In this document: in pieces, positions 1 to 64,000 of the stretch
Layout of the letters: the number at the start of each line of letters is the position of its first letter
Numbering within the stretch: position 1 is the first letter of the stretch
Origin: Psychromonas sp. SP041
Lineage (GTDB): Bacteria; Pseudomonadota; Gammaproteobacteria; Enterobacterales; Psychromonadaceae
Assembly (NCBI RefSeq): GCF_000470315.2
Contig: NZ_CBRF02000008.1
Coordinates: forward strand, 1-64,000
Direction: 5' to 3'
Length of the DNA stretch: 64,000 bases
Translations under genes and position numbers: made by a program
Notes under the pieces: model-generated
Told to the model about the DNA's origin: nothing
Database searches by the model: none
Seen by the model: the letters and a program-made list of their open reading frames with translations, nothing else

Positions 1-420
1 CATTGGCTAATACATCAATCGTAACCGGAGTATCTTCATTGGTTGTTGCTAAATCAGCACCGACAACCGTGTCATCAGCAACCGCTTCGACGGTTACGCT
101 CACCGTTTCGGTCGTGCCATCTTCATTAGTGTACGTAAACGTATCAGAGCCGTTGAAATCAGCATCAGGCGTATAGGTTACCGTTCCATCATCATTGATA
201 GTCACAGTGCCGTTGTTGCCATCCGTTACTGAAGCGACAGGCGAGACTACGCCATCAGCGTCGGTATCATTGGCTAATACATCAATCGTAACCGGGGTAT
301 CTTCATTGGTTGTAGTAGCATCAGACGTTACAATTGTTGGATCATCTACAGTCGTTACAATTGGGTCATCACTGATAGTCTCACCATCCGCTGTGCCATC
401 GTTCGCTGTTAAGGTATAAG
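1..420 (-). repeat. Cadherin/VCBS-like coding repeats, 267-bp spacing
   Basis: The segment starting at 1 recurs at 268 almost unchanged, a spacing of 267 bp or 89 codons. On the minus strand it encodes the Ig/cadherin-like signature NEDTPVTIDVLANDTDADG. It is part of the adhesin and continues beyond the left edge. Confidence 0.8.
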
Positions 421-1690
421 CAGGTAATTCTTCACCACTATTAACCAATGCAGCACCAGCTTCGGTTAATACAACGGTATTACCAACAATTTCGTAATTA
501 ATAGTATCGCTTAAGGTAACAGTAACTTCGTCACCGTCTTCATCAGTAGTTTCAAACGTTGATACCACTGCGCCTTCTACCGCACTGCCGTCATCTTCGG
601 TAAAGTCGTTTGAGCTTGTGATGGTGATCATTGGGGTATCGTTCACGGTGGTCACGCTTGGGTCATCACTGACGCTTTCGCCATCCGCTGTGCCATCGTT
701 CACTGTTAAGGTATAAACAGGTAAATCTTCACCGCTATTAACCAATGCAGCACCAGCGTCGGTTAATACAACGGTATTACCAACAATTTCGTAATTGATA
801 GTATCGCTTAAGGTCACCGTAACTTCGTCACCGTCTTCATCGGTAGTTTCAAACGTTGATACCACTGCGCCTTCTACCGCACTGCCGTCATCTTCGGTAA
901 AGTCGTTTGAGCTTGTGATGGTGATCGTTGGGGTATCGTTCACGGTGGTCACGCTTGGGTCATCACTGACGCTTTCGCCATCCGCTGTGCCATCGTTCAC
1001 TGTTAAGGTATAAACAGGTAAATCTTCACCGCTATTAACCAATGCAGCGCCAGCGTCGGTTAATACAACGGTATTACCAACAATTTCGTAATTGATAGTA
1101 TCGCTTAAGGTCACCGTAACTTCGTCACCGTCTTCATCGGTAGTTTCAAACGTTGATACTACTGCGCCTTCTATCGCACTACCATCATCTTCCGTAAAGT
1201 TATTTGAACTAATAATTGTTAAGGTAGGTACTGAATTGACTGAAGCCGTATCTAGGTTTTCACCTTCATCGGTAAAAATAGTCGGTGTGAAATCATCATT
1301 AAAGCCAACTGTTTGAAAATTGGTTGTAGCAATTGTTTCTTGCCCATCTCTATCAAAATCAACTAGGGTAAAACCACCTCCGGATTCTTCACCTGCTACA
1401 GTTTCAATATCTAAATCAAAAACTTCTTCACCAAGTGCCAATATAGCATCAAGATCATTAACATCAATTTCTGTATTAGTTTCATTTAACTCTGAAGGCG
1501 TAGAGGCATTAGGTTTTTCAACCTCAACTTTTAATTCTCCAACTTCAGCTTCTTGTGGTAATGGCTGTTCGACAGAATTCAGTGCTTCTTTAGACTGATC
1601 TAATTCCTCTTTAGCTAGATTTAACTGCTCTTTAGTTAATTCAACTTTAGTTTCATTACTTTCGTTTACTGAATTATTCTGTTCGGCCAT
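1..1690 (-). CDS. Large repetitive surface adhesin, N-terminal part (partial, runs off left edge)
   Basis: The minus frame is open from an ATG at 1690 to the window edge (563 codons). AGGAAA lies about 6 nt upstream of the start. The first 150 residues are acidic and low-complexity. Residues 76-128 contain an acidic helix-like stretch, then T-V-A-G at 97-100, a Gly-rich patch, and a segment around FTLVDFDRDGQETIATTNFQ. This looks like the N-terminal region of RTX/Bap-type adhesins, where a TAAG/PAAG-like site is cut by the LapG protease; the LapG link is my inference. There is no N-terminal signal peptide, as expected for type I secretion. From about residue 155 follow tandem Ig-like repeats (TITSSNDFTEDDGSA..., then NEDTPVTIDVLAND...). 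The likely role is attachment or biofilm formation. The C-terminal secretion signal is outside the window. Confidence 0.85.
   Translation of the reverse strand, partial: MAEQNNSVNESNETKVELTKEQLNLAKEELDQSKEALNSVEQPLPQEAEVGELKVEVEKPNASTPSELNETNTEIDVNDLDAILALGEEVFDLDIETVAGEESGGGFTLVDFDRDGQETIATTNFQTVGFNDDFTPTIFTDEGENLDTASVNSVPTLTIISSNNFTEDDGSAIEGAVVSTFETTDEDGDEVTVTLSDTINYEIVGNTVVLTDAGAALVNSGEDLPVYTLTVNDGTADGESVSDDPSVTTVNDTPTITITSSNDFTEDDGSAVEGAVVSTFETTDEDGDEVTVTLSDTINYEIVGNTVVLTDAGAALVNSGEDLPVYTLTVNDGTADGESVSDDPSVTTVNDTPMITITSSNDFTEDDGSAVEGAVVSTFETTDEDGDEVTVTLSDTINYEIVGNTVVLTEAGAALVNSGEELPAYTLTANDGTADGETISDDPIVTTVDDPTIVTSDATTTNEDTPVTIDVLANDTDADGVVSPVASVTDGNNGTVTINDDGTVTYTPDADFNGSDTFTYTNEDGTTETVSVTVEAVADDTVVGADLATTNEDTPVTIDVLAN
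330..1215 (-). repeat. Three 297-bp adhesin repeat units
   Basis: The anchor atagtatcgcttaaggt occurs at 501, 798 and 1095, exactly 297 bp (99 codons) apart. Units are nearly identical at DNA level. The unit nearest the N-terminus is the most diverged, which suggests recent copying by unequal exchange. The encoded unit carries FTEDDGSAVEG and TDEDGDEVTVTLSDT. Confidence 0.85.
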
Positions 1691-2252
1691 GATGATTTCC
1701 TACTCGACTTTAAAGTTCTAATAAATATATATCACATACTTAATAATGGGACCTGCAATTAAGATGATCAAACGGTGCAGCCCTTTCGATATTGATTGTT
1801 CAAAAAACAGACTATGGGTAATAAATTAAGAGTTAATACCTCTAAGGTAATGAAAATGGACAAATATTGTCAAATAGTAAATTTGATTATTAATTAATCT
1901 TTAGACAAAACACAAAAAATTACCAAATAAAAACCTTCACAACCTTTAAAATGTTTACTTATACTATTTTCAAAATATTTTTATGGCTTAAGTATAGCCA
2001 ACTTTAAAAAATATAGCAGCGCTACATATATTTTATAAAAACATGGAAAACATGAAAAATAACACCCACATTTGATTAACATTAATGACGATGATTATTT
2101 AAGATTAGATGGTATTGAATAACAGTAAAAATATATCTACTGTTATTCAAATTTATTTTCATCTTGAAAAAATTACTTCACGATGAAGGTGACAGGTTTC
2201 ATTAAAGGGTAATTTAAAAATAAACTTTTACTTTATTTTTAATATTCACTTA
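1691..2252. other. Gene-free spacer between metH end and adhesin start
   Basis: About 560 bp of A+T-rich sequence with no credible reading frame. It should hold the adhesin promoter on the minus strand. I could not single out one promoter among many A+T-rich hexamers. A small hairpin that may end the metH transcript lies at its right end. Confidence 0.6.
2165..2191 (-). terminator. Possible metH terminator
   Basis: On the minus strand CTTCA-TCG-TGAAG is followed by TAATTTTTT, about 60 nt past the metH stop. The stem is only 5 bp, so this is weak. Confidence 0.4.
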
Positions 2253-5200
2253 TTAACCAATATTAGGTCCTAACCAACGTTCAGCTGTTTGCATATCCCA
2301 TCCCTTACGTTTTGCATAATCTTCTACCTGATCTTGTTGGATACCAGCGATAGCAAAGTAACGACTTTCAGGATGAGAGAAAATCCAACCTGATACAGCA
2401 GCTCCTGGATACATTGCATAACTTGATGTCAGTTCCATACCAATTTCTTGTTCTACATTCATTAGGTCCCAAATCACCGCTTTTTCAGTGTGTTCAGGAC
2501 AAGCAGGATAACCAGGAGCAGGACGGATGCCTTGATATTTTTCGCGAATTAAATCGTCACTACCTAAAGTTTCATCAGCAGCAAAGCCCCAATAATCTTT
2601 ACGTGTTTGTTGATGTAAATACTCTGCAAAAGCTTCTGCTAAACGATCGCATACTGCTTGTACTAAAATCGCATTATAATCATCATTATCTGCTTTATAA
2701 CGGTCAGCTACTTCACGCTCTCCAATACCACCAGTTACCGCAAAAGCGCCAATATAATCAGCAACGCCAGATGATTTAGGTGCAATATAATCAGCTAAAG
2801 AATGATTTACAAACGGTGGTTTTTTCTCAGTTTGCTGACGTAATTGATTACTGACTTGTAGTATTTCTGTACGTGTTTCATCTGTGTATATTTCAATGTC
2901 ATCACTCACGCTGTTAGCAGGGAAAATGCCAACAATACCAGCAGCAGTAATTTCGCCTGCAGCTTCCACTGTATCTAACATTGCTAGTGCATCTGCAAAT
3001 AAACGGGTTGCCTCTTCACCAACCACTTCATCTTTAAGGATACGAGGATATTTACCTGCTAATCCCCATGTCATAAAGAAAGGTGTCCAATCAATGTATT
3101 CACGTAACACGCTAATTGGCATTGTTTTAAATACTTGCACGCCTAACTTGTTAGGCACTTTAGGTTGGTAATTAGACCAATCTATCTTAGCTGCATTAGC
3201 ACGTGCTTGCGGTAGACCAATCGGTGCACTACGCGGACGTTTATTTGCATGTTGTTCACGTACACGCTCGTAATCTAAATTTAACTTCTCAACAAATTCA
3301 GGTTTATGCGCTGGTGTTAATAACTTCTGACAAACCCCTACCGCACGAGAAGCATTAGACACATAGACAACTGGTTGATCGTAATTTTGTTCTATTTTAA
3401 CCGCTGTATGTGCCTTAGAAGTGGTTGCTCCGCCAATCAATAAAGGAATAGTCAATCCTTGGCGTTGCATCTCTTTTGCTACGTAAACCATTTCATCTAA
3501 TGAAGGTGTAATCAGTCCCGATAAACCGATTAAGTCAGCATTATGCTCGAGCGCTGTTTTAATGATTTTCTCTGTAGATACCATTACGCCAAGATCAATA
3601 ATTTCATAATTATTACACTGCAAAATAACGCCTACGATGTTTTTACCAATATCGTGAACATCACCTTTAACCGTTGCCATAACAACTTTACCGTTGGTTG
3701 CTCCAACCGCTTTAGTTTCTTCGATATAAGGATTTAAATAAGCAACCGCTTGTTTCATTACACGTGCAGACTTAACCACTTGCGGTAAGAACATTTTACC
3801 TTCACCGAATAAATCACCAACGATATTCATGCCATCCATTAATGGACCTTCAATCACTTCAATTGGCATGTTTGCATCTTGACGGGCAAGTTCAGTATCT
3901 TCTTCAATAAACTCAGTAATACCTTTTACTAGAGCATGTGCAATACGCTCATTAACAGGTAATTCACGCCATTCTAGGTTTTTACTCTCATCTACTTTAA
4001 CAGAGCCATCACCACGATATTTTTCTGCAATATCTAATAAAGCATCTGTCGCATTATCATTTTTATTTAAAACTACATCTTCAACCGCGTCTTTTAGCTC
4101 TTTAGGAATATCATCATAAATGGCTAATTGAGCCGAATTTACAATCCCCATATCCATACCATTTTTGATACAGTAATAAAGGAATACGGCATGGATCGCT
4201 TCACGTACCGGGTTATTACCTCGGAACGAGAAAGAGACATTAGAGACGCCACCAGAAATCATCGCATGTGGTAAGTTATCTTTAATGTCCTTAACAGCTT
4301 CAATAAAATCAACAGCATAGTTGTTATGCTCTTCAATCCCCGTTGCAACAGCAAATATATTAGGATCGAAGATAATATCTTCAGGTGGGAAGCCAACTTG
4401 ATTCACTAGAATGTCATAAGAGCGTTTACAAATTTCAAATTTACGCTCACGTGTATCGGCTTGACCATCTTCATCAAAGGCCATCACAATCACAGCAAAG
4501 CCATAGCGACGAATCAATTTAGCTTGGTGAATAAAGTTATCAACACCTTCTTTCATACTGATTGAGTTAACAACCCCTTTACCTTGAACACACTTAAGTC
4601 CTTCTTCTAAAATTTCCCATTTAGAAGAATCGACCATAATTGGAACACGTGAGATATCAGGTTCAGAAGCACATAGATTTAAGAATTTTTTCATTGCATA
4701 TAATGAATCAAGCATCGCTTCATCCATATTAATATCAATGATATCAGCACCCGATTCTACTTGATGTAACGCGACTTCAAGCGCTTCATCGTAAAGTTCA
4801 TCTTTAATTAAACGTTTAAATCGTGCTGACCCAGTTACGTTTGTTCGTTCTCCCACATTTTGGAATAACGAGTTACTACGGATAGTTAATGCTTCTAATC
4901 CACTTAAACGACAAGCAACTTCAATTTCCGGTAATACACGTGGTTTAACACCTTCAACAGCATCTGCCATTGCTTTGATATGCGCAGGTGTTGTTCCACA
5001 ACAGCCGCCCACAAGGTTTAAAAATCCACTTTCAGCCCACTCTTTAATATGAGTTGCCATTTCATCAGATTCTAAGTCATATTCACCAAACGCATTTGGT
5101 AAACCTGCATTGGGATGTGCAGAAACATATGTTTCTGAAATACGTGACATTTCTTGAATGTATTGACGAAGTTCATCCGGTCCTAAAGCACAATTTAAGC

Positions 5201-5936
5201 CAAAGGTAAGCGGCTCAGCATGACGTAATGAATTATAAAAAGCTTCAGTCGTTTGGCCTGATAAAGTACGTCCAGAAGCATCAGTGATCGTACCTGAAAT
5301 CATCACTGGCAATTTATAACCTAACTCTTCAAACACTGTCTCAACAGCAAAAACCGCCGCTTTAGCATTTAACGTATCAAAGATTGTTTCAATTAGGATT
5401 AAGTCACAACCACCTTTAATCAGTGCTTTAGTTGATTCGATATAAGCAACAACTAGTTCATCAAAGGTAACATTGCGGTAAGCGGGATCGTTAACGTCAG
5501 GAGAGATAGAACAAGTACGGTTAGTTGGACCTAAGACGCCAGCAACAAAACGAGGGCGTTCGGGTGTTTCATCGGTTTTTTCATCAGCAATACGACGGGC
5601 AATGCGAGCCGCTTGTAAATTGATTTCTGCCGATATAGATTCCATTCCATAGTCAGCCATTGCGATGGTCGTCGCGTTAAATGTATTGGTTTCAAGGATA
5701 TCTGCACCAGCATCAAGATATTCTCGATGTATATTAGCAATAATTTCAGGCTGGGTTAGCACTAATAAATCATTATTACCTTTTAAATCAGAACTCCAGT
5801 CTTTAAAGCGTTCGCCACGAAAGTCTGCTTCTTCAAATTTATGGTCCTGGATCATGGTACCCATACCACCATCAATCAGAAGAATGTGTTTTTCTAGTTG
5901 TGCTTTAATCAACGCACTACGATCGCTTACTGACAT
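2253..5936 (-). CDS. metH: Cobalamin-dependent methionine synthase
   Basis: The 1227-residue protein matches the usual MetH length. It transfers a methyl group from 5-methyltetrahydrofolate through cobalamin to homocysteine in the cytoplasm. Domains in order: homocysteine-binding barrel with zinc cysteines near residue 249 (GLNCALGP) and about 309-310 (GGCCGT); pterin-binding barrel ([13 protein letters not shown] onward, near 360); cobalamin cap and B12 domain with the base-off ligand motif DVHDIGKN near residue 760; C-terminal AdoMet reactivation domain with [18 protein letters not shown] precedes the ATG. The gene sits downstream of metA in the same direction, but a strong terminator lies between them, so it should have its own promoter. 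No cobalamin riboswitch box was seen upstream. Confidence 0.98.
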
Positions 5937-6113
5937 AGAGTTCCCTGCTACTTATTCTAAGATAAAAACCAATTTGTATAATAACATAAAAGTCATCAGC
6001 AAACCCTTTCAAAGCGGATAACGTCTTGAAATATTCTGTTATAAATTATGAATTTTTTGATAGTTGTATCGCTAGGAATGATGCTAAAAAAGTAGAAATG
6101 ACAATTAATAAAT

Positions 6114-6143
6114 ATAAAAAAAGCGAGCTAAATAGCTCGCTTT
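6114..6143 (-). terminator. Strong rho-independent terminator upstream of metH
   Basis: Perfect hairpin AAAGCGAGC-TATTTA-GCTCGCTTT followed on the minus strand by a T run. It lies about 610 nt beyond the metA stop and 180 nt before the metH start. It therefore ends a transcript coming from metA or from the gene-free stretch between them. Confidence 0.85.
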
Positions 6144-6750
6144 AAAATAAAAGAACAGTTTAATTGTGATTATCAAAAGCATTATTAATATTAACTGATG
6201 AAATAAAAAATTAGCTATCTATTAACAAAACTTTACAAACAATCCACTATCTAATTTGATAAAAGTAAATGTTAGAAACGCCCGTTGGCAATGAGTTTTA
6301 AATTAAAAACTCCTAACTCTGACATTCACTTTTAATAAAGTGATAAAACGTAATAATAATTAAGCTCCTGTATATTTGAATACAACCAGCATTAACTTCC
6401 AAAACCAAAACAGCTCCCTATCGAGGGAAATGAGTGCTTAGTAAACCAACTCAATGATTGATGATTTTAGAACACTGGTACGAGTAAAATTTAAAATAAC
6501 TTTATACCTCCGTCTTATTTTTATGAAAAATGTGAAAACTAAACAACTGCATTCCACGCCATAGTAACGCTATGTTAAGAACCAATCTGTGAACTTCACA
6601 GAACCTTTTCGAAATAATATATATTTATCTAGCAATTTCTTCGTTAAGCTCCTTGTCGTTTTCCTATTACTAAATAAGTATAGGAGAGCTTTTAACCTTT
6701 ACCAGTTTATTGTTGTATTAATTCTTAAAAACTTAAATAACCCCTATTTG
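6144..6750 (-). other. Gene-free, hairpin-rich stretch between metA and metH; possible small RNA
   Basis: No reading frame with a ribosome binding site was found in about 600 nt. Several inverted repeats are visible: TCTGTGAA-C-TTCACAGA around 6586-6602, CATAG-TAACG-CTATG at 6560-6574, TCCCT-ATCG-AGGGA at 6415-6428, and GAGTTTT-AAATT-AAAAACTC near 6293-6312. The stretch ends in a strong terminator. It is either a very long metA 3' UTR or an independent noncoding transcript. Confidence 0.4.
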
Positions 6751-7668
6751 CTATTTCAAATCAGTTAAGTCGTACGGCGTAACTTGATAAACACAATAAT
6801 TTAACCAGTTATTGTATAAAAGATTTCCATGGCTGCGCCAAATAGCACGAGGCGGTTGGTCAATATCATCACTTGGAAAATAGTTAACCGGTAATACTGG
6901 ATCTAAATCCTCTTCTATATCTCTTAAGTATTCGTTGTTTAAGGTATTCGCATCGTATTCTGGGTGTCCAGTAATAAACACTTGGCGACAGTCAGGACTT
7001 GCAGCTAAATAAACACCAGCATCTGGCGCATCAGCAAAAACCGTTAAGTCCGTTTTACTCTGAATGTCATTACTATTAAATTCTGCATAACGCGATAAAG
7101 GCGCCCAAAATTGATCATCAAACCCTCTAACAAGTGGATGTTGGTGATGGTGAGTATTGTGAGAATAGATCCCAGATAATTTATCATCTCTTGTTACTTT
7201 TTCTAGATCATAAAGAATTTTTAACGCAGCCTGTGCAGCCCAACAAAGAAACAAGGTTGAAGTCACGTTATGGCGAGACCAATTTACAATTTCAGTAAAT
7301 TTATCCCAGTAATAAACATTTTCAAACGGGATAGTGCCTAATGGTGCACCCGTTATAATAAATCCATCCCACTTTTGACTTTTTATACGCTCAAAATCAC
7401 CATAAAATTTATCAAGATGTTTTTGGGGCGTATTTCGACTTGCCCTTGCATCAACTCGTAATAGTTCAATATCAACCTGTAGTGGAGTATTAGACAACAA
7501 ACGCATTATTTGTGTTTCAGTTTCAATTTTTTTAGGCATTAAATTTAAAATTAATACTCGTAATGGACGAATGTTCTGATGGCTAGCTCGTGACTCAGAC
7601 ATAGTAAAAATATTTTCAGACTTTAAAATGTTCGATGCAGGTAAATCATCTGGAATACGAATTGGCAT
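6751..7668 (-). CDS. metA: Homoserine O-succinyltransferase
   Basis: This 305-residue protein catalyses the first committed step of methionine synthesis, acylating homoserine. The N-terminus [11 protein letters not shown] is family-typical. The acyl-enzyme cysteine is C142 in [11 protein letters not shown]; the catalytic His and Glu are in [13 protein letters not shown]. Residue 111 is Gly (GAPLG), which in studied MetA enzymes goes with succinyl-CoA rather than acetyl-CoA. AAAGGGAA precedes the start. Tandem met boxes lie just upstream, so MetJ repression is expected. Confidence 0.97.
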
Positions 7669-7695
7669 AGCTGTTCCCTTTACAAGTTATCGTTT

Positions 7696-7711
7696 AGACA
7701 TCTAGAAGTCT
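7696..7711. promoter_or_regulatory. Tandem MetJ operator (two met boxes)
   Basis: Two adjacent octamers, AGACATCT and AGAAGTCT, match the MetJ consensus AGACGTCT at 7/8 and 7/8. They lie 28 nt upstream of metA and also within the divergent upstream region of the acetyltransferase gene. Two or more contiguous boxes are the known minimum for cooperative MetJ binding. Confidence 0.85.
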
Positions 7712-7827
7712 AACATTAAAATTGAATTTGAAAACATAAAATTTAAATAAGACTTATACTAGCTGCCATGTCATCCATTAGTTAAACTGAAAAAAGTGCT
7801 AATCATTAAAGTTTAAAAGGAATTAAA

Positions 7828-8313
7828 ATGTTAAAAATTCAAATCGTTACGGCTGATTTACGTAACCAACAACATGCAGATGCTTACCTCAGTTTAATGT
7901 CCCATTATGCTTGTGATCCTATGGGAGGGGGTGAAGATATTAGTGACTTTGCTAAACAGAATTTAATAAAAACATTACTAAAACGCTCAGATATTTTTAT
8001 TGTTTTAATATTTAATGACGGTAAACCTGCCGCTTTATTAACAGCGATTGAAGGTTTCTCTACTTTTGCCTGTAAGCCATTATTTAATATTCACGATGTG
8101 GTTGTACATAAAGATTTTAGAGGAAAAGGTTTAACCAAACATTTATTTAAAAAAATTGAAGAGATTGGTAAAGCTCGTGATTGTTGTAAAATTACATTAG
8201 AAGTTTTAAGTGGGAATGAAGTTGCATGTAAAGCTTATAAACGTTTAGGATTTTCTGACTACCAACTTGATCCAGAATTTGGCAGCGCTTTATTTTGGAC
8301 AAAAAAGATTTAA
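7828..8313 (+). CDS. GNAT family N-acetyltransferase
   Basis: 161 residues with an acetyl-CoA binding motif near residues 92-108 (VVHKDFRGKGLTKHLFKKI, pattern R-G-K-G-x-T/G). The later part (ITLEVLSGNEVACKAYKRLGF) is typical of the GNAT C-terminal half. The substrate cannot be told from sequence. AAAGGAATTAAA precedes the ATG. It is divergent from metA and convergent with the Sco gene, so it is probably a single-gene unit. Confidence 0.85.
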   Translation: MLKIQIVTADLRNQQHADAYLSLMSHYACDPMGGGEDISDFAKQNLIKTLLKRSDIFIVLIFNDGKPAALLTAIEGFSTFACKPLFNIHDVVVHKDFRGKGLTKHLFKKIEEIGKARDCCKITLEVLSGNEVACKAYKRLGFSDYQLDPEFGSALFWTKKI

Positions 8314-8357
8314 TAAGCATTAATAAATAACTTAGCTACAGATCTTAACTGAATAAA

Positions 8358-8383
8358 CCGCTTAGCCTGACTCTACTAAGCGG
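8358..8383. terminator. Hairpin between convergent genes
   Basis: CCGCTTAG and CTAAGCGG form an 8-bp stem between the acetyltransferase stop and the Sco stop. There is no long T run on the plus side; on the minus side GGTTTATT follows. It may serve the Sco transcript weakly. Confidence 0.45.
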
Positions 8384-8453
8384 ATGAGATAGATTGATCA
8401 ATTAAATTAAATCGAACCAAATAAAGCTTTTTCATAATAAACACTAGAGAGTA

Positions 8454-9140
8454 TTAGTTACCCTGGGCCCCAATTTGAGTAACGTATTGCTGTTGTAATT
8501 TCTTGATATCTTGAACCATTAAATCCATATCAACACTATTGATACCTTGTTTATTAGGTACTGACTTAAACGTGGCATGTAACTTACCTTCAGGATCAAT
8601 TAAAACAATAGATGCACTGTGATCGACTAAGTAAAAATCTTCAGTGTCACCTGCTTCAACAATCCCATAAATCAAACCTAGTTGTGTTACAAAAGGCCAC
8701 AACTGTTTATGTGTACTGGTTACACCAATAAAATTTTTATTAAAATAATGAACATAATCTGCCAGCTGTTCTGCTTTATCTCTATTAGGATCAACAGAAA
8801 TAAACACAACCTGAGTTGTTGTATCATGATCATTGGTTAAATGAGGATAAATGCGGTCTAAGTCAGCGAGTGTAGTAGGACAAACATCAGGACAAAAAGT
8901 ATAACCTGCAAAAAAAAGTGTCCATTTCCCTTTTAATGATTCATTAGTAAAAGCGACTTTACCTGCTTTCTCAAAAGCAAATTCATTTAACGTAATACGC
9001 GGTTCCGCTAAAAATAATGCATTATTACCTGTTACAAGTGTTTTGTTATTTTTAGTATTCGGATTAATGACTTCCAATCCACCTAACGCGAAAAACAAGC
9101 CCACAACAACAAGGCTGCATATCAGTATTATACGTTTCAT
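8454..9140 (-). CDS. SCO1/SenC family copper chaperone
   Basis: 228 residues. An N-terminal membrane anchor (residues 3-20) precedes a thioredoxin-like domain exposed to the periplasm. The copper ligands are visible: C83 and C87 in FCPDVCPTT, and H174 in VDHSASIVLIDP. The family delivers copper to the CuA centre of cytochrome c oxidase or acts in thiol redox control. No cox genes are in view, so the partner is unknown. It lies downstream of lexA in the same direction, but an 18-bp stem hairpin separates them. Confidence 0.93.
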   Translation of the reverse strand: MKRIILICSLVVVGLFFALGGLEVINPNTKNNKTLVTGNNALFLAEPRITLNEFAFEKAGKVAFTNESLKGKWTLFFAGYTFCPDVCPTTLADLDRIYPHLTNDHDTTTQVVFISVDPNRDKAEQLADYVHYFNKNFIGVTSTHKQLWPFVTQLGLIYGIVEAGDTEDFYLVDHSASIVLIDPEGKLHATFKSVPNKQGINSVDMDLMVQDIKKLQQQYVTQIGAQGN

Positions 9141-9171
9141 TTATCTACTCTATTTGCTTAAAATAAGTTAT

Positions 9172-9212
9172 GAAAATGCCAATAAATAGCATTACTATTT
9201 ATTGGCATTTTC
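9172..9212 (-). terminator. Terminator after lexA
   Basis: A perfect 18-bp inverted repeat (GAAAATGCCAATAAATAG and its complement) with a 5-nt loop lies 64 nt past the lexA stop. The stem ends in TTTTC on either strand. Confidence 0.75.
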
Positions 9213-9275
9213 TTCGCTTTATTTATTTACTACATTTACTTAAGCGACTAAGTTTCAAAGTAGATAGCAGAATAT

Positions 9276-9902
9276 CTACATCCAATCAGCAGTGCGAATA
9301 ACGCCAACAGCAATACCCTCAATATCAAATGATTGATATTCTAAATCAACTTTAATAGGTTCGAATAAAGTATTTTCAGCTTTTAATGTTATTTTTTTAC
9401 CATCACGATAAAAGCGTTTAACGGTTACATCATCTTCAACTCTTGCAACAACGACTTGACCATTATTGATATTTTGGGTTTTATGCACGGCTAATAAGTC
9501 ACCATCCATGATACCGATATCTTTCATACTTTCTCCCTGAACACGCAATAAGAAATCTGCAGCAGGATGAAATAAGGTAGGATCAACATTATAATGAGTT
9601 TCAACGTGCTCTTGAGCTAGAATCGGCTCCCCAGCAGCAACTTTACCGATTAAAGGCAACCCTTCGTTGGCGGCTTCATTATCTTTATGGCCACTAATAA
9701 CGCGAATACCGCGAGATGTGCCTGAGAGTATTTCAATAGCCCCTTTACGCGCTAATGCTTTTAAATGCTCTTCTGCAGCATTAGCACTTTTAAAGCCTAG
9801 AATTCTTGCCAATTCCACGCGTGTTGGCGGCATACCTGTTTTTGTGATTTGATCTTTAATTACGTCTAGGACTTCACCTTGGCGTTTAGTAAGTTCTTTC
9901 AT
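9276..9902 (-). CDS. lexA: LexA repressor, SOS regulator
   Basis: 208 residues from the ATG at 9902. The open frame extends 18 codons upstream, but that extension crosses the SOS operator and lacks family similarity. The N-terminal winged helix ([18 protein letters not shown]) binds DNA. The self-cleavage site is A90-G91 (VAAGEP), with catalytic S125 (GESM) and K162 (VTVKRF). RecA on single-stranded DNA triggers cleavage, which derepresses SOS genes. The gene stands alone between the gsp operon and the Sco gene. Confidence 0.98.
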
Positions 9903-9925
9903 TAGTATCTCCACGCGATAATAAA

Positions 9926-9941
9926 CTGTAAACAAACACAG
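9926..9941. promoter_or_regulatory. SOS box (LexA operator)
   Basis: CTGTAAACAAACACAG has the exact CTGT-N8-ACAG pattern and lies 24 nt upstream of lexA, which points to autorepression. A second, degenerate copy (GTGT-N8-ACAT) abuts it at 9941-9956. Confidence 0.9.
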
Positions 9942-10032
9942 TGTATATTCATACATGGTTAAATACCAGTTAAGACTCTTTTTTTATTATTAGATAAGTG
10001 ATAAAAGAGCATTAACTAAATGATAATGGAAT

Positions 10033-10055
10033 ATTGAGTCAAACAATGACTCAAT
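10033..10055 (-). terminator. Hairpin after gspN
   Basis: ATTGAGTCA-AACAA-TGACTCAAT, a 9-bp stem 22 nt past the gspN stop. There is no clear T run after it, so it may stabilise the operon's 3' end rather than terminate alone. Confidence 0.5.
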
Positions 10056-10076
10056 GATACCTCAGTAAATTATGCT

Positions 10077-10826
10077 TTATAATTTTCCACTAAAGCTAAG
10101 TGTTGTTGCACCATTGTCATTTTTTGGACCAATCCAAGTTAATGATTTAGCAACTGAAGGAGCCAATTTATCTGTTCCTTGGATTTCTCCATTGAGTTTA
10201 TATATACCACCTTCACCCACACTAATGTCTAAGGTTGTTGCAAGTTCATCTGACTCTTGAGTCACAAAAGCAGTAATACCTCCGTTATCACACCCTAAAT
10301 CAACAGCAGGAGATGCTAAATTTACTATGCCTAGTTGGCTAGTCACAACAGCATTTTGCCAAAGTACATTACCTTCTAACTGCTCACAATAAGGTTCTCC
10401 TTGTGTAAACTCTTTAATAATGGCGGAAAAATCTCCTGAAATTTTAACCGGTAAACGCATTGGCAATAATGTTAATAGCTCTTTTGAGCTTAAATCTAAA
10501 ATAACATTTGATGCACTTATACCTGAAAAACTATAACCAACGACACCTTTACCAGACATCGCTTGAGGACCATTATTAAAGGAAACATCGGCTTTTAGGT
10601 TTAATGTAAATAATGCCATTAATTGTACATCCCATTTTACATTATCAAAACTCAACTTACGATTAACTACAATCTGCTTTGCCTGCCCCTCCCAAAGTGA
10701 ACCAGTGGCATTATTGATTTTAATAGAGTTATTAGGAAGCCAATTAACAACCACAGCCATCGGTAAATTAACCACTAAGGTCATGAGGTAAACGAGCACG
10801 ATTAATACCACGATTTTAAATTTCAT
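10077..10826 (-). CDS. gspN: Type II secretion system protein N
   Basis: 249 residues, last gene of the gsp operon. An N-terminal membrane helix (about residues 4-25) precedes a periplasmic domain with the GspN-typical beginning (NLPMAVVVNWLP..., ATGSLWEGQA). GspN is an accessory inner-membrane component with an ill-defined role; not all systems have it. A 44-nt gap separates it from gspM. Assignment rests on operon position plus the N-terminal pattern. Confidence 0.9.
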   Translation of the reverse strand: MKFKIVVLIVLVYLMTLVVNLPMAVVVNWLPNNSIKINNATGSLWEGQAKQIVVNRKLSFDNVKWDVQLMALFTLNLKADVSFNNGPQAMSGKGVVGYSFSGISASNVILDLSSKELLTLLPMRLPVKISGDFSAIIKEFTQGEPYCEQLEGNVLWQNAVVTSQLGIVNLASPAVDLGCDNGGITAFVTQESDELATTLDISVGEGGIYKLNGEIQGTDKLAPSVAKSLTWIGPKNDNGATTLSFSGKL

Positions 10827-10870
10827 TTGAAACCTTTTTTGTTCTTGAATTTAAATCCAAAGTCTAATAA

Positions 10871-11350
10871 TTAATAACTTAACGATAAGCGGCTAACTTT
10901 AATCATGCCTTGAACTTTATCCTGGCTTATATCAACACTAACTGTTTGCACATTATGTTGATTTTGCAATGTCGTGATCCATTCTATAAATTGATTAAAT
11001 TCGATTTGATTAATAGAAAGATCAACAGTCCCATTACGATTTTGAATACGTGAAATATTAATTTTATTACGTCTAGCCGTGCTATTGATCAATTGTGATA
11101 AATTTTGCGATGTCCCAGCTTGATTATCAAGCAGTCCAGCAGCAATAATTTTATTTGAATTAACTTCAACCCATTGCAAAGTTTGTTGTGCATTATTTAA
11201 CTTTTTCTGACTAACCGCTAAATTATTAGCTAATGGCTGCCATAAAAGAAAATAAACAATAGCGATAAAAACGACCACAGCTGAAATAAGTGACAATCTC
11301 TGTTCTCGTTCAGTGGTGTTTTCCCACCAGTCTTTAATTTCTTCAAACAT
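10871..11350 (-). CDS. gspM: Type II secretion system protein M
   Basis: 159 residues: a short cytoplasmic tail (KDWWENTTEREQRL), one membrane helix at about 19-38, then a coiled-coil-forming and ferredoxin-like periplasmic part. GspM partners GspL in the inner-membrane platform. Its start overlaps the gspL stop by one base, suggesting translational coupling. Confidence 0.93.
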   Translation of the reverse strand: MFEEIKDWWENTTEREQRLSLISAVVVFIAIVYFLLWQPLANNLAVSQKKLNNAQQTLQWVEVNSNKIIAAGLLDNQAGTSQNLSQLINSTARRNKINISRIQNRNGTVDLSINQIEFNQFIEWITTLQNQHNVQTVSVDISQDKVQGMIKVSRLSLSY

Positions 11351-12549
11351 TATTGGATCCCCACAGTCACAACACCACTAATACGATTTTTATTATTGCT
11401 TAAAGCACCTTGTTTAAAATTATATTGTGTTGGTACTTTTGATGAAAATTTCTCAAAATCTTGGAAGCTATCGGCACTAATGGCTAAACTGATTTCTTGA
11501 TTTTTACTATTAAACTTCAATGTTGATATTTGTAAACTAGGAACGGCTTTTAAGCTTGGAAGCAGATCATTTAAAATAATCAATAAGCCTGAATCTTGTT
11601 CTGTAATTGAAGCATTAGCTAACAACCCTTTTAGTTTTTTCTTAATACGGCTATATCTCAAAGGACTTTGATCTGAAAAAGCCTGTTGGTAAACCGTTTC
11701 AACTTGCTTTTTAACTTGTAAAGTTTGTTGATCTAACTGTTTTGTTTGTACAAATAAATTAACTAATAACACCACAAACAATATAACAGCAGCTATCGCA
11801 GGCGCTTTCCATTTATATAGTTGTAAATTACTCTCTCTCTTAACAGCGAATTCACCCGTTAATAAATTGAAAGAATTCTGAGAACAACCTTCAGATAATA
11901 ATTGCATAGGTAGCATGACTTGCTCAGCTTGCCATTGTCCGAATATACTTTTAGGTAAAGGGCTATGACTTTTAATAATTTGTTGTGGGTTATCCGATAA
12001 ACGTAACTGTAAAATGTCATTAAACATTTCATTATCACAACTCCATCCTTGATATTCACTTTCGCGTATCAACCAGTACTTTTCAAGTTGTAATGCTTGC
12101 CACTCATCCTCTTCAGCCAAAGGTAATGCAAGAGCTTCTGGTAATAAGCGATGACAAAAAATATCTGCGTCAGCTAACCAATCTAGCCACATTTGTAATT
12201 TACTTTTAAAGCAAATAGCGACATCCACTAAGTCAGTTTTTTTAGCCAATACTGAAAAGTGCAGTTTATCGACATCACTAGCTAAATCATCTTCTAACAT
12301 ATAAGGCAAAGCTTGTTGCATTTGACGTGTAAAATTACCTTTTATTACCACTGATTTTAGAGTTACATCTACACTAGGCACTAAACAAATCACTTTACGT
12401 GACAGTGCTTTTTCAGTTAACAATTGCAGGGCTTGAGCATTTTCTAACTCACCAGAAGCAATGATCTCTTTTTCACTATCAGACCAAATTAACCAATGAA
12501 TAATTTGGTCTACTTCACTAGCTAGGCGAATAATTAATTGTTCACTCAC
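11350..12549 (-). CDS. gspL: Type II secretion system protein L
   Basis: 399 residues. A cytoplasmic actin-like domain (about 1-240), which recruits the GspE ATPase, is followed by one membrane helix (about 250-268, AIAAVILFVVLLVNLFV) and a periplasmic ferredoxin-like domain. The ATG overlaps the gspK stop by four bases. Confidence 0.94.
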   Translation of the reverse strand: MSEQLIIRLASEVDQIIHWLIWSDSEKEIIASGELENAQALQLLTEKALSRKVICLVPSVDVTLKSVVIKGNFTRQMQQALPYMLEDDLASDVDKLHFSVLAKKTDLVDVAICFKSKLQMWLDWLADADIFCHRLLPEALALPLAEEDEWQALQLEKYWLIRESEYQGWSCDNEMFNDILQLRLSDNPQQIIKSHSPLPKSIFGQWQAEQVMLPMQLLSEGCSQNSFNLLTGEFAVKRESNLQLYKWKAPAIAAVILFVVLLVNLFVQTKQLDQQTLQVKKQVETVYQQAFSDQSPLRYSRIKKKLKGLLANASITEQDSGLLIILNDLLPSLKAVPSLQISTLKFNSKNQEISLAISADSFQDFEKFSSKVPTQYNFKQGALSNNKNRISGVVTVGIQ

Positions 12550-13550
12550 TGAGTATCTCCATTTCCTATCATGTCTTCTATTCCTGCAAATTGGAAACGA
12601 ACCGTAGTTGCTTCCTCATCTTCTACTTTAAATAATGACTTTAATACGATTGTTCGATCATCAAACTCTGCTGAACCATATAGTTCGAAATAATCACTGG
12701 TTACACTTAATTGTGATTGTACGTCTTCCGGTATTATTTTATCAGTTAATAAATCCGACTCTAAAAACTCTTCAACTGAACTCCAACCACTAGCTGGTCT
12801 GTCATCGAGTAAATCTTGAAAGTCTTCTATTGATAAGCCTAGTTCTTCTGGAAATAAAGCATATAAAACTTCGGCTTTATCTTGTTTGACTGTATTTACA
12901 TTAATGAGTTGTTCTGACGTCGGTAAAGCACACAAATGTTTCTTTATATGATTGTAAATATTACCAGTCACTCCTTGCACAGATCTTAATTCAGAGATAT
13001 CAACCATCAAATTATTAGCGGCTAAATGAGGGACATTTTGAGCTTCATAATACCTATCTTCTGCCCCTTCAGACTGATCTACGGTGTCATTACTATCTAG
13101 CCAATCCCGAGTTGATTCTGCAATTACATCTACACTAAAATCTTCAACCTCTAAGCCGGTTAACAGCAATTTAAACTGCGTTAACGCTAATGGTTCAGTA
13201 TCGTCTTCTTCTTCGACCGAAAGGGCATTAATATTGAAACAGCTACGATAATCAACAATATTGCCTGTGATCGTACCTTCATCGACAGGAAATACTAGAC
13301 CTGGTGTCGCCCAAGTTTGATCTAAACTGATCACTTCACTATCTTTAAAATCACTCTCTAAAATCATACGGCCGAATTCTATAGTTGCTTGTCCATACCA
13401 ATAAATTTTTTCCGAGTAGTTTATTCCTTCAGTTCGTAATAAACTGGATGTCATTCTACCCGTCATGGTAGATGCAATGGTTACCATAATAGCGAGAATC
13501 ATTAATACCGTAATTAATGCGATGCCTGTTTGTTTTTTAGGGCTAGTCAT
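12546..13550 (-). CDS. gspK: Type II secretion system minor pseudopilin K
   Basis: 334 residues, long for a pseudopilin, as usual for GspK. The prepilin peptidase site is in KKQTGIALITVLMIL, where the Glu at +5 found in other pseudopilins is absent, a known GspK feature. The large insert domain follows (two SAM-like parts). GspK caps the pseudopilus tip with GspI and GspJ. Its start overlaps the gspJ stop by one base. Confidence 0.95.
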   Translation of the reverse strand: MTSPKKQTGIALITVLMILAIMVTIASTMTGRMTSSLLRTEGINYSEKIYWYGQATIEFGRMILESDFKDSEVISLDQTWATPGLVFPVDEGTITGNIVDYRSCFNINALSVEEEDDTEPLALTQFKLLLTGLEVEDFSVDVIAESTRDWLDSNDTVDQSEGAEDRYYEAQNVPHLAANNLMVDISELRSVQGVTGNIYNHIKKHLCALPTSEQLINVNTVKQDKAEVLYALFPEELGLSIEDFQDLLDDRPASGWSSVEEFLESDLLTDKIIPEDVQSQLSVTSDYFELYGSAEFDDRTIVLKSLFKVEDEEATTVRFQFAGIEDMIGNGDTQ

Positions 13551-14188
13551 TAATTTCCCACCACACTATTAGGTAATATAAATACACGCTTTAACTCGCC
13601 GTAATGTTTACTAGTAATAGTGATTTCAATACCTGTTGGAATTTCTGATGATGAGCTCCATGAACTCACCCAATTTTCATCCCAAAATCTAAATGTTAAG
13701 TTTTCAATATCATGAAGAATCACTTGTTGCTCAGGTTCTTCGTCAGAGACAGTATCTGGATGCAAGTAATATAAACGTTGTAACTGCCCTTCTTGGACAC
13801 GATAACCTACACGTAATATATTAGAACGAGGCAGTAAATTAAGAGGATTAGCCCAGCCTACACGATTAAACTCAATGCCTTCATAGTCTGAATCCAAAGT
13901 ATTTTTACCGGTGTATAACACTTGTAAATTATCATCATCAGTATTACCAGTACGTGAACTCCTTGCAACCATTTGCACAAAATCTCGTTCAATTAATAAC
14001 ATGCCTCGTTGAATTTCAACTAAATTTTCATCATGCTCTTTACTGATTTGACCGCTACGTAAGACACCTTGTAAAATTTGATAAGCAGAAAAACTTAATA
14101 CCGCAAAAATAGCAATAGCGATTAATAGCTCAATTAAGGTAAAACCACTATTTTTTTTATGCTGATAGCTTTTATTGTTTAGCAACAT
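13550..14188 (-). CDS. gspJ: Type II secretion system minor pseudopilin J
   Basis: 212 residues. The type IV prepilin signal SGFTLIELLIAIAIF (cleavage after G, Glu at +5) begins at about residue 14. GspJ forms the tip complex with I and K. The reading frame starts 17 nt before gspI ends. Confidence 0.95.
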   Translation of the reverse strand: MLLNNKSYQHKKNSGFTLIELLIAIAIFAVLSFSAYQILQGVLRSGQISKEHDENLVEIQRGMLLIERDFVQMVARSSRTGNTDDDNLQVLYTGKNTLDSDYEGIEFNRVGWANPLNLLPRSNILRVGYRVQEGQLQRLYYLHPDTVSDEEPEQQVILHDIENLTFRFWDENWVSSWSSSSEIPTGIEITITSKHYGELKRVFILPNSVVGN

Positions 14189-14570
14189 AAGTCCTTATAT
14201 AACCCAGTGCCTGACCATCTTTGCTATCACTCACTTCAACATCTAATGCTCTAAAGCTTGAATTCCCAGTTTCTACGCCTTCATAACGTAAGTACCACTT
14301 AACACCAGCAAACTCTACTTCTTCTCTAACCCATGCTAAGCCAGGCCATTTTTCTTCTAACTTCAACTCTGCCAGTTTATTGCTAGCGATCCATGTCGCG
14401 AAGGTTTTTTGCTGTAAGTAGTTTTGATTATTTAAAGATTGCGATGCTGCTTGCATAACTGCTAATCCGGCGGTTGCTAGAATCACTAATGCCAACATAA
14501 CTTCTAATAACGTCATACCGCCTTTATGTTTTAGGGAATAGTTATTATTAAGTCGTTTTGTCATTAACAT
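14172..14570 (-). CDS. gspI: Type II secretion system minor pseudopilin I
   Basis: 132 residues with the prepilin motif GGMTLLEVMLALVILA at about residue 17. The C-terminal globular part is short, as usual for GspI. It has three possible early starts (M1, M3); the first gives an overlap with the gspH stop. The protein is part of the pseudopilus tip. Confidence 0.94.
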   Translation of the reverse strand: MLMTKRLNNNYSLKHKGGMTLLEVMLALVILATAGLAVMQAASQSLNNQNYLQQKTFATWIASNKLAELKLEEKWPGLAWVREEVEFAGVKWYLRYEGVETGNSSFRALDVEVSDSKDGQALGYIRTYVAKQ

Positions 14571-15157
14571 TACTCACTTAATATTTCGATTAAGCCGGTC
14601 ATAGCGACTTTAACGGTTACTGAATGTTCTGCATCACCAACATTAGAAAATTGGTAACTGAAAGGGGTGACTTCACCACTAGACATAACATAAACACTAG
14701 GCTGAAGAGTACTTTTCTGTTCTTCACCAATATTCACTGTATATGACTCATCAATGAAAGAATCATTATTAACTGCATTTTGTACCGCTTCAAGTTCCCC
14801 CCAAACACTACCTGCTAAGTTATATTCAGCAATCACAGTATCAGGGAGTATTACATCGGCTTCGATACGAGAATTAACCAGTGGTAACCATTGCTTTTTA
14901 TTAACGTCATACGAAGCAAATGTATAGCCTTGCTCATTAAACTGGATACCAAATTCGGTGTTCAATATTAACGCTTGATCTTGAGCGAGTTGTAATAATG
15001 TACTGAAACGTTGCGCATGCCATTGACTACCTTCAGTAGTACTACCAGAACTGGGTAACGTCATGACGACACCAACAGAAATCATCCCCATTAAAAGCAT
15101 AACAAGCATGATTTCTAATAGAGTAAAACCGTTAGCTTTACGCATCGAGATTAACAT
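14570..15157 (-). CDS. gspH: Type II secretion system minor pseudopilin H
   Basis: 195 residues with the prepilin motif NGFTLLEIMLVMLLMGM near residue 9. It connects the tip complex to the GspG shaft. The gene follows gspG by 15 nt. Confidence 0.94.
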   Translation of the reverse strand: MLISMRKANGFTLLEIMLVMLLMGMISVGVVMTLPSSGSTTEGSQWHAQRFSTLLQLAQDQALILNTEFGIQFNEQGYTFASYDVNKKQWLPLVNSRIEADVILPDTVIAEYNLAGSVWGELEAVQNAVNNDSFIDESYTVNIGEEQKSTLQPSVYVMSSGEVTPFSYQFSNVGDAEHSVTVKVAMTGLIEILSE

Positions 15158-15172
15158 TAATAATATAAATAA

Positions 15173-15613
15173 TTATTTGTCATTTAAGTTCCAGTTACCG
15201 ATATCATCATCAGTCCCTTCTTCACCATCTAAACCAACAGAAAGAATATCAATCTTACCTTTTTCACCAGGACTGTTTAATACATAGTCATTTCCCCAAG
15301 GGTCTTGTGGAAGGCGCTTAATGTAGCCATCCTCACGATAATTACGTGGTGATGGAGTAGAGCTTGGTTCTGCTACTAATGCTTCTAAACCTTGGTCTGT
15401 TGTTGGGTAAATACTGTTATCTAATTTATACATATCTAATGCATTTTCTAATGCCACGACATCTGATTTAACTTTTTGAATATCAGCTTTGTCTTTATTG
15501 CCTATTAAGTTAGGTACAACCATTGCAGCTAATACACCTAAGATCACGATAACAACCATAATTTCTAATAAGGTAAAACCTTTTTGTTGAGTCGTTGATT
15601 TTGAATTTCTCAC
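15173..15613 (-). CDS. gspG: Type II secretion system major pseudopilin G
   Basis: 146 residues, normal length for GspG. The signature KGFTLLEIMVVIVILGVLAA is at residues 12-31, with cleavage after the Gly. The C-terminal Asp-rich loop (DGEEGTDDDIGNW) is the calcium-binding loop known in GspG. It builds the pseudopilus shaft. Placement after gspF follows the standard order. Confidence 0.97.
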   Translation of the reverse strand: MRNSKSTTQQKGFTLLEIMVVIVILGVLAAMVVPNLIGNKDKADIQKVKSDVVALENALDMYKLDNSIYPTTDQGLEALVAEPSSTPSPRNYREDGYIKRLPQDPWGNDYVLNSPGEKGKIDILSVGLDGEEGTDDDIGNWNLNDK

Positions 15614-15653
15614 TCTTTAATCCTTTTTTATTTTATGAAAACGAATGGTTCAG

Positions 15654-16868
15654 CTAGCCTGATACCATATTATTAAGTGCCAAAATTGGCTGTAAAATAG
15701 CAGCAACAATAAACAAAACGACACAAGCCATCGAAATAACCAGTGCAGGTTCAAATAAGCCTAACGCTAATGTTACTTGTGCTGAAAACTGTTTGTCTTG
15801 ATTATCCGCAGATCGTTCCAACATATTACCTAATTCGCCACTACGCTCCCCACTCATGATCATATGTAGCATCATAGGAGGAAATAGCTTAGTGCTTTCC
15901 AATGCTCTGCCTAAACTTATCCCCTCACGAACACGTTCAGCAGCTTCGCCAACTTTTAAACGAATGTATTGATTGCTTAATACATCACCAGCAATACTCA
16001 TCGCATCAAGTAATGGGACAGCACTACTGTTTAAAATACTCAATGTTCTTGCAAAACGAGCTGTATTTAGTTCATTAGCGACCTTACCTACGATAGGCAC
16101 AGTTAATAAATAGCGATCAAATCGTAATTGGTTCTTGGCTTTTTTGAGATACTGTTTAAACAGTAAAGAAGCAATAATACACAGAACAACAAAATAGAAA
16201 CCATAAGCGCTTACCGCATCACTAGCGGCAATCAAAAAAGTAGTCGAGCCAGGAAGGTCTGCTCCCATATGTTGGAACTGTCCAACAACTTGGGGCACAA
16301 CAGAGGTCAATAAAATAGCCACAACCGATATAGCCACAAGCGTTAAAACGATCGGATAGATCAAAGCTTGCATCATTTTACTTCTCATTTCTTGTCGTTG
16401 CTCAGCGTAATCAGCGAGCCGATCTAATACCTTTTCTAAATGTCCTGATTTTTCACCGGCGGCAACCATTGCACAGAATAAGTTATCGAAGATCATCGGA
16501 TAACTACGCATACTATCAGCGAGACTATGCCCTTCAATCACCCCCCCACGAACCGATGAGATCATATCTTTTATTTTTGGTTTATCACATTGATCTGCAA
16601 CGGCTTGTAATGATTCTTCAATAGGAATAGAGGAAGCAACTAAAGTAGATAATTGACGAGTAATTAAAGCAAGATCCGCCGTTTTAATTTTGCTTTGAAG
16701 AAAACCCTTACCTGCTTTTTTACGCTTAGCTGAAATGGCCTCCACTTCTAACGGAGTCATCCCTGCATTACGTAGTTGTTGGCGTAACATACGGGCAGAG
16801 TCAGCCTCTTGAGTCCCTTTTTTTTGTTTACCTTTTGCGTCTAGCGCTTTATAAGAAAAAGTAGCCAC
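15654..16868 (-). CDS. gspF: Type II secretion system inner-membrane protein F
   Basis: 404 residues, the polytopic platform protein. Two repeats of the T2SSF domain are visible, each starting near RQLSTLVASSIPIEESL (about 70) and RTLSILNSSAVPLLDAM (about 275). Three membrane segments lie at about 170-195, 220-240 and 375-400. It abuts gspE (1-nt gap). Confidence 0.97.
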   Translation of the reverse strand: MATFSYKALDAKGKQKKGTQEADSARMLRQQLRNAGMTPLEVEAISAKRKKAGKGFLQSKIKTADLALITRQLSTLVASSIPIEESLQAVADQCDKPKIKDMISSVRGGVIEGHSLADSMRSYPMIFDNLFCAMVAAGEKSGHLEKVLDRLADYAEQRQEMRSKMMQALIYPIVLTLVAISVVAILLTSVVPQVVGQFQHMGADLPGSTTFLIAASDAVSAYGFYFVVLCIIASLLFKQYLKKAKNQLRFDRYLLTVPIVGKVANELNTARFARTLSILNSSAVPLLDAMSIAGDVLSNQYIRLKVGEAAERVREGISLGRALESTKLFPPMMLHMIMSGERSGELGNMLERSADNQDKQFSAQVTLALGLFEPALVISMACVVLFIVAAILQPILALNNMVSG

Positions 16869-16869
16869 A

Positions 16870-18393
16870 CTAATCCTCTCTAGTTACACGTAAGATTTCT
16901 TCTAACGTAGTCAGACCCGCTAAGACTTTCTGTAGACCATCATCACGGATACTCTGAGAGGTTTTACGAATTTCACGTTCAATGGCTTGTTCGCCAGCAC
17001 CAGTATGAATTAATTCACGTACTACTTCATTCACCACTAATAATTCATGAATACCTGTACGTCCTCGATAACCTGTATGATTACAATTATGGCAACCAGC
17101 AGGTCGATAAATAATAGCTTCTTCGTTTTCAGCTTTACCTAAAATAACTTTTTCAGAAGAAGTCGCTGGATGAGCCGCTTTACATTTCGGACATAACCGT
17201 CGCACTAAACGCTGCGCTAACACACCAAGAATACTTGAGGACAAAAGGAAAGGTTCTACACCCATATCACGTAAACGAGTTACCGCACCAACGGCCGTAT
17301 TAGTATGTAAGGTAGATAATACTAAGTGACCTGTTAAGCTGGCTTGTACTGATATTTCCGCAGTCTCAAGGTCTCGGATCTCACCAATCATCACAACATC
17401 AGGGTCTTGCCGTAAAATAGCACGCAGACCCCGCGCAAAGGTCATATCAACCTTTGTATTAACTTGTGTTTGACCGATACCGTCAATGGAATACTCAATC
17501 GGGTCTTCGACGGTTAATATATTCCTATCTCTAGAATTAATTTCTAATAAACCCGCATAGAGAGTGGTACTTTTACCCGAACCAGTAGGACCAGTAACGA
17601 GGATAATACCGTGTGGTTTATGAATGAGATTTTGTAAGAGAATATGATTTTGCTTGGTCATACCAAGCGTTGATAAATCTAATTTAACGGCGTTTTTATC
17701 TAATAAACGTAATACAACACGTTCACCATGACTGGCAGGCATAGTCGATACACGAACATCCACCGCACGCCCACCAATTCTTAATGAAATACGGCCATCT
17801 TGTGGAATACGTTTTTCAGCAATATCTAACTTAGCCATTACTTTTATACGTGAAACCAATAATGCCGCTAACTTACGTTGTGGTTTTAATATTTCACGTA
17901 ATACACCGTCAATACGAAAACGAATAACTAATGTTTGTTCAAATGTTTCAATATGGATATCTGAGGCTTCTTCTTTAATAGCTTCTCCTAACATCGCATT
18001 AATCAACTTAATGATCGGCGCATCATCTTCGGCTTCTAATAAATCATCGTCCGAGGGTAACTCTTCAGCTAACGTAAAGAAATCATCAGCTCCTAAATCT
18101 TGCATTAATTGCTGTGCTTCTAATGACGATGATTGATAAGCACGGGCAACGAGCCTATCAAAGGTTTCATCATCAACCTGCTGAGTAGTAAAGGAGTGGC
18201 CAATAACACGTCGAGCCTCTACTAATAAATCAACAGTAGGCACTTGCTTAAAACATAGCGCACTACTTTTACCATCGTGAGACATAACGAGCTCATGCTT
18301 TTTAGAAAAAGCAAAAGGCAACTGCCCCGAAGGCGTAAATTCAACGACTTCTTGATCAACAAGCGCAGCATCAACATCGTTTAAATCACTCAT
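16870..18393 (-). CDS. gspE: Type II secretion system ATPase E
   Basis: 507 residues. The N1E/N2E domains are followed by the ATPase core: Walker [15 protein letters not shown] (about 264-277), Asp box, Walker [16 protein letters not shown] and His box [10 protein letters not shown]. The tetracysteine zinc module CPKC...CHNC lies near 395-430. It powers pseudopilus assembly from the cytoplasm. The start overlaps the gspD stop by 4 bases. Confidence 0.98.
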
Positions 18394-20402
18394 ATTGGTC
18401 GATCCGCTTCTTTAATTACACTTTCAACTTTTTTATCAATAAAAGCATCAGAATGTCCTATAAAAGTCTCAGGATCAATTTCAACTGGCTGTCCCCATTC
18501 AGGTAGAAGAGGCACATTACTATCAGGCATTAGAGCAATGCCTTTTTCATCTTCACCAAGTTGCACTTCTCGCATTAAGCTATACTTACGTTGACTTAAT
18601 TCTCTCATTGTTTCGTCATCACGAATAATGGTTGCACGTAAAAAGATCATTAAGTTACGTTTTTCAGTACTACTTTTAGTCGAGCGGAATAACCAACCGA
18701 TATAAGGGATATCACCTAAGATAGGCACTTTATCAACAGACTCATTAACTTCTTCATCAATTAACCCACCAATAACGATAGTTTCACCTGATTTTGCTAA
18801 CACAGTTGTTTTAACTGAACGGGTTGCAAAAACAACATCCACAGAAGTTTGCCCTTGGATACTCGACACTTCTTGTTCAATGACCATCTGCACCGAGTCA
18901 CCTTCATTGATTTGTGGCGTCACTTTCAGCTTAATACCAACTTCTTTACGTTCAATTGTTTGGAAAGGATTAGCATTTGTTGAGCTAGACGTAGAACCTG
19001 TTAGTACAGGTACTTCATCACCAACAATGAAACTAGCTTCTTGATTATCGAGTGTTGTTAAACTTGGTGTTGCAAGAATATTTGATGTACTAGTACTGCT
19101 TAAAGCTTGTAAAATTGCTGCCCAATCACTACCAACATAACCAGCAATTCCACCTGAAATTGAAGAAATAGCCGATGCTAAGTCTTCAAAATCATCTGAA
19201 TCATTATCAATAGCATAAGCGCCTGCTGCTAATTCACCAATAGAAGCTCCGTTATCATTAAACTGAGTACCAAGACCTGAAGTAGAAGCCCATTGCACAC
19301 TTAAATTGACACCGTCCCCTTCAGATACTTCAACGATAATGGCTTCAACTAATACTTGCGCTCTACGAATATCAAGCTGATGAATAATGCTGCTTAATGA
19401 TGACATTAACGCGGGTTGTGCAGAAATGATAATTGAATTAGTTGCATCATGCGCTTGAATATTTACATTCGGTTGTTTATTTGTTGAGTTAGATGATTTA
19501 CCTGCTTCTTCAAGACCTTGGCTAACACCACTTAACACCTGAACAACTTCTTTGGCATTCGCATATTTCAGATAAAAAACACGTGTATTACCATTATTTT
19601 TTAATTCGTTATCTAATGATTTAACTAACTTAATAACCCGTGCTCGCGTATTAGGCTCACCACTGATAATAACTGAATTGGTTCTTTCATCAGCCACTAA
19701 ACGAGGTTTAAGCACACTGGTAGAACTATTTTTTGAACTAGTTGATGTTTGTTGAATAGAATTGATCATATTGACCATATCTAACGCGCTAGCAAATTTT
19801 AATTTAACAATATCAACTTCTTGGTCACCGGCTCTATCAACTCGTTGAATAATTTTGACTAAACGGTTAACAACCGCAGCACGCCCAGTGATCATAATGA
19901 CATTTGAAGGATCGTAATGCACAACATTACCACCGCCAGCACTATCATTAAGTTGACGTAATAAAGGCGCTAACTCTCTTACTGATACATTGATAACGGG
20001 CACAACGCGCGTAACCATTTCATCACCTTTGTATTGATTACCATCATCAATAACAGGAATGGCGGCTACTTTGGCATCTTTCGATTTAATAACTTTAAGG
20101 ATGCCATTATCCATTTCAACGACAGCAAAACCATAAACTTCTAATACATTTAAAAAGAATTGATAATATTGCTTTTCATTAAGAAGGTCATAACTACGTA
20201 CATTAATTTTGCCTCGTACAGCAGGATCCAAGATAATTGTTTTCTGTAAGTTTTTACCAACAATATTAATAAACTCATTAAGGTCGGCATTTTTAAAGCT
20301 AGCTGAATATTCAACAGCTTGCACTAAAGTTGACTGTGTAAATAAAATAAAAACACCGGCTCCTATTAATCTGACCAGTTTTTTCTTAATCCCTAAAATC
20401 AT
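18390..20402 (-). CDS. gspD: Type II secretion system secretin D
   Basis: 670 residues from the ATG at 20402, chosen because GAGG lies 8 nt before it; an in-frame ATG at 20435 has no Shine-Dalgarno. A signal peptide ends around VQA-VEYSA. N0 to N3 domains follow ([80 protein letters not shown]), then the secretin barrel with the VPVLTGS region and the conserved [12 protein letters not shown]. It forms the outer-membrane channel. A pilotin is not encoded in view. Confidence 0.97.
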
Positions 20403-20519
20403 TACACCAACCTCATTGTTTGTATGTTTCTGCATTACACGCTTCAGTCTATAGCTATCGATTAATAAACGACTGTTTTTTAATCATTTAATTGTCTAAT
20501 ATTTATTAGTATTCCCATA

Positions 20520-21392
20520 TCATGGAATACTAATAAACAACTCATTTAACTCACCATCTCGATCAACTGTTAAGCTCATCTCCGTCATGGTAGGAAACTC
20601 TTTCATTAAACCTAATGCTTGAGTTATATCGGTTAAATCGACCCCATTTAATTCAATGACTAAATCGTCTGGTTGCAACCCAGCATCTTCGAATAGTTCT
20701 GGATTTTTACCGGGGTTAACTTTATAACCTTTAATTTTATTTCCATCTCTTACGGGAGATATATTTATATAATCAAGTAATTTATTTGGATTTTCTACTA
20801 ATACATCTCTATCTAAGTCTATTTCTCTTGTTTTCTTTTTACGGTTCTTACGATCTTGAGATGCATTATTAACTTCTTGCCCTTTTTCGATAGTGCTCAT
20901 TCGTTTATTATATTGCTCTAATCCATCTAATATTAACGTTTGCTCTTCACCATTGACGCTAATAATGATGCGGTCACTATAAATCTCATTAACAATTGCA
21001 TCTGTATCTTGGATTTCAGAACCAATAAAATAACTATCTTGTATTCTTTTATACTCAATAATAACACTTGATAACTTCGCATCAGATGATGCAACAATAC
21101 CTACTAAAGTGAGTTTAAGACGAGTTTTAGGGGCTTCAGTTGGTTTTTCTTGGTTAAGTATTTGGCGGTTTTCACCTTTATATTGTCCAAATAATGCTTG
21201 CTCTTGTAATTTTTTAGTATTTAACGCGACCGCTTTATTTTCTGTTTTTTGAGCCGTGGGGGTCCAATGATAAGGCGTTTCTTTAACTGGATATAAAGAC
21301 CAGGTTAAGACTCCTGATTGATAAGCGATTAAAGTACAGATCACTGCCAGTATTATTTTCGGTAGTAAGGAAATCATAACCTCTATTTTCAT
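20520..21392 (-). CDS. gspC: Type II secretion system protein C
   Basis: 290 residues. One membrane helix (about 8-28), a periplasmic HR domain (LKLTLVGIVASSDAKLS...) and a C-terminal PDZ domain (GLQPDDLVIELNGVDLTD). GspC links the inner platform to the secretin. It is the first gene of the operon, so the promoter should be in 21393-21679. The sequence ACAGGATG places the start codon right after AGG, too close for a normal ribosome site. An ATG 15 nt further in follows GAGG by only 2 nt. The start is therefore uncertain, and ACAGGATG resembles a CsrA site. Confidence 0.94.
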   Translation of the reverse strand: MKIEVMISLLPKIILAVICTLIAYQSGVLTWSLYPVKETPYHWTPTAQKTENKAVALNTKKLQEQALFGQYKGENRQILNQEKPTEAPKTRLKLTLVGIVASSDAKLSSVIIEYKRIQDSYFIGSEIQDTDAIVNEIYSDRIIISVNGEEQTLILDGLEQYNKRMSTIEKGQEVNNASQDRKNRKKKTREIDLDRDVLVENPNKLLDYINISPVRDGNKIKGYKVNPGKNPELFEDAGLQPDDLVIELNGVDLTDITQALGLMKEFPTMTEMSLTVDRDGELNELFISIP

Positions 21393-21679
21393 CCTGTAAC
21401 TAAATCATTAAATATCAATTCTTATTGCTGCCATACTAATGCTAACGAAGCTGTTTATAAAAAGATATCATAAGACAATTTCAATAATGGGACTTAGGCT
21501 ATAAGTTTAAGGTCTAGTTGTCGATAAAATAACAACTTTACAATCAATATTATGGCACATGTATACCTTGATTTATCGCCTTTCGACCCCAACTATACAT
21601 AATCGGTTCATTATTTTGTTTTAGTTTAGTAAATAAGTGCTTGTTACTATACTAAAATATACTTTTCGAGTTAAAAATT

Positions 21680-22084
21680 ATGGCAATATCAACAGTCAGG
21701 TTAGACAAATGGTTATGGGCTGCTCGATTCTATAAAACGCGGGGCTTAGCACGAGATATGGTGCAAGGTGGTAAAGTTCATTATAACGGCCAACGTTGTA
21801 AAGCGAGTAAAACAGTAGAACTTGGTGCTGTATTATCAATACGCCAAGGAGAACTTTTATTTGAAGTAACTGTAGAAGCCATTTCTGAACAACGTAGAGG
21901 GGCTCCGATTGCACAAACGTTATATCAGGAAACAGAAAAAAGTGTCGTTAAACGAGAACAACACCAGTTGCTTCGTAAGCTAAGTTTACAAAATGCACCA
22001 CACCCTGACCGTAAACCAAACAAAAAAGAACGCCGTGAGTTAATACACGCAAAAACACAACGTAACACAGCGAATTTTGATTAA
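21680..22084 (+). CDS. hslR: Heat shock protein 15 (ribosome-associated, S4 domain)
   Basis: 134 residues, like E. coli Hsp15. The S4 RNA-binding domain fills the first half (VRLDKWLWAARFYKTRGLARDMVQGGKVHYNG). A basic C-terminal tail follows. Hsp15 binds stalled 50S subunits carrying nascent chains and helps recycle them. It is directly upstream of hslO, the conserved arrangement, and divergent from gspC. Confidence 0.96.
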   Translation: MAISTVRLDKWLWAARFYKTRGLARDMVQGGKVHYNGQRCKASKTVELGAVLSIRQGELLFEVTVEAISEQRRGAPIAQTLYQETEKSVVKREQHQLLRKLSLQNAPHPDRKPNKKERRELIHAKTQRNTANFD

Positions 22085-22113
22085 CTGCTGCAGAATATAT
22101 ATTGAGAGAAATT

Positions 22114-22974
22114 ATGACAGACCAACTACAACGTTTCCTATTTGATGACTTTGAAATTCGCGGTGAAATTGCACAAGCACATAGTGCATTTGAGCAATGT
22201 ATTGATAACCATCATTATCCTAAAGAGATTGCCAATACTATTGGCGAGTTATTAATAGCGACTAGCTTACTAACCGCAACGTTAAAATTTAAAGGTAAAA
22301 TCACTGTACAAATTCAAGGTGATGGACCACTCAGCATGGCAGTCATTAACGCAAACCAAGATTTAGAAGTACGTGGTACAGCTCGCTATGAAGGCGATAC
22401 TACTGGGTTATCATTTTCACAATTAATTGGTAAAGGTAATCTTATGATTACTATCACGCCTGAAGATGGCGAACGCTACCAAGGAATAGTCGCATTAGAA
22501 AAAGACACGCTAGCGGCATGTTTAGAAGATTATTTTGTTCAATCTGAACAACTCGCGACTAAAATCAGCTTATTTGCAGATAGCCAAGCAACTCCTGTAC
22601 AGGCTGCTGGTCTATTAATTCAAACATTACCTGCTCACAGTGATACACATGAAGAAGACTTCGCTCATGTATGTGCATTAGCGGGAACAATTAAAGCTGA
22701 AGAAATTTATACATTACAAAACGATGAATTATTATTCCGTTTATATCATCAAGAGCAAGTGCGTTTATTCGAAATGCAACCAATTAGTTTCAAGTGCGGC
22801 TGCTCAGAAGAACGTTGTTTATCATCATTAGCGTCACTTGATGAAACAGAAATAAAAGAGATACTAGAAGAACAAGAAAGCATTGATATGCGTTGTGAAT
22901 ATTGCGCAACAACTTACTCTTTTAAAGAAAAAGATCTTCAAATTTTATTTACTTCTACAAATCCAAAACACTAA
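22114..22974 (+). CDS. hslO: Redox-regulated chaperone Hsp33
   Basis: 286 residues from the ATG at 22114, which has GAGAGAA upstream; an in-frame TTG 12 nt earlier is unlikely. The zinc-binding redox switch is visible: C228-G-C230 and C261-EY-C264. One extra cysteine, C235, lies within the first cluster. Oxidation releases zinc and activates the holdase. It follows hslR by 29 nt, probably in one transcript. Confidence 0.97.
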   Translation: MTDQLQRFLFDDFEIRGEIAQAHSAFEQCIDNHHYPKEIANTIGELLIATSLLTATLKFKGKITVQIQGDGPLSMAVINANQDLEVRGTARYEGDTTGLSFSQLIGKGNLMITITPEDGERYQGIVALEKDTLAACLEDYFVQSEQLATKISLFADSQATPVQAAGLLIQTLPAHSDTHEEDFAHVCALAGTIKAEEIYTLQNDELLFRLYHQEQVRLFEMQPISFKCGCSEERCLSSLASLDETEIKEILEEQESIDMRCEYCATTYSFKEKDLQILFTSTNPKH

Positions 22975-23148
22975 TTATCATACAAAAGTGTGACCTCACA
23001 AAGTTGCCATAGATATTTTTCTGTGGCATCTATTTGATCAAGAATTAGACCCAGATCCCACTTCTTTTCCCGCAATTCACTTACTCTCCAAATTCTTACT
23101 TCACTTTTTTTTAATAGAAAAATCATAAGTTATAAGGGGAAAAATAAC

Positions 23149-24768
23149 ATGGCTCAGACAGTACTATCAACAACACAACTGGAAAAGTACGGCATAACAG
23201 ATATCTCTGAGATTATTTACAATCCTAGTTATGAAACCTTATTTACAGAAGAAACAAATCCATCTTTAAGCGGTTATGAAAAAGGCATTATCACCGACAA
23301 TGGAACTGTTGCCGTTGATACAGGTATTTTCACTGGTCGCTCACCTAAAGATAAATACATATTAAAAGATGATACGACTCGCGATACTGTTTGGTGGAGC
23401 GATCAAGGTAAGAATGATAATAAAGCGATTGATCAATCAACATGGTCTGCGCTAAAAACGGTCGTAACAGATCAACTTTCTAATAAAAGACTCTTTGTGG
23501 TTGACGCTTATTGCGGAGCTAATGCTAACTCACGTTTAAAAGTGCGTTTTATTATGGAAGTTGCTTGGCAAGCACACTTTGTGACGAATATGTTTATTCG
23601 CCCAACCGCAGAAGAGCTAGTCAATTTTGAACCTGATTTTGTTGTAATGAATGGTTCTAAAACAAATAACACTCATTGGCAGCAGCAGGGACTTAACTCA
23701 GAGAATTTTGTGGCCTTTAACTTAACTGAAAAAATACAAGTTATCGGCGGCACTTGGTACGGTGGAGAAATGAAAAAGGGTTTATTCTCTGTCATGAACT
23801 ACTTATTGCCTCTCAATGGTATGGCTTCAATGCATTGCTCAGCTAATGTCGGAAAAGCTGGCGATACGGCTATTTTCTTTGGTTTATCTGGCACCGGTAA
23901 AACAACACTTTCAACAGACTCTAAACGTCAATTAATCGGTGATGATGAGCATGGTTGGGATGATGATGGTGTATTTAACTTTGAAGGAGGCTGTTACGCT
24001 AAAACAGTGCGTTTAAGTGCTGAAGCTGAACCCGATATCTTTGGCGCTATTAGACGTAATGCATTGTTAGAAAATGTGATGGTCAATGAACAAGGTACAG
24101 TAGATTACGATGATGCCAGTAAAACTGAAAATGGGCGAGTTTCATACCCGATTGAGCATATTGAAAATATCGTCAAGCCTATTTCAAAAGGTGGTCATGC
24201 TCAAAAGGTCATCTTCTTAACAGCTGATGCATTTGGCGTTTTACCGCCTGTATCTAAACTCACTAAAGCACAAACACAGTACCATTTCTTATCGGGTTTC
24301 ACTGCTAAGTTAGCCGGTACTGAGCGAGGCATAACAGAACCGACCCCAACTTTCTCAGCGTGTTTTGGTGCTGCCTTTTTAAGCCTGCATCCAACACAAT
24401 ACGCAGAACAATTAGTGAAACGTATGGAAGCCTGTGGTGCAGAAGCTTATCTCGTCAACACAGGATGGAATGGTTCTGGCAAACGTATTTCAATTAAAGA
24501 CACTCGCGGTATTATTGATGCTATTTTAGATGGCTCTATTGAAAAAGCAGAAACAAAAACTATCCCATTATTTAACTTAGAAGTGCCTACGGCATTACCT
24601 AATGTAAACAGTGCAATTTTAGATCCGCGTGATACTTATGCAGATGCCGAAGAATGGAATGTTAAAGCAGAGAAGCTAGCGCATTTGTTCATTGAAAATT
24701 TTGCTCGTTATACAGACAAAGTAGAAGGTAAAGTATTACTTTCTGCAGGACCAATATTTACAAGTTAA
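23149..24768 (+). CDS. pckA: Phosphoenolpyruvate carboxykinase (ATP)
   Basis: 539 residues, the usual length of the ATP-dependent enzyme. It converts oxaloacetate plus ATP to phosphoenolpyruvate, the entry to gluconeogenesis. The kinase-1a P-loop [13 protein letters not shown] is at 245-257. The substrate-binding part ([11 protein letters not shown]) is near residue 62. AAGGGGA precedes the ATG. A terminator follows, so it is probably a single-gene unit. Gluconeogenesis fits growth on uronates and other non-sugar carbon. Confidence 0.98.
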
Positions 24769-24793
24769 TAAACGCTTAAACTATTCGTGATAC

Positions 24794-24852
24794 AAAAAAG
24801 CCCATATTCACTGTTTAATGTAATATTAAATCGATGAATGTGGGCTTTTTTA
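24794..24852 (+). terminator. Terminator after pckA
   Basis: AAAAAAGCCCATATTCA pairs with TGAATGTGGGCTTTTTT across a 25-nt loop, followed by T residues. Confidence 0.85.
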
Positions 24853-25023
24853 TTTCAGTATTTTATTTTTCACAATCAAACAGCCTAATATATAGGGCTT
24901 AGGAGAGGTTGAACTTAGGTTGATAATATTGGTCTATTTTTTCCAGAAAAAGGATTTGAATATAATTGCTTATTTCTAACTGAGAAAATTTAGATAATCA
25001 ACTACCCTATAGGAAATAATAAA

Positions 25024-25695
25024 ATGAAATATTGGTTAACTTCTTTACTTTGTACGTTGATGCTCACTGGATGTGGCGGTAATTCATCAAGTAGCACAAC
25101 GGAATCAACGAGTGCCAACGATATAGAAAACACCTCAACAAGTTCACCTACTGAGGTTGATCAATCAAATGATGAAAGCACTTCCGATGAAACCTCAGTT
25201 AATGATTCGGCAACTGATTCTACGACTACAACTGATACCGCGACAGCAAGTGTCGATTACAGCCTAATGACATGTGAAAATGACTTATCTGATGTATTAG
25301 CACTAATTAACCAACTTCGTATTGAAAGCCAGACCTGCGGTGATACGAGTTACCCAGCCGTAGCAGAAGTGACTTGGAGTAGCACATTAACATTAGCTGC
25401 CACTGAGCATTCAAATAATATGGCAAATTATAACTTTTTCGATCATACAGGTTTAGATGGCAGTACTGTTGGCACACGTGTTACTGCACAAGGTTACACG
25501 TGGAGTCGTGTGTCTGAAAATATTGCCGGTGGTCAAACTTCAGCACAAGAAGTTGTTGATGGTTGGATGTCTAGTGAAGGTCACTGCACTAATATCATGA
25601 ATGCAGATGTGACTGAGATGGGATTAGCTTGCCAAGTAAATAGTGACTCTGACTATCAGCGTTATTGGACTCAAGTATTTGCTAAACCAAGATAG
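25024..25695 (+). CDS. CAP/SCP-domain lipoprotein
   Basis: 223 residues. The lipobox LMLTGC gives an acylated C17. A Ser/Thr/Asp/Glu-rich linker occupies about 20-78. The CAP domain follows, with conserved pieces LAATEHSNNMANYNFFDHTGLDGSTVGTR... read as: His in EHSNNMA, NFFDHTG, SENIAGGQ, and GHCTNIMN. Bacterial CAP proteins are exported and mostly of unknown function. Residue +2 after the Cys is Gly, so the protein is probably moved to the outer membrane. It lies between pckA and a repeat element, apparently alone. Confidence 0.88.
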   Translation: MKYWLTSLLCTLMLTGCGGNSSSSTTESTSANDIENTSTSSPTEVDQSNDESTSDETSVNDSATDSTTTTDTATASVDYSLMTCENDLSDVLALINQLRIESQTCGDTSYPAVAEVTWSSTLTLAATEHSNNMANYNFFDHTGLDGSTVGTRVTAQGYTWSRVSENIAGGQTSAQEVVDGWMSSEGHCTNIMNADVTEMGLACQVNSDSDYQRYWTQVFAKPR

Positions 25696-25755
25696 CTATA
25701 AAATTTAAAAGGAATTAGGCTTAATTCCTTTTAAATCATTACTTAGATTAGCGGC

Positions 25756-25927
25756 TATATATACTCGTCACCATTCAAGATGCAAAAATCAGAAAGTCCT
25801 GCGGGTCGCCAACTCGACAACCGATACTGCGTTGTAACACTCGATAAGGAATCGTCATTGCCATCATGTTACGCTTGGCCGAGTTAACGACTGAATAATA
25901 CATATTGGTTGATAATGAGTATACATA
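25756..25927 (-). repeat. Interspersed inverted-repeat element, copy 1 (MITE-like)
   Basis: The left end tatactcgtcaccattcaag matches the inverted right end of copy 2 (tatacccgttaccattcaag) in 17 of 20 positions. The interior, read in reverse, matches copy 2 over about 50 nt (aacatgatggcaatg..., ccttatcgagtgttacaacgcag). The right end gataatgagtatac is a degenerate inverse of the left end. No coding frame is seen. See copy 2 at 39764. Confidence 0.75.
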
Positions 25928-25957
25928 ATGGCTTTGAATGAATAAGCCTGATTTAAC

Positions 25958-26485
25958 TTAGCTTAACAACATTCTTACCCACATACCAAATGGACTAGTG
26001 AACCCAGTTGTTACAGAAGTTACTTCTCCTTTGTTAATCACAAGGATAGTCGGCGTTAAACTAATTCCCCATTCACGACCTATTTCCCCTTTAGGATCAT
26101 TGACTACAGTAAAATCATAATCTTTAGCACCAAGGTATTGTTGCACACGCTTATTTTCACCAGAATTCAGTGCAACAGTAACCACTTGCATCTGACCACT
26201 CACAAAATCAACAGAGGGAGAAACGAAGCTACAGACACTGCACCATGTGGCCCAGAAATAAACTAAAACAGGTTTATCTTGACTCATTGCGACCAAATCA
26301 ACCTTGCCTCCTTGTACACTGGTTACCACTAATTCAGGCGCTTTACCAGATGCAATGGATTGAGCTCGCCATATATCAACGCCCCAACCTAATACCAATG
26401 CTAACAGCACATAAACTGCGAATGACTTGATGCGTGCTCCCCAGCTTTTTTTTACTTTAGGTTGTTGAGGATTACGTTCAGTCAT
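25958..26485 (-). CDS. scsD: Thioredoxin-like membrane-anchored protein, ScsD type
   Basis: 175 residues: an N-terminal anchor (about 20-37) and a periplasmic thioredoxin fold with C82-SV-C85 (FWATWCSVC) and the cis-Pro loop SLTPTILV. It lies one base after the scsB-like gene, which suggests ScsD of the suppressor-of-copper-sensitivity family. The TlpA name would also fit. The role is disulfide reduction or metal stress tolerance in the periplasm. ScsC is not present. Confidence 0.85.
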   Translation of the reverse strand: MTERNPQQPKVKKSWGARIKSFAVYVLLALVLGWGVDIWRAQSIASGKAPELVVTSVQGGKVDLVAMSQDKPVLVYFWATWCSVCSFVSPSVDFVSGQMQVVTVALNSGENKRVQQYLGAKDYDFTVVNDPKGEIGREWGISLTPTILVINKGEVTSVTTGFTSPFGMWVRMLLS

Positions 26486-26486
26486 C

Positions 26487-28595
26487 TTATTGCCCCTTTG
26501 CTTGTTCTATCGCATTAAGAACATCATCACTATTTAAAATAGTAGATAACTCAATACCATTAGGTGCCGCTGGGCCATAAATAATATTAAAAGGAACACC
26601 ATAACGTCCGAATGATTGTAAATAGGCTGTCACAGAGTCAGAACGTACTGTCCAATCACCACTCATCGCTATAACACCGTCTTCTTGTAATGCACTATAA
26701 ATAGGATCTTGTAATAACACGCCAATTTTATTGGCCTTACAAGTGACACACCACTTTGCAGTCACATCTACAAAGACAACATTGCCTTTTTTCACTTCTT
26801 CCTCTATTAACTGTGCGTTTAATGGTACCCAAGAAATCTCATCTTGTAGTGGATTCGCCCAATGCTTAGCCGTTAAACTGCCTACGATCAAAGCAATAGC
26901 AGCCACGATCATAAACACACCAAAAATAATAAAGAATAAACGTTTACCATGCTTTTTGAGAATCAAAGCAGCAAATATAATTAAAATAAATACGGCCACT
27001 AAAATGCTATAAAGCAGTCCGATAAAGCTACTTAGCAAACTCACTAACCATAAACATGTCGCTAAAATAAGTAAACCGAACACCAGCTTAATAGTGCCCA
27101 TCCACTTACCAGGCTTAGGCATTAACAATGCAATACTTGGGAATAAAGCAATTAATAACCAAGGTAATGCCATCCCTAAACCTAACGCAGTAAAGACAGC
27201 AAATAATTGCCATGAAGAAGCACCTAAGGCAAATGCAACCGCCGTTCCCAAGAAAGGTGCGCTACAAGGTGTGGCTAATAATGTTGCAAACATGCCTTGC
27301 AAATAATGACCTAGGTAAGAATGGCCACCTTTTGTCGCTAACCAAGTTTGCATTGAAGGAGGTAATTGAATTTCAAATAAACCCAGCATATTAGCAGTAA
27401 AGATAGCGGTAACAATTACCATGAAGGTGATGAAATAAGGGCTTTGGAATTGTATTCCCCAACCTAATGCTTCACCTGACAGTTTAAGTACTAATAGAAA
27501 CAGCGCCAATAACCAGAATGAGCTAACAATACCCGCACTAGAAGCTAAGAATTGTTTACGTACTTGTGAACGTTGACTACCATCGACGCCTAAGACTGAA
27601 CTCAGTTTCATGCCTAATACAGGTAATACACAAGGCATTATATTTAAAATTAAACCGCCTATTAATGCGACCAAAAAGATAGACCAAATAGATTCTCCAA
27701 CGGCTGAGATAGTCTGATTACCTAAGGTAGTGGCAATTTCTACAGCAATATCTGCATCAACCACTGTAATGTTGACATTGGCATTACTTAAGTCGACCTC
27801 GCCTCCCCAACTGCTTGCATTAAACGTAGCGGTGACCTGTTTACCTAAAACGGAAATAATAGGCTTAGAAAAGAAGACATTCTCTAATTCAGGATCGTTG
27901 CTATCAATGAACAAATCAGGTGCTTCCCATCCTATTTGATGCACTAACTGCACTGACACTTCTTGATTAAATTGATCCCATGAACTAATAATATTCGTAA
28001 TATTTGCATTATTTTTTTGTATTTTAATGGCATGTTGGTCGACTAAAATAGGCACACTACTGGTCGCTTGCGCATAAGCAAACGCAACATCTTCATTAAT
28101 GGCCAGTTGGTTAGGATCAAAACTTAAATCAATTTCGTAATCAGTTAATACACAAATCGTCGTACATGAAGCTAGCGTTAACGTACCTTTTAAACGGCTG
28201 ACTTGTTGAGGGTCTGTCAGTTGTAACTGAATGGGAAAATGAATTTGATCTTTATAACCAACGGTTTCAACGCCTAATACGGGATAACGTTTAGGTGTTG
28301 GCCAAGACCAATCAACTGTATCAATATTATATGATTGATCAGTCCATTCAAATGTAGGAGCAACCCCGCCTTCACCTGGAGATCGCCAATATGTTTTCCA
28401 ATCTTTCGCTAAATCAACATTCAAAATACCATTCACAGCATTTTCTTGAACTTGCCCTGTTAGCTGCAAATTAACTTTAACAGGCAGGTGGTTAAAATTA
28501 GTGATCCACCCTGTTTCTGGCGCTTGTGCAAATGCACTACTAGATAGACCAAAAATGAACAGTAACAATAAAAAACAATGCTTTAAAAAAGGCAT
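26487..28595 (-). CDS. scsB: DsbD/ScsB family thiol:disulfide interchange protein
   Basis: 702 residues from the ATG at 28595 (GGAG upstream); the longer frame adds 28 codons with no ribosome site. A signal peptide ends near AFA-QAPETG. The N-terminal domain has a Cys pair (SCTTIC). Eight-helix core cysteines are in IMPCVLPVLGMKL and ATPCSAPFLGTA. The C-terminal thioredoxin domain carries KWCVTCK. It passes electrons from cytoplasmic thioredoxin to periplasmic partners, here probably the adjacent ScsD. The length and extra N-terminal domain favour ScsB over DsbD. Confidence 0.9.
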   Translation of the reverse strand: MPFLKHCFLLLLFIFGLSSSAFAQAPETGWITNFNHLPVKVNLQLTGQVQENAVNGILNVDLAKDWKTYWRSPGEGGVAPTFEWTDQSYNIDTVDWSWPTPKRYPVLGVETVGYKDQIHFPIQLQLTDPQQVSRLKGTLTLASCTTICVLTDYEIDLSFDPNQLAINEDVAFAYAQATSSVPILVDQHAIKIQKNNANITNIISSWDQFNQEVSVQLVHQIGWEAPDLFIDSNDPELENVFFSKPIISVLGKQVTATFNASSWGGEVDLSNANVNITVVDADIAVEIATTLGNQTISAVGESIWSIFLVALIGGLILNIMPCVLPVLGMKLSSVLGVDGSQRSQVRKQFLASSAGIVSSFWLLALFLLVLKLSGEALGWGIQFQSPYFITFMVIVTAIFTANMLGLFEIQLPPSMQTWLATKGGHSYLGHYLQGMFATLLATPCSAPFLGTAVAFALGASSWQLFAVFTALGLGMALPWLLIALFPSIALLMPKPGKWMGTIKLVFGLLILATCLWLVSLLSSFIGLLYSILVAVFILIIFAALILKKHGKRLFFIIFGVFMIVAAIALIVGSLTAKHWANPLQDEISWVPLNAQLIEEEVKKGNVVFVDVTAKWCVTCKANKIGVLLQDPIYSALQEDGVIAMSGDWTVRSDSVTAYLQSFGRYGVPFNIIYGPAAPNGIELSTILNSDDVLNAIEQAKGQ

Positions 28596-28929
28596 GAAAA
28601 CTCCGAGAAAATACCAAATGAAATAGTTTGTAGCACAAATATATGCCTGTGACTGAATAAAGATTAAAAAGTTCGCCATAATTAAACATAGTAGACCGCC
28701 AACGATCTAAATTTATTGCATTTTAAATCTAATTATTGATGAAATAATTTATATCGTTATTTATGCACTTATTTATATAACAACAAAGTAATCCCTTTGC
28801 TTAAGTTACAACGTATAAGGTGTACAATTATAAAATATAAAACAACAATAGATATTATCGTATTGCTGTTCTTGATTAAAAGAATGATTACTTTATTACA
28901 ACATTACTTTTCAACATGGAGTTCCCTTT

Positions 28930-29919
28930 ATGAAAGTCGCAATGTTCAGTTCCCGTAGTTATGATATTCAGCATTTCGAACCATTGATTTCAGACCCTAT
29001 CAGCATCAACTTTTTTGATACTCAACTTAATTCACACACCGCAGCATTGGCTACTGGCTATGATGCTATATGTGCCTTTGTAAACGATGATTTAAGTGCC
29101 CCGGTTTTAACTCAGCTTCACGCATTAGGCATAAAATATATTGCCATGCGTTGTGCTGGTTTTAATAATATTGACTTATTTTGTGCAAAATCACTGGGTA
29201 TGACGATCGTTCGTGTTCCTGCTTATTCACCAGAAGCGGTAGCAGAGCATGCCATTGCATTATTAATGACGCTTAACAGACGCACGCACAAAGCATATCA
29301 ACGCACCCGTGATGCAAACTTTTCATTAGAAGGGTTAGTTGGCTTTAATCTACATGGTAAAACCGTTGGAATTATCGGGACCGGTAAAATTGGATTAGCA
29401 ACAATGGCCATTTTTAAAGGTTTTGGTTGTAAAATATTAGCTTCTGACCCTTACCCATCAGATAAAGCGACGGCATTAGGCGCAGAGTACGTTAGCTTAG
29501 AAACACTCTTTGAAAACAGCGACGTGATTAGCCTGCATTGCCCACTCACTAGTGACAATAAACACTTATTAAATAAAGACACATTTGCATTAATGAAAGA
29601 TGGTGTCACCATTATTAATACCAGTCGAGGTGGTTTATTGAATGCACATGATGCTATTGAAGCATTAAAATCAGGCCGTATTGGTGGCTTAGGTCTAGAT
29701 GTATATGAAGAAGAAGAGCATTTATTCTTTAATGACCATTCAAGTGAAATTATTGCCGATGATATTTTCCGTCGTTTGTCTGCTTGCCACAATGTGATAT
29801 TTACAGGTCACCAAGCTTTCTTAACTAAAGAAGCATTAACGAGTATTGCACAAACAACGCTCGATAATTTACGTGAGCTATTAGAAGATGACACGAGTGT
29901 TAATCAAGTTAGTGAATAG
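28930..29919 (+). CDS. ldhA: D-lactate dehydrogenase
   Basis: 329 residues, the length of fermentative D-LDH. It reduces pyruvate with NADH to D-lactate. The NAD-binding motif GIIGTGKIG is near residue 149, and the family N-terminus MKVAMFSSRSYD is present. The catalytic Arg, Glu and His are in NTSRGGLL, DVYEEE and TGHQAFLT. It is divergent from scsB across a 334-nt spacer that should hold both promoters; I saw no clear operator there. Confidence 0.96.
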   Translation: MKVAMFSSRSYDIQHFEPLISDPISINFFDTQLNSHTAALATGYDAICAFVNDDLSAPVLTQLHALGIKYIAMRCAGFNNIDLFCAKSLGMTIVRVPAYSPEAVAEHAIALLMTLNRRTHKAYQRTRDANFSLEGLVGFNLHGKTVGIIGTGKIGLATMAIFKGFGCKILASDPYPSDKATALGAEYVSLETLFENSDVISLHCPLTSDNKHLLNKDTFALMKDGVTIINTSRGGLLNAHDAIEALKSGRIGGLGLDVYEEEEHLFFNDHSSEIIADDIFRRLSACHNVIFTGHQAFLTKEALTSIAQTTLDNLRELLEDDTSVNQVSE

Positions 29920-29936
29920 TCACTAACATTACTCAA

Positions 29937-29987
29937 CAGATAAAACCGTAATAAGCTTTATAAGTTAAGGGTTTTATCTGTTTTTAT
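29937..29987. terminator. Terminator between ldhA and the convergent methyltransferase
   Basis: CAGATAAAACC pairs with GGTTTTATCTG, followed by TTTTTAT on the plus strand. Confidence 0.75.
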
Positions 29988-29996
29988 ACACTACCT

Positions 29997-30452
29997 TTAA
30001 AGCCAACGTCTAACTTTCTGCTTATAGTCGATAAATGACTGTTCAAAAAGAATTTCTAACGCAACCTCTTCCGGCTTAATGAAACATTTATTCATTGTCA
30101 TAATATAAAGAGGTAATAAAACTAAACTCAATAGATTACCCAACAGCAAAACCTCAGCGATTAAGGCCCCCAATAATCCTAAATACATAGGGTTTCGAGA
30201 ATAACGATATATTCCAGAAATGACTAAACTCGTGGCTTTTTCAGGTGTCGTTGGGTCGACTGTCGTCTTTGCCTTTTTAAACCTCCAACCACTACTCAGG
30301 ATGACTAACACAGAAGCACACAAAACAAAGCCAGAAACCCCACTCAAGACAAGTGAACCAACATTAAAAAAAGGAATTAACAAGCCCATCAAATATATCA
30401 CGAGCATAAATAACAGAGTGACTAACGGAGGATACTTCATCATTCGTTGCAT
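29997..30452 (-). CDS. Membrane methyltransferase, isoprenylcysteine carboxyl methyltransferase-like
   Basis: 151 residues from the ATG at 30452 (AAGGG upstream). An in-frame start 24 codons earlier lacks a ribosome site. There are three to four membrane helices and the family signature SGIYRYSRNPMYLG with a downstream Glu (IKPEEVALE). Bacterial members of this fold (ICMT/PEMT-like) use S-adenosylmethionine, but their substrates are mostly unknown. Confidence 0.82.
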   Translation of the reverse strand: MQRMMKYPPLVTLLFMLVIYLMGLLIPFFNVGSLVLSGVSGFVLCASVLVILSSGWRFKKAKTTVDPTTPEKATSLVISGIYRYSRNPMYLGLLGALIAEVLLLGNLLSLVLLPLYIMTMNKCFIKPEEVALEILFEQSFIDYKQKVRRWL

Positions 30453-30678
30453 TTTATTACCCTTTTTCCATAAACAGATCATTAAATAAAGTGTTACTAA
30501 CACTAAGATCAATAAAAGCAGCACGATTAAATGCCAGAATAAATAATAGTAACGTGTTGAAAATCTATAACTTACCTTGTGTAGCCATTATTTTATAGGA
30601 TTTTTAGCATGCAAATTGTGCAGAGAGGACTTTTTTAGTTTAAACTGCGCGACTAAATTAATTCCAGAGGAAAATGAT

Positions 30679-31248
30679 ATGTCTGATAAAGTCTTTATCA
30701 CTGCACAACAATTACTTGAAGACTCATTTCGTCTTGCAGCACAAGTTTACGATAGTGGTTTTCGCCCACAGTTTATTGTTGGTATTTGGCGTGGCGGCGC
30801 TCCAATCGGTATTGCAGTTCAAGAATTCTTTGACTATCAAAAAGTAGAGACAGATCATATCGCTGTACGTACTTCTTCTTATTACGGTATCGGTAAACAA
30901 AGTAAAACAATTAAAGTACACGGTTTACATTACATTATTGAAAATGCTAATGCCGATGATGGCTTGCTAATTGTAGATGACGTATTTGACTCAGGGCGCA
31001 GTGTTGTTGCGTTAACTGAAAAACTAAATGAAGTAATGCGCTTAAATATGCCACGCGACGTACGCATAGCAACGCCTTATTACAAGCCTAAGAACAAAGC
31101 CGTATCTATTGTGCCAGACTACTATATTCATGAATCAGATGAATGGTTAGTGTTCCCACATGAAGTATCAGGTTTGTCACCTAAAGAAATTTCTGAAGGT
31201 AAAAGCGACTTAAAAAATATCGCACACTTGTTTACTAGAGAAGACTAA
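30679..31248 (+). CDS. Purine phosphoribosyltransferase (hypoxanthine type)
   Basis: 189 residues from the ATG at 30679 with AGAGGAAA upstream; the frame is open 34 codons further but without family likeness. The PRPP-binding loop is LLIVDDVFDSGRSV. GIWRGGAPIGI is the pyrophosphate loop region. It salvages hypoxanthine and/or xanthine and guanine in the cytoplasm. Exact base preference cannot be read from sequence. Confidence 0.88.
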   Translation: MSDKVFITAQQLLEDSFRLAAQVYDSGFRPQFIVGIWRGGAPIGIAVQEFFDYQKVETDHIAVRTSSYYGIGKQSKTIKVHGLHYIIENANADDGLLIVDDVFDSGRSVVALTEKLNEVMRLNMPRDVRIATPYYKPKNKAVSIVPDYYIHESDEWLVFPHEVSGLSPKEISEGKSDLKNIAHLFTRED

Positions 31249-31306
31249 AAAATTACTTATAGTTAATTAGGTTTAAAGTAGCTTAAGCTTAATAATACGA
31301 TTTTAT

Positions 31307-31335
31307 AAAAGGAGACTATTTCGTCTCCTTTTTTG
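31307..31335 (+). terminator. Terminator after the phosphoribosyltransferase
   Basis: AAAAGGAGAC-TATTTC-GTCTCCTTTTTT, a canonical hairpin with T run. Confidence 0.9.
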
Positions 31336-31376
31336 TATCGAAAAAATTAAACAACAACTAAAAAGTGAATAGTCAC

Positions 31377-31976
31377 TTACTTTTTAACCTCTATAAATTC
31401 TTGGCTTGCTTTTAACACATCCTCATATAAAGCAAAAAATACGACACTCAGATCTACATAATTTTCCCTCAATACTTTTCCTGTTTCAGCTAAAGGTGCC
31501 ATTCGTTCGCTTCGTGTTGCCATACGTTTTAAAGCATATTCAATATTTTCTATCTTTTGATAGGACTCGAGCCACTTATCTTGCCAAACCCAACCATTAA
31601 TACGTTCAAAACGTTCTGGTAAAATAACGTCCTTTGCTTGTGTTTCACTCACAATCTTTTGTTCTGCTAATTGGCAAAATTCAGCTAAAGTTAAATGATG
31701 AAAAGTGGTCCAATGTCGAGCCAAGAAATGATCCCAGAACATATCAAGTGCAATAGGCGCGTAACGCCGTAATACTTTAGGAAATAGTAATTTAGCAGCG
31801 AGTACTTGTGGGTGTTTATCCGTAAAACTATCGACATAACGATGTAAACGGATACCTTGGACTATATTAGTAGGAAATTGACCATCAGGATTGCCTTTAA
31901 CGAAATCTCCTAAAAAATTACCACTAAAACTCGTATTGGTAGAAGCCGCTATATGTAAATGTGCAAGATAGTTCAT
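31377..31976 (-). CDS. acpH: Acyl carrier protein phosphodiesterase
   Basis: 199 residues of the AcpH family (MNYLAHLHIAA start; NFLGDFVKG; RLHRYVDSFTDKHP; DMFWDHFLARHW). Conserved His and Asp residues resemble an HD-type metal site. It removes 4'-phosphopantetheine from acyl carrier protein. AAGG precedes the ATG. It follows the EamA gene by 19 nt and is probably co-transcribed. Confidence 0.92.
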   Translation of the reverse strand: MNYLAHLHIAASTNTSFSGNFLGDFVKGNPDGQFPTNIVQGIRLHRYVDSFTDKHPQVLAAKLLFPKVLRRYAPIALDMFWDHFLARHWTTFHHLTLAEFCQLAEQKIVSETQAKDVILPERFERINGWVWQDKWLESYQKIENIEYALKRMATRSERMAPLAETGKVLRENYVDLSVVFFALYEDVLKASQEFIEVKK

Positions 31977-31995
31977 AATGGCTTTACCTTAATCG

Positions 31996-32877
31996 CTATT
32001 GAGTTTGTATGTTTTGGCTAACGTTAGCATGGCGTTTACTGACCACGATACCAGTAAAAACAACAAAAATACTTCCCCATTGCCAAAGTGTTAATATCTC
32101 ATTTAGTAATAATGCCGATAATAACAAAGCAAAAATAGGGACTAAGTTTGAATAAGCTGCGGCGGTTAATACTGAGCTTTTTGCAAGTGCATAGTTATAC
32201 ATCCCATAAGCACCTAGTGTCACCGCAGAACCTAAATAAACAATATTCATTAACGCATTAACATCATGTAGTGGTGGTAACTCAATAAAGAATAAAAAAG
32301 GGGCAAAAAACACGGTACCTGAAAAACCTTGTAAAGCGATTAATGACAAAGCGGAGTATCTATTCAATAAATTTTTCATACTAACAACATAGAAAGCAGC
32401 ACATACCATGGCTAAAAATTCTAACGTATTCCCGAGTAAAGGATTCGGAGCATGATCCGTATTAGGAGAAACCATACTTAACAAAATACTGCCCGCAATA
32501 CACAAACTGAAACCTATAATGATCTGCTTACTGAGTTTTTCTTTAATTAAGAAGAACGCAAACAAGGCCACCATTAATGGTAAGCAAGAGACAATAATGC
32601 CAGCCTGTGAGGCAGAGGTATATTGCATTGCATAACCTTCAAATAAAAAATATAAACACGGCTCAGCTAACGACATAACCAACAACCACTTCCAATCGCC
32701 CTGTTGATACTCAAAACGTTTTATCCAACGCCACAAACATAGACAAATGAGAAGAGTGATTAACATCCGTAAAAAAATAACAAAAGACGGAGGGTAAATA
32801 TCAATCGCCGCTTTCAAAGCAACAAAGGAACTACCCCATAAAAAAGTAGCGATTATAAAACAGAGTCCTGCTGGCAT
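31996..32877 (-). CDS. EamA/DMT family transporter
   Basis: 293 residues with about ten membrane helices and two EamA repeats (ATFLWGSSFVALKAA at the start of the first; LLGNTLEFLAMVCAAFYVVSMK in the second). This family exports metabolites or amino acids; the substrate is unknown. It lies upstream of acpH. Confidence 0.88.
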   Translation of the reverse strand: MPAGLCFIIATFLWGSSFVALKAAIDIYPPSFVIFLRMLITLLICLCLWRWIKRFEYQQGDWKWLLVMSLAEPCLYFLFEGYAMQYTSASQAGIIVSCLPLMVALFAFFLIKEKLSKQIIIGFSLCIAGSILLSMVSPNTDHAPNPLLGNTLEFLAMVCAAFYVVSMKNLLNRYSALSLIALQGFSGTVFFAPFLFFIELPPLHDVNALMNIVYLGSAVTLGAYGMYNYALAKSSVLTAAAYSNLVPIFALLLSALLLNEILTLWQWGSIFVVFTGIVVSKRHANVSQNIQTQ

Positions 32878-33036
32878 AGGTTATCTCTAAAAATACATCA
32901 AGGGCGGTAAAATGATGACTGTAAAACTACTTTTATTTTTTATCATCACTTTAAAAGAGCACTATTAATAGCCGTTAAGTAATACACGTTAGGTAATAGG
33001 CCTTAGGGTGTTACTAGGAGGTAGTAATGTCCATGT

Positions 33037-33528
33037 TTATTCTATTTCTTGATGATATAAAACGAACCCTCTCGCTTGGTAATTAGCGAGTGCACTAGGG
33101 TGATCCAAACTGCACGTATGCACCCAAACTCGCTTAGCATTACAAACAGTCCAAGCTTGTTGAATTGCATACGTTAATAAATAGCCACCAAAACCTTTAC
33201 CAATAAAAGTAGGTGCCAATCCAAAATATTTAATTTCAACTTCCTGTTCTTCACTTACTTCTAACTCAAAATAACCCGCGATAGCACCTTGATAATACGC
33301 CACCCAAGTACGTAAATTATCGCGCTCAGCGTAGGACTTCCAACTTTCATCAGACTCATTTAATTTGTCCAACCACTGCCATTTCTCGCCTACCAAAGAA
33401 TATAAGAAACGATTAAAGCGATATTCTTTGATAATGGCTTCGGAAAGAGTTAAGTCTTCAACTTTTGGTTTTTCGTTAAGTTGTTCCGCTTGGTTCATTT
33501 CTAAATAATAGATAGTCGTTTGACTCAT
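33037..33528 (-). CDS. GNAT family N-acetyltransferase
   Basis: 163 residues. The acetyl-CoA motif is FIGKGFGGYLLTYAIQQAW (about 110-128), preceded by the beta strand VEIKYFGLAP. The late VHTCSLDHPSALANYQARGF is a GNAT signature. Its overall pattern is close to marine and rhizobial GNATs annotated only by family. AAGGGAACAG precedes the start. Confidence 0.85.
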   Translation of the reverse strand: MSQTTIYYLEMNQAEQLNEKPKVEDLTLSEAIIKEYRFNRFLYSLVGEKWQWLDKLNESDESWKSYAERDNLRTWVAYYQGAIAGYFELEVSEEQEVEIKYFGLAPTFIGKGFGGYLLTYAIQQAWTVCNAKRVWVHTCSLDHPSALANYQARGFVLYHQEIE

Positions 33529-33590
33529 TCTGTTCCCTTATTGACACCATCTCAGCTATAACTTTACGCTTATAACAATACATTTAAGCA

Positions 33591-34370
33591 CTAGTGAGTC
33601 GTCGCTTTTTCATATAACTCTTTAAAACCTTTAGCACTAAATACAAAGCTTTCTTCGCCTGTATAAGGCTTTAATTTAACCACTGTACTCTTCATGAATT
33701 GATCAAGCACAAAGTCATTACCTTCTTCTGTATCGGCATAAAACGCCACTATTTTCTCTTTACATAAAAGAGTGAATTTAACTAAATCACCATTAACATA
33801 CATAGGTACTGACTGAGATTTCTGAAGAGATTCATCTTCACAGCCTTTTTCTGCACTTGCTTGAAAGAACACACTCAAATCTTGATATGATCCTCTGCCT
33901 AATATAGCGACTAATGATCCGCTAACGACTTCTTTAGTAATAATCATTTTCTGTTTTTTATTAATGTACCAACCTTTGCTGTCTTCCACTTTGGCTTGGA
34001 GAGAAATGTTATCTAAATACTTAGGCATATCATCAACATAAATATCTACCGCTCTGGCAAAGTTTTTCCAACGCTCTTTTACAGGCACATAATAATAAGC
34101 CAAATCGATAGCTTGACCATTAACGGTCAATTCCCATAAGCCTTTGTAATTAGCGTCTTGTATTGCCACTTGGTCAATAATAATATTTTCAGGCAACACA
34201 TCACCACATGGACTACATAGCTTTTGAATAACATGGATATTTTCAGTTTGTAAAAGCTGCAAAGCGGCATTCGCTTCTTTCTTGCTGATTCGTTGAGCTT
34301 GATCGGCATAAGCAATGGTATAAACAGTGCATCCAAGAAACACGACTAACAAACGTTTGATGATATTCAT
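33591..34370 (-). CDS. Exported protein of unknown function with CxxC
   Basis: 259 residues with a signal peptide (residues 1-22, ending at AYA-DQ). A C52-SP-C55 pair is near the mature N-terminus. I recognise no domain. There is a second set of Cys in KGCEDES and LLCKEK. It is presumably periplasmic. It lies between a GNAT gene and the regulator gene, all on one strand, but with gaps of 60-110 nt. Confidence 0.7.
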   Translation of the reverse strand: MNIIKRLLVVFLGCTVYTIAYADQAQRISKKEANAALQLLQTENIHVIQKLCSPCGDVLPENIIIDQVAIQDANYKGLWELTVNGQAIDLAYYYVPVKERWKNFARAVDIYVDDMPKYLDNISLQAKVEDSKGWYINKKQKMIITKEVVSGSLVAILGRGSYQDLSVFFQASAEKGCEDESLQKSQSVPMYVNGDLVKFTLLCKEKIVAFYADTEEGNDFVLDQFMKSTVVKLKPYTGEESFVFSAKGFKELYEKATTH

Positions 34371-34483
34371 TAATTTTTTGAACCTTATTTTTATAAGCCA
34401 TTTATTTGTAAGAAATTGCTTTGTAATTAACTTTCTCTGTTAAGGATTTTTTATATTAACTTTTTTTATATTAAGTGTTTATA

Positions 34484-35020
34484 TTAAGAATAATGAATAA
34501 TATTGAAAAAACGTAAAGGGATATCACCAGTATTACGATAAATATGAGGCTGATCGGCATTAAACTTAGCTTTTTCGCCTGTATTCAATGTATTCCATTG
34601 TCCACCAGCAAAATATTCCATGCAACCACTAGTGACGACAATATGCTCTATAACGCCTATTTGATGAGCCTCTGAATGTTGCTCATGACCCACTGTAAAA
34701 CATAGCTCAAACATCTCAATACCGGTGCTTTGATCATATTCGAAAATAGTTTCAATACTAACAGTATGTTCTTGATTAAAACCTTTAGTGCCACTATCTA
34801 AGGGGTTCTTTTGCCCTAAAAACTCTGATAAAGGTAATTCAAAACCTGTCGCTATTTTCCATAGTTTAGCAATTGTCGGACTTGATTCACCTCGTTCTAT
34901 TTGTCCTAACATTGCCTTGGAAACACCACAATGTTGACTTGCTACCTCTAAACTCCAGCCTTTATTAGCTCGAATTTTTTTCAGCTGTGTGGCTACTGTT
35001 TTATTGATTGAATCAGACAT
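34484..35020 (-). CDS. XRE/cupin transcriptional regulator, SutR (YdcN)-like
   Basis: 178 residues from the ATG at 35020, since the longer frame runs through the operator repeats and the divergent promoter. N-terminal helix-turn-helix (LKKIRANKGWSLEVASQHCGVSKAMLGQIERGESSPTI, here split: recognition part KAMLGQIERGES). A C-terminal cupin domain spans about 100-175. In E. coli the ydcN (sutR) regulator is divergent from the BenE-family gene ydcO, the same pairing as here. It probably controls itself and the transporter. Confidence 0.86.
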   Translation of the reverse strand: MSDSINKTVATQLKKIRANKGWSLEVASQHCGVSKAMLGQIERGESSPTIAKLWKIATGFELPLSEFLGQKNPLDSGTKGFNQEHTVSIETIFEYDQSTGIEMFELCFTVGHEQHSEAHQIGVIEHIVVTSGCMEYFAGGQWNTLNTGEKAKFNADQPHIYRNTGDIPLRFFNIIHYS

Positions 35021-35028
35021 ATTTACCT

Positions 35029-35072
35029 TGTACGTTATAACAGCCAATGTTAACTTTGTTTTTTGTACGTTA
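35029..35072. promoter_or_regulatory. Direct repeats in the divergent regulator/transporter promoter
   Basis: TTGTACGTTA occurs at 35029-35038 and 35063-35072, 34 bp apart (about three helical turns). They lie between the two divergent start codons, so they are good candidates for the operator of the SutR-like protein. Confidence 0.6.
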
Positions 35073-35089
35073 AAACGCACAAGGCTATT

Positions 35090-36289
35090 ATGAAAACACT
35101 TTTCCAACAGGTCAACTCAATAATTGCAGCAATGAGTGCAGGGTTAGTCGCTGTGATCGTCGGATTTTCTAGCTCGATAGCATTAATATACCAATTGGTA
35201 ATCAATTTAGGTGGTGACAGCCATCTTGTGGCAAGTTGGCTTCTTGCACTAGGCACAAGTATGGGTATTTTAAGTATTTTACTTTCATACTGTTATCGCA
35301 TTCCAATACTTATTGCTTGGTCTACGCCAGGGGCCGCATTACTGATTGCCAACATACAAGGCTTTGACCTTAACCAAGCCGTTGGTGGTTTTATTGTCTG
35401 TGCATTGTTGCTATTTATTTTCCCACTATTAATACCATTGGATAAATTATTTAAATGGTTACCTACACAATTAGCATCAGCAATGTTGGCTGGTATTTTA
35501 TTGAAGTTTGGTTTTGCTGTTTTTACACAAATGGAACTTCAACCAATTTTAATTATTAGCATGTTTATCAGTTATTTATTAGCAAAAAGATTGATACCAC
35601 AATGGACCTTATTAATTGTCATCGTTATTTCAGCAATCTTAGCTTGGCACTTACAACTAATTGAAAGTAAAGTGATTGAATGGCAATGGAGTGAGTGGCA
35701 GTTTATCAAACCTGCATTTTCATGGTCAGTCATTGTGGGGATAAGTTTGCCTTTATTTATTGTCACTACTGCCGCTCAAAACTTACCAGGCATAGCCATG
35801 CTGCAAAGTTTTGGTTACCAAGTCCCCATTAAGCGAATTTTATCACTGACTGGTTTATTTAATATTATCGCAGCTCCGTTTGGTGGTTATGCACTCAACC
35901 TAGCAGCTATTAGTGCTTCAATTTGTATGACTGAAGAGGTACATAAAGATGCTAATAAACGCTATTGGGCAAGCATTTGGGCTGGTATTTTTTATATTAT
36001 TTTAGGGTTGCTAGCTGCCTATATCATTGCTTGGTTCGCCCTACTACCAGAGTCATTAATATTAGCCTTAGCGGGTATTGCATTATTTGGTACCATTACT
36101 CATAGCTTACAGCAAAGTGTTAATAGTAAATCTAAACACATTAACGAAGCAGCAGTGATCACCTTACTCATTACAGCATCTCCCATTGCTTTGTGGGGAT
36201 TGAGTTCAGTGATATGGGGCGTTATCGGAGGGTTGTTAGTTTTAATGTTCAGCCAATTAAGATTTAAAAAAACACCATTAAAAAGTTAA
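35090..36289 (+). CDS. BenE/YdcO family transporter
   Basis: 400 residues from the ATG at 35090; a TTG start at 35063 would place the start inside the operator repeat. About 12 membrane helices. Family features include VAVIVGFSSSIALIYQ at the N-terminus, AWSTPGAALL and the later TAAQNLPGIAMLQSFGY. The family is named for benzoate/H+ symport, but the E. coli YdcO substrate is not settled. The 3' end overlaps the convergent methyltransferase by 4 bases. Confidence 0.88.
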   Translation: MKTLFQQVNSIIAAMSAGLVAVIVGFSSSIALIYQLVINLGGDSHLVASWLLALGTSMGILSILLSYCYRIPILIAWSTPGAALLIANIQGFDLNQAVGGFIVCALLLFIFPLLIPLDKLFKWLPTQLASAMLAGILLKFGFAVFTQMELQPILIISMFISYLLAKRLIPQWTLLIVIVISAILAWHLQLIESKVIEWQWSEWQFIKPAFSWSVIVGISLPLFIVTTAAQNLPGIAMLQSFGYQVPIKRILSLTGLFNIIAAPFGGYALNLAAISASICMTEEVHKDANKRYWASIWAGIFYIILGLLAAYIIAWFALLPESLILALAGIALFGTITHSLQQSVNSKSKHINEAAVITLLITASPIALWGLSSVIWGVIGGLLVLMFSQLRFKKTPLKS

Positions 36290-37500
36290 CGTGATGCCTG
36301 AATTAAAAGATTACGGGGAGTAATATTGGCATCGCAAAATATTGATATATTCACTTGATAACCCGCCTCTTGCAAACTTAATGCACGGTCATAAACTAAC
36401 CATAACTCTAAGGAGCGACGAAAGAATTGTGATACTAACTCACCGCGTCTTAAGCGATTAAAACGCACTTTACCTTGCACTAAATACATCGATAAATCGG
36501 CTGGTAATTCAATATCCAATTGTTTATATGCTTTAACCCATTCTGCAAAATCTCTAAAGTTATTGGATAACAACGTTTTGGGAAAACTAGGTACGGTTAA
36601 GTAGTCTTCTGTTTTTAAAAGTGCCTTTTGTAAACAATCAAAACTTAAACGCCACCAAACTTCTTGATCATTTAATTGTGTTTGCCTTTCTCCAGACGTA
36701 CTTTGTTGTGTCACTGCTAACTTTAAGTCTTGCTTGCTTAAAGTGATTGATGACAACAATTGGCTTTGTTGTAAAGCATAAGAGGACACCGCTTGGTAAC
36801 TGTCATGTTCAGTCAAATGGTAGCAACATGGACTTATGGTTACTTTTTCTGTTAATGCTTTTTTAACACCATTAATAAGATGTACATGTAAATCACCACA
36901 AGCATGCAAAGCAACAACATGCTGTTCTTTATTAAGTAATTGGTTCCCCTCTCCCAACAAAACGTTAGCAACAAAGAAAGGTTGTAATATAGATTGTTGT
37001 TGGGCTAATGCCAGGCCTTGATTGCATAGCTCAGCATTCCATTCCACTGCACTGATTTCATTTTTTGTCTTATAATGAATCAACCTCCCTAAATGCCCTT
37101 TACCAGCACACCACTCTAAAACAGGAAGCGTCTCATCTATAGAATTAGAAAATCGATCTATTTGTATCCATTTTCGCCCTTTAATCCCTTTTTTTAACCA
37201 AAAAGGCATATCAAGATCATGGGTAAGATTGTTATTGTTAATATCAAAAAGTGGATCATTTATATTCAATAATTCGGGAATAAATTGCTTTAATAATGGA
37301 TATAACGAAGCAGGGTTTTTCTGATAATTCAGTAATTTATTATCATCGATACGGTGTAAAAAGTTAATTAATGCGCTATTGCCTGAAAAGGTGGGGTAAT
37401 CATTTAACATGAAAGCATTATAGTGCCAGTATTGTTTCGTTGCCGTTAAATAGCGATCAATCTTATCAAAATTATGTTTTAGCACACGACATTCCGCCAA
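36286..37500 (-). CDS. SAM-dependent methyltransferase
   Basis: 404 residues. The SAM-binding glycine motif is VLEWCAGKGHLGRLI, followed by the acidic end of strand 2 (SAVEWNAEL) and VVALHACGDLH. The SPCCYHL motif resembles the catalytic region of GSTCD-like/methyltransf_32 proteins, possibly acting on RNA, but that is inference. The start is uncertain: TTG at 37500 has no clear ribosome site, and GTG at 37485 follows GGCGGA by 6 nt. Confidence 0.8.
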   Translation of the reverse strand: MAECRVLKHNFDKIDRYLTATKQYWHYNAFMLNDYPTFSGNSALINFLHRIDDNKLLNYQKNPASLYPLLKQFIPELLNINDPLFDINNNNLTHDLDMPFWLKKGIKGRKWIQIDRFSNSIDETLPVLEWCAGKGHLGRLIHYKTKNEISAVEWNAELCNQGLALAQQQSILQPFFVANVLLGEGNQLLNKEQHVVALHACGDLHVHLINGVKKALTEKVTISPCCYHLTEHDSYQAVSSYALQQSQLLSSITLSKQDLKLAVTQQSTSGERQTQLNDQEVWWRLSFDCLQKALLKTEDYLTVPSFPKTLLSNNFRDFAEWVKAYKQLDIELPADLSMYLVQGKVRFNRLRRGELVSQFFRRSLELWLVYDRALSLQEAGYQVNISIFCDANITPRNLLIQASR

Positions 37501-38131
37501 AGCTTCAAAAAATACGTTTAAGTTTTTAAATTGCTTAAATACAAACTTTATTATCGAATAACATTGGTAATCATTCTATACAAAAATTGATAAAAAATGA
37601 TTGAATAACCTCGATAATAAAATGATGTTCTGATTATAAGTGGATGGTCATCGATTATAAAATAGTATTTAATCACTGAATCAAAAAATACTTTAAAATT
37701 CATTTAAATCAAACAATTACAAATTAAAATATAAATTTAATTAACAAAAAACAAACTATTCACAATTAGATATCGAAAAACCTTACACTAAATTATCTCA
37801 ACGAATATCTTTTAAATATAAAATTTAAACTAACCAAAAGTAGTTATAAACAAAAGATCACTGAAAAACAAATTACATTAAAAACAAATAGTTACGATAA
37901 TTTCATATTCCTCATAAATAAATTAATGCTTAAAACTTAAACTACAAATTTATTTATACTCCAAAAACACTGTTGAATAACTTTACAACTTAAATAAAAT
38001 ATCAAATAAAAAGCACAAAAAACACCTTTTAATTGAATTAAGTTATTGAAAAACAACAAATTTAAAAGTTGGCATATTATATGCTCCATTACTATATATG
38101 GAATTATCCATTTATACGAAGGAGAGAACAC
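37501..38131. other. Very A+T-rich gene-free spacer
   Basis: About 630 bp of poly-A/T-rich sequence with no reading frame of interest. It precedes the PEP-CTERM-like gene and must hold its promoter. I saw no hairpin or repeat worth naming. Such A+T density would favour H-NS-type binding, which is inference only. Confidence 0.6.
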
Positions 38132-38665
38132 ATGAAAAAAATTATTTCTTTAGCAATAACTTCACTAATATTTTTATTAGTATCTAATACAGCATCTGCT
38201 GTGCCTATTACAGGTAGAATTGATTTTACAGGTACAGCTACCGTGGTTAAATCAGGAACAACTGTTAGTACAATTACTTTTAGCCCTTATTCAAGCGTTG
38301 TATCTGATCCTTCTCTTGTAACAGGTGATTTTACACCTGAACTTGGTGGGGCAGTGGCATTTACTAATTTCGATGCAAGCACACCACTTAATCTTTTATG
38401 GACTACTAGTAATTTCACCTTTACGATAACAAATGTACTAGTAAATGCATTTAACAGCACTCTAGAATTGAGTGGTTTAGGTACTATATCTAGCTCTATT
38501 GCAGGCTTAGATGACACTGCAGGTACATGGGTAATAACTGCAAATGGCGGAAGTACGAATGTATCTTTCTCTTCAACTACTATTCCAGCTCCAGCTGGTG
38601 CAGCATTATTAGGTTTATCTCTATTAGGTTTTGGTTTCGCTCGTCGTAACAAAAAAGCTAAATAA
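38132..38665 (+). CDS. Exported protein with PEP-CTERM-like sorting tail
   Basis: 178 residues from the ATG at 38132 (GGAGAG upstream). Signal peptide 1-23 (ends SASA-VPITG). A Ser/Thr/Asn-rich body without Cys. The C-terminus IPAPAGAALLGLSLLGFGFARRNKKA has the three-part form of PEP-CTERM signals: Pro-x-Pro motif, hydrophobic helix, Arg-rich end. The usual P-E-P is P-A-P here. Such proteins are processed by an exosortase at the membrane and often linked to exopolysaccharide. No exosortase is in view. Confidence 0.8.
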   Translation: MKKIISLAITSLIFLLVSNTASAVPITGRIDFTGTATVVKSGTTVSTITFSPYSSVVSDPSLVTGDFTPELGGAVAFTNFDASTPLNLLWTTSNFTFTITNVLVNAFNSTLELSGLGTISSSIAGLDDTAGTWVITANGGSTNVSFSSTTIPAPAGAALLGLSLLGFGFARRNKKAK

Positions 38666-38697
38666 GACGCTTTTCTTTATAAACTGAATAATTCTAT

Positions 38698-38733
38698 AAA
38701 GCCTAACAGTCGTTTGATTGTTAGGCTTTTTTA
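38698..38733 (+). terminator. Terminator after the PEP-CTERM-like gene
   Basis: AAGCCTAACA and TGTTAGGCTT pair with a short loop, followed by TTTTTAT. Confidence 0.85.
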
Positions 38734-38787
38734 TATCAACACTGACTAGTATTAAATATTAATTAAGAAACGTGTACTCAATATATC

Positions 38788-38976
38788 TTACTTTTTGTTA
38801 TTAACTTTTGTACTCGCTTTGCTATCTATTCCACATGCTTTATCTTTATTAGGCTCTTCATTGTCTGATGCCACAGGGTCGCTACAACAACTGCCAAAGT
38901 GAACGCCATCTAACCATTGCTGTAACTCTTCTTCGCTCGGTTTGTTAGCTTTATTTATTTCTTTTTTATCAGTCAT
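38788..38976 (-). CDS. Small hydrophilic protein of unknown function
   Basis: 62 residues, charged, with a CCSD pair and one more Cys (KACGID). AAAGGAAAG lies 4 nt before the ATG, a good ribosome site, which argues it is real. No domain recognised. The Cys residues could bind metal, an inference. It lies 55 nt downstream of the larger zinc-ribbon-like gene and could share its transcript. Confidence 0.55.
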   Translation of the reverse strand: MTDKKEINKANKPSEEELQQWLDGVHFGSCCSDPVASDNEEPNKDKACGIDSKASTKVNNKK

Positions 38977-39031
38977 ATACTTTCCTTTGCAAGTAAAAAT
39001 ATTCTTTATTAGAGGACCTTATTAGAAAACC

Positions 39032-39685
39032 TTAAATACCAATGCTATCTAGTATTTCTAAGAACACATCTTCTCGAGTTTTAGGCGTTAAGTTTGGATA
39101 CAAACGACATAAGCGGATTGCTTGGCTAAACTTCTTTTTACCTAACACACTCAAAACTCTTGTAAACAATGCTTCATCTAAGAAAAATGTTTTAACTGCA
39201 TGTGTTACTGCGTCATCTAAAGAGACGTATTGCACCCCATCAAATTCAAAACTTTCATTATCGCTATCCACTGCTAATAACTCATTGTTAATAACAAGTG
39301 GCCAGCCTTGATAATTAATACGCGCTTGCATCATTTCAAACATAGGCCATGCACTACGCTTGAAGCCTTCAAACGCACTACCTTCAAACTCTGACTCTTC
39401 TAACTCTTGTTTCGTCCAATTAGACCCGATACTAAGCACTTTCTGATGTTTGGCAGTAAGAGCTTGTTTAACAGCATCACGATAACTGTAAATAGAAGGA
39501 AATGCAGAACGCTTTACGATATTCGCACACTCTTTACAACTAGGTAAACTCAGTGCTTGGTGATCTAATATATTGATTTCGTATTCATGCCTAGGGAACT
39601 TAATTTTTTTATCGCTTGGCTCACCACAAAACCAGCAAGTATTACGATAGTTAAAAGGAACTTCGACAGCAGAGAAAGTGGCCAT
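39032..39685 (-). CDS. Protein of unknown function with zinc-type cysteine pairs
   Basis: 217 residues from the ATG at 39685 (GGGTG upstream; a GTG 9 nt earlier is the alternative). Two CxxC pairs (CWFC near residue 16 and SCKEC near 48) look like a zinc ribbon or an HNH-like metal site, but no clear HNH residues follow. The C-terminal half is helical. Function unknown. Confidence 0.75.
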   Translation of the reverse strand: MATFSAVEVPFNYRNTCWFCGEPSDKKIKFPRHEYEINILDHQALSLPSCKECANIVKRSAFPSIYSYRDAVKQALTAKHQKVLSIGSNWTKQELEESEFEGSAFEGFKRSAWPMFEMMQARINYQGWPLVINNELLAVDSDNESFEFDGVQYVSLDDAVTHAVKTFFLDEALFTRVLSVLGKKKFSQAIRLCRLYPNLTPKTREDVFLEILDSIGI

Positions 39686-39763
39686 ATTATTCACCCATAA
39701 AAAGAGCTAAGGGTACGTTTTGAATCACCAATAATCAATGATCAATAATCTAATTTCTTCGGC

Positions 39764-40023
39764 ATATATACTCATTACAGTTCAAAGTGCTTTGTTCAGT
39801 CATTAGCTTGGGCTCCAAATCAAGGCGCAACATGATGACAATGGAGAGTCCTTATCGAAGGTTGCAACGCAGGCTAACAACCTAGAGGGCAGGCTATGAA
39901 GTAAACACCTTTGTTGTTAGAAAGTGTCAATTTAACCTGTTAGATCTTTCTCTTTCTACCTAGCATCTGTTCACTTCCACCGTTTTCTGAATTTTGCACC
40001 TTGAATGGTAACGGGTATACATA
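39764..40023 (+). repeat. Interspersed inverted-repeat element, copy 2 (MITE-like)
   Basis: The ends are inverted: left atatatactcattacagttcaaagtgc; the right end reads tgtatacccgttaccattcaaggtgc in complement. The interior block gcgcaacatgatgacaatgg and ccttatcgaaggttgcaacg matches copy 1 reversed. This copy carries about 90 bp more than copy 1 in its right half. There is no reading frame; a non-autonomous mobile element or an old palindromic repeat is likely. Confidence 0.75.
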
Positions 40024-40336
40024 AGCGAATAAATATTAAAGATGTGCTTATACCAAAAGAATTAATAAGGTAATCATTCTTGCTGGTTAAAATCCCCCCC
40101 TAACTGCGTTCTGAGTTTTGAAGTGAGAACAACTATCTTCTACAACTCACGCCTTATTAGTGTTAATTTTTCCTGCGCAATTTCTGATCACTTATTTAAT
40201 TCCATTGCTATTAGTCATCGATCTGATTGCAGTAAGGAATGGTAAGAATAGTGGCAAGGTTAATGATAGGTAATTACACAAATTTCAGAACAGGGTCCGA
40301 TATGATAAAAGCTTTTCTAATACGTAAAAACAGGAA

Positions 40337-40356
40337 AGGGCAGCCGAAGCTGCCCT
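40337..40356 (-). terminator. Terminator of the CsrB-like RNA
   Basis: AGGGCAGC-TTCG-GCTGCCCT on the minus strand, with the very stable UUCG loop, then TTTCCTGTTTTT. The terminal T tract is interrupted, but the stem is strong. Confidence 0.8.
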
Positions 40357-40569
40357 AATTTAGTCACACTATCAAATCCATGATAGAAGTTGCTCCATGC
40401 AATAAATCCATTTGACTACTGCCATACTAGGCATCCTCTTCCCAAATCCTTTGAGCTTCTTCCTTGTTTCATATCCTTATCCGATAAACATCCAGTTCAT
40501 CAATCCAACATCCTGCTGGCTTCTTCCATGACACATCCATATTTAATAAACATCCTGCTTATTAACTGC

Positions 40570-41000
40570 TCCCTATCCTTGGAAGGTGTCCTTTTTACAT
40601 CCTGTAATATCTTCCGTGCTCTTCCTTAAATGATAAACATCCTGCTTATCTAACTCCAGTCCTTGAAGCGTCCTTATTACGTCCTGTAATATCTTCCGTG
40701 TTCTTCCTTAACGATAAACATCCTGCTTATCTAACTCCATCAACCCTTGAAGCGTCCTTATTACGTCCTGTAATATCTTCCGTGTTCTTCCTTAACGATA
40801 AACATCCTGCTTATCTAACTCCAATCCTTGAAGCGTCCTTATTACGTCCTGTAATATCTTCCTTGTTCTTCCTTAACGATAAACATCCTGCTTATCTAAC
40901 TCCAATCCTTGAAGCGTCCTTATTACGTCCTGTAATATCTTCCGTGTTCTTCCTTAACGATAAACATCCTGCTTATCTAACTCCAATCCTTGAAGTGTCC
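40570..41000 (-). repeat. 81-nt tandem repeats inside the CsrB-like RNA
   Basis: The anchor aacatcctgc starts at 40636, 40717, 40801, 40882 and 40963: spacings 81, 84, 81 and 81 nt. Units are almost identical; one has a 3-nt insertion. More diverged units flank both sides (40487, 40549). Each unit supplies about seven GGA motifs. Confidence 0.92.
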
Positions 41001-41350
41001 TTTTATCATCCTGATAGGATAAGTAATCTCTATTTACCCTTTAACAACATCCTGTTGTTTCCTTGCTGTCCATTGCCGATTTACATCCTATAAATCATCT
41101 ACGGTCCTTGTTTGCGGAAGAGATAATACGATGCATTTATTAAATAAAACCCAATAAATAAGAAATATATAGCCAACTAAGTGAACAAAAAACAAACTTA
41201 CTATTTATTTTCAATAACTTAGTTATTACTTTTATTTTTTTTATGTCTGAAATGAGTAATTTAAAGTGAGGATCTACTACGTTGCCCATGGTCGATCTCG
41301 CACAAAATTAAATTGACCTAAATTTAAGGTTGAGATAAATAGGGAAGAAT

Positions 41351-41366
41351 TGTTGATCTAGCTCAC
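41351..41366. promoter_or_regulatory. Possible CRP site between the CsrB-like RNA and the antiporter gene
   Basis: GTTGA-TCTAGC-TCACA: the right half is a perfect TCACA, the left half matches TGTGA at 3 of 5 positions. It lies within the 450-nt divergent spacer (41117-41568), which otherwise shows only A+T-rich promoter-like sequence. Either gene could be the target. Confidence 0.35.
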
Positions 41367-41568
41367 AAAGAGACAGTGAAAATATTATCAAAAGAGGAAA
41401 ATAAAAGCTGACTAGATGATTATTTTGTAAATAATCACTGTTCCATTAAAGATGTTATCAATAATGGTCAAAAAACAGACAACAAGCTTATAAAAGAATG
41501 AACTAAGCATGGTATTTGATACAATTTCGCATTATATTCACACTTTCTTTATACCTCAGGTTATTACT

Positions 41569-42849
41569 ATGACAGTTTATGCCACCTTTTGTTTCCTCGC
41601 TGCAGCAGCAATGTTAATTACCTTCGTTAATAGTAAATTAGGTAAATGGCAAAATACCATTGCTATCACCGCTGGATCGTTATTATTATCACTGATTATT
41701 GTTATTGCAGGTAAAAATGGCTTTACTCAATTACGAGAAATAGCCGTTACTCAACTTACAGAAATAGATTTTGAACATTTCTTATTAAATGGCTTATTAG
41801 GTTTCTTGTTATTTGCAGGTGGTTTAGGCATTAAATTAGAAAGCTTAAAAGATCAAAAGTGGGAAATCACCATTCTTGCTTTAGCTGCAACACTCTTTTC
41901 TACTTTCTTTGTAGGCTTCGCGTTGTACTATATTTGCCAACTTATCGGCTTACCTCTCGATCTCATTTATTGTTTATTATTTGGCTCATTAATATCACCT
42001 ACCGACCCTATCGCAGTATTAGCAATTGTTAAGAAACTAGATGCTCCCAAAAGAATATCAACTCAAATTGAAGGTGAGTCATTATTCAATGATGGGTTTG
42101 GGTTAGTTATTTTTGTTACTTTATTTAATATCGCATTTTCTGGACAACCATTAACAGTAGAAAGTGTTTCGATGTTATTTCTACATGAAGCTATTGGCGG
42201 TATCGTTTATGGGTTTGCACTTGGACTATTGTTCCATTACCTAATAAGTGCAACAGATGATCACGCAATGGAACTCTTACTTACTATTGGCGTACCGACG
42301 GCTGGATATGTCTTTGGTGAAATGATTGGTGTATCTGCTCCACTTGCTATGGTTGTTGCAGGTATCATGATTGGTAATTGGACCAGAAAAAATGGATTCT
42401 CTAAAGAAAGTAAAGCTCAATTGGACCATTTTTGGGAATTAGTTGATGAATTCTTAAATGGTATATTGTTCCTATTAATTGGCTTAAGTATGTTGCAATT
42501 CAGCTTCTATAAAGAGGATTGGATTATTATGCTTATTGCCATTCCTTTAGTCCTGTTAGCGCGTTACTTAAGTGTGCGTTTAGCTTATGTTGGTTTTAAC
42601 CGATTTCGTAGCTATAACCCATACTCAGTACGAATTTTAACGTGGGGTGGATTACGAGGTGGACTTGCTTTAGCAATGGCAATGGCTGTACCTGCTGGTG
42701 TATGGGTTCTACCTGAAAAAAATATTGATGTGCGTGAAATCATCTTAGTGATGACTTATGGTGTTGTGTTATTTTCAATACTCGTACAAGGCTCTAGTAT
42801 TGTGCCGTTAATTAATAAAGCGAAAGATTGGCAAAACAAAAACGAGTAA
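41569..42849 (+). CDS. CPA1-type Na+/H+ antiporter (NhaP-like)
   Basis: 426 residues from the ATG at 41569 (AGG 10-12 nt upstream). An ATG at 41509 would add 20 residues but has no ribosome site. About 12 membrane helices. CPA1 features: SLISPTDPIAVLAIV, EGESLFNDGFGLVIF (the ND pair), and GGLRGGLALAMAMAVP near the C-terminus. It exchanges cytoplasmic Na+ for protons, which fits a marine host. Confidence 0.92.
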   Translation: MTVYATFCFLAAAAMLITFVNSKLGKWQNTIAITAGSLLLSLIIVIAGKNGFTQLREIAVTQLTEIDFEHFLLNGLLGFLLFAGGLGIKLESLKDQKWEITILALAATLFSTFFVGFALYYICQLIGLPLDLIYCLLFGSLISPTDPIAVLAIVKKLDAPKRISTQIEGESLFNDGFGLVIFVTLFNIAFSGQPLTVESVSMLFLHEAIGGIVYGFALGLLFHYLISATDDHAMELLLTIGVPTAGYVFGEMIGVSAPLAMVVAGIMIGNWTRKNGFSKESKAQLDHFWELVDEFLNGILFLLIGLSMLQFSFYKEDWIIMLIAIPLVLLARYLSVRLAYVGFNRFRSYNPYSVRILTWGGLRGGLALAMAMAVPAGVWVLPEKNIDVREIILVMTYGVVLFSILVQGSSIVPLINKAKDWQNKNE

Positions 42850-43371
42850 TTAATAATAATTGATTACTTGTTAATACCCAGGTTATTTTATTAAATAATA
42901 GCCTGGGTATGTATCCCTGCTATTAAATTCAAAAAAGTAACTAAAACGATTAACGCTCTCAGCTATCACTTACCAAATTATCCTTTTCAAACGTTCAAAA
43001 GCAGTAAAAAAAGACATTGAAACATCCTTATTACCGTTCATTATTCATTATTGAATAGAAAAAACTCTCCTTTCAAGCAATACCAATAACACTTAAATTT
43101 CCACTAAATTTTGCTTTCAAAAATATCTAAATTAAACACACAAGATATGAAATTAATACGAACAAAAACAGATATTGTAGGTCGAATAAGAAGCAATGTA
43201 TTAGCAATCATCAATTTCAACATTAGATACAACAATATAAACGTTTAAGTTAGCTCAACAGATAAATAAATACGTTATTTTTAGTGCTACACCATGGCTA
43301 AAGTGACTAACTACAAACACTAATTTGAAAATATTACATAATAAATAACATATTAATTTTCAGGATGAATC
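42850..43371. other. Gene-free spacer with a long hairpin at 42874-42910
   Basis: ATACCCAGG and CCTGGGTAT, plus inner A/T pairing, form a long stem 25 nt past the antiporter stop, without a T run. The remaining 460 bp are A+T-rich and hold the promoter of the HD-GYP-like gene. No reading frame is seen. Confidence 0.6.
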
Positions 43372-45759
43372 ATGTCTACAAAGACAAAAAAAACAACGCG
43401 CTCAATTCGCTTTACATTAATCAAAGCTTTTATCTTTATTTGCCTTCTGATGACAACAGTAACAGTTGCTCTACAATATTATGTTAGCCAATCGACAGCA
43501 CAAAAATCGGCTTTAGCGCTTTATGAGACGGAGGCTCTGGTTATTAGTAATAAGATTAAACAGGCTGATCAAATAGCAAACCATTACAGCATTCTGCTTT
43601 CTAAATTTAATAAGCTGCTCGTCAATCAGAAGCTCCATCCAGACGCATTACAATTATTTGCTAATGTAATGGCAGAAAACCCATCATACAACTCAATTTC
43701 TCTTGGTTTTGAAAACGGCGACTTACAACAGCTAATACATTTAAATAAGGCAAAAAATGATCAGAGTTTAGCCAACGTTGAGTCCGCAAAATGGTTATTG
43801 ATATCTATTTCAGAGCAAGGAAGTCAAAAAATACGTCAATACGCTTATTTTGATGATGCATTTAATGTTATTAGCCAACGCCAAGAGGAAAATAATGAAA
43901 ATATTACAGGCCTCTCTTGGTATAAAGATGCAAAAGTATTAACAAGTAATAAATCTAATGTTTTTTCTTTAACAAATTCAAATTCCTTAACACAAACATA
44001 CTCAATCAAAGTACCTAATACACAAATCGTATTAGCCATTGATGCCACCTTAAGCTCATTTTCAAATAGCTTACAAAAAATTAATGGCAATAAACAAAAC
44101 CCATTACTCGATGAAATCTACTTATACAACGGTACTGGTCAGGTATTAGGTTCAAATCAACCAAGAGAGCGCACTACTAATACTAATAAGTTACCACTGG
44201 TTCCTTATCCTGTATTAATTGAGATGGCGCAGCATCAAACAAGTTTGAACAAACTGAATAACGTGACCATTAACGATAAGCCCTATTATGCTTATATTGC
44301 TGAAGTTGATGATAAAACGGCTACCAATAGCTATTTAGCTATTTTAGTCGCGAAAGAAACATTGCTTCTTCCAAGTATAAAAACATCAATACAAATTTCA
44401 GCGCTCAGCTTAGCCTTGTTACTCATTCTCTCATGGTGTTTTTCTTCTCCTTTAACCAATACGATTAAAGGATTATTAAATGAAATCAAAAGAGCAAAAG
44501 GGCAAGACTATAAAAAATTACAACAGGTTGTTAGCCGAGTCACTGAACTGAAAGAGTTAAATATCTCAATGATTGAAATGAGCCAATCAATTGAAGATTA
44601 TCAAGCCCAACAAAAGCAAATGACAGAACGCTTTATTAAACAAATTGCGCAAGCAATTGACGATAAGTCTCCTTATACCTTCGGGCACGCTAATCGAGCA
44701 CCAGAATTAGGAATGATGTTAGCAAAAGCAAGTTTAAAGTCTGATTTACCTGCTTTTGAGCAAGTAGATGAAGAAATGCTAAGCGAATTCTCTAGTAATG
44801 CATGGTCACACCATTACGGGAAACTCACAACGGCTCAACAAGTAACGAGTAAAAGCACTAAATTAGAGGCCAATTATAACCGTATCCATGAAATTAGAAT
44901 GCGTTTTGAAATACTATGGCGAGATGCTGAAATTAGCTATTTTAAACAAAGTAGAGGCAATCCAGAGCAAAATAAACCACTTAAAGAAACATTAATTAAA
45001 CAACAGTTACAGCTAATGCGTGACTTTGGATTTGTTGCTAAAGCTAACCTCGGTGATACAACGATGTCTGAACAAGAGACTCTTCGATTACATAGAATTG
45101 GTGCACAGACTTGGTTACGTTACTTTGATGATAGATTGGGCTTATCGTCTATTGAAAAGCTTAGATTAACGGATAAAAAACAAAAACTACCCGTACAAGA
45201 AACCCTATTAAGCGATAAAAAAGAACATATTATTAAACGCAATAATATCACTAAAATCGATTCAGGTATAAAAATAGAAGTGGCAGATCACCTTTATAAC
45301 TTTGGTGAATTATATAATTTATCGATTCCTAAAGGGACATTAACAGTAGAAGATAAATTTGAAATAAACCAAAGTATTCTTAGCACAATCAACTTGTTAA
45401 AAGCATTACCAACATCCCATAAACAAGTCATTAAAGTGCAAGACCTATCCGCTTACCACCCGGTATTAAAATATGTAAGCTGCCCTTCTAAAGCAAATAA
45501 TGTAGGCTTTTCTATAACTTCAAGAATTTTGCTTATGACTGATATTTTTGAAACCTTAACGTCGGTTAAAACGCCTCAACAAAAAGTTGAATCATTGAGT
45601 ACTGCCATTGAAATTTTGCATCAATTAGCTGTCGACCAAGTGATTGACATGAACCTATTTAAATTATTTCTCAGCAGTGGGATTTATATAAAATATGCAA
45701 ATAAATTTTTACATGAGACTCAGTTCGATGATGTTGATATCAGTAAATATTTAAATTAG
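43372..45759 (+). CDS. Membrane sensor with degenerate HD-GYP domain
   Basis: 795 residues. Two membrane helices (about 17-37 and 340-360) enclose a periplasmic sensory domain; a short HAMP-like linker and an HD-GYP domain (about 415-790) follow. The fold is clearly that of the large HD-GYP subclass (KLEANYNRIHEIRMRFEILWRDAEI, LYNFGELYNLSIPKGTLT, ADIFE-like TDIFETLTS). Metal and catalytic residues are lost: HD is H480-H481, and HHExxDGxGYP reads YHPVLKYVSCP (695-705). It is probably unable to cut c-di-GMP and may act as a binding or scaffold protein. CAGGATG lies 7 nt before the ATG, a CsrA-like site. Confidence 0.85.
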   Translation: MSTKTKKTTRSIRFTLIKAFIFICLLMTTVTVALQYYVSQSTAQKSALALYETEALVISNKIKQADQIANHYSILLSKFNKLLVNQKLHPDALQLFANVMAENPSYNSISLGFENGDLQQLIHLNKAKNDQSLANVESAKWLLISISEQGSQKIRQYAYFDDAFNVISQRQEENNENITGLSWYKDAKVLTSNKSNVFSLTNSNSLTQTYSIKVPNTQIVLAIDATLSSFSNSLQKINGNKQNPLLDEIYLYNGTGQVLGSNQPRERTTNTNKLPLVPYPVLIEMAQHQTSLNKLNNVTINDKPYYAYIAEVDDKTATNSYLAILVAKETLLLPSIKTSIQISALSLALLLILSWCFSSPLTNTIKGLLNEIKRAKGQDYKKLQQVVSRVTELKELNISMIEMSQSIEDYQAQQKQMTERFIKQIAQAIDDKSPYTFGHANRAPELGMMLAKASLKSDLPAFEQVDEEMLSEFSSNAWSHHYGKLTTAQQVTSKSTKLEANYNRIHEIRMRFEILWRDAEISYFKQSRGNPEQNKPLKETLIKQQLQLMRDFGFVAKANLGDTTMSEQETLRLHRIGAQTWLRYFDDRLGLSSIEKLRLTDKKQKLPVQETLLSDKKEHIIKRNNITKIDSGIKIEVADHLYNFGELYNLSIPKGTLTVEDKFEINQSILSTINLLKALPTSHKQVIKVQDLSAYHPVLKYVSCPSKANNVGFSITSRILLMTDIFETLTSVKTPQQKVESLSTAIEILHQLAVDQVIDMNLFKLFLSSGIYIKYANKFLHETQFDDVDISKYLN

Positions 45760-45819
45760 CTTTGATAAAAATAGAATATTAATCAAGATTAAGTACAATT
45801 CGCTTACTATCAAATAAGC

Positions 45820-47622
45820 ATGGTTTTTATATTGAGCGATACGCCTACAATAAATTGGTCTTGGTTAATCACACAAGCGAAGCAACATAAAAAACGCCTT
45901 ATTACAGCGAACTTTATCGCAATATTGGCCACGCTAGTCAGTGTTCCTATTCCATTATTAATGCCGTTGATGGTCGATGAGATTCTATTAAAGCAACCAG
46001 CTTCAGGCGTTGCACTTATTAATCAGTTTATTCCCGAACAATGGCAACAACCCGCTAATTACATCATTTTTATATTCATAACCGTGCTTGTCATGCGTAT
46101 AACAAGCCAATTGCTTGGCATTCTTCAAAGTCGTCAATTTACTTTAGTATCAAAAACCATTACCTGTAATATTCGTAAGCAACTACTTGATAAAATTGGA
46201 CGTATTAGTATTCGCCAATATGAAACGCGCGGTAGTGGCGGTATTAACTCTCATCTCATTACTGATATTGAAACCATCGATAGTTTTATTGGCAGCACCT
46301 TAAGCCGCTTCATTGTTAGCTTTTTTACGGTATTAGGCACGGCTTTCATTTTATTATGGATTGACTGGCGATTAGGCTTATTTATCTTATTGGTAAATCC
46401 CCTCGTCGTTTATTGTTCACGTAAATTAGGGAGCCGTGTTAAACACCTCAAAAAACATGAAAACCAAGCTTTTGAATCATTTCAAAATCGTTTAATTGAA
46501 ATGCTTGACGGTATCTATCAACTAAGAGCATCGAATCGAGAAAAAGCTTTTCTTAATGATCTTAAAAACCAAGCCGACGATATCCGTAGCAGCGCAGATA
46601 AATACGCATGGCAAAGTGAAGCCGCTGGTCGTTTTTCATTTTTACTCTTTTTATTAGGCTTTGAACTGTTCAGAGCCATTGCCATGTTGATGGTATTATT
46701 CAGCGATTTAAGTATTGGGCAAATGTTCGCTGTATTTGGTTATTTATGGTTTATGTTGTCTCCAATGCAAGAGCTACTGAATATTCAATTCTCTTGGTAT
46801 AGCGCTTCAGCTGCACTAAAACGCATCAATACGCTCATGCATCTTGAAGAAGATGAGCGATCAGTTAATAAAGTAAATCCTTTCCTACAAAAACAAGCCA
46901 TTGAAGTCCGTATCGACAATATTAATTTTGCTTATGATGGTGAAACACAAGTCCTTAACAATTTAAGTTTGACGATTCCTGCCGGTAAAAAAATTGCATT
47001 AGTTGGCGCTAGCGGAAGTGGTAAATCAACACTAATTCAGTTATTAATTGGTATTTATAAAGCGAATAGTGGCAGTATTTTATTTAATGGTGAGAATAGC
47101 AATGATATCGGTTTCGATGTCATACGAGATCACCTTTCTGTGGTATTGCAGCAACCCGTGCTATTTAACGACACATTACGTCAGAATTTATCACTTGGAT
47201 TAGACTGCACAGATCAACAGTTATGGCATGCCTTAGACGTCGCGCAACTTAACGATGTGAGCAAAAAACTAACAGATGGATTAGATACACAGTTAGGACG
47301 CCAAGGTTTACGTTTATCTGGTGGACAACGACAACGCGTCGCCATCGCAAGAATGGTATTAACTGATCCACAATTAGTTATTTTAGACGAAGCCACTTCT
47401 GCATTAGATACACAAACAGAAAGCACATTACATACTGCACTCACCAGTTTTCTTGCAGATCGCACCACTTTAATTATCGCCCATCGATTATCTGCCGTTA
47501 AACAAGCTGACAATATTTATGTATTAGAAGAGGGGAAAGTAAGCCAATCAGGGACACACCAAGATTTACTCGCTCAGGATGGTCTATATCAAACCTTATA
47601 CGGCGGGCTACAACATAATTAA
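45820..47622 (+). CDS. ABC exporter, fused permease-ATPase
   Basis: 600 residues, a half-transporter of the type I exporter class. Six membrane helices in about 20-310; the ATPase domain has Walker A GASGSGKSTLI (about 394-404), signature LSGGQRQRVAIARM and Walker B LVILDEATSALD. Members export lipids, drugs or peptides; there is no peptidase domain. No ribosome site is obvious at the ATG, and it follows the HD-GYP-like gene by 60 nt. Confidence 0.92.
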   Translation: MVFILSDTPTINWSWLITQAKQHKKRLITANFIAILATLVSVPIPLLMPLMVDEILLKQPASGVALINQFIPEQWQQPANYIIFIFITVLVMRITSQLLGILQSRQFTLVSKTITCNIRKQLLDKIGRISIRQYETRGSGGINSHLITDIETIDSFIGSTLSRFIVSFFTVLGTAFILLWIDWRLGLFILLVNPLVVYCSRKLGSRVKHLKKHENQAFESFQNRLIEMLDGIYQLRASNREKAFLNDLKNQADDIRSSADKYAWQSEAAGRFSFLLFLLGFELFRAIAMLMVLFSDLSIGQMFAVFGYLWFMLSPMQELLNIQFSWYSASAALKRINTLMHLEEDERSVNKVNPFLQKQAIEVRIDNINFAYDGETQVLNNLSLTIPAGKKIALVGASGSGKSTLIQLLIGIYKANSGSILFNGENSNDIGFDVIRDHLSVVLQQPVLFNDTLRQNLSLGLDCTDQQLWHALDVAQLNDVSKKLTDGLDTQLGRQGLRLSGGQRQRVAIARMVLTDPQLVILDEATSALDTQTESTLHTALTSFLADRTTLIIAHRLSAVKQADNIYVLEEGKVSQSGTHQDLLAQDGLYQTLYGGLQHN

Positions 47623-47722
47623 GCTAAGCCATTAAATAAAATCATTAAGCTTGATTCAAAGTAGAGAGTTACTGATAATGCACGCCCACTAACAATAGAA
47701 CTTGAAACTGTGAATAAGTAAT

Positions 47723-48196
47723 ATGAATAAAATTCAGCTACACCAACAACTAATGACACATTTACAGTCCCTTTTAAATAATGCAAAAGCAGCGGCTAAA
47801 CGTGCCCATGAAACAGCAACTAGCGAAGAGAATGTTGCTGAAAACAAATACGATACATTAGCTTTAGAAGCCGCTTATTTAGCACAAGGTCAATCGCAAC
47901 GTGTTACACAATGCCAGGCAGACATTGATGCTTGTATCAGCTTACCTCTTAATAAGTCGACAGTCGGTAGTCTTGGCGCTTTGGTTGTATTAGTAAACGA
48001 ACAGGATGAAGCAAAATATCTATTAATTTGCCCCGTAGCAGGTGGTGTCAAATTGCAGTGGGAACAACATACTGTACTGGTCATTACACCAGAATCACCT
48101 ATTGGAGCGGCTTTATTAAACCAACAAACCGATGACCAAGTTAGTATTACTATCAATAACAAAAAACAACACTTTGAGATCCTGCAAATCATTTAG
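47723..48196 (+). CDS. GreA/GreB-like protein
   Basis: 157 residues. The N-terminal helical hairpin (KAAAKRAHETATSEENVAENKYDTLALEAAYLAQG) and C-terminal FKBP-like part ending in VITPESPIGAALLNQQTDDQVSI match the Gre fold. The acidic tip of the coiled coil differs from GreA. It may act in the RNA polymerase secondary channel, but activity is inferred. It lies 100 nt after the ABC gene. Confidence 0.75.
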   Translation: MNKIQLHQQLMTHLQSLLNNAKAAAKRAHETATSEENVAENKYDTLALEAAYLAQGQSQRVTQCQADIDACISLPLNKSTVGSLGALVVLVNEQDEAKYLLICPVAGGVKLQWEQHTVLVITPESPIGAALLNQQTDDQVSITINNKKQHFEILQII

Positions 48197-48433
48197 CTAA
48201 TGACACTTATTATAGGTATATAGTGCTCATCATTTAATTATTTGAGTGTTAGCCATTAGAAATATCTCCATCGAATAATAAATTCTAACTCCCCTACTTT
48301 ATACAACCCATTTTAATTTAAGCTATATAAAACAAACAATTAAAATATTTAACTTCAAATATATCCTAAAAAATCAAGGTATTCTCTCAGAAATCCTCTA
48401 TTGTTAACTCTCATCTAACATAAAGGACTTAAC

Positions 48434-49825
48434 ATGATTAAAGAAAAAGGTATTTCATCAGATCGCAGACATTTCTTGAAAGTATCAACAGGGATCGCAG
48501 CAGCAGGACTCACCGCAAGCTTATTGCCATCACAAGCGAGTGCTAAATCAAAAAATAACAAACACCAACATAAAGATAAAAAATTATGGAATAAAGTACA
48601 AAAAGAATTTGTGTTAGATAAAAAAACAACTTACATGAATATTGGTACGACTGGCTCAATGCCTAAAGATATTTTAAAAAATTACCAAGAAAATAATAAA
48701 AGCGTTGCAGAAAACCCATGGGATATGCAAAACAAGTTTGGTGAATGGCCTTACGTAACAGAAATGACCACGAGTATTGCTGAAGGGTTTGGCGCAAATG
48801 CTGATGAAATCATATTAAACCGTAATACAACTGATGGTATGTGTAGCATTATTAATGGTCTGCATTTTGAATCCGGTGATGTGATATTAACAACACACCA
48901 TGAACATGTAGCAGCGAATTCGCCTTTATATATTGTAGCGGCACGTTACGGGGTAGAAGTCGTTTATCTAGATATCCCAGTGGACACTGGCGATAACAAC
49001 ATTACCGAACAACAATTCGTAGACTTATTTACTGAAGCGGCTAATGAATATGCTGGTCGCGTACGTTTAATTACCTTCTCTCATATTACTTATAAAACAG
49101 GGACTCGTTTACCTGCTAAACGTATTTGCCAAGAAGTAGCGATTCCAAATCAGATTCCAACACTGATTGATGGTGCGCATGGTATCGGTATGTTAGATCT
49201 AGACTTCCATGATATCGGTTGTGACTTTTATACTGGCGCGGGGCATAAATGGCAGTGTGGTCCTGGTGCAACGGGGATATTATTTGTATTAAACAGCGCA
49301 CAACGATTAGATGAATATTGGTCTGATCGTGAAAACCCTTTATGGTTTATTAATTCCTCATTAGGTCATGCTGATTATTTAGGCACACAATTACAATTTC
49401 AGTACATTGGTAATGATAACTACCCTGCAAAACAAGCATTAACAGATGCATGTAATATGTGGGATGAGATTGGACGTGATGTCATTGAAGAACGAGTTTT
49501 ATCGCTTAGTAAGCTTTGTAAGCAGCAAATAAAAGCAACATTTCCAAATGCTGCAATCTACTCGCCTGATATTGATGAGTTAGCGAGTGCCATTACTAGC
49601 TTTAACCCATTTTATGACGTTAATGATTTAGACATATTAAATGAATTTAGAGATAGATTACGTGAAGAAACTGGATTTATTATTCGTACAACAGACTTTA
49701 AAATACAACAAAGTGATACCGAAGATACGCATGCATTAAGAATTTCAACCCATTTATTTCATGATGAAAATGACGTAGAAGGATTGATTGAAGCAATGCA
49801 AACTATCCATAATGATATGACTTAA
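48434..49825 (+). CDS. Tat-exported class V aminotransferase-fold protein
   Basis: 463 residues with a twin-arginine signal peptide (SDRRHFLKVSTGIAAAGLTA, RR at 12-13). The PLP-dependent fold is of the class V family (isopenicillin N epimerase/NifS-like): NRNTTDGMCSI, LIDGAHGIG and the lysine in GAGHKWQCGPG that should bind PLP. Periplasmic PLP enzymes of this kind often act as amino acid epimerases or lyases. The substrate is unknown. AAAGGAC lies upstream. Confidence 0.86.
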   Translation: MIKEKGISSDRRHFLKVSTGIAAAGLTASLLPSQASAKSKNNKHQHKDKKLWNKVQKEFVLDKKTTYMNIGTTGSMPKDILKNYQENNKSVAENPWDMQNKFGEWPYVTEMTTSIAEGFGANADEIILNRNTTDGMCSIINGLHFESGDVILTTHHEHVAANSPLYIVAARYGVEVVYLDIPVDTGDNNITEQQFVDLFTEAANEYAGRVRLITFSHITYKTGTRLPAKRICQEVAIPNQIPTLIDGAHGIGMLDLDFHDIGCDFYTGAGHKWQCGPGATGILFVLNSAQRLDEYWSDRENPLWFINSSLGHADYLGTQLQFQYIGNDNYPAKQALTDACNMWDEIGRDVIEERVLSLSKLCKQQIKATFPNAAIYSPDIDELASAITSFNPFYDVNDLDILNEFRDRLREETGFIIRTTDFKIQQSDTEDTHALRISTHLFHDENDVEGLIEAMQTIHNDMT

Positions 49826-49852
49826 TACAGTCGATTATAAGTTCAATACCTT

Positions 49853-49885
49853 GGTCACTTAACATTGAGTGACCTTTATATTTAA
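49853..49885 (+). terminator. Terminator after the Tat-exported enzyme
   Basis: GGTCACT-N8-AGTGACC followed by TTTATATTT. Confidence 0.65.
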
Positions 49886-49948
49886 TCATTTATAGGTATA
49901 ATAATGACTCCCTTAATAATAACAACGTTATAGCAAGGAGTCCTTATT

Positions 49949-50872
49949 ATGGTACCACCACACTACATACGCCTCAAACATCTGAAAAGCATCATTTTCT
50001 TATTAGTTTTCTTTTTTAGTAGTCTTAGTAATGCCCGAGATCTCGCTGAAATTAAAGCAGATGGAGTATTACGCCATATAGGCATCCCTTACGCTAATTT
50101 TATTATTATTTATGAAGACGGTAATAAAACAATAGTCGATGGATTTGATGTTGAATTAATGAAAGGTTTTGCAGAACACCTAGGCCTCGAATATCAATAT
50201 ATCAAAGGAAGTTGGTCTAATGCATTTACTTTACTCACAGGACGAAATGCACATTATGCTAATACAGGGTTAGTGAGAGGACACGTTATTCACGAGATTC
50301 AAGGCGACCTACTTGCTAGTGGTACCACTATTTTACCATGGAGAAAAGAAGTTGTTGATTTCTCTACAGATTACTTCCCATCTGCTGTTTGGTTAATCGC
50401 AAGAACAGACTCTAGCCTTAAGCCAATAACACCTTCAGGGTCCGTTACTCAGGATATTATTGCAGTAAAGAAACTAATTAAAGATCACAATGTTTTAGCT
50501 ATGAAACAAACCTGTCTTGATCCAGATTTATATGATTTATACGATACAGAGGCTAATATAATACTGCCCGTCACTGAGCTTAAATTAAATGAGATGATAC
50601 CTGCTATACTAAATAATGACGCAGAGAGTACTTTGCTTGATGTACCAGATATTTTAATTGCATTAGAGAAATGGCCAGGTGAAACAAAAGTGATCGGCCC
50701 TATTTCAGAAGACCAAAAGATGGGCGTCGCTTTTCGTAAAGACTCGCCAGAATTACGTAAAGCCTTTAATCAATATTTAAAAGGTATACAGCTGACCGGT
50801 GAATATAATTTATTAGTTAAAAAATATTACCCATCAGTATTTCATTTTTATCCAGACTTTTTCAAAATTTAA
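49949..50872 (+). CDS. Periplasmic solute-binding protein (SBP family 3)
   Basis: 307 residues with a signal peptide (about 10-34, SSLSNA-RDL). The SBP_bac_3 fold is seen in DGVLRHIGIPYANF, DGFDVELMKGFAEHLGLEYQYI and the C-terminal KMGVAFRKDSPELRKAFNQYLKGI. There is no ABC permease nearby. The next gene, a GGDEF-EAL protein, starts 17 nt downstream, so it probably feeds a ligand signal to that membrane sensor rather than to uptake. Confidence 0.87.
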   Translation: MVPPHYIRLKHLKSIIFLLVFFFSSLSNARDLAEIKADGVLRHIGIPYANFIIIYEDGNKTIVDGFDVELMKGFAEHLGLEYQYIKGSWSNAFTLLTGRNAHYANTGLVRGHVIHEIQGDLLASGTTILPWRKEVVDFSTDYFPSAVWLIARTDSSLKPITPSGSVTQDIIAVKKLIKDHNVLAMKQTCLDPDLYDLYDTEANIILPVTELKLNEMIPAILNNDAESTLLDVPDILIALEKWPGETKVIGPISEDQKMGVAFRKDSPELRKAFNQYLKGIQLTGEYNLLVKKYYPSVFHFYPDFFKI

Positions 50873-50889
50873 AATAAATAAGGATGTCG

Positions 50890-53226
50890 ATGCGACCTTG
50901 GTTTACCAGTAAAAATGCCATTGTAATAGCTAGTATAATGTTACTAGGGTATCTGCTGTTAATTTTAACGGTCACTAATATCGGACAAAAAAAATTAGAA
51001 GAAGCAAAATACAACGAATTACATTTAAAAGTAGATCATTATGCAGAATTATTAAGCAACTATTTTGACCTTGCCAAACGTAACTTAACTATTATTTCAA
51101 CAGATAAAACAGTCATCACTTATTTTGCGAATAAGAACTCAGGTATGTCGATAACCTATGGGTTAGGGGCAAGTTTGTTTAATGTTGAAAATGCACTGCA
51201 AAAACAAGTTTTACAGCAAAACAAAAAATTAAATCCTGTTTTTTCTCGTATTTCATTATTAGCATTAGATGGATCCATTATTGCTGATAGTGACAAAAAT
51301 AATAATACATTTAACGATGCTGATATTAACTTATTAGCATTGAAGGATATAGATCAAAAAATCCTTATCGACGATAGCCAAAAAGAAATCCTTATTCGTT
51401 TGTCGACGACGATATATTTTAATTATCAACCCATTGCAGTCTTAATAGCTGAGTTTGATAAATCACTCATTATCTCATTGGTCACTGCTCAAGAATATGA
51501 AGGCAGCGGCAGCCATATTACATTAAGAAGTGAGTATGGTGACCTATTCATTTGGGACTCATTAGCCCATTCACAAAAAGACAATACCAAACATGTTCAT
51601 GATGATCCCCAACATAGTTTTAATTTAAAATCCGAGATTGTAGATACGCCTTTTGTGTTAGAAACTTGGTTTGAAAGTATTAATAATGCAGATCTATTTA
51701 CGTCTAAATGGTTTGTTTTAGTTATTTCTTTATTAGCTATCCCAGTCTTTTTAAGCCTATATTATTTATTTTATATCGATCGTAAAAACACCCGACTTAA
51801 TACGCAAATAAACAACTCCACCAAACGCCGAGAAGAGCTCTTGGTACATAATGAATTATTAGAAAAAGAAGTTATAAAGCGTAAATGCTCTGAAGAGAAA
51901 TTAGCTTATCAAGCAACACATGATTCATTAACCGCTTTGCCCAACCGAAGCTATAGCTTACAAAAGTTAAACTACGCAATAGATTGTTGTGAGCGCAGTA
52001 ATAAGAAAGTATTACTGATGTATATAGACTTAGACAATTTTAAACAAATCAACGATACATTAGGCCATGCTGCAGGCGATATAATACTGCAAGAAACAAG
52101 TAAACGCCTGATTGATGCTTTGCGTAAAACAGATACTGTAGCGCGCCTGAGTGGGGATGAGTTCATGGTGGTAATACATGAACTAGAAGACCGACAACAA
52201 GCGACGAAACTGGCCACTAAAATACTTCATTTATTTGAGAAGCCTTTTCAAATAGACAAACACCTCATACACACGACAACGAGCATTGGATTGGCGATGT
52301 ATCCTGACGATGCTAGCAATGCAGAAACACTACTAAAAAGTGCGGATATGGCCCTCTATAAAGTGAAAGGCAATGGGCGCAATAACTTTAATTTCTATGA
52401 ATCTAAAATGAATGATGAAGTAAATCGTAAGGTTTCCATTAATATTCGTCTACATAAAGCAATTCAAGAAAAAACATTAGAGATGTACTACCAACCTTTA
52501 ATAGACCTCACGACACAAAAAATTATAGGTGCAGAAGCGTTAATGCGTTGGACTGATAGTGAGCTGGGTTTTGTGCCGCCAGATGAATTTATCGCGATTG
52601 CAGAAAAAAACAATTTAATAGAGCAGTTAGGCAGTTTTGCTTTACATACCGCCGCTGCTCAAGCCGCACAATGGCAAGCAATCACACCTTTACAAATAGC
52701 CGTTAATTTTTCCAGTGTACAATTTAGAAACTGTGAGAAGTTATTAACTGAAATTCAACAAGTACTAATAGAAACAGGGCTACCGTCGAATAAACTAGAT
52801 GTGGAAGTCACTGAAAGCTTGCTAATCAACCAAGAAGGCGAGTTATTTGATATGTTGAAATCGCTACGCAATATGGGTGTTGAACTTAGTATTGATGATT
52901 TTGGAACGGGTTATTCAGCACTGAGTTATTTACAAAAGTTTTCATTCACTAAACTAAAAATTGATCGTGCGTTTATTATGAATTTAACTAAAAATAAAGC
53001 GGATCAGTCACTGGTTACCGCGATTATTGCCATGGCCAAAGCGTTGAACCTGAAAGTGGTTGCAGAGGGAATTGAAGAGGAGCAACAAAAACAGTTTTTG
53101 ATTGATGTTGATTGTGAATATGGGCAAGGCTACTTATTTAGCCCACCCATAACAGCTGATAAATTTGAAGCATTGTTACGCGAACAATCGGACTCAGATT
53201 GTGCGATAAGCCAATACACTATATAA
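50890..53226 (+). CDS. Membrane GGDEF-EAL protein (c-di-GMP turnover)
   Basis: 778 residues from the ATG at 50890: AAGG lies 6 nt before it but directly abuts the other ATG at 50884. Membrane helices at about 10-30 and 275-295 enclose a periplasmic Cache-like domain. GGDEF domain: SGDEF at 421-425 with an RxxD inhibition site five residues upstream. EAL domain: EAL at 549-551, DDFGTGYS at 669-676. Both halves look intact, so cyclase and phosphodiesterase activity are both possible. Pairing with the binding protein suggests ligand control. Confidence 0.93.
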   Translation: MRPWFTSKNAIVIASIMLLGYLLLILTVTNIGQKKLEEAKYNELHLKVDHYAELLSNYFDLAKRNLTIISTDKTVITYFANKNSGMSITYGLGASLFNVENALQKQVLQQNKKLNPVFSRISLLALDGSIIADSDKNNNTFNDADINLLALKDIDQKILIDDSQKEILIRLSTTIYFNYQPIAVLIAEFDKSLIISLVTAQEYEGSGSHITLRSEYGDLFIWDSLAHSQKDNTKHVHDDPQHSFNLKSEIVDTPFVLETWFESINNADLFTSKWFVLVISLLAIPVFLSLYYLFYIDRKNTRLNTQINNSTKRREELLVHNELLEKEVIKRKCSEEKLAYQATHDSLTALPNRSYSLQKLNYAIDCCERSNKKVLLMYIDLDNFKQINDTLGHAAGDIILQETSKRLIDALRKTDTVARLSGDEFMVVIHELEDRQQATKLATKILHLFEKPFQIDKHLIHTTTSIGLAMYPDDASNAETLLKSADMALYKVKGNGRNNFNFYESKMNDEVNRKVSINIRLHKAIQEKTLEMYYQPLIDLTTQKIIGAEALMRWTDSELGFVPPDEFIAIAEKNNLIEQLGSFALHTAAAQAAQWQAITPLQIAVNFSSVQFRNCEKLLTEIQQVLIETGLPSNKLDVEVTESLLINQEGELFDMLKSLRNMGVELSIDDFGTGYSALSYLQKFSFTKLKIDRAFIMNLTKNKADQSLVTAIIAMAKALNLKVVAEGIEEEQQKQFLIDVDCEYGQGYLFSPPITADKFEALLREQSDSDCAISQYTI

Positions 53227-53300
53227 ACATATAAGCATTCACTCGATATAAAGTATATTCAGTATTAAAGCTTAAACAACTGAGCAAATTTGTTATTACG

Positions 53301-53326
53301 AGCGAGGTCATTTAACCTAGCTCGCT
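53301..53326. terminator. Hairpin between convergent GGDEF-EAL and FrnE genes
   Basis: AGCGAGGT and ACCTAGCTCGCT form an imperfect stem. There is no clear T run on either strand. Confidence 0.45.
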
Positions 53327-53337
53327 AATGTAAATTA

Positions 53338-53985
53338 TCAAAGTTCTGCTAATAGCTCAGTTAATACTTGCTTATAAGCTTCAACAGGTTGTGCACCAGA
53401 CAATGCACTACTACGGTTAAATACCACCGCTGGTACGGCTGAAATACCTAAACCTTGCCAAAACCTTTCGTGTTCTATAACTTGTTCACGATATTTAGCT
53501 TCTTCTAACCTCGCTCCAGCTTGCTTTACATCTAACCCAATTTTATTCACTACATCAAGTAGTGTTTCACGATTAGAGACATCTTTTTGATCAGTGAACG
53601 CCGCCGTAAAAAAAGCAATTTTTAGTTCAGTTTGCTTACCATGCTCATAAGCATATTCTAATAAAATATGAGCATCACGTGTGTTCACTATTTTCATTTT
53701 TTCAAAAAAGTTAAAAGTAAAACCAACTTCAGCGCCTCGTTGGCTAATATTAATTCTAGCTTTGTCACTTTCTTCTCGTGATGAACCATACTTCTCAGCA
53801 ACATGCTCACGTAAATCTTGGCCTTCTGGCGGCATATTTGGGTTTAATTCAAAAGGTTGCCATTGCAACTCAATCTTATCTGCAACACCTAACTCATCAA
53901 TTGCAGTTTGCAGGTTTTTATAACCAATGATGCACCAAGGGCAAACAACATCAGAAACAACATCTAACTGAATTTTATTACTCAT
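53338..53985 (-). CDS. DsbA-family oxidoreductase, FrnE-like
   Basis: 215 residues from the ATG at 53985 with GAGG upstream; the longer frame to 54024 has no ribosome site. C15-PW-C18 (SDVVCPWCIIGYKNL) at the start of a thioredoxin-like fold with a helical insert, and SAVPAVVFN as the cis-Pro loop. No signal peptide, so cytosolic. The FrnE family has disulfide or isomerase activity linked to oxidative stress. A TetR-type palindrome is upstream. Confidence 0.9.
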   Translation of the reverse strand: MSNKIQLDVVSDVVCPWCIIGYKNLQTAIDELGVADKIELQWQPFELNPNMPPEGQDLREHVAEKYGSSREESDKARINISQRGAEVGFTFNFFEKMKIVNTRDAHILLEYAYEHGKQTELKIAFFTAAFTDQKDVSNRETLLDVVNKIGLDVKQAGARLEEAKYREQVIEHERFWQGLGISAVPAVVFNRSSALSGAQPVEAYKQVLTELLAEL

Positions 53986-54083
53986 AACAACCTCATATAA
54001 TGTATTTTGCCAACATAACCCCAAACGATTCTAAAAATCGAAAAAGGGGATTAGCATGATTAACATCTAATATAACCACATAA

Positions 54084-54095
54084 GAACGATCGTTC
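54084..54095. promoter_or_regulatory. Perfect palindrome upstream of the FrnE-like gene
   Basis: GAACGATCGTTC, 12 bp, about 100 nt upstream of the start. It is the style of TetR-family operators. No TetR gene is in view. The rest of the 457-nt spacer (53986-54442) is A+T-rich and holds the promoter of the alginate lyase gene. Confidence 0.5.
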
Positions 54096-54442
54096 AACGT
54101 TTTGTTAAAACAAAGTCTATTTTGAAATTTAAAACTGAAGAAGACGAAAAATAATAAAAAATTAAGACCAATATAGTTAATTCAAACCAAAACCACAGCC
54201 TAAAGGGTGACCAAGATCCGTAGTGACAACACACTGAAATTACGAATAAAAGTGATACAAAGCTCATAAACAGCACCACTATTGTATTATTTTATGATTA
54301 ATATCCAACTTTATAAAAACCTGATTTGTACAAAAACAAACCAAAGATAAGCTGTTTCCCACTTGCTAAAGGCCATTAGCAAAAAAATAAAATGATTAAC
54401 GACTACATTAATTTCACTGATACGAATAAAAAGGGCTCACCA

Positions 54443-55240
54443 ATGAAGCAGTTTAACAAAAAGGTTTCTCTCTCAATCGCAGCAGTTGCAACATCAGTTT
54501 TTTTGCTACCGATGCAAGCAATAGCAGACTCTGCACCTTATGATTATGGTACTAAATACCAATCAGTATTGAATGATTCTAAACTTCAAGCGCCAGACAG
54601 TTCAACAGTGGCGGTTGCACAGGGTGATTTTGAAGGTGCTTACAATGAGTATTTTTATATTCCTAGCAGTGGCAATAAATGGTTAACATTTCAAATTGGT
54701 CCAGATGAAAAGATGCGATCTGAATTACGCCAAATGGAGAATTGGTACACGAGTGATACAAGCTACAATAAAATGATTGGCGAAGTATTGCTGCTCGAAA
54801 AAGGCACGGCAGATGAAGTAACATTAATGCAAATTCATGATGATGCTAATGCAGCGGTAGACGAAGGCGAAGATAAAATCAACAAACCATTGGTGCGTAT
54901 TGCTTGGCTTGAAGAGCAAAAGGAAACAGGTGCATCATCAAAAACCTATGATTCATATTTTGCAATCGTAAAAACAGGTACTTGTGCTTCAAGCTGTAGT
55001 GATTATGTGAAATATAAATTAGCGGATTACTCTGCAACAGAAGCCGTGAAATTTGAGATTAAAGTAGCCAACAACAAATTAACAATTAAAGTTAACGGTG
55101 TTGCCCATGAAGCGTTTAATAATTTTGATGTAAGTTACTGGGACGGCCTACCGAGTTACTTTAAAGCAGGTGCTTACATTCAGTCAGATACATCACCAGA
55201 TGTTGAAGTTCAGTTCTCTAGTTTAAAATATTACGACTAA
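54443..55240 (+). CDS. Secreted alginate lyase, PL7 family
   Basis: 265 residues from the ATG at 54443 (AAGGG 8 nt upstream). Signal peptide 1-28 (AIA-DS), no lipobox. The three PL7 motifs are present: RSELRQM (92-98), QIH (130-132) and YFKAGAYIQ (239-247), which give the catalytic His and Tyr. QIH rather than QVH usually goes with preference for G or mixed blocks. C181 and C185 may form a disulfide. It cuts alginate by beta-elimination outside the cell; type II secretion is a possible exit route. Confidence 0.93.
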   Translation: MKQFNKKVSLSIAAVATSVFLLPMQAIADSAPYDYGTKYQSVLNDSKLQAPDSSTVAVAQGDFEGAYNEYFYIPSSGNKWLTFQIGPDEKMRSELRQMENWYTSDTSYNKMIGEVLLLEKGTADEVTLMQIHDDANAAVDEGEDKINKPLVRIAWLEEQKETGASSKTYDSYFAIVKTGTCASSCSDYVKYKLADYSATEAVKFEIKVANNKLTIKVNGVAHEAFNNFDVSYWDGLPSYFKAGAYIQSDTSPDVEVQFSSLKYYD

Positions 55241-55350
55241 ATTTGATCATAATCACAAGGGTCTAATAGGCCCTTATGATGATGATTAAGTAACGTTAAT
55301 CTCAAGATCCCATTACTCACCAACATCAATCAATATAGATAATTAATGAT

Positions 55351-56754
55351 ATGACATTATTAAAACACCCTCTTTTTATCATTTCTATATTAGTCTTAAT
55401 AACGCTATTTTCTTTCACTTCTTCTGCAAACATCTTTACGGGAGGAGAAGAAAAGATATTGCCTAGAAAAGAAAAAAATAACATAGGACAAAAAAATCGA
55501 GTGCCTGCTAAACAAGAAAAAGTGGTAACTCACAAACAAAATACCGTAGAAATAGACACAGCAACTGATATACAAACAAATACCCTTTATACCGAATTTG
55601 TAGATATTTTACAGATAAGCGACAAATCAGCGCAACAACTCTGGCTACAATTGCTATTCCAACAACAGATCCAAAAAAGCCCTACTAACTTAATTACATT
55701 TTTAGCTAGTTTAGATGAGAAGAGGCAAAGAGATATTGCTTATTATGCAGCGCTTACCGTTTGGGTTGAAACTGACTTAAAAGGATTCAAACAATGGCAG
55801 CCTTTTATTATTAAAGATGACAGCACAGATAAAGCTTACGCAGCAATATCAGTATTGCCCGCATCCAAAATCGATATTTCAAGTGCATTACTTTGGGTAA
55901 GTCATATTCAATCAACAAACTTACGTGACACAACAATCCAACAGATAATAACAGAGCGTGCGCCTTACCAAGGCGAAAAATTAATCCGTTGGGCTTTATC
56001 TCACGAGCAACATAAAAACCACTTAAATACTATATACAACAATATTAGCCATCACTCTCCAACCCAGGCTTTACAGTTATTTAATGAAGTAGAAACGGAA
56101 GAAATACAACTACAAAAAAATATCTTAATGCAAATTGGTTTATCGTTACCTATTAATAAAATCGATGACTCTTTAATAACTGCAATAGAAATGATGCAAA
56201 ATAAGGACTTACGTGAGTTTATGTCACATATAGCATTACCACGATTAATTAAAAGTGGCAGAATTAACAATATAGATCAGTTATTACAAGCCGTTTATTC
56301 AGCTAAAGCATACCCAATACAACAAAGTCGACTGGTCGCTAAATGGGCCAAAACAGCACCAGAAATAGCAATACAATACAGTGAAACAATAAAGTCAGAT
56401 AAACAACGTAAAATAGCGATGGCTTCAGTAATAAAAGAGTGGGCGATAAGTGACATTCAAATAGCAAATGAATGGCTTAATCAACAAAGCCAATGGGATG
56501 ATGTAGAACTCGCAGCAGTTAAAATAGCCACTATTGCTGCTTCATCTAACGAATCAATAGAGATTGCTTTGCAATGGTTACCTTTTATTAAAACAGCTAC
56601 ACTACAAAATGAAACACAACAAAGAGTGATTAAAATTTGGTATCGCTATGATCAGCAAAGTGCTCTGAATTATCTAGACCAAACCAACTTATTAACCTTT
56701 CAACAAAAAACGACAATGAATAACGCCTTAACTAAAACACTTTCTAAGTATTAA
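55351..56754 (+). CDS. Exported helical-repeat protein of unknown function
   Basis: 467 residues. The N-terminal hydrophobic segment (about 7-27) looks like a signal or anchor. A Lys/Glu-rich linker follows, and then alpha-helical repeats, several with the pattern W...A...A (ALTVWVETD, RWALSHEQ, VAKWAKTAPEIA, IKEWAISDIQIA), suggesting a TPR/HEAT-like solenoid. No clear family. It lies between the first lyase and the MATE gene; no strong ribosome site. Confidence 0.7.
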   Translation: MTLLKHPLFIISILVLITLFSFTSSANIFTGGEEKILPRKEKNNIGQKNRVPAKQEKVVTHKQNTVEIDTATDIQTNTLYTEFVDILQISDKSAQQLWLQLLFQQQIQKSPTNLITFLASLDEKRQRDIAYYAALTVWVETDLKGFKQWQPFIIKDDSTDKAYAAISVLPASKIDISSALLWVSHIQSTNLRDTTIQQIITERAPYQGEKLIRWALSHEQHKNHLNTIYNNISHHSPTQALQLFNEVETEEIQLQKNILMQIGLSLPINKIDDSLITAIEMMQNKDLREFMSHIALPRLIKSGRINNIDQLLQAVYSAKAYPIQQSRLVAKWAKTAPEIAIQYSETIKSDKQRKIAMASVIKEWAISDIQIANEWLNQQSQWDDVELAAVKIATIAASSNESIEIALQWLPFIKTATLQNETQQRVIKIWYRYDQQSALNYLDQTNLLTFQQKTTMNNALTKTLSKY

Positions 56755-57017
56755 ATAGGTACAAATTAGGCACCAATTCCTTAAAGAATGAAAGTAATCA
56801 AAGTGTCGATAAATTAAAACTATTATAATACTATTAAACGTAGTTTCAGCCAGTTACTATTATGATAATGACAGTGAAGTATGCTGATATAAAGAGTCGT
56901 TTTATTAACATTATCTAAAAAACAATTATCACTGACAATTAAACATAGCTAACAATTGGATATTATTAACAAAATTGAGCTGTGATTTCTTTATTGCTAT
57001 TAAGTTAAGGTTTATCT

Positions 57018-58391
57018 GTGTCTTCCCAATCCTATGTCAAAAAGAACCTATCTCTCGCTTGGCCATTAGCGCTAAACGGTTTATTAATGCAGTCGATGCT
57101 AATGATAGATACTTTATTAGTCTCCCCTTTAGGCGAAATCCCTTTAGCTGCAATGGGTATATCCACCGCGATTGTTGCTGCAATTCTGGGGATTCAAATG
57201 GCGTTGGCCAATGGTACACAATTGGTATTGAGCCGTGCTGTAGGAGCCGGAAATCAAGTGTCATTATCTAAAGGACTTTGGTCTGGGATGTTTATTAATA
57301 GCTCTGTTGCACTGCTTTTTTGGGTTCTATTAACATTTTTCGACCTTCCTCTAATAGCGGTATTAACTGACAATATACCCCTACATCAAGAGATTTCAGA
57401 TTACTTAAATATATCAAAATACATCATACTGTTTACTGCTATTACACAAGTAATGATTGCTTTATTCAATGGCTTGGGGAAAACTAAAATTCCTTTTAAA
57501 GGTTACCTTATTGAGTTACCAATCAATGCGTTATTCTCTTATGTGTTAATACATGGTTACTCTTTTTCAGAGGGAGTTACATTAACAGGCTTAGGCGTTC
57601 AAGGAGCGGCGATAGGTAGTATAATCGCCATAACAGTTCGTATGATTTACCTCGGTTTATACGTATATATAGACCCAGACTTAATGCTAACTACGCCACG
57701 CCGAGACATTTCAATGCTGCGTAATATACGCTCACACTTTATTGAAATTTTTCCGATTGCAGCCAACGTCACCATTCTATTAATTGGTGCTACCATCTAT
57801 CAATTATTATATTCACAATTAGATATTAATGCTTATGTAGCAATAACATTAGTCATGCCTTGGATCAGAGCGGGTACACAGTTTATAGCGGCATGGTCTC
57901 ATTCTTCTGCCATCACTATCAGCCAAGCTATTGGCTCTAAAAAGATGGATGACTTAACCAAAAATGTAGATACCAGTATTGATATTGCTGTCATCATTTC
58001 AGCGATATGTGCAGTGCTTTTTGCTATCATGAGCTTGTTTATGGCTGATATTTACCCTGAACTGGATGACACCACCTATCAAGCTTTAGCAGTGATCGCG
58101 CCACTTTATATCTTTTTACCTATTGTACGGGGCTATAATACTGTTCATGGCAATATCTTACGTGCAGTGGGCAAAACAACGGCGGTATTTAAAATCAACT
58201 TCACCGGGCAATGGATTATTTCTATCCCATTATGTGCTTTCATCGTTTTAGGATTAGATGCTTCAATTTTCTGGGCTTTTGCAATACAACCTTTTGAAGA
58301 AGTTGTAAAAGCCATTCCATTCAGGCAGTTAGCAAGAAAATCATTAAAAGAATTTGATTTAGAAAAAGCACAAAAATTAATGTATGACTGA
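57018..58391 (+). CDS. MATE family efflux transporter
   Basis: 457 residues from a GTG (AAGG 7 nt upstream). Twelve membrane helices in two halves, beginning with SLAWPLALNGLLMQSMLMIDTLLVSPLG and ANGTQLVLSRAVGAGN. MATE proteins use Na+ or proton gradients to export drugs or metabolites. Substrate is unknown; its place between two alginate lyase genes may be coincidental. Gene-free stretches of about 260 and 330 bp flank it. Confidence 0.93.
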   Translation: MSSQSYVKKNLSLAWPLALNGLLMQSMLMIDTLLVSPLGEIPLAAMGISTAIVAAILGIQMALANGTQLVLSRAVGAGNQVSLSKGLWSGMFINSSVALLFWVLLTFFDLPLIAVLTDNIPLHQEISDYLNISKYIILFTAITQVMIALFNGLGKTKIPFKGYLIELPINALFSYVLIHGYSFSEGVTLTGLGVQGAAIGSIIAITVRMIYLGLYVYIDPDLMLTTPRRDISMLRNIRSHFIEIFPIAANVTILLIGATIYQLLYSQLDINAYVAITLVMPWIRAGTQFIAAWSHSSAITISQAIGSKKMDDLTKNVDTSIDIAVIISAICAVLFAIMSLFMADIYPELDDTTYQALAVIAPLYIFLPIVRGYNTVHGNILRAVGKTTAVFKINFTGQWIISIPLCAFIVLGLDASIFWAFAIQPFEEVVKAIPFRQLARKSLKEFDLEKAQKLMYD

Positions 58392-58630
58392 CCTTAACGC
58401 ATGATTGTAATTAGATTATGCACAACTGAGGATTACTTTTGCATTCGTATGCTCTGCCATGATTTATTCGATAAAACGGCATTATTTAAACGCCAATAAA
58501 TTAAAATATGATTTAGTAGTCTATAAACTGATTAATAGCGTAACAAACAAAAATAAGCCGATCAACATCTCAAAATTCTGACACAGATATCTCAAATATT
58601 TGATCTAACCATAAGATCTGATTTTTAGTA

Positions 58631-58648
58631 TGTGATCAATCAAACACA
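58631..58648. promoter_or_regulatory. Possible CRP site upstream of the second alginate lyase
   Basis: TGTGATCAATCAAACACA has a perfect left half TGTGA and a weaker right half. It lies about 75-90 nt upstream of the start, a position suited to activation. The rest of the 332-nt spacer (58392-58723) shows nothing else I could name. Confidence 0.4.
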
Positions 58649-58723
58649 TCCCATCAACTTAACTTTCTTTCAAATTACGCCTGATTATTATGTGTGACAA
58701 TAATACATAAAGGGGATTATAAA

Positions 58724-59770
58724 ATGAAAAAAACACTTGTTATTGCTGGTTCACTATTACTCACTCTACCTACTATCGCTTTAGCAGATATTGCTAACAA
58801 TGGCGTATCGTATCCTGTACCTGCAGACAAATTTGATATGACAAATTGGAAAATCACTATTCCTTCAGATATCAACAAAGATGGTAAAGTTGACGAAATC
58901 GAAGGCGTTGCAATGATGAGTTACTCGCACGAAGATTTTTTCTTCTTAGACAAAGACGGTAACATGGTTTTTGAAGTGCAAAATGAAGCGGTCACCACTA
59001 AAAACTCTAAAAATGCTCGTTCAGAGTTACGTCAAATGCCTCGTGGCGCTAAATTCGATATTGACACTGCAGCACCAAAAAATAACTTTGCACTTGCAAG
59101 TAACCTTAAAGCGGCTGACTACAGTAAAGTCGGCGGAACGTTATCTGCAACATTAAAAGTTAACCACGTATCTGTTAATGCAAAATTCCCAGAAAGACCA
59201 GCTGCTCACTCAGTGGTTGTAGGTCAAATTCATGCTAAAAAATACGATGACCAAATCAAAGCAAAAACAGGATTCGGACACGGTAACGAACCACTAAAAA
59301 TATTCTTTAAAAAATTCCCAGATCAAAAATATGGATCAGTTTTCTGGAACTACGAACGTAACCTAGCTAAAAAAGATCCAAACCGTGCAGATATTGCTTA
59401 TCCAATATGGGGTAACACATGGGATAACCTTGCAGCACCAGGTGAAGCAGGTATCGCATTAGGTGAAGAATTTAGCTACGTTGTAGATGTTAAGGGCGAT
59501 ATTATGCACCTTACTTTTGAAACTGCGCGTCACAAAACAGTGACTTATAATATTGACCTAAGCAAAGGTGTTGACGAAAAAGACTCTCCAACGGGTTACG
59601 CACAAGACGCTTTCTACTTCAAAGCGGGTGCATACGGACAGTGTAGTGTAAACGATACACACCCTGTTTGGGGACCTGGTTGTGCTGGTACAGGTGACTT
59701 CGCAGTCGATAAAAAGAACGGCGATTACAATAGCGTAAGCTTCTCTGCACTTAAATTAAACGGTAAATAA
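58724..59770 (+). CDS. Secreted alginate lyase, PL7 family
   Basis: 348 residues from the ATG at 58724 with AGGGGA upstream. Signal peptide 1-21 (ALA-DI). PL7 motifs RSELRQM (99-105), QIH (168-170) and YFKAGAYGQ (298-306). It is larger than the first lyase; the 180-240 insert (GHGNEPLKIFFKKFP...) is typical of the PL7 subfamily with longer loops. C307 and C320 may form a disulfide. QIH again suggests G- or mixed-block use. It has its own terminator. Confidence 0.95.
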   Translation: MKKTLVIAGSLLLTLPTIALADIANNGVSYPVPADKFDMTNWKITIPSDINKDGKVDEIEGVAMMSYSHEDFFFLDKDGNMVFEVQNEAVTTKNSKNARSELRQMPRGAKFDIDTAAPKNNFALASNLKAADYSKVGGTLSATLKVNHVSVNAKFPERPAAHSVVVGQIHAKKYDDQIKAKTGFGHGNEPLKIFFKKFPDQKYGSVFWNYERNLAKKDPNRADIAYPIWGNTWDNLAAPGEAGIALGEEFSYVVDVKGDIMHLTFETARHKTVTYNIDLSKGVDEKDSPTGYAQDAFYFKAGAYGQCSVNDTHPVWGPGCAGTGDFAVDKKNGDYNSVSFSALKLNGK

Positions 59771-59825
59771 ACAGCTATTATAGCGTTATATTACATAACC
59801 CTATTAAGTTAAAAATATCCGACAT

Positions 59826-59860
59826 AAACCGCTTATTTCAATGAAATAAGCGGTTTTTTA
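59826..59860 (+). terminator. Terminator after the second alginate lyase
   Basis: AAACCGCTTATTTCA and TGAAATAAGCGGTTTTTT, long perfect stem and T run. Confidence 0.92.
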
Positions 59861-59962
59861 TATTTTTAATGACACGTAAACATAGAAATAAAGCATCCGC
59901 CTCCAAACCAAATATACCAATGAATAACGTCAATCCTAGTGTTTTAAATTACCAGTGAAGTT

Positions 59963-60300
59963 AGTTTGACTAAAAACACTGTAAGCTAAAGCATGCGCCC
60001 AAGGTCAACACCATTGATAGATGCATCTGCCTTTAATGCTTTGAACTTTACACAAAGGCTAGTTTGACTAAAAACACTGCAAGCTAAAGCATGCGCCCCA
60101 AGGTCAACACCATTAATAGATACATCTGCCTTTAATGCTTTGAACTTTACACAAAGACTAGTTTTACTAAAAACATTGCAAGCTAAAGCATGCGCCCAAG
60201 GTCAATACCTTTAATAGATGTACCTGTCTTTAATGCTTTGAACGTTACACAAAGGCTATTTTTACTAAAAACGCTGCCAACTAAAGCATGTGCTAAGGTA
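59963..60300. repeat. 98/99-bp tandem repeat, 3.4 copies
   Basis: The anchor agtttgactaaaaac recurs at 59963, 60061, 60160 and (diverged) 60258. Each unit contains AAGCTAAAGCATGC and ATGCTTTGAACTT, which could pair. Single-base length changes break all frames, so it is not a coding repeat now. It lies in the 877-bp spacer between the lyase and manA. Confidence 0.85.
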
Positions 60301-60398
60301 AAAACTATAAAAATCGGTATGTTTACTGCTTTGCTGAGAGAGTTGATATCGCCAAATATTTTACCCTGTATTCAAATTTTTTATTGAGCAAACCTTAG

Positions 60399-60414
60399 AA
60401 TTGGCATCCCAATT
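60399..60414. promoter_or_regulatory. UxuR/ExuR-like operator 1 upstream of manA
   Basis: AATTGGCATCCCAATT, nearly palindromic, matching the E. coli UxuR/ExuR half-site pattern ATTGG-N4-CCAAT. It lies 234 nt before the manA start. Confidence 0.7.
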
Positions 60415-60469
60415 AAAAAATAATACCAGTCTAGTTCACAACTGCTAAAAACCACTTTAAAAAAACAAC

Positions 60470-60486
60470 ATTTGGTACACCAATTT
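60470..60486. promoter_or_regulatory. UxuR/ExuR-like operator 2 upstream of manA
   Basis: ATTTGGTACACCAATTT, core TTGGT-AC-ACCAA. Closer to the E. coli consensus than site 1. Confidence 0.75.
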
Positions 60487-60647
60487 AAGTATAATAATTT
60501 AATATCAAGACTTTCATTAACCATGTGTAAACTAAAAGAGTCTTAACTATAAAAATAACATTTAAAATCAAACAGTTAATATGGCGTTGTTGCTTGCATT
60601 TATAAAAAACTGAATAAATAGGTAAGGCTTAATTAGGAGAGCATCTT

Positions 60648-61736
60648 ATGCATTACAAAGGACAATTAATCACTTTCGCACCTAATAGGGTATGGCGTTC
60701 TTATGTTGGAGGGAAAACACTTGATGGCCTACAAAATGTGGAAGAGCCGACTGATTCTCATTTTCCTGAAGAATGGATAGCCTCTACCGTTCAGGCAGTA
60801 AACCCAGACAGAGAATCACATATCGAAGGGATATCAACAGCGTTAATATCCTCTCAAGGTACTGACTTTGCAGCGTTAATTCAATCAGACCCTGATTATT
60901 TTTTAGGGCCGAAGCATGCTAAGAAATACACTAAAAACCCAATGGTATTGGTAAAGTACTTAGACTCTTCGGTAAGATTACACTTTCAAGCACATCCAAC
61001 GGCTGAGTTTGCAAAACAACACTTAAACTCAAACTCGGGCAAAGCAGAAGCTTATTATATACTTGATATCAGAGAAGATGTCTCAGACCCTTATATTTAT
61101 TTAGGTTTTCAAAATCCGCCTAGCCGTGAAGATTTTAAAGAGATGATTGAAAATCAGGATATGGAAAAAATAGAGTCCTGCTTTAAGAAAATCCCCGTTA
61201 AACCCAACGATTGTTTTTTTATTCCTGGCGGCATGCCTCATGCCATTGGCGAAGGTATTTTGATGATTGAAGTGATGGAGCCTTCTGATTGGGCTGTAAG
61301 ATTTGAGTTTGAAAAGTCTGGTTATACCTTACCTGAAGAAGCACGGTTTATGAAAAAAGGCTTAGATTTTTGTTTAGATGTATTTGATTACACTCAATAT
61401 ACGCCTGAATATATCAAAGAGCATTTTCAACAAAAAGCACAGAAAGTAACTCAATATAATGATCATTCTTACAAAGAGTCTTTAGTGGGTAGTCAAGCGA
61501 CTGATCGATTTAGAATCTGTAAATCGACAATTAAAGGGAATGTCCAGAAAGTAGAAGATGAGTTCTTTATTGGTGTTATCACTAAAGGCTCATGTACTAT
61601 AAAAACGGGAACAGAGTCTTTGACGCTATCGCAATATGATACTTTCTTCTGCCCTTACGGCCTTGATGAATTTACTATTACTTCAAGTGATGGCGTAGAA
61701 ATTATCGAGTGTTATCCACCTTTAAGCGATGAATAA
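60648..61736 (+). CDS. manA: Mannose-6-phosphate isomerase, class I type
   Basis: 362 residues. Zinc ligands are visible in LHFQAHPT (Gln and His), KAEAYYIL (Glu) and GGMPHAIGEG (His). Family reaction: mannose-6-phosphate to fructose-6-phosphate. The promoter carries the same operator type as uxuA/uxuB, so this copy may serve uronate or mannuronate use rather than cell-wall sugar supply. TTAGGAGAGC precedes the ATG. It is a single gene, convergent with uxuA. Confidence 0.88.
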   Translation: MHYKGQLITFAPNRVWRSYVGGKTLDGLQNVEEPTDSHFPEEWIASTVQAVNPDRESHIEGISTALISSQGTDFAALIQSDPDYFLGPKHAKKYTKNPMVLVKYLDSSVRLHFQAHPTAEFAKQHLNSNSGKAEAYYILDIREDVSDPYIYLGFQNPPSREDFKEMIENQDMEKIESCFKKIPVKPNDCFFIPGGMPHAIGEGILMIEVMEPSDWAVRFEFEKSGYTLPEEARFMKKGLDFCLDVFDYTQYTPEYIKEHFQQKAQKVTQYNDHSYKESLVGSQATDRFRICKSTIKGNVQKVEDEFFIGVITKGSCTIKTGTESLTLSQYDTFFCPYGLDEFTITSSDGVEIIECYPPLSDE

Positions 61737-61876
61737 ATCATTTATTTCTCTCCCACCTCGAGTGGGGGGAGAAACCGCTATAAAAGTATTTAACAATAGA
61801 GTCAAAAACAAGATAATTTATTTATTATCAATGTTTTAATTAAAATAAAAGAGAGCGTTAGATAAATATAAAGACA

Positions 61877-61906
61877 TAAAAAACCGAGCTTTTAAATGCT
61901 CGGTCA
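61877..61906 (-). terminator. Terminator after uxuA
   Basis: On the minus strand ACCGAGC-N8-GCTCGGT is followed by TTTTTT, 43 nt past the uxuA stop. Confidence 0.9.
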
Positions 61907-61947
61907 AGTTACAATAGAAAATAACGTATGTAATGATCTTAAAAAAG

Positions 61948-63132
61948 CTACGTCTTAAAAAAGCTACGTTTTAACCCCATTTCTAAACCTCTAATCTCTG
62001 CCAATCCTTTTAATCTACCAATTGCAGAATACCCAGGGTTCGTTTCTTTGCGTAAATCATCCAACATTTGATGTCCATGATCAGGACGCATTGGAATAGC
62101 ACGACCTTCACCGTTATTCTCTCTACGGTGCTCTTCTTCAAGGATCGCCATAACAACATTGTACATATCAACATCACCATTAAGGTGTGCCGCTTCATGG
62201 AAGCTCATCGGGTTCTCTTCACGCATAGTAGAACGTAAATGAGTAAAATAAATACGGCTTCCGTACTGTTTAATCATATTAACTAAATCATTATCGCCAC
62301 GCACACCGTAAGAACCCGTGCACATAGTTAAGCCATTTTGTTGGCTTGGAATCTCAGTAGTTAACCATTCAATATCTTCAATTGTTGAAACAATACGCGG
62401 TAAACCCAGAATAGGACGTGGTGGATCGTCAGGATGTACCGCCATTTTTAAACCAGTAGCATCACAAACAGGCATTAAAGACTTTAAAAAGTAAGCTAAA
62501 TGTTCGCGTAACTTATCTTTACTAATGCCATTATAACGGTCTAATTGCGCCTGAAATTCAGTTAACGTATAACCTTCTTCTGCGCCGGGTAAGCCTGCGA
62601 TTATATTAGAGGTTAATTTATCAATATCCGCTTGAGTCATGTTATTAAAGTAAACTTGCGCCTGTGCAATCTCTTCAGGACTGTAAGCGGACTCTGCACC
62701 AGGTCTTTTTAAGATATGAATTTCAAATGCAGCAAAAGCAATTTGATCAAAACGTAAAGCACGAGAACCATCTTCCATCTCAAAAGCAAGATCGGTACGT
62801 GTCCAATCTAATACCGGCATAAAGTTATAACACACGGTATCAATCCCACTTTTAGCAAGATTTTCAATAGTTTGCTTATAATTGTCTATCCACTGTTGAA
62901 AGTTACCCGTTTGGGTTTTAATTTCTTCATGAACTGGAACACTCTCAACAACAGACCAAGTTAAGCCTTTCGCTTCGATAATGGCTTTACGCTTTAGAAT
63001 TTCTTCAACGGTCCATACTTCGCCATTTTTAATATGGTGCAAGGCATTCACAATACCCGTCGCGCCAGCTTGCTTAATATCATCCAAAGAAACGGGATCG
63101 TTTGGTCCATACCAACGCCAAGTTTGTTCCAT
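61948..63132 (-). CDS. uxuA: Mannonate dehydratase
   Basis: 394 residues, the usual UxuA length. It converts D-mannonate to 2-keto-3-deoxygluconate in the cytoplasm. Family features: [28 protein letters not shown] at the start (split here: [13 protein letters not shown]), [19 protein letters not shown] (Cys metal ligand) and [16 protein letters not shown] lies upstream. It is divergent from uxuB and shares operators with it. Confidence 0.97.
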
Positions 63133-63215
63133 TACTTACCTCTCTACATTCATTTCCATATTCATTTCTACGTTAATATTAGCTTATATTTATTGCTTAA
63201 ATTAATGAAAAATAA

Positions 63216-63231
63216 AATTGGAATTCCAATT
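63216..63231. promoter_or_regulatory. UxuR/ExuR-like operator A between uxuA and uxuB
   Basis: AATTGGAATTCCAATT, a perfect 16-bp palindrome about 84 nt upstream of uxuA. It agrees with the E. coli UxuR pattern except for the central bases. Confidence 0.82.
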
Positions 63232-63293
63232 AAAAGACCATTTACCCATTAAATATAAGGGATAGTAGTGAGTTTCGCAATATAAAAACACAC

Positions 63294-63308
63294 ATTGGTT
63301 TACCAAAT
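63294..63308. promoter_or_regulatory. UxuR/ExuR-like operator B between uxuA and uxuB
   Basis: ATTGGTTTACCAAAT, core TTGGT-TT-ACCAA. Confidence 0.72.
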
Positions 63309-63324
63309 AAACAAAATAATATAG

Positions 63325-63337
63325 ATTGCATACCAAT
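63325..63337. promoter_or_regulatory. Weak UxuR/ExuR-like half site
   Basis: ATTGCATACCAAT has one full half-site and one mismatched half-site. It is about 165 nt before uxuB. Confidence 0.45.
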
Positions 63338-63502
63338 AAGGGCGGTATTGCTCTACCACTTATGATCTAATATTGAAGTGTTTTAATGTAACCGTAGAGC
63401 TTATTACTTAAATTAAATACCTAATAACGAACATTAATAATAAAACCTTAGTTCAGTCAAATAGATGATTTGTTACTTATGTTGATGAATCCTGGAGAAA
63501 TT

Positions 63503-64000
63503 ATGTCAATCACAAAGCCACCTTTAAAAACAACCATTATCGATAGCCAAGTTAACCAAGCTACGTTAAAAACACGTATTGTGCATATTGGATTTGGTGC
63601 CTTTCATCGTGCTCATCAAGCTTTATATACCAATGAAATGCTTGAGAAAACACAATCTGACTGGGGTATTTGCGAAGTTAACTTATTTAGTGGTAGTGAA
63701 ATCGTTAAAAAACTCCGTTTACAAAATCATCGCTATTTAGTCGCTGAAAAAGGCGCTAATGAAAATATCATTAAAATGGTCGGCTCGATCAAAGAATCTC
63801 TCCATCCTAAGCTTGATAGTAAACAGGCGATCATTGAAAAAATGGCTGAAGAGCAAGTCGCCATTGTCTCTATGACGATTACAGAAAAAGGCTACTGTGT
63901 AGACCATTCAACAGGTCAGCTAGACCCAACTAACTCACTTATTATCCATGACTTAGAAAACCCAAGTGAACCTAATTCAGCGATTGGTTATATTGTTGAG
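63503..64000 (+). CDS. uxuB: Fructuronate reductase / mannitol dehydrogenase family, partial
   Basis: 166 codons are visible; the gene runs off the right edge. It starts at an ATG with TGGAGAAA upstream. The NAD-binding pattern HIGFGAFHRAHQALYTNEM is the mannitol dehydrogenase family signature, and the opening part with MTITEKGYC fits UxuB. It would oxidise or reduce between D-fructuronate and D-mannonate, next to uxuA. YeiQ-type paralogs cannot be excluded, but the divergent uxuA supports UxuB. Confidence 0.88.
   Translation, partial: MSITKPPLKTTIIDSQVNQATLKTRIVHIGFGAFHRAHQALYTNEMLEKTQSDWGICEVNLFSGSEIVKKLRLQNHRYLVAEKGANENIIKMVGSIKESLHPKLDSKQAIIEKMAEEQVAIVSMTITEKGYCVDHSTGQLDPTNSLIIHDLENPSEPNSAIGYIVE

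Follow-up and report, generated by a model that had tools for sequence, protein, structure and literature searches.

A predicted CsrB-type RNA gene enlarged by a tandem array of GGA-hairpin modules in Psychromonas sp. SP041

Results

Organization of the locus

We analysed a 64,000-nt stretch of the genome of Psychromonas sp. SP041 (positions 1 to 64,000 of contig NZ_CBRF02000008.1; the window), in which an earlier note, made from the sequence alone, had placed a very long CsrB-like RNA on the minus strand at 40326..41116. The features relevant to this locus are the following:

39032..39694, minus strand: conserved protein with a CWFCGEPSDKK motif, downstream neighbour and synteny marker (10 of 11 homologous loci)
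40325..41116, minus strand: predicted CsrB-type RNA gene of about 780-790 nt with 58 GGA, from GGA density, RF00018 matches and homologues
T-rich stretch past the terminator, minus strand: predicted 3' end
40337..40356, minus strand: predicted intrinsic terminator hairpin with a TTCG loop, then a T-rich tail
40594..41002, minus strand: tandem array of five units (7, 7, 7, 6 and 7 GGA), from repeat detection and in-register cutting
41002-40922, minus strand: unit 1, 81 nt, 7 GGA
40921-40841, minus strand: unit 2, 81 nt, 7 GGA
40840-40760, minus strand: unit 3, 81 nt, 7 GGA
40759-40676, minus strand: unit 4, 84 nt, 6 GGA
40675-40594, minus strand: unit 5, 82 nt, 7 GGA
near 41115, minus strand: predicted 5' end, at a conserved GCAAAC start motif
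41123..41128, minus strand: possible -10 element TATTAT directly before the start motif, read from the sequence and similar in most homologues
41287..41304, minus strand: candidate UvrY/GacA-type site, centred 180 nt before the predicted start, with 4 mismatches to the Salmonella csrC site
41509..42849, plus strand: sodium/hydrogen exchanger (PF00999), divergent upstream neighbour and synteny marker (8 of 11 loci)

Counting of GGA triplets in 40326-41116 gave 58 on the minus strand versus 3 on the plus strand. By comparison, 791-base minus-strand segments taken off the locus throughout the 64-kb window (n = 1233, step 50) contained a mean of 5.4 and a maximum of 12, and base shuffles of the region itself (n = 1000) a mean of 21.4 and a maximum of 36. 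A simple scan located 21 of the 58 triplets within loops of 4-8 nt closed by at least five pairs, and 27 when at least four pairs were accepted. The longest open stretch on the sense strand spans 44 codons, and the predicted transcript closes with a TTCG-loop hairpin (40356-40337) whose stem recurs in the eight aligned single-unit homologues. Abundant GGA in short hairpin loops, a non-coding sequence and an intrinsic terminator, all found here, are traits of the CsrB-type antagonist RNAs of Csr/Rsm systems. Tandem-repeat detection delimited a repeated region at 40546-41002 (period 81, 5.5 copies, 92% match), in which units 1-3 differ at 1-2 columns. The earlier note had described about 58 minus-strand GGA triplets lying in loops of short stems, the lack of a protein frame, a UUCG-capped terminator and five near-identical copies of 81 to 84 nt; these observations were reproduced, with exactly 58 triplets and units of 81, 81, 81, 84 and 82 nt, and its coordinates are right within a few bases.

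The downstream CWFCGEPSDKK protein had no Pfam match; it is highly conserved and occurs also in Vibrio, Aliivibrio, Photobacterium and Shewanella. Other features were noted elsewhere in the window: a 297-bp tandem repeat (361-1207; 2.9 copies, 95% match) within a long minus-strand frame that extends past the window edge, an arrangement like that of large repeat proteins; a 98-bp tandem repeat (59962-60290; 3.3 copies, 90% match) between two genes and without a long frame; and a small secreted-looking protein (38069-38665) with the C-terminal end PAPAGAALLGLSLLGFGFARRNKKAK, which we take to recall a PEP-CTERM sorting tail.

Assignment to the CsrB family

A scan with the Rfam model RF00018, which the earlier note had proposed as a check, returned no match at the locus at the gathering cut-off of 71 bits. 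Under permissive settings, three significant minus-strand matches were obtained (51.6, 43 and 23.7 bits; E = 8e-13, 3e-10 and 2e-4), so that the scan agreed with the proposal in significance but not at the cut-off. The model has 356 positions, and the array is too long for it to span. The same note had regarded a genome without CsrA as fatal to its reading; one CsrA match (88.9 bits) was identified, with residues L4 and R44, which are named as critical (PMC7652899). A single UvrY was also present (403.5 bits vs a cut-off of 280), the pair of CsrA and UvrY in the genome being a further trait of the class.

This genome also has a pair of canonical CsrB genes, adjacent to each other on another contig (G000:C16). 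They measure 378 and 377 nt, contain 23 and 24 GGA and no array, and score 73.1 and 70.4 bits against RF00018. The RNA gene is 82-83% identical to them across about 171 nt of the 3' end, and it shares with them the terminator stem and a far-upstream UvrY-type site. With the CsrB and CsrC RNAs of E. coli and Salmonella (RF00018) it has in common GGA in short hairpin loops, CAGGAUG-type repeats, the absence of a reading frame, an intrinsic terminator and a UvrY-type site about 180 bp upstream. Unlike these RNAs, it contains five near-identical 81-nt modules and scores under the RF00018 cut-off. E. coli CsrB and CsrC have 22 and 14 GGA, respectively (PMC11882849), against 58 in the Psychromonas gene, which is about twice as long as CsrB, in line with the twofold length and nearly threefold GGA number given in the earlier note.

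Upstream control region

Analysis of the upstream region revealed an 18-nt UvrY-type site centred at -179 or -180 from the start motif in all 11 homologous loci, differing from the Salmonella csrC site at 2 to 4 positions; no other site within 4 mismatches of that sequence was found in the 64-kb window. In the two canonical CsrB genes the corresponding site lies at -178, with 1 and 2 mismatches, and the UvrY site of E. coli csrB is centred at -183/-182 (PMC4682653). Judged from its sequence, the candidate has the far-upstream placing typical of UvrY/GacA-type sites of CsrB-type antagonist RNAs, its match to the E. coli csrB palindrome being poor (7 mismatches). A consensus promoter scan gave no site on the minus strand and one on the plus strand, fewer than in shuffles, and the proposed promoter therefore rests on conservation and position.

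Conservation, covariation and strand

Among the eight single-unit homologues, GGA columns were more often identical (0.945-0.951) than other columns (0.833-0.842), a difference reached by none of the circular mask shifts made with three reference rows (0/447, 0/444 and 0/449). Covariation was assessed over the same eight aligned homologues with 14 hairpins taken from one single-unit sequence. In these hairpins 96.8% of the cells were paired, as compared with 35-46% after sliding the partners by 1-3 columns; 10 pairs had changed on both sides, a number matched in 1 of 500 shuffles, and the covariation score was reached in 0 of 500. The number of further pair types was not above that of shuffles (317 of 500 were as high).

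Folding energy was of no power to pick the strand, since both strands fold well relative to 20 shuffles (z = -6.2 for the RNA strand and -5.9 for its complement), and the balance of G-U and A-C pairs was therefore taken as the strand test. At pairs with a Watson-Crick alternative, G-U combinations occupied 52 cells in 20 pairs versus 4 cells in 2 pairs for A-C, an excess consistent with a minus-strand RNA. Altogether, the significant RF00018 matches, although sub-threshold, the presence of CsrA and UvrY, the canonical paralogues with a similar 3' end, the UvrY-type site at the expected distance, the conservation of GGA and the stem covariation across homologues lend good comparative support to the conclusion that the locus is a CsrB-type RNA gene, as the earlier note had suggested.

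Unit number across Psychromonas

A DNA search of 24 genomes of the genus gave matches in all of them, many to the canonical paralogues; with RF00018, matches at E up to 0.001 were obtained in 23 of the 24, and 12 of the 24 passed the cut-off. The long homologue was recognized in 10 genomes, representing 10 species, at 11 loci, two of them in genome G020. The second G020 homologue (L061, G020:C76) is located on a 3.9-kb contig, without the adjoining CWFCGEPSDKK protein or exchanger. The locus of Psychromonas sp. SP041 has five units (predicted length 779 nt, 58 GGA), that of G016 six units (859 nt, 64 GGA) and that of G023 two units (522 nt, 35 GGA), and the remaining eight loci have one unit each (409-457 nt, 25-31 GGA). 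For six of these eight, the unit rule recovered a single unit of 77-83 nt; a unit boundary escaped it in G017 and G003, which yielded one unit each, of 82 and 81 nt, under a relaxed rule. The three expanded species formed a clade (100/99) in a tree of 12 rows built from the downstream gene. The comparison of repeat number across related genomes that had been proposed earlier thus gave 1, 2, 5 or 6 units at the same locus; the suggestion that copy number could vary among strains holds for related species, the level at which the comparison was made.

The single unit of several homologues is flanked by AAGGACACTTC and AAGGACACCTTCC, a short direct repeat that could have been the seed of the first duplication. 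One variant of the unit is marked by an insertion close to its first hairpin GGA; it is the fourth of the five units in SP041, the second of six in G016 and the second of two in G023. Since this variant is common to the three expanded species, at least two units are older than their split, and later gains or losses of units would so have taken place on different sides of it. Units 3-5 of G016 differ at 1-3 columns; the near identity of these units, and of units 1-3 in SP041, fits a later lineage-specific duplication. The recent expansion that the earlier note had claimed is consequently supported by the near-identical units, but the shared variant indicates that it was not purely recent.

Arrays in other GGA-dense loci

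One rule (GGA density limit 0.045) applied to the loci fetched, with a few protein loci left out, defined 72 distinct GGA-dense clusters, which are not a fair sample of such loci. The G016 homologue (64 GGA) and the SP041 gene (58) ranked highest among them, followed by clusters with 47, 44, 42 and 41. An internal tandem array with a period of at least 30 was detected in 21 of the 72. Ten of these belong to Psychromonas, three at the SP041-type locus (units of 81-85 nt) and seven elsewhere, with units of 153, 159, 133, 85, 90, 57 and, weakly, 63 nt in about 2-3 copies. Psychromonas loci of Csr type with other arrays include L015 (G022), L019 (G002), L006 and L030 (G007), L070 (G011) and L021 (G008).

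Eleven further array clusters come from genus g38 (family f7, same order), in 10 genomes with a match out of 22 searched; these loci were chosen for fetching because two g38 genomes had already shown arrays. The arrays are composed of 49-52-nt GGA-hairpin units in 3.1-7.4 copies (loci L157, L158, L170-L174 and L176-L179, from G318, G071 and eight other genomes). A palindrome of the TGTGAGATATATCTCACA type lies 148-289 nt before the first dense GGA in the nine g38 loci tested (9/9), exact in eight and with one change in the ninth. We regard these loci, which would encode predicted Csr-type RNAs, as a separate case of array expansion. A third genus is represented by G107:C1 (L159), where the predicted Csr-type RNA is about 679 nt long and contains 47 GGA, and where a UvrY-like site has a single mismatch. 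By eye, L159 shows a large internal duplication and may stem from the fusion of two genes. From these comparisons, Csr-type RNAs thus seem to have grown in tandem more than once, and the predicted SP041 RNA gene is extreme but not alone in size and array.

In Photobacterium galatheae, a GGA cluster near the same flanking gene (L141) was dropped as a candidate because it looks coding; its density (0.04507 vs the limit of 0.045) keeps it within the 72 clusters. An order-wide survey for three close AGGATG motifs gave matches in 138 of 394 genomes, and 12 stretches from 9 genomes with Csr-like matches were fetched. In ten genomes inspected among the matches listed, most matches looked like coding sequence or other simple repeats, and the counts alone are therefore no evidence of Csr RNAs. 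With stricter filters, an RF00018 survey of the order gave matches in 140 of 247 genomes; it cannot rank lengths, since it returned 2 matches in the SP041 genome vs 4 in the direct search.

Discussion

The new element of this work is a CsrB-type RNA gene, predicted from sequence, that falls under the RF00018 cut-off and is enlarged by tandem duplication of one GGA-hairpin module. No description of a tandem-module array inside a Csr RNA was found in the literature searched, most subscription papers being outside its reach. Pseudoalteromonas fuliginea likewise has several marine cold-water Csr RNAs per genome; Pf1, Pf2 and Pf3 differ from the gene studied here in their 25, 21 and 9 GGA, and an array is not mentioned in the accessible part of that article (PMC11882849). 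The Pseudomonas rsmX genes also amplify binding capacity through duplication, and GGA number has been proposed to track RNA stability; there whole genes are duplicated, whereas in Psychromonas the duplicated modules lie inside one predicted transcript (PMC7911923). In Alteromonas, three small RNAs are reported to arise from a 404-nt intergenic region (PMC5864184).

We consider it highly probable that the locus encodes a minus-strand CsrB-type RNA, activated by UvrY and enlarged in tandem as a sink for CsrA. Its architecture, homology to canonical CsrB, conservation, covariation, likely strand and differences in copy number between species are observed; its transcription, UvrY control, CsrA binding and dose effect we infer. 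The response regulator UvrY would switch on the RNA from the site about 180 bp upstream, and the intrinsic terminator would end the non-coding transcript. The GGA-loop hairpins would bind CsrA dimers and keep CsrA off mRNAs. CsrA dimers can connect two GGA sites over distances of 10 to 63 nt, with an optimum at 18 (PMC7652899); the three hairpin GGA of a unit are spaced 20 and 39 nt apart, with the first of the next unit 22 nt on, and these spacings could allow a dimer to link sites of one unit or of two neighbouring units. In one Psychromonas clade, the internal 81-nt module, with about 7 GGA of which three lie in hairpin loops, was duplicated in tandem, which would have increased the number of potential sites on each transcript from about 30 to 58. 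Provided that binding is proportional to GGA number, each transcript would hold roughly twice as much CsrA as a single-unit homologue. The 3' end of E. coli CsrB contains an RNase E site and CsrA sites that guard it (PMC5027483); with the array upstream of the conserved 3' module, capacity could rise while turnover control remained untouched.

The same gene might carry its array through neutral slippage, the 81-bp repeats recombining and their number having no regulatory meaning, with transcription and RNase E turnover holding the total CsrA-binding capacity constant. Near-identical repeat units recombine readily, unit number varies among close species while the flanks are unchanged, and the two further CsrB genes of the genome could buffer any change. 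Against neutrality, 6-8 GGA are kept in every unit of the two long arrays, and other Csr loci, as well as a second genus, also have arrays, although both facts are also compatible with it. We regard neutral slippage as a serious possibility that falls somewhat short of probable.

The unit count rests on a genome assembly of 121 contigs, and this fragmentation, together with the distance of only 1-2 bases between units 1-3, would favour an assembly artefact. We consider this unlikely, given that the units have distinguishing differences and that the sister species G016, assembled in 2 contigs, has six units at the same place. Since short-read errors generally merge the copies of arrays of this kind, more than five units could be present. 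A decayed or silent extra copy, to which the low RF00018 scores and the other CsrB genes might point, is very improbable, as homologues have kept the upstream site, the start motif, the GGA columns and the terminator. Hardly credible, and rejected here, is a plus-strand repeat protein with 27-residue repeats: the plus-strand frame is open for 161 codons at the locus and 207 in G016, and units of 81 and 84 nt preserve frame, but a stop-free 81-nt unit remains open whatever its copy number, the last unit at the locus has 82 nt, the frame is broken in G023 (second unit of 85 nt, longest plus-strand open stretch 80) and short in the eight single-unit homologues (62-133), and the signals from GGA, hairpins and G-U pairs are characteristic of an RNA on the minus strand.

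To return to the proposed UvrY-activated, tandem-enlarged RNA, CsrA is a global regulator checked by sponge RNAs, which raises the quantitative question of how the strength of a sponge depends on its number of sites. Natural relatives with 1, 2, 5 and 6 copies of one module at the same place offer a ready-made dose series for it. That arrays are found in further Csr loci and a second genus as well suggests module duplication as a general route of growth of Csr RNAs. Such arrays score poorly under a length-fixed Rfam model and may be overlooked for that reason. We tentatively propose, as an idea that is possible rather than probable, that Csr antagonist RNAs can hold an evolvable internal array whose copy number sets the CsrA-binding capacity per transcript, and that this organization arose more than once. 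If so, arrays of different units would have arisen separately, with 81 nt in Psychromonas and 49-52 nt in the second genus, and unit slippage would let copy number shift fast, perhaps within populations, providing a tuning knob for a global regulator.
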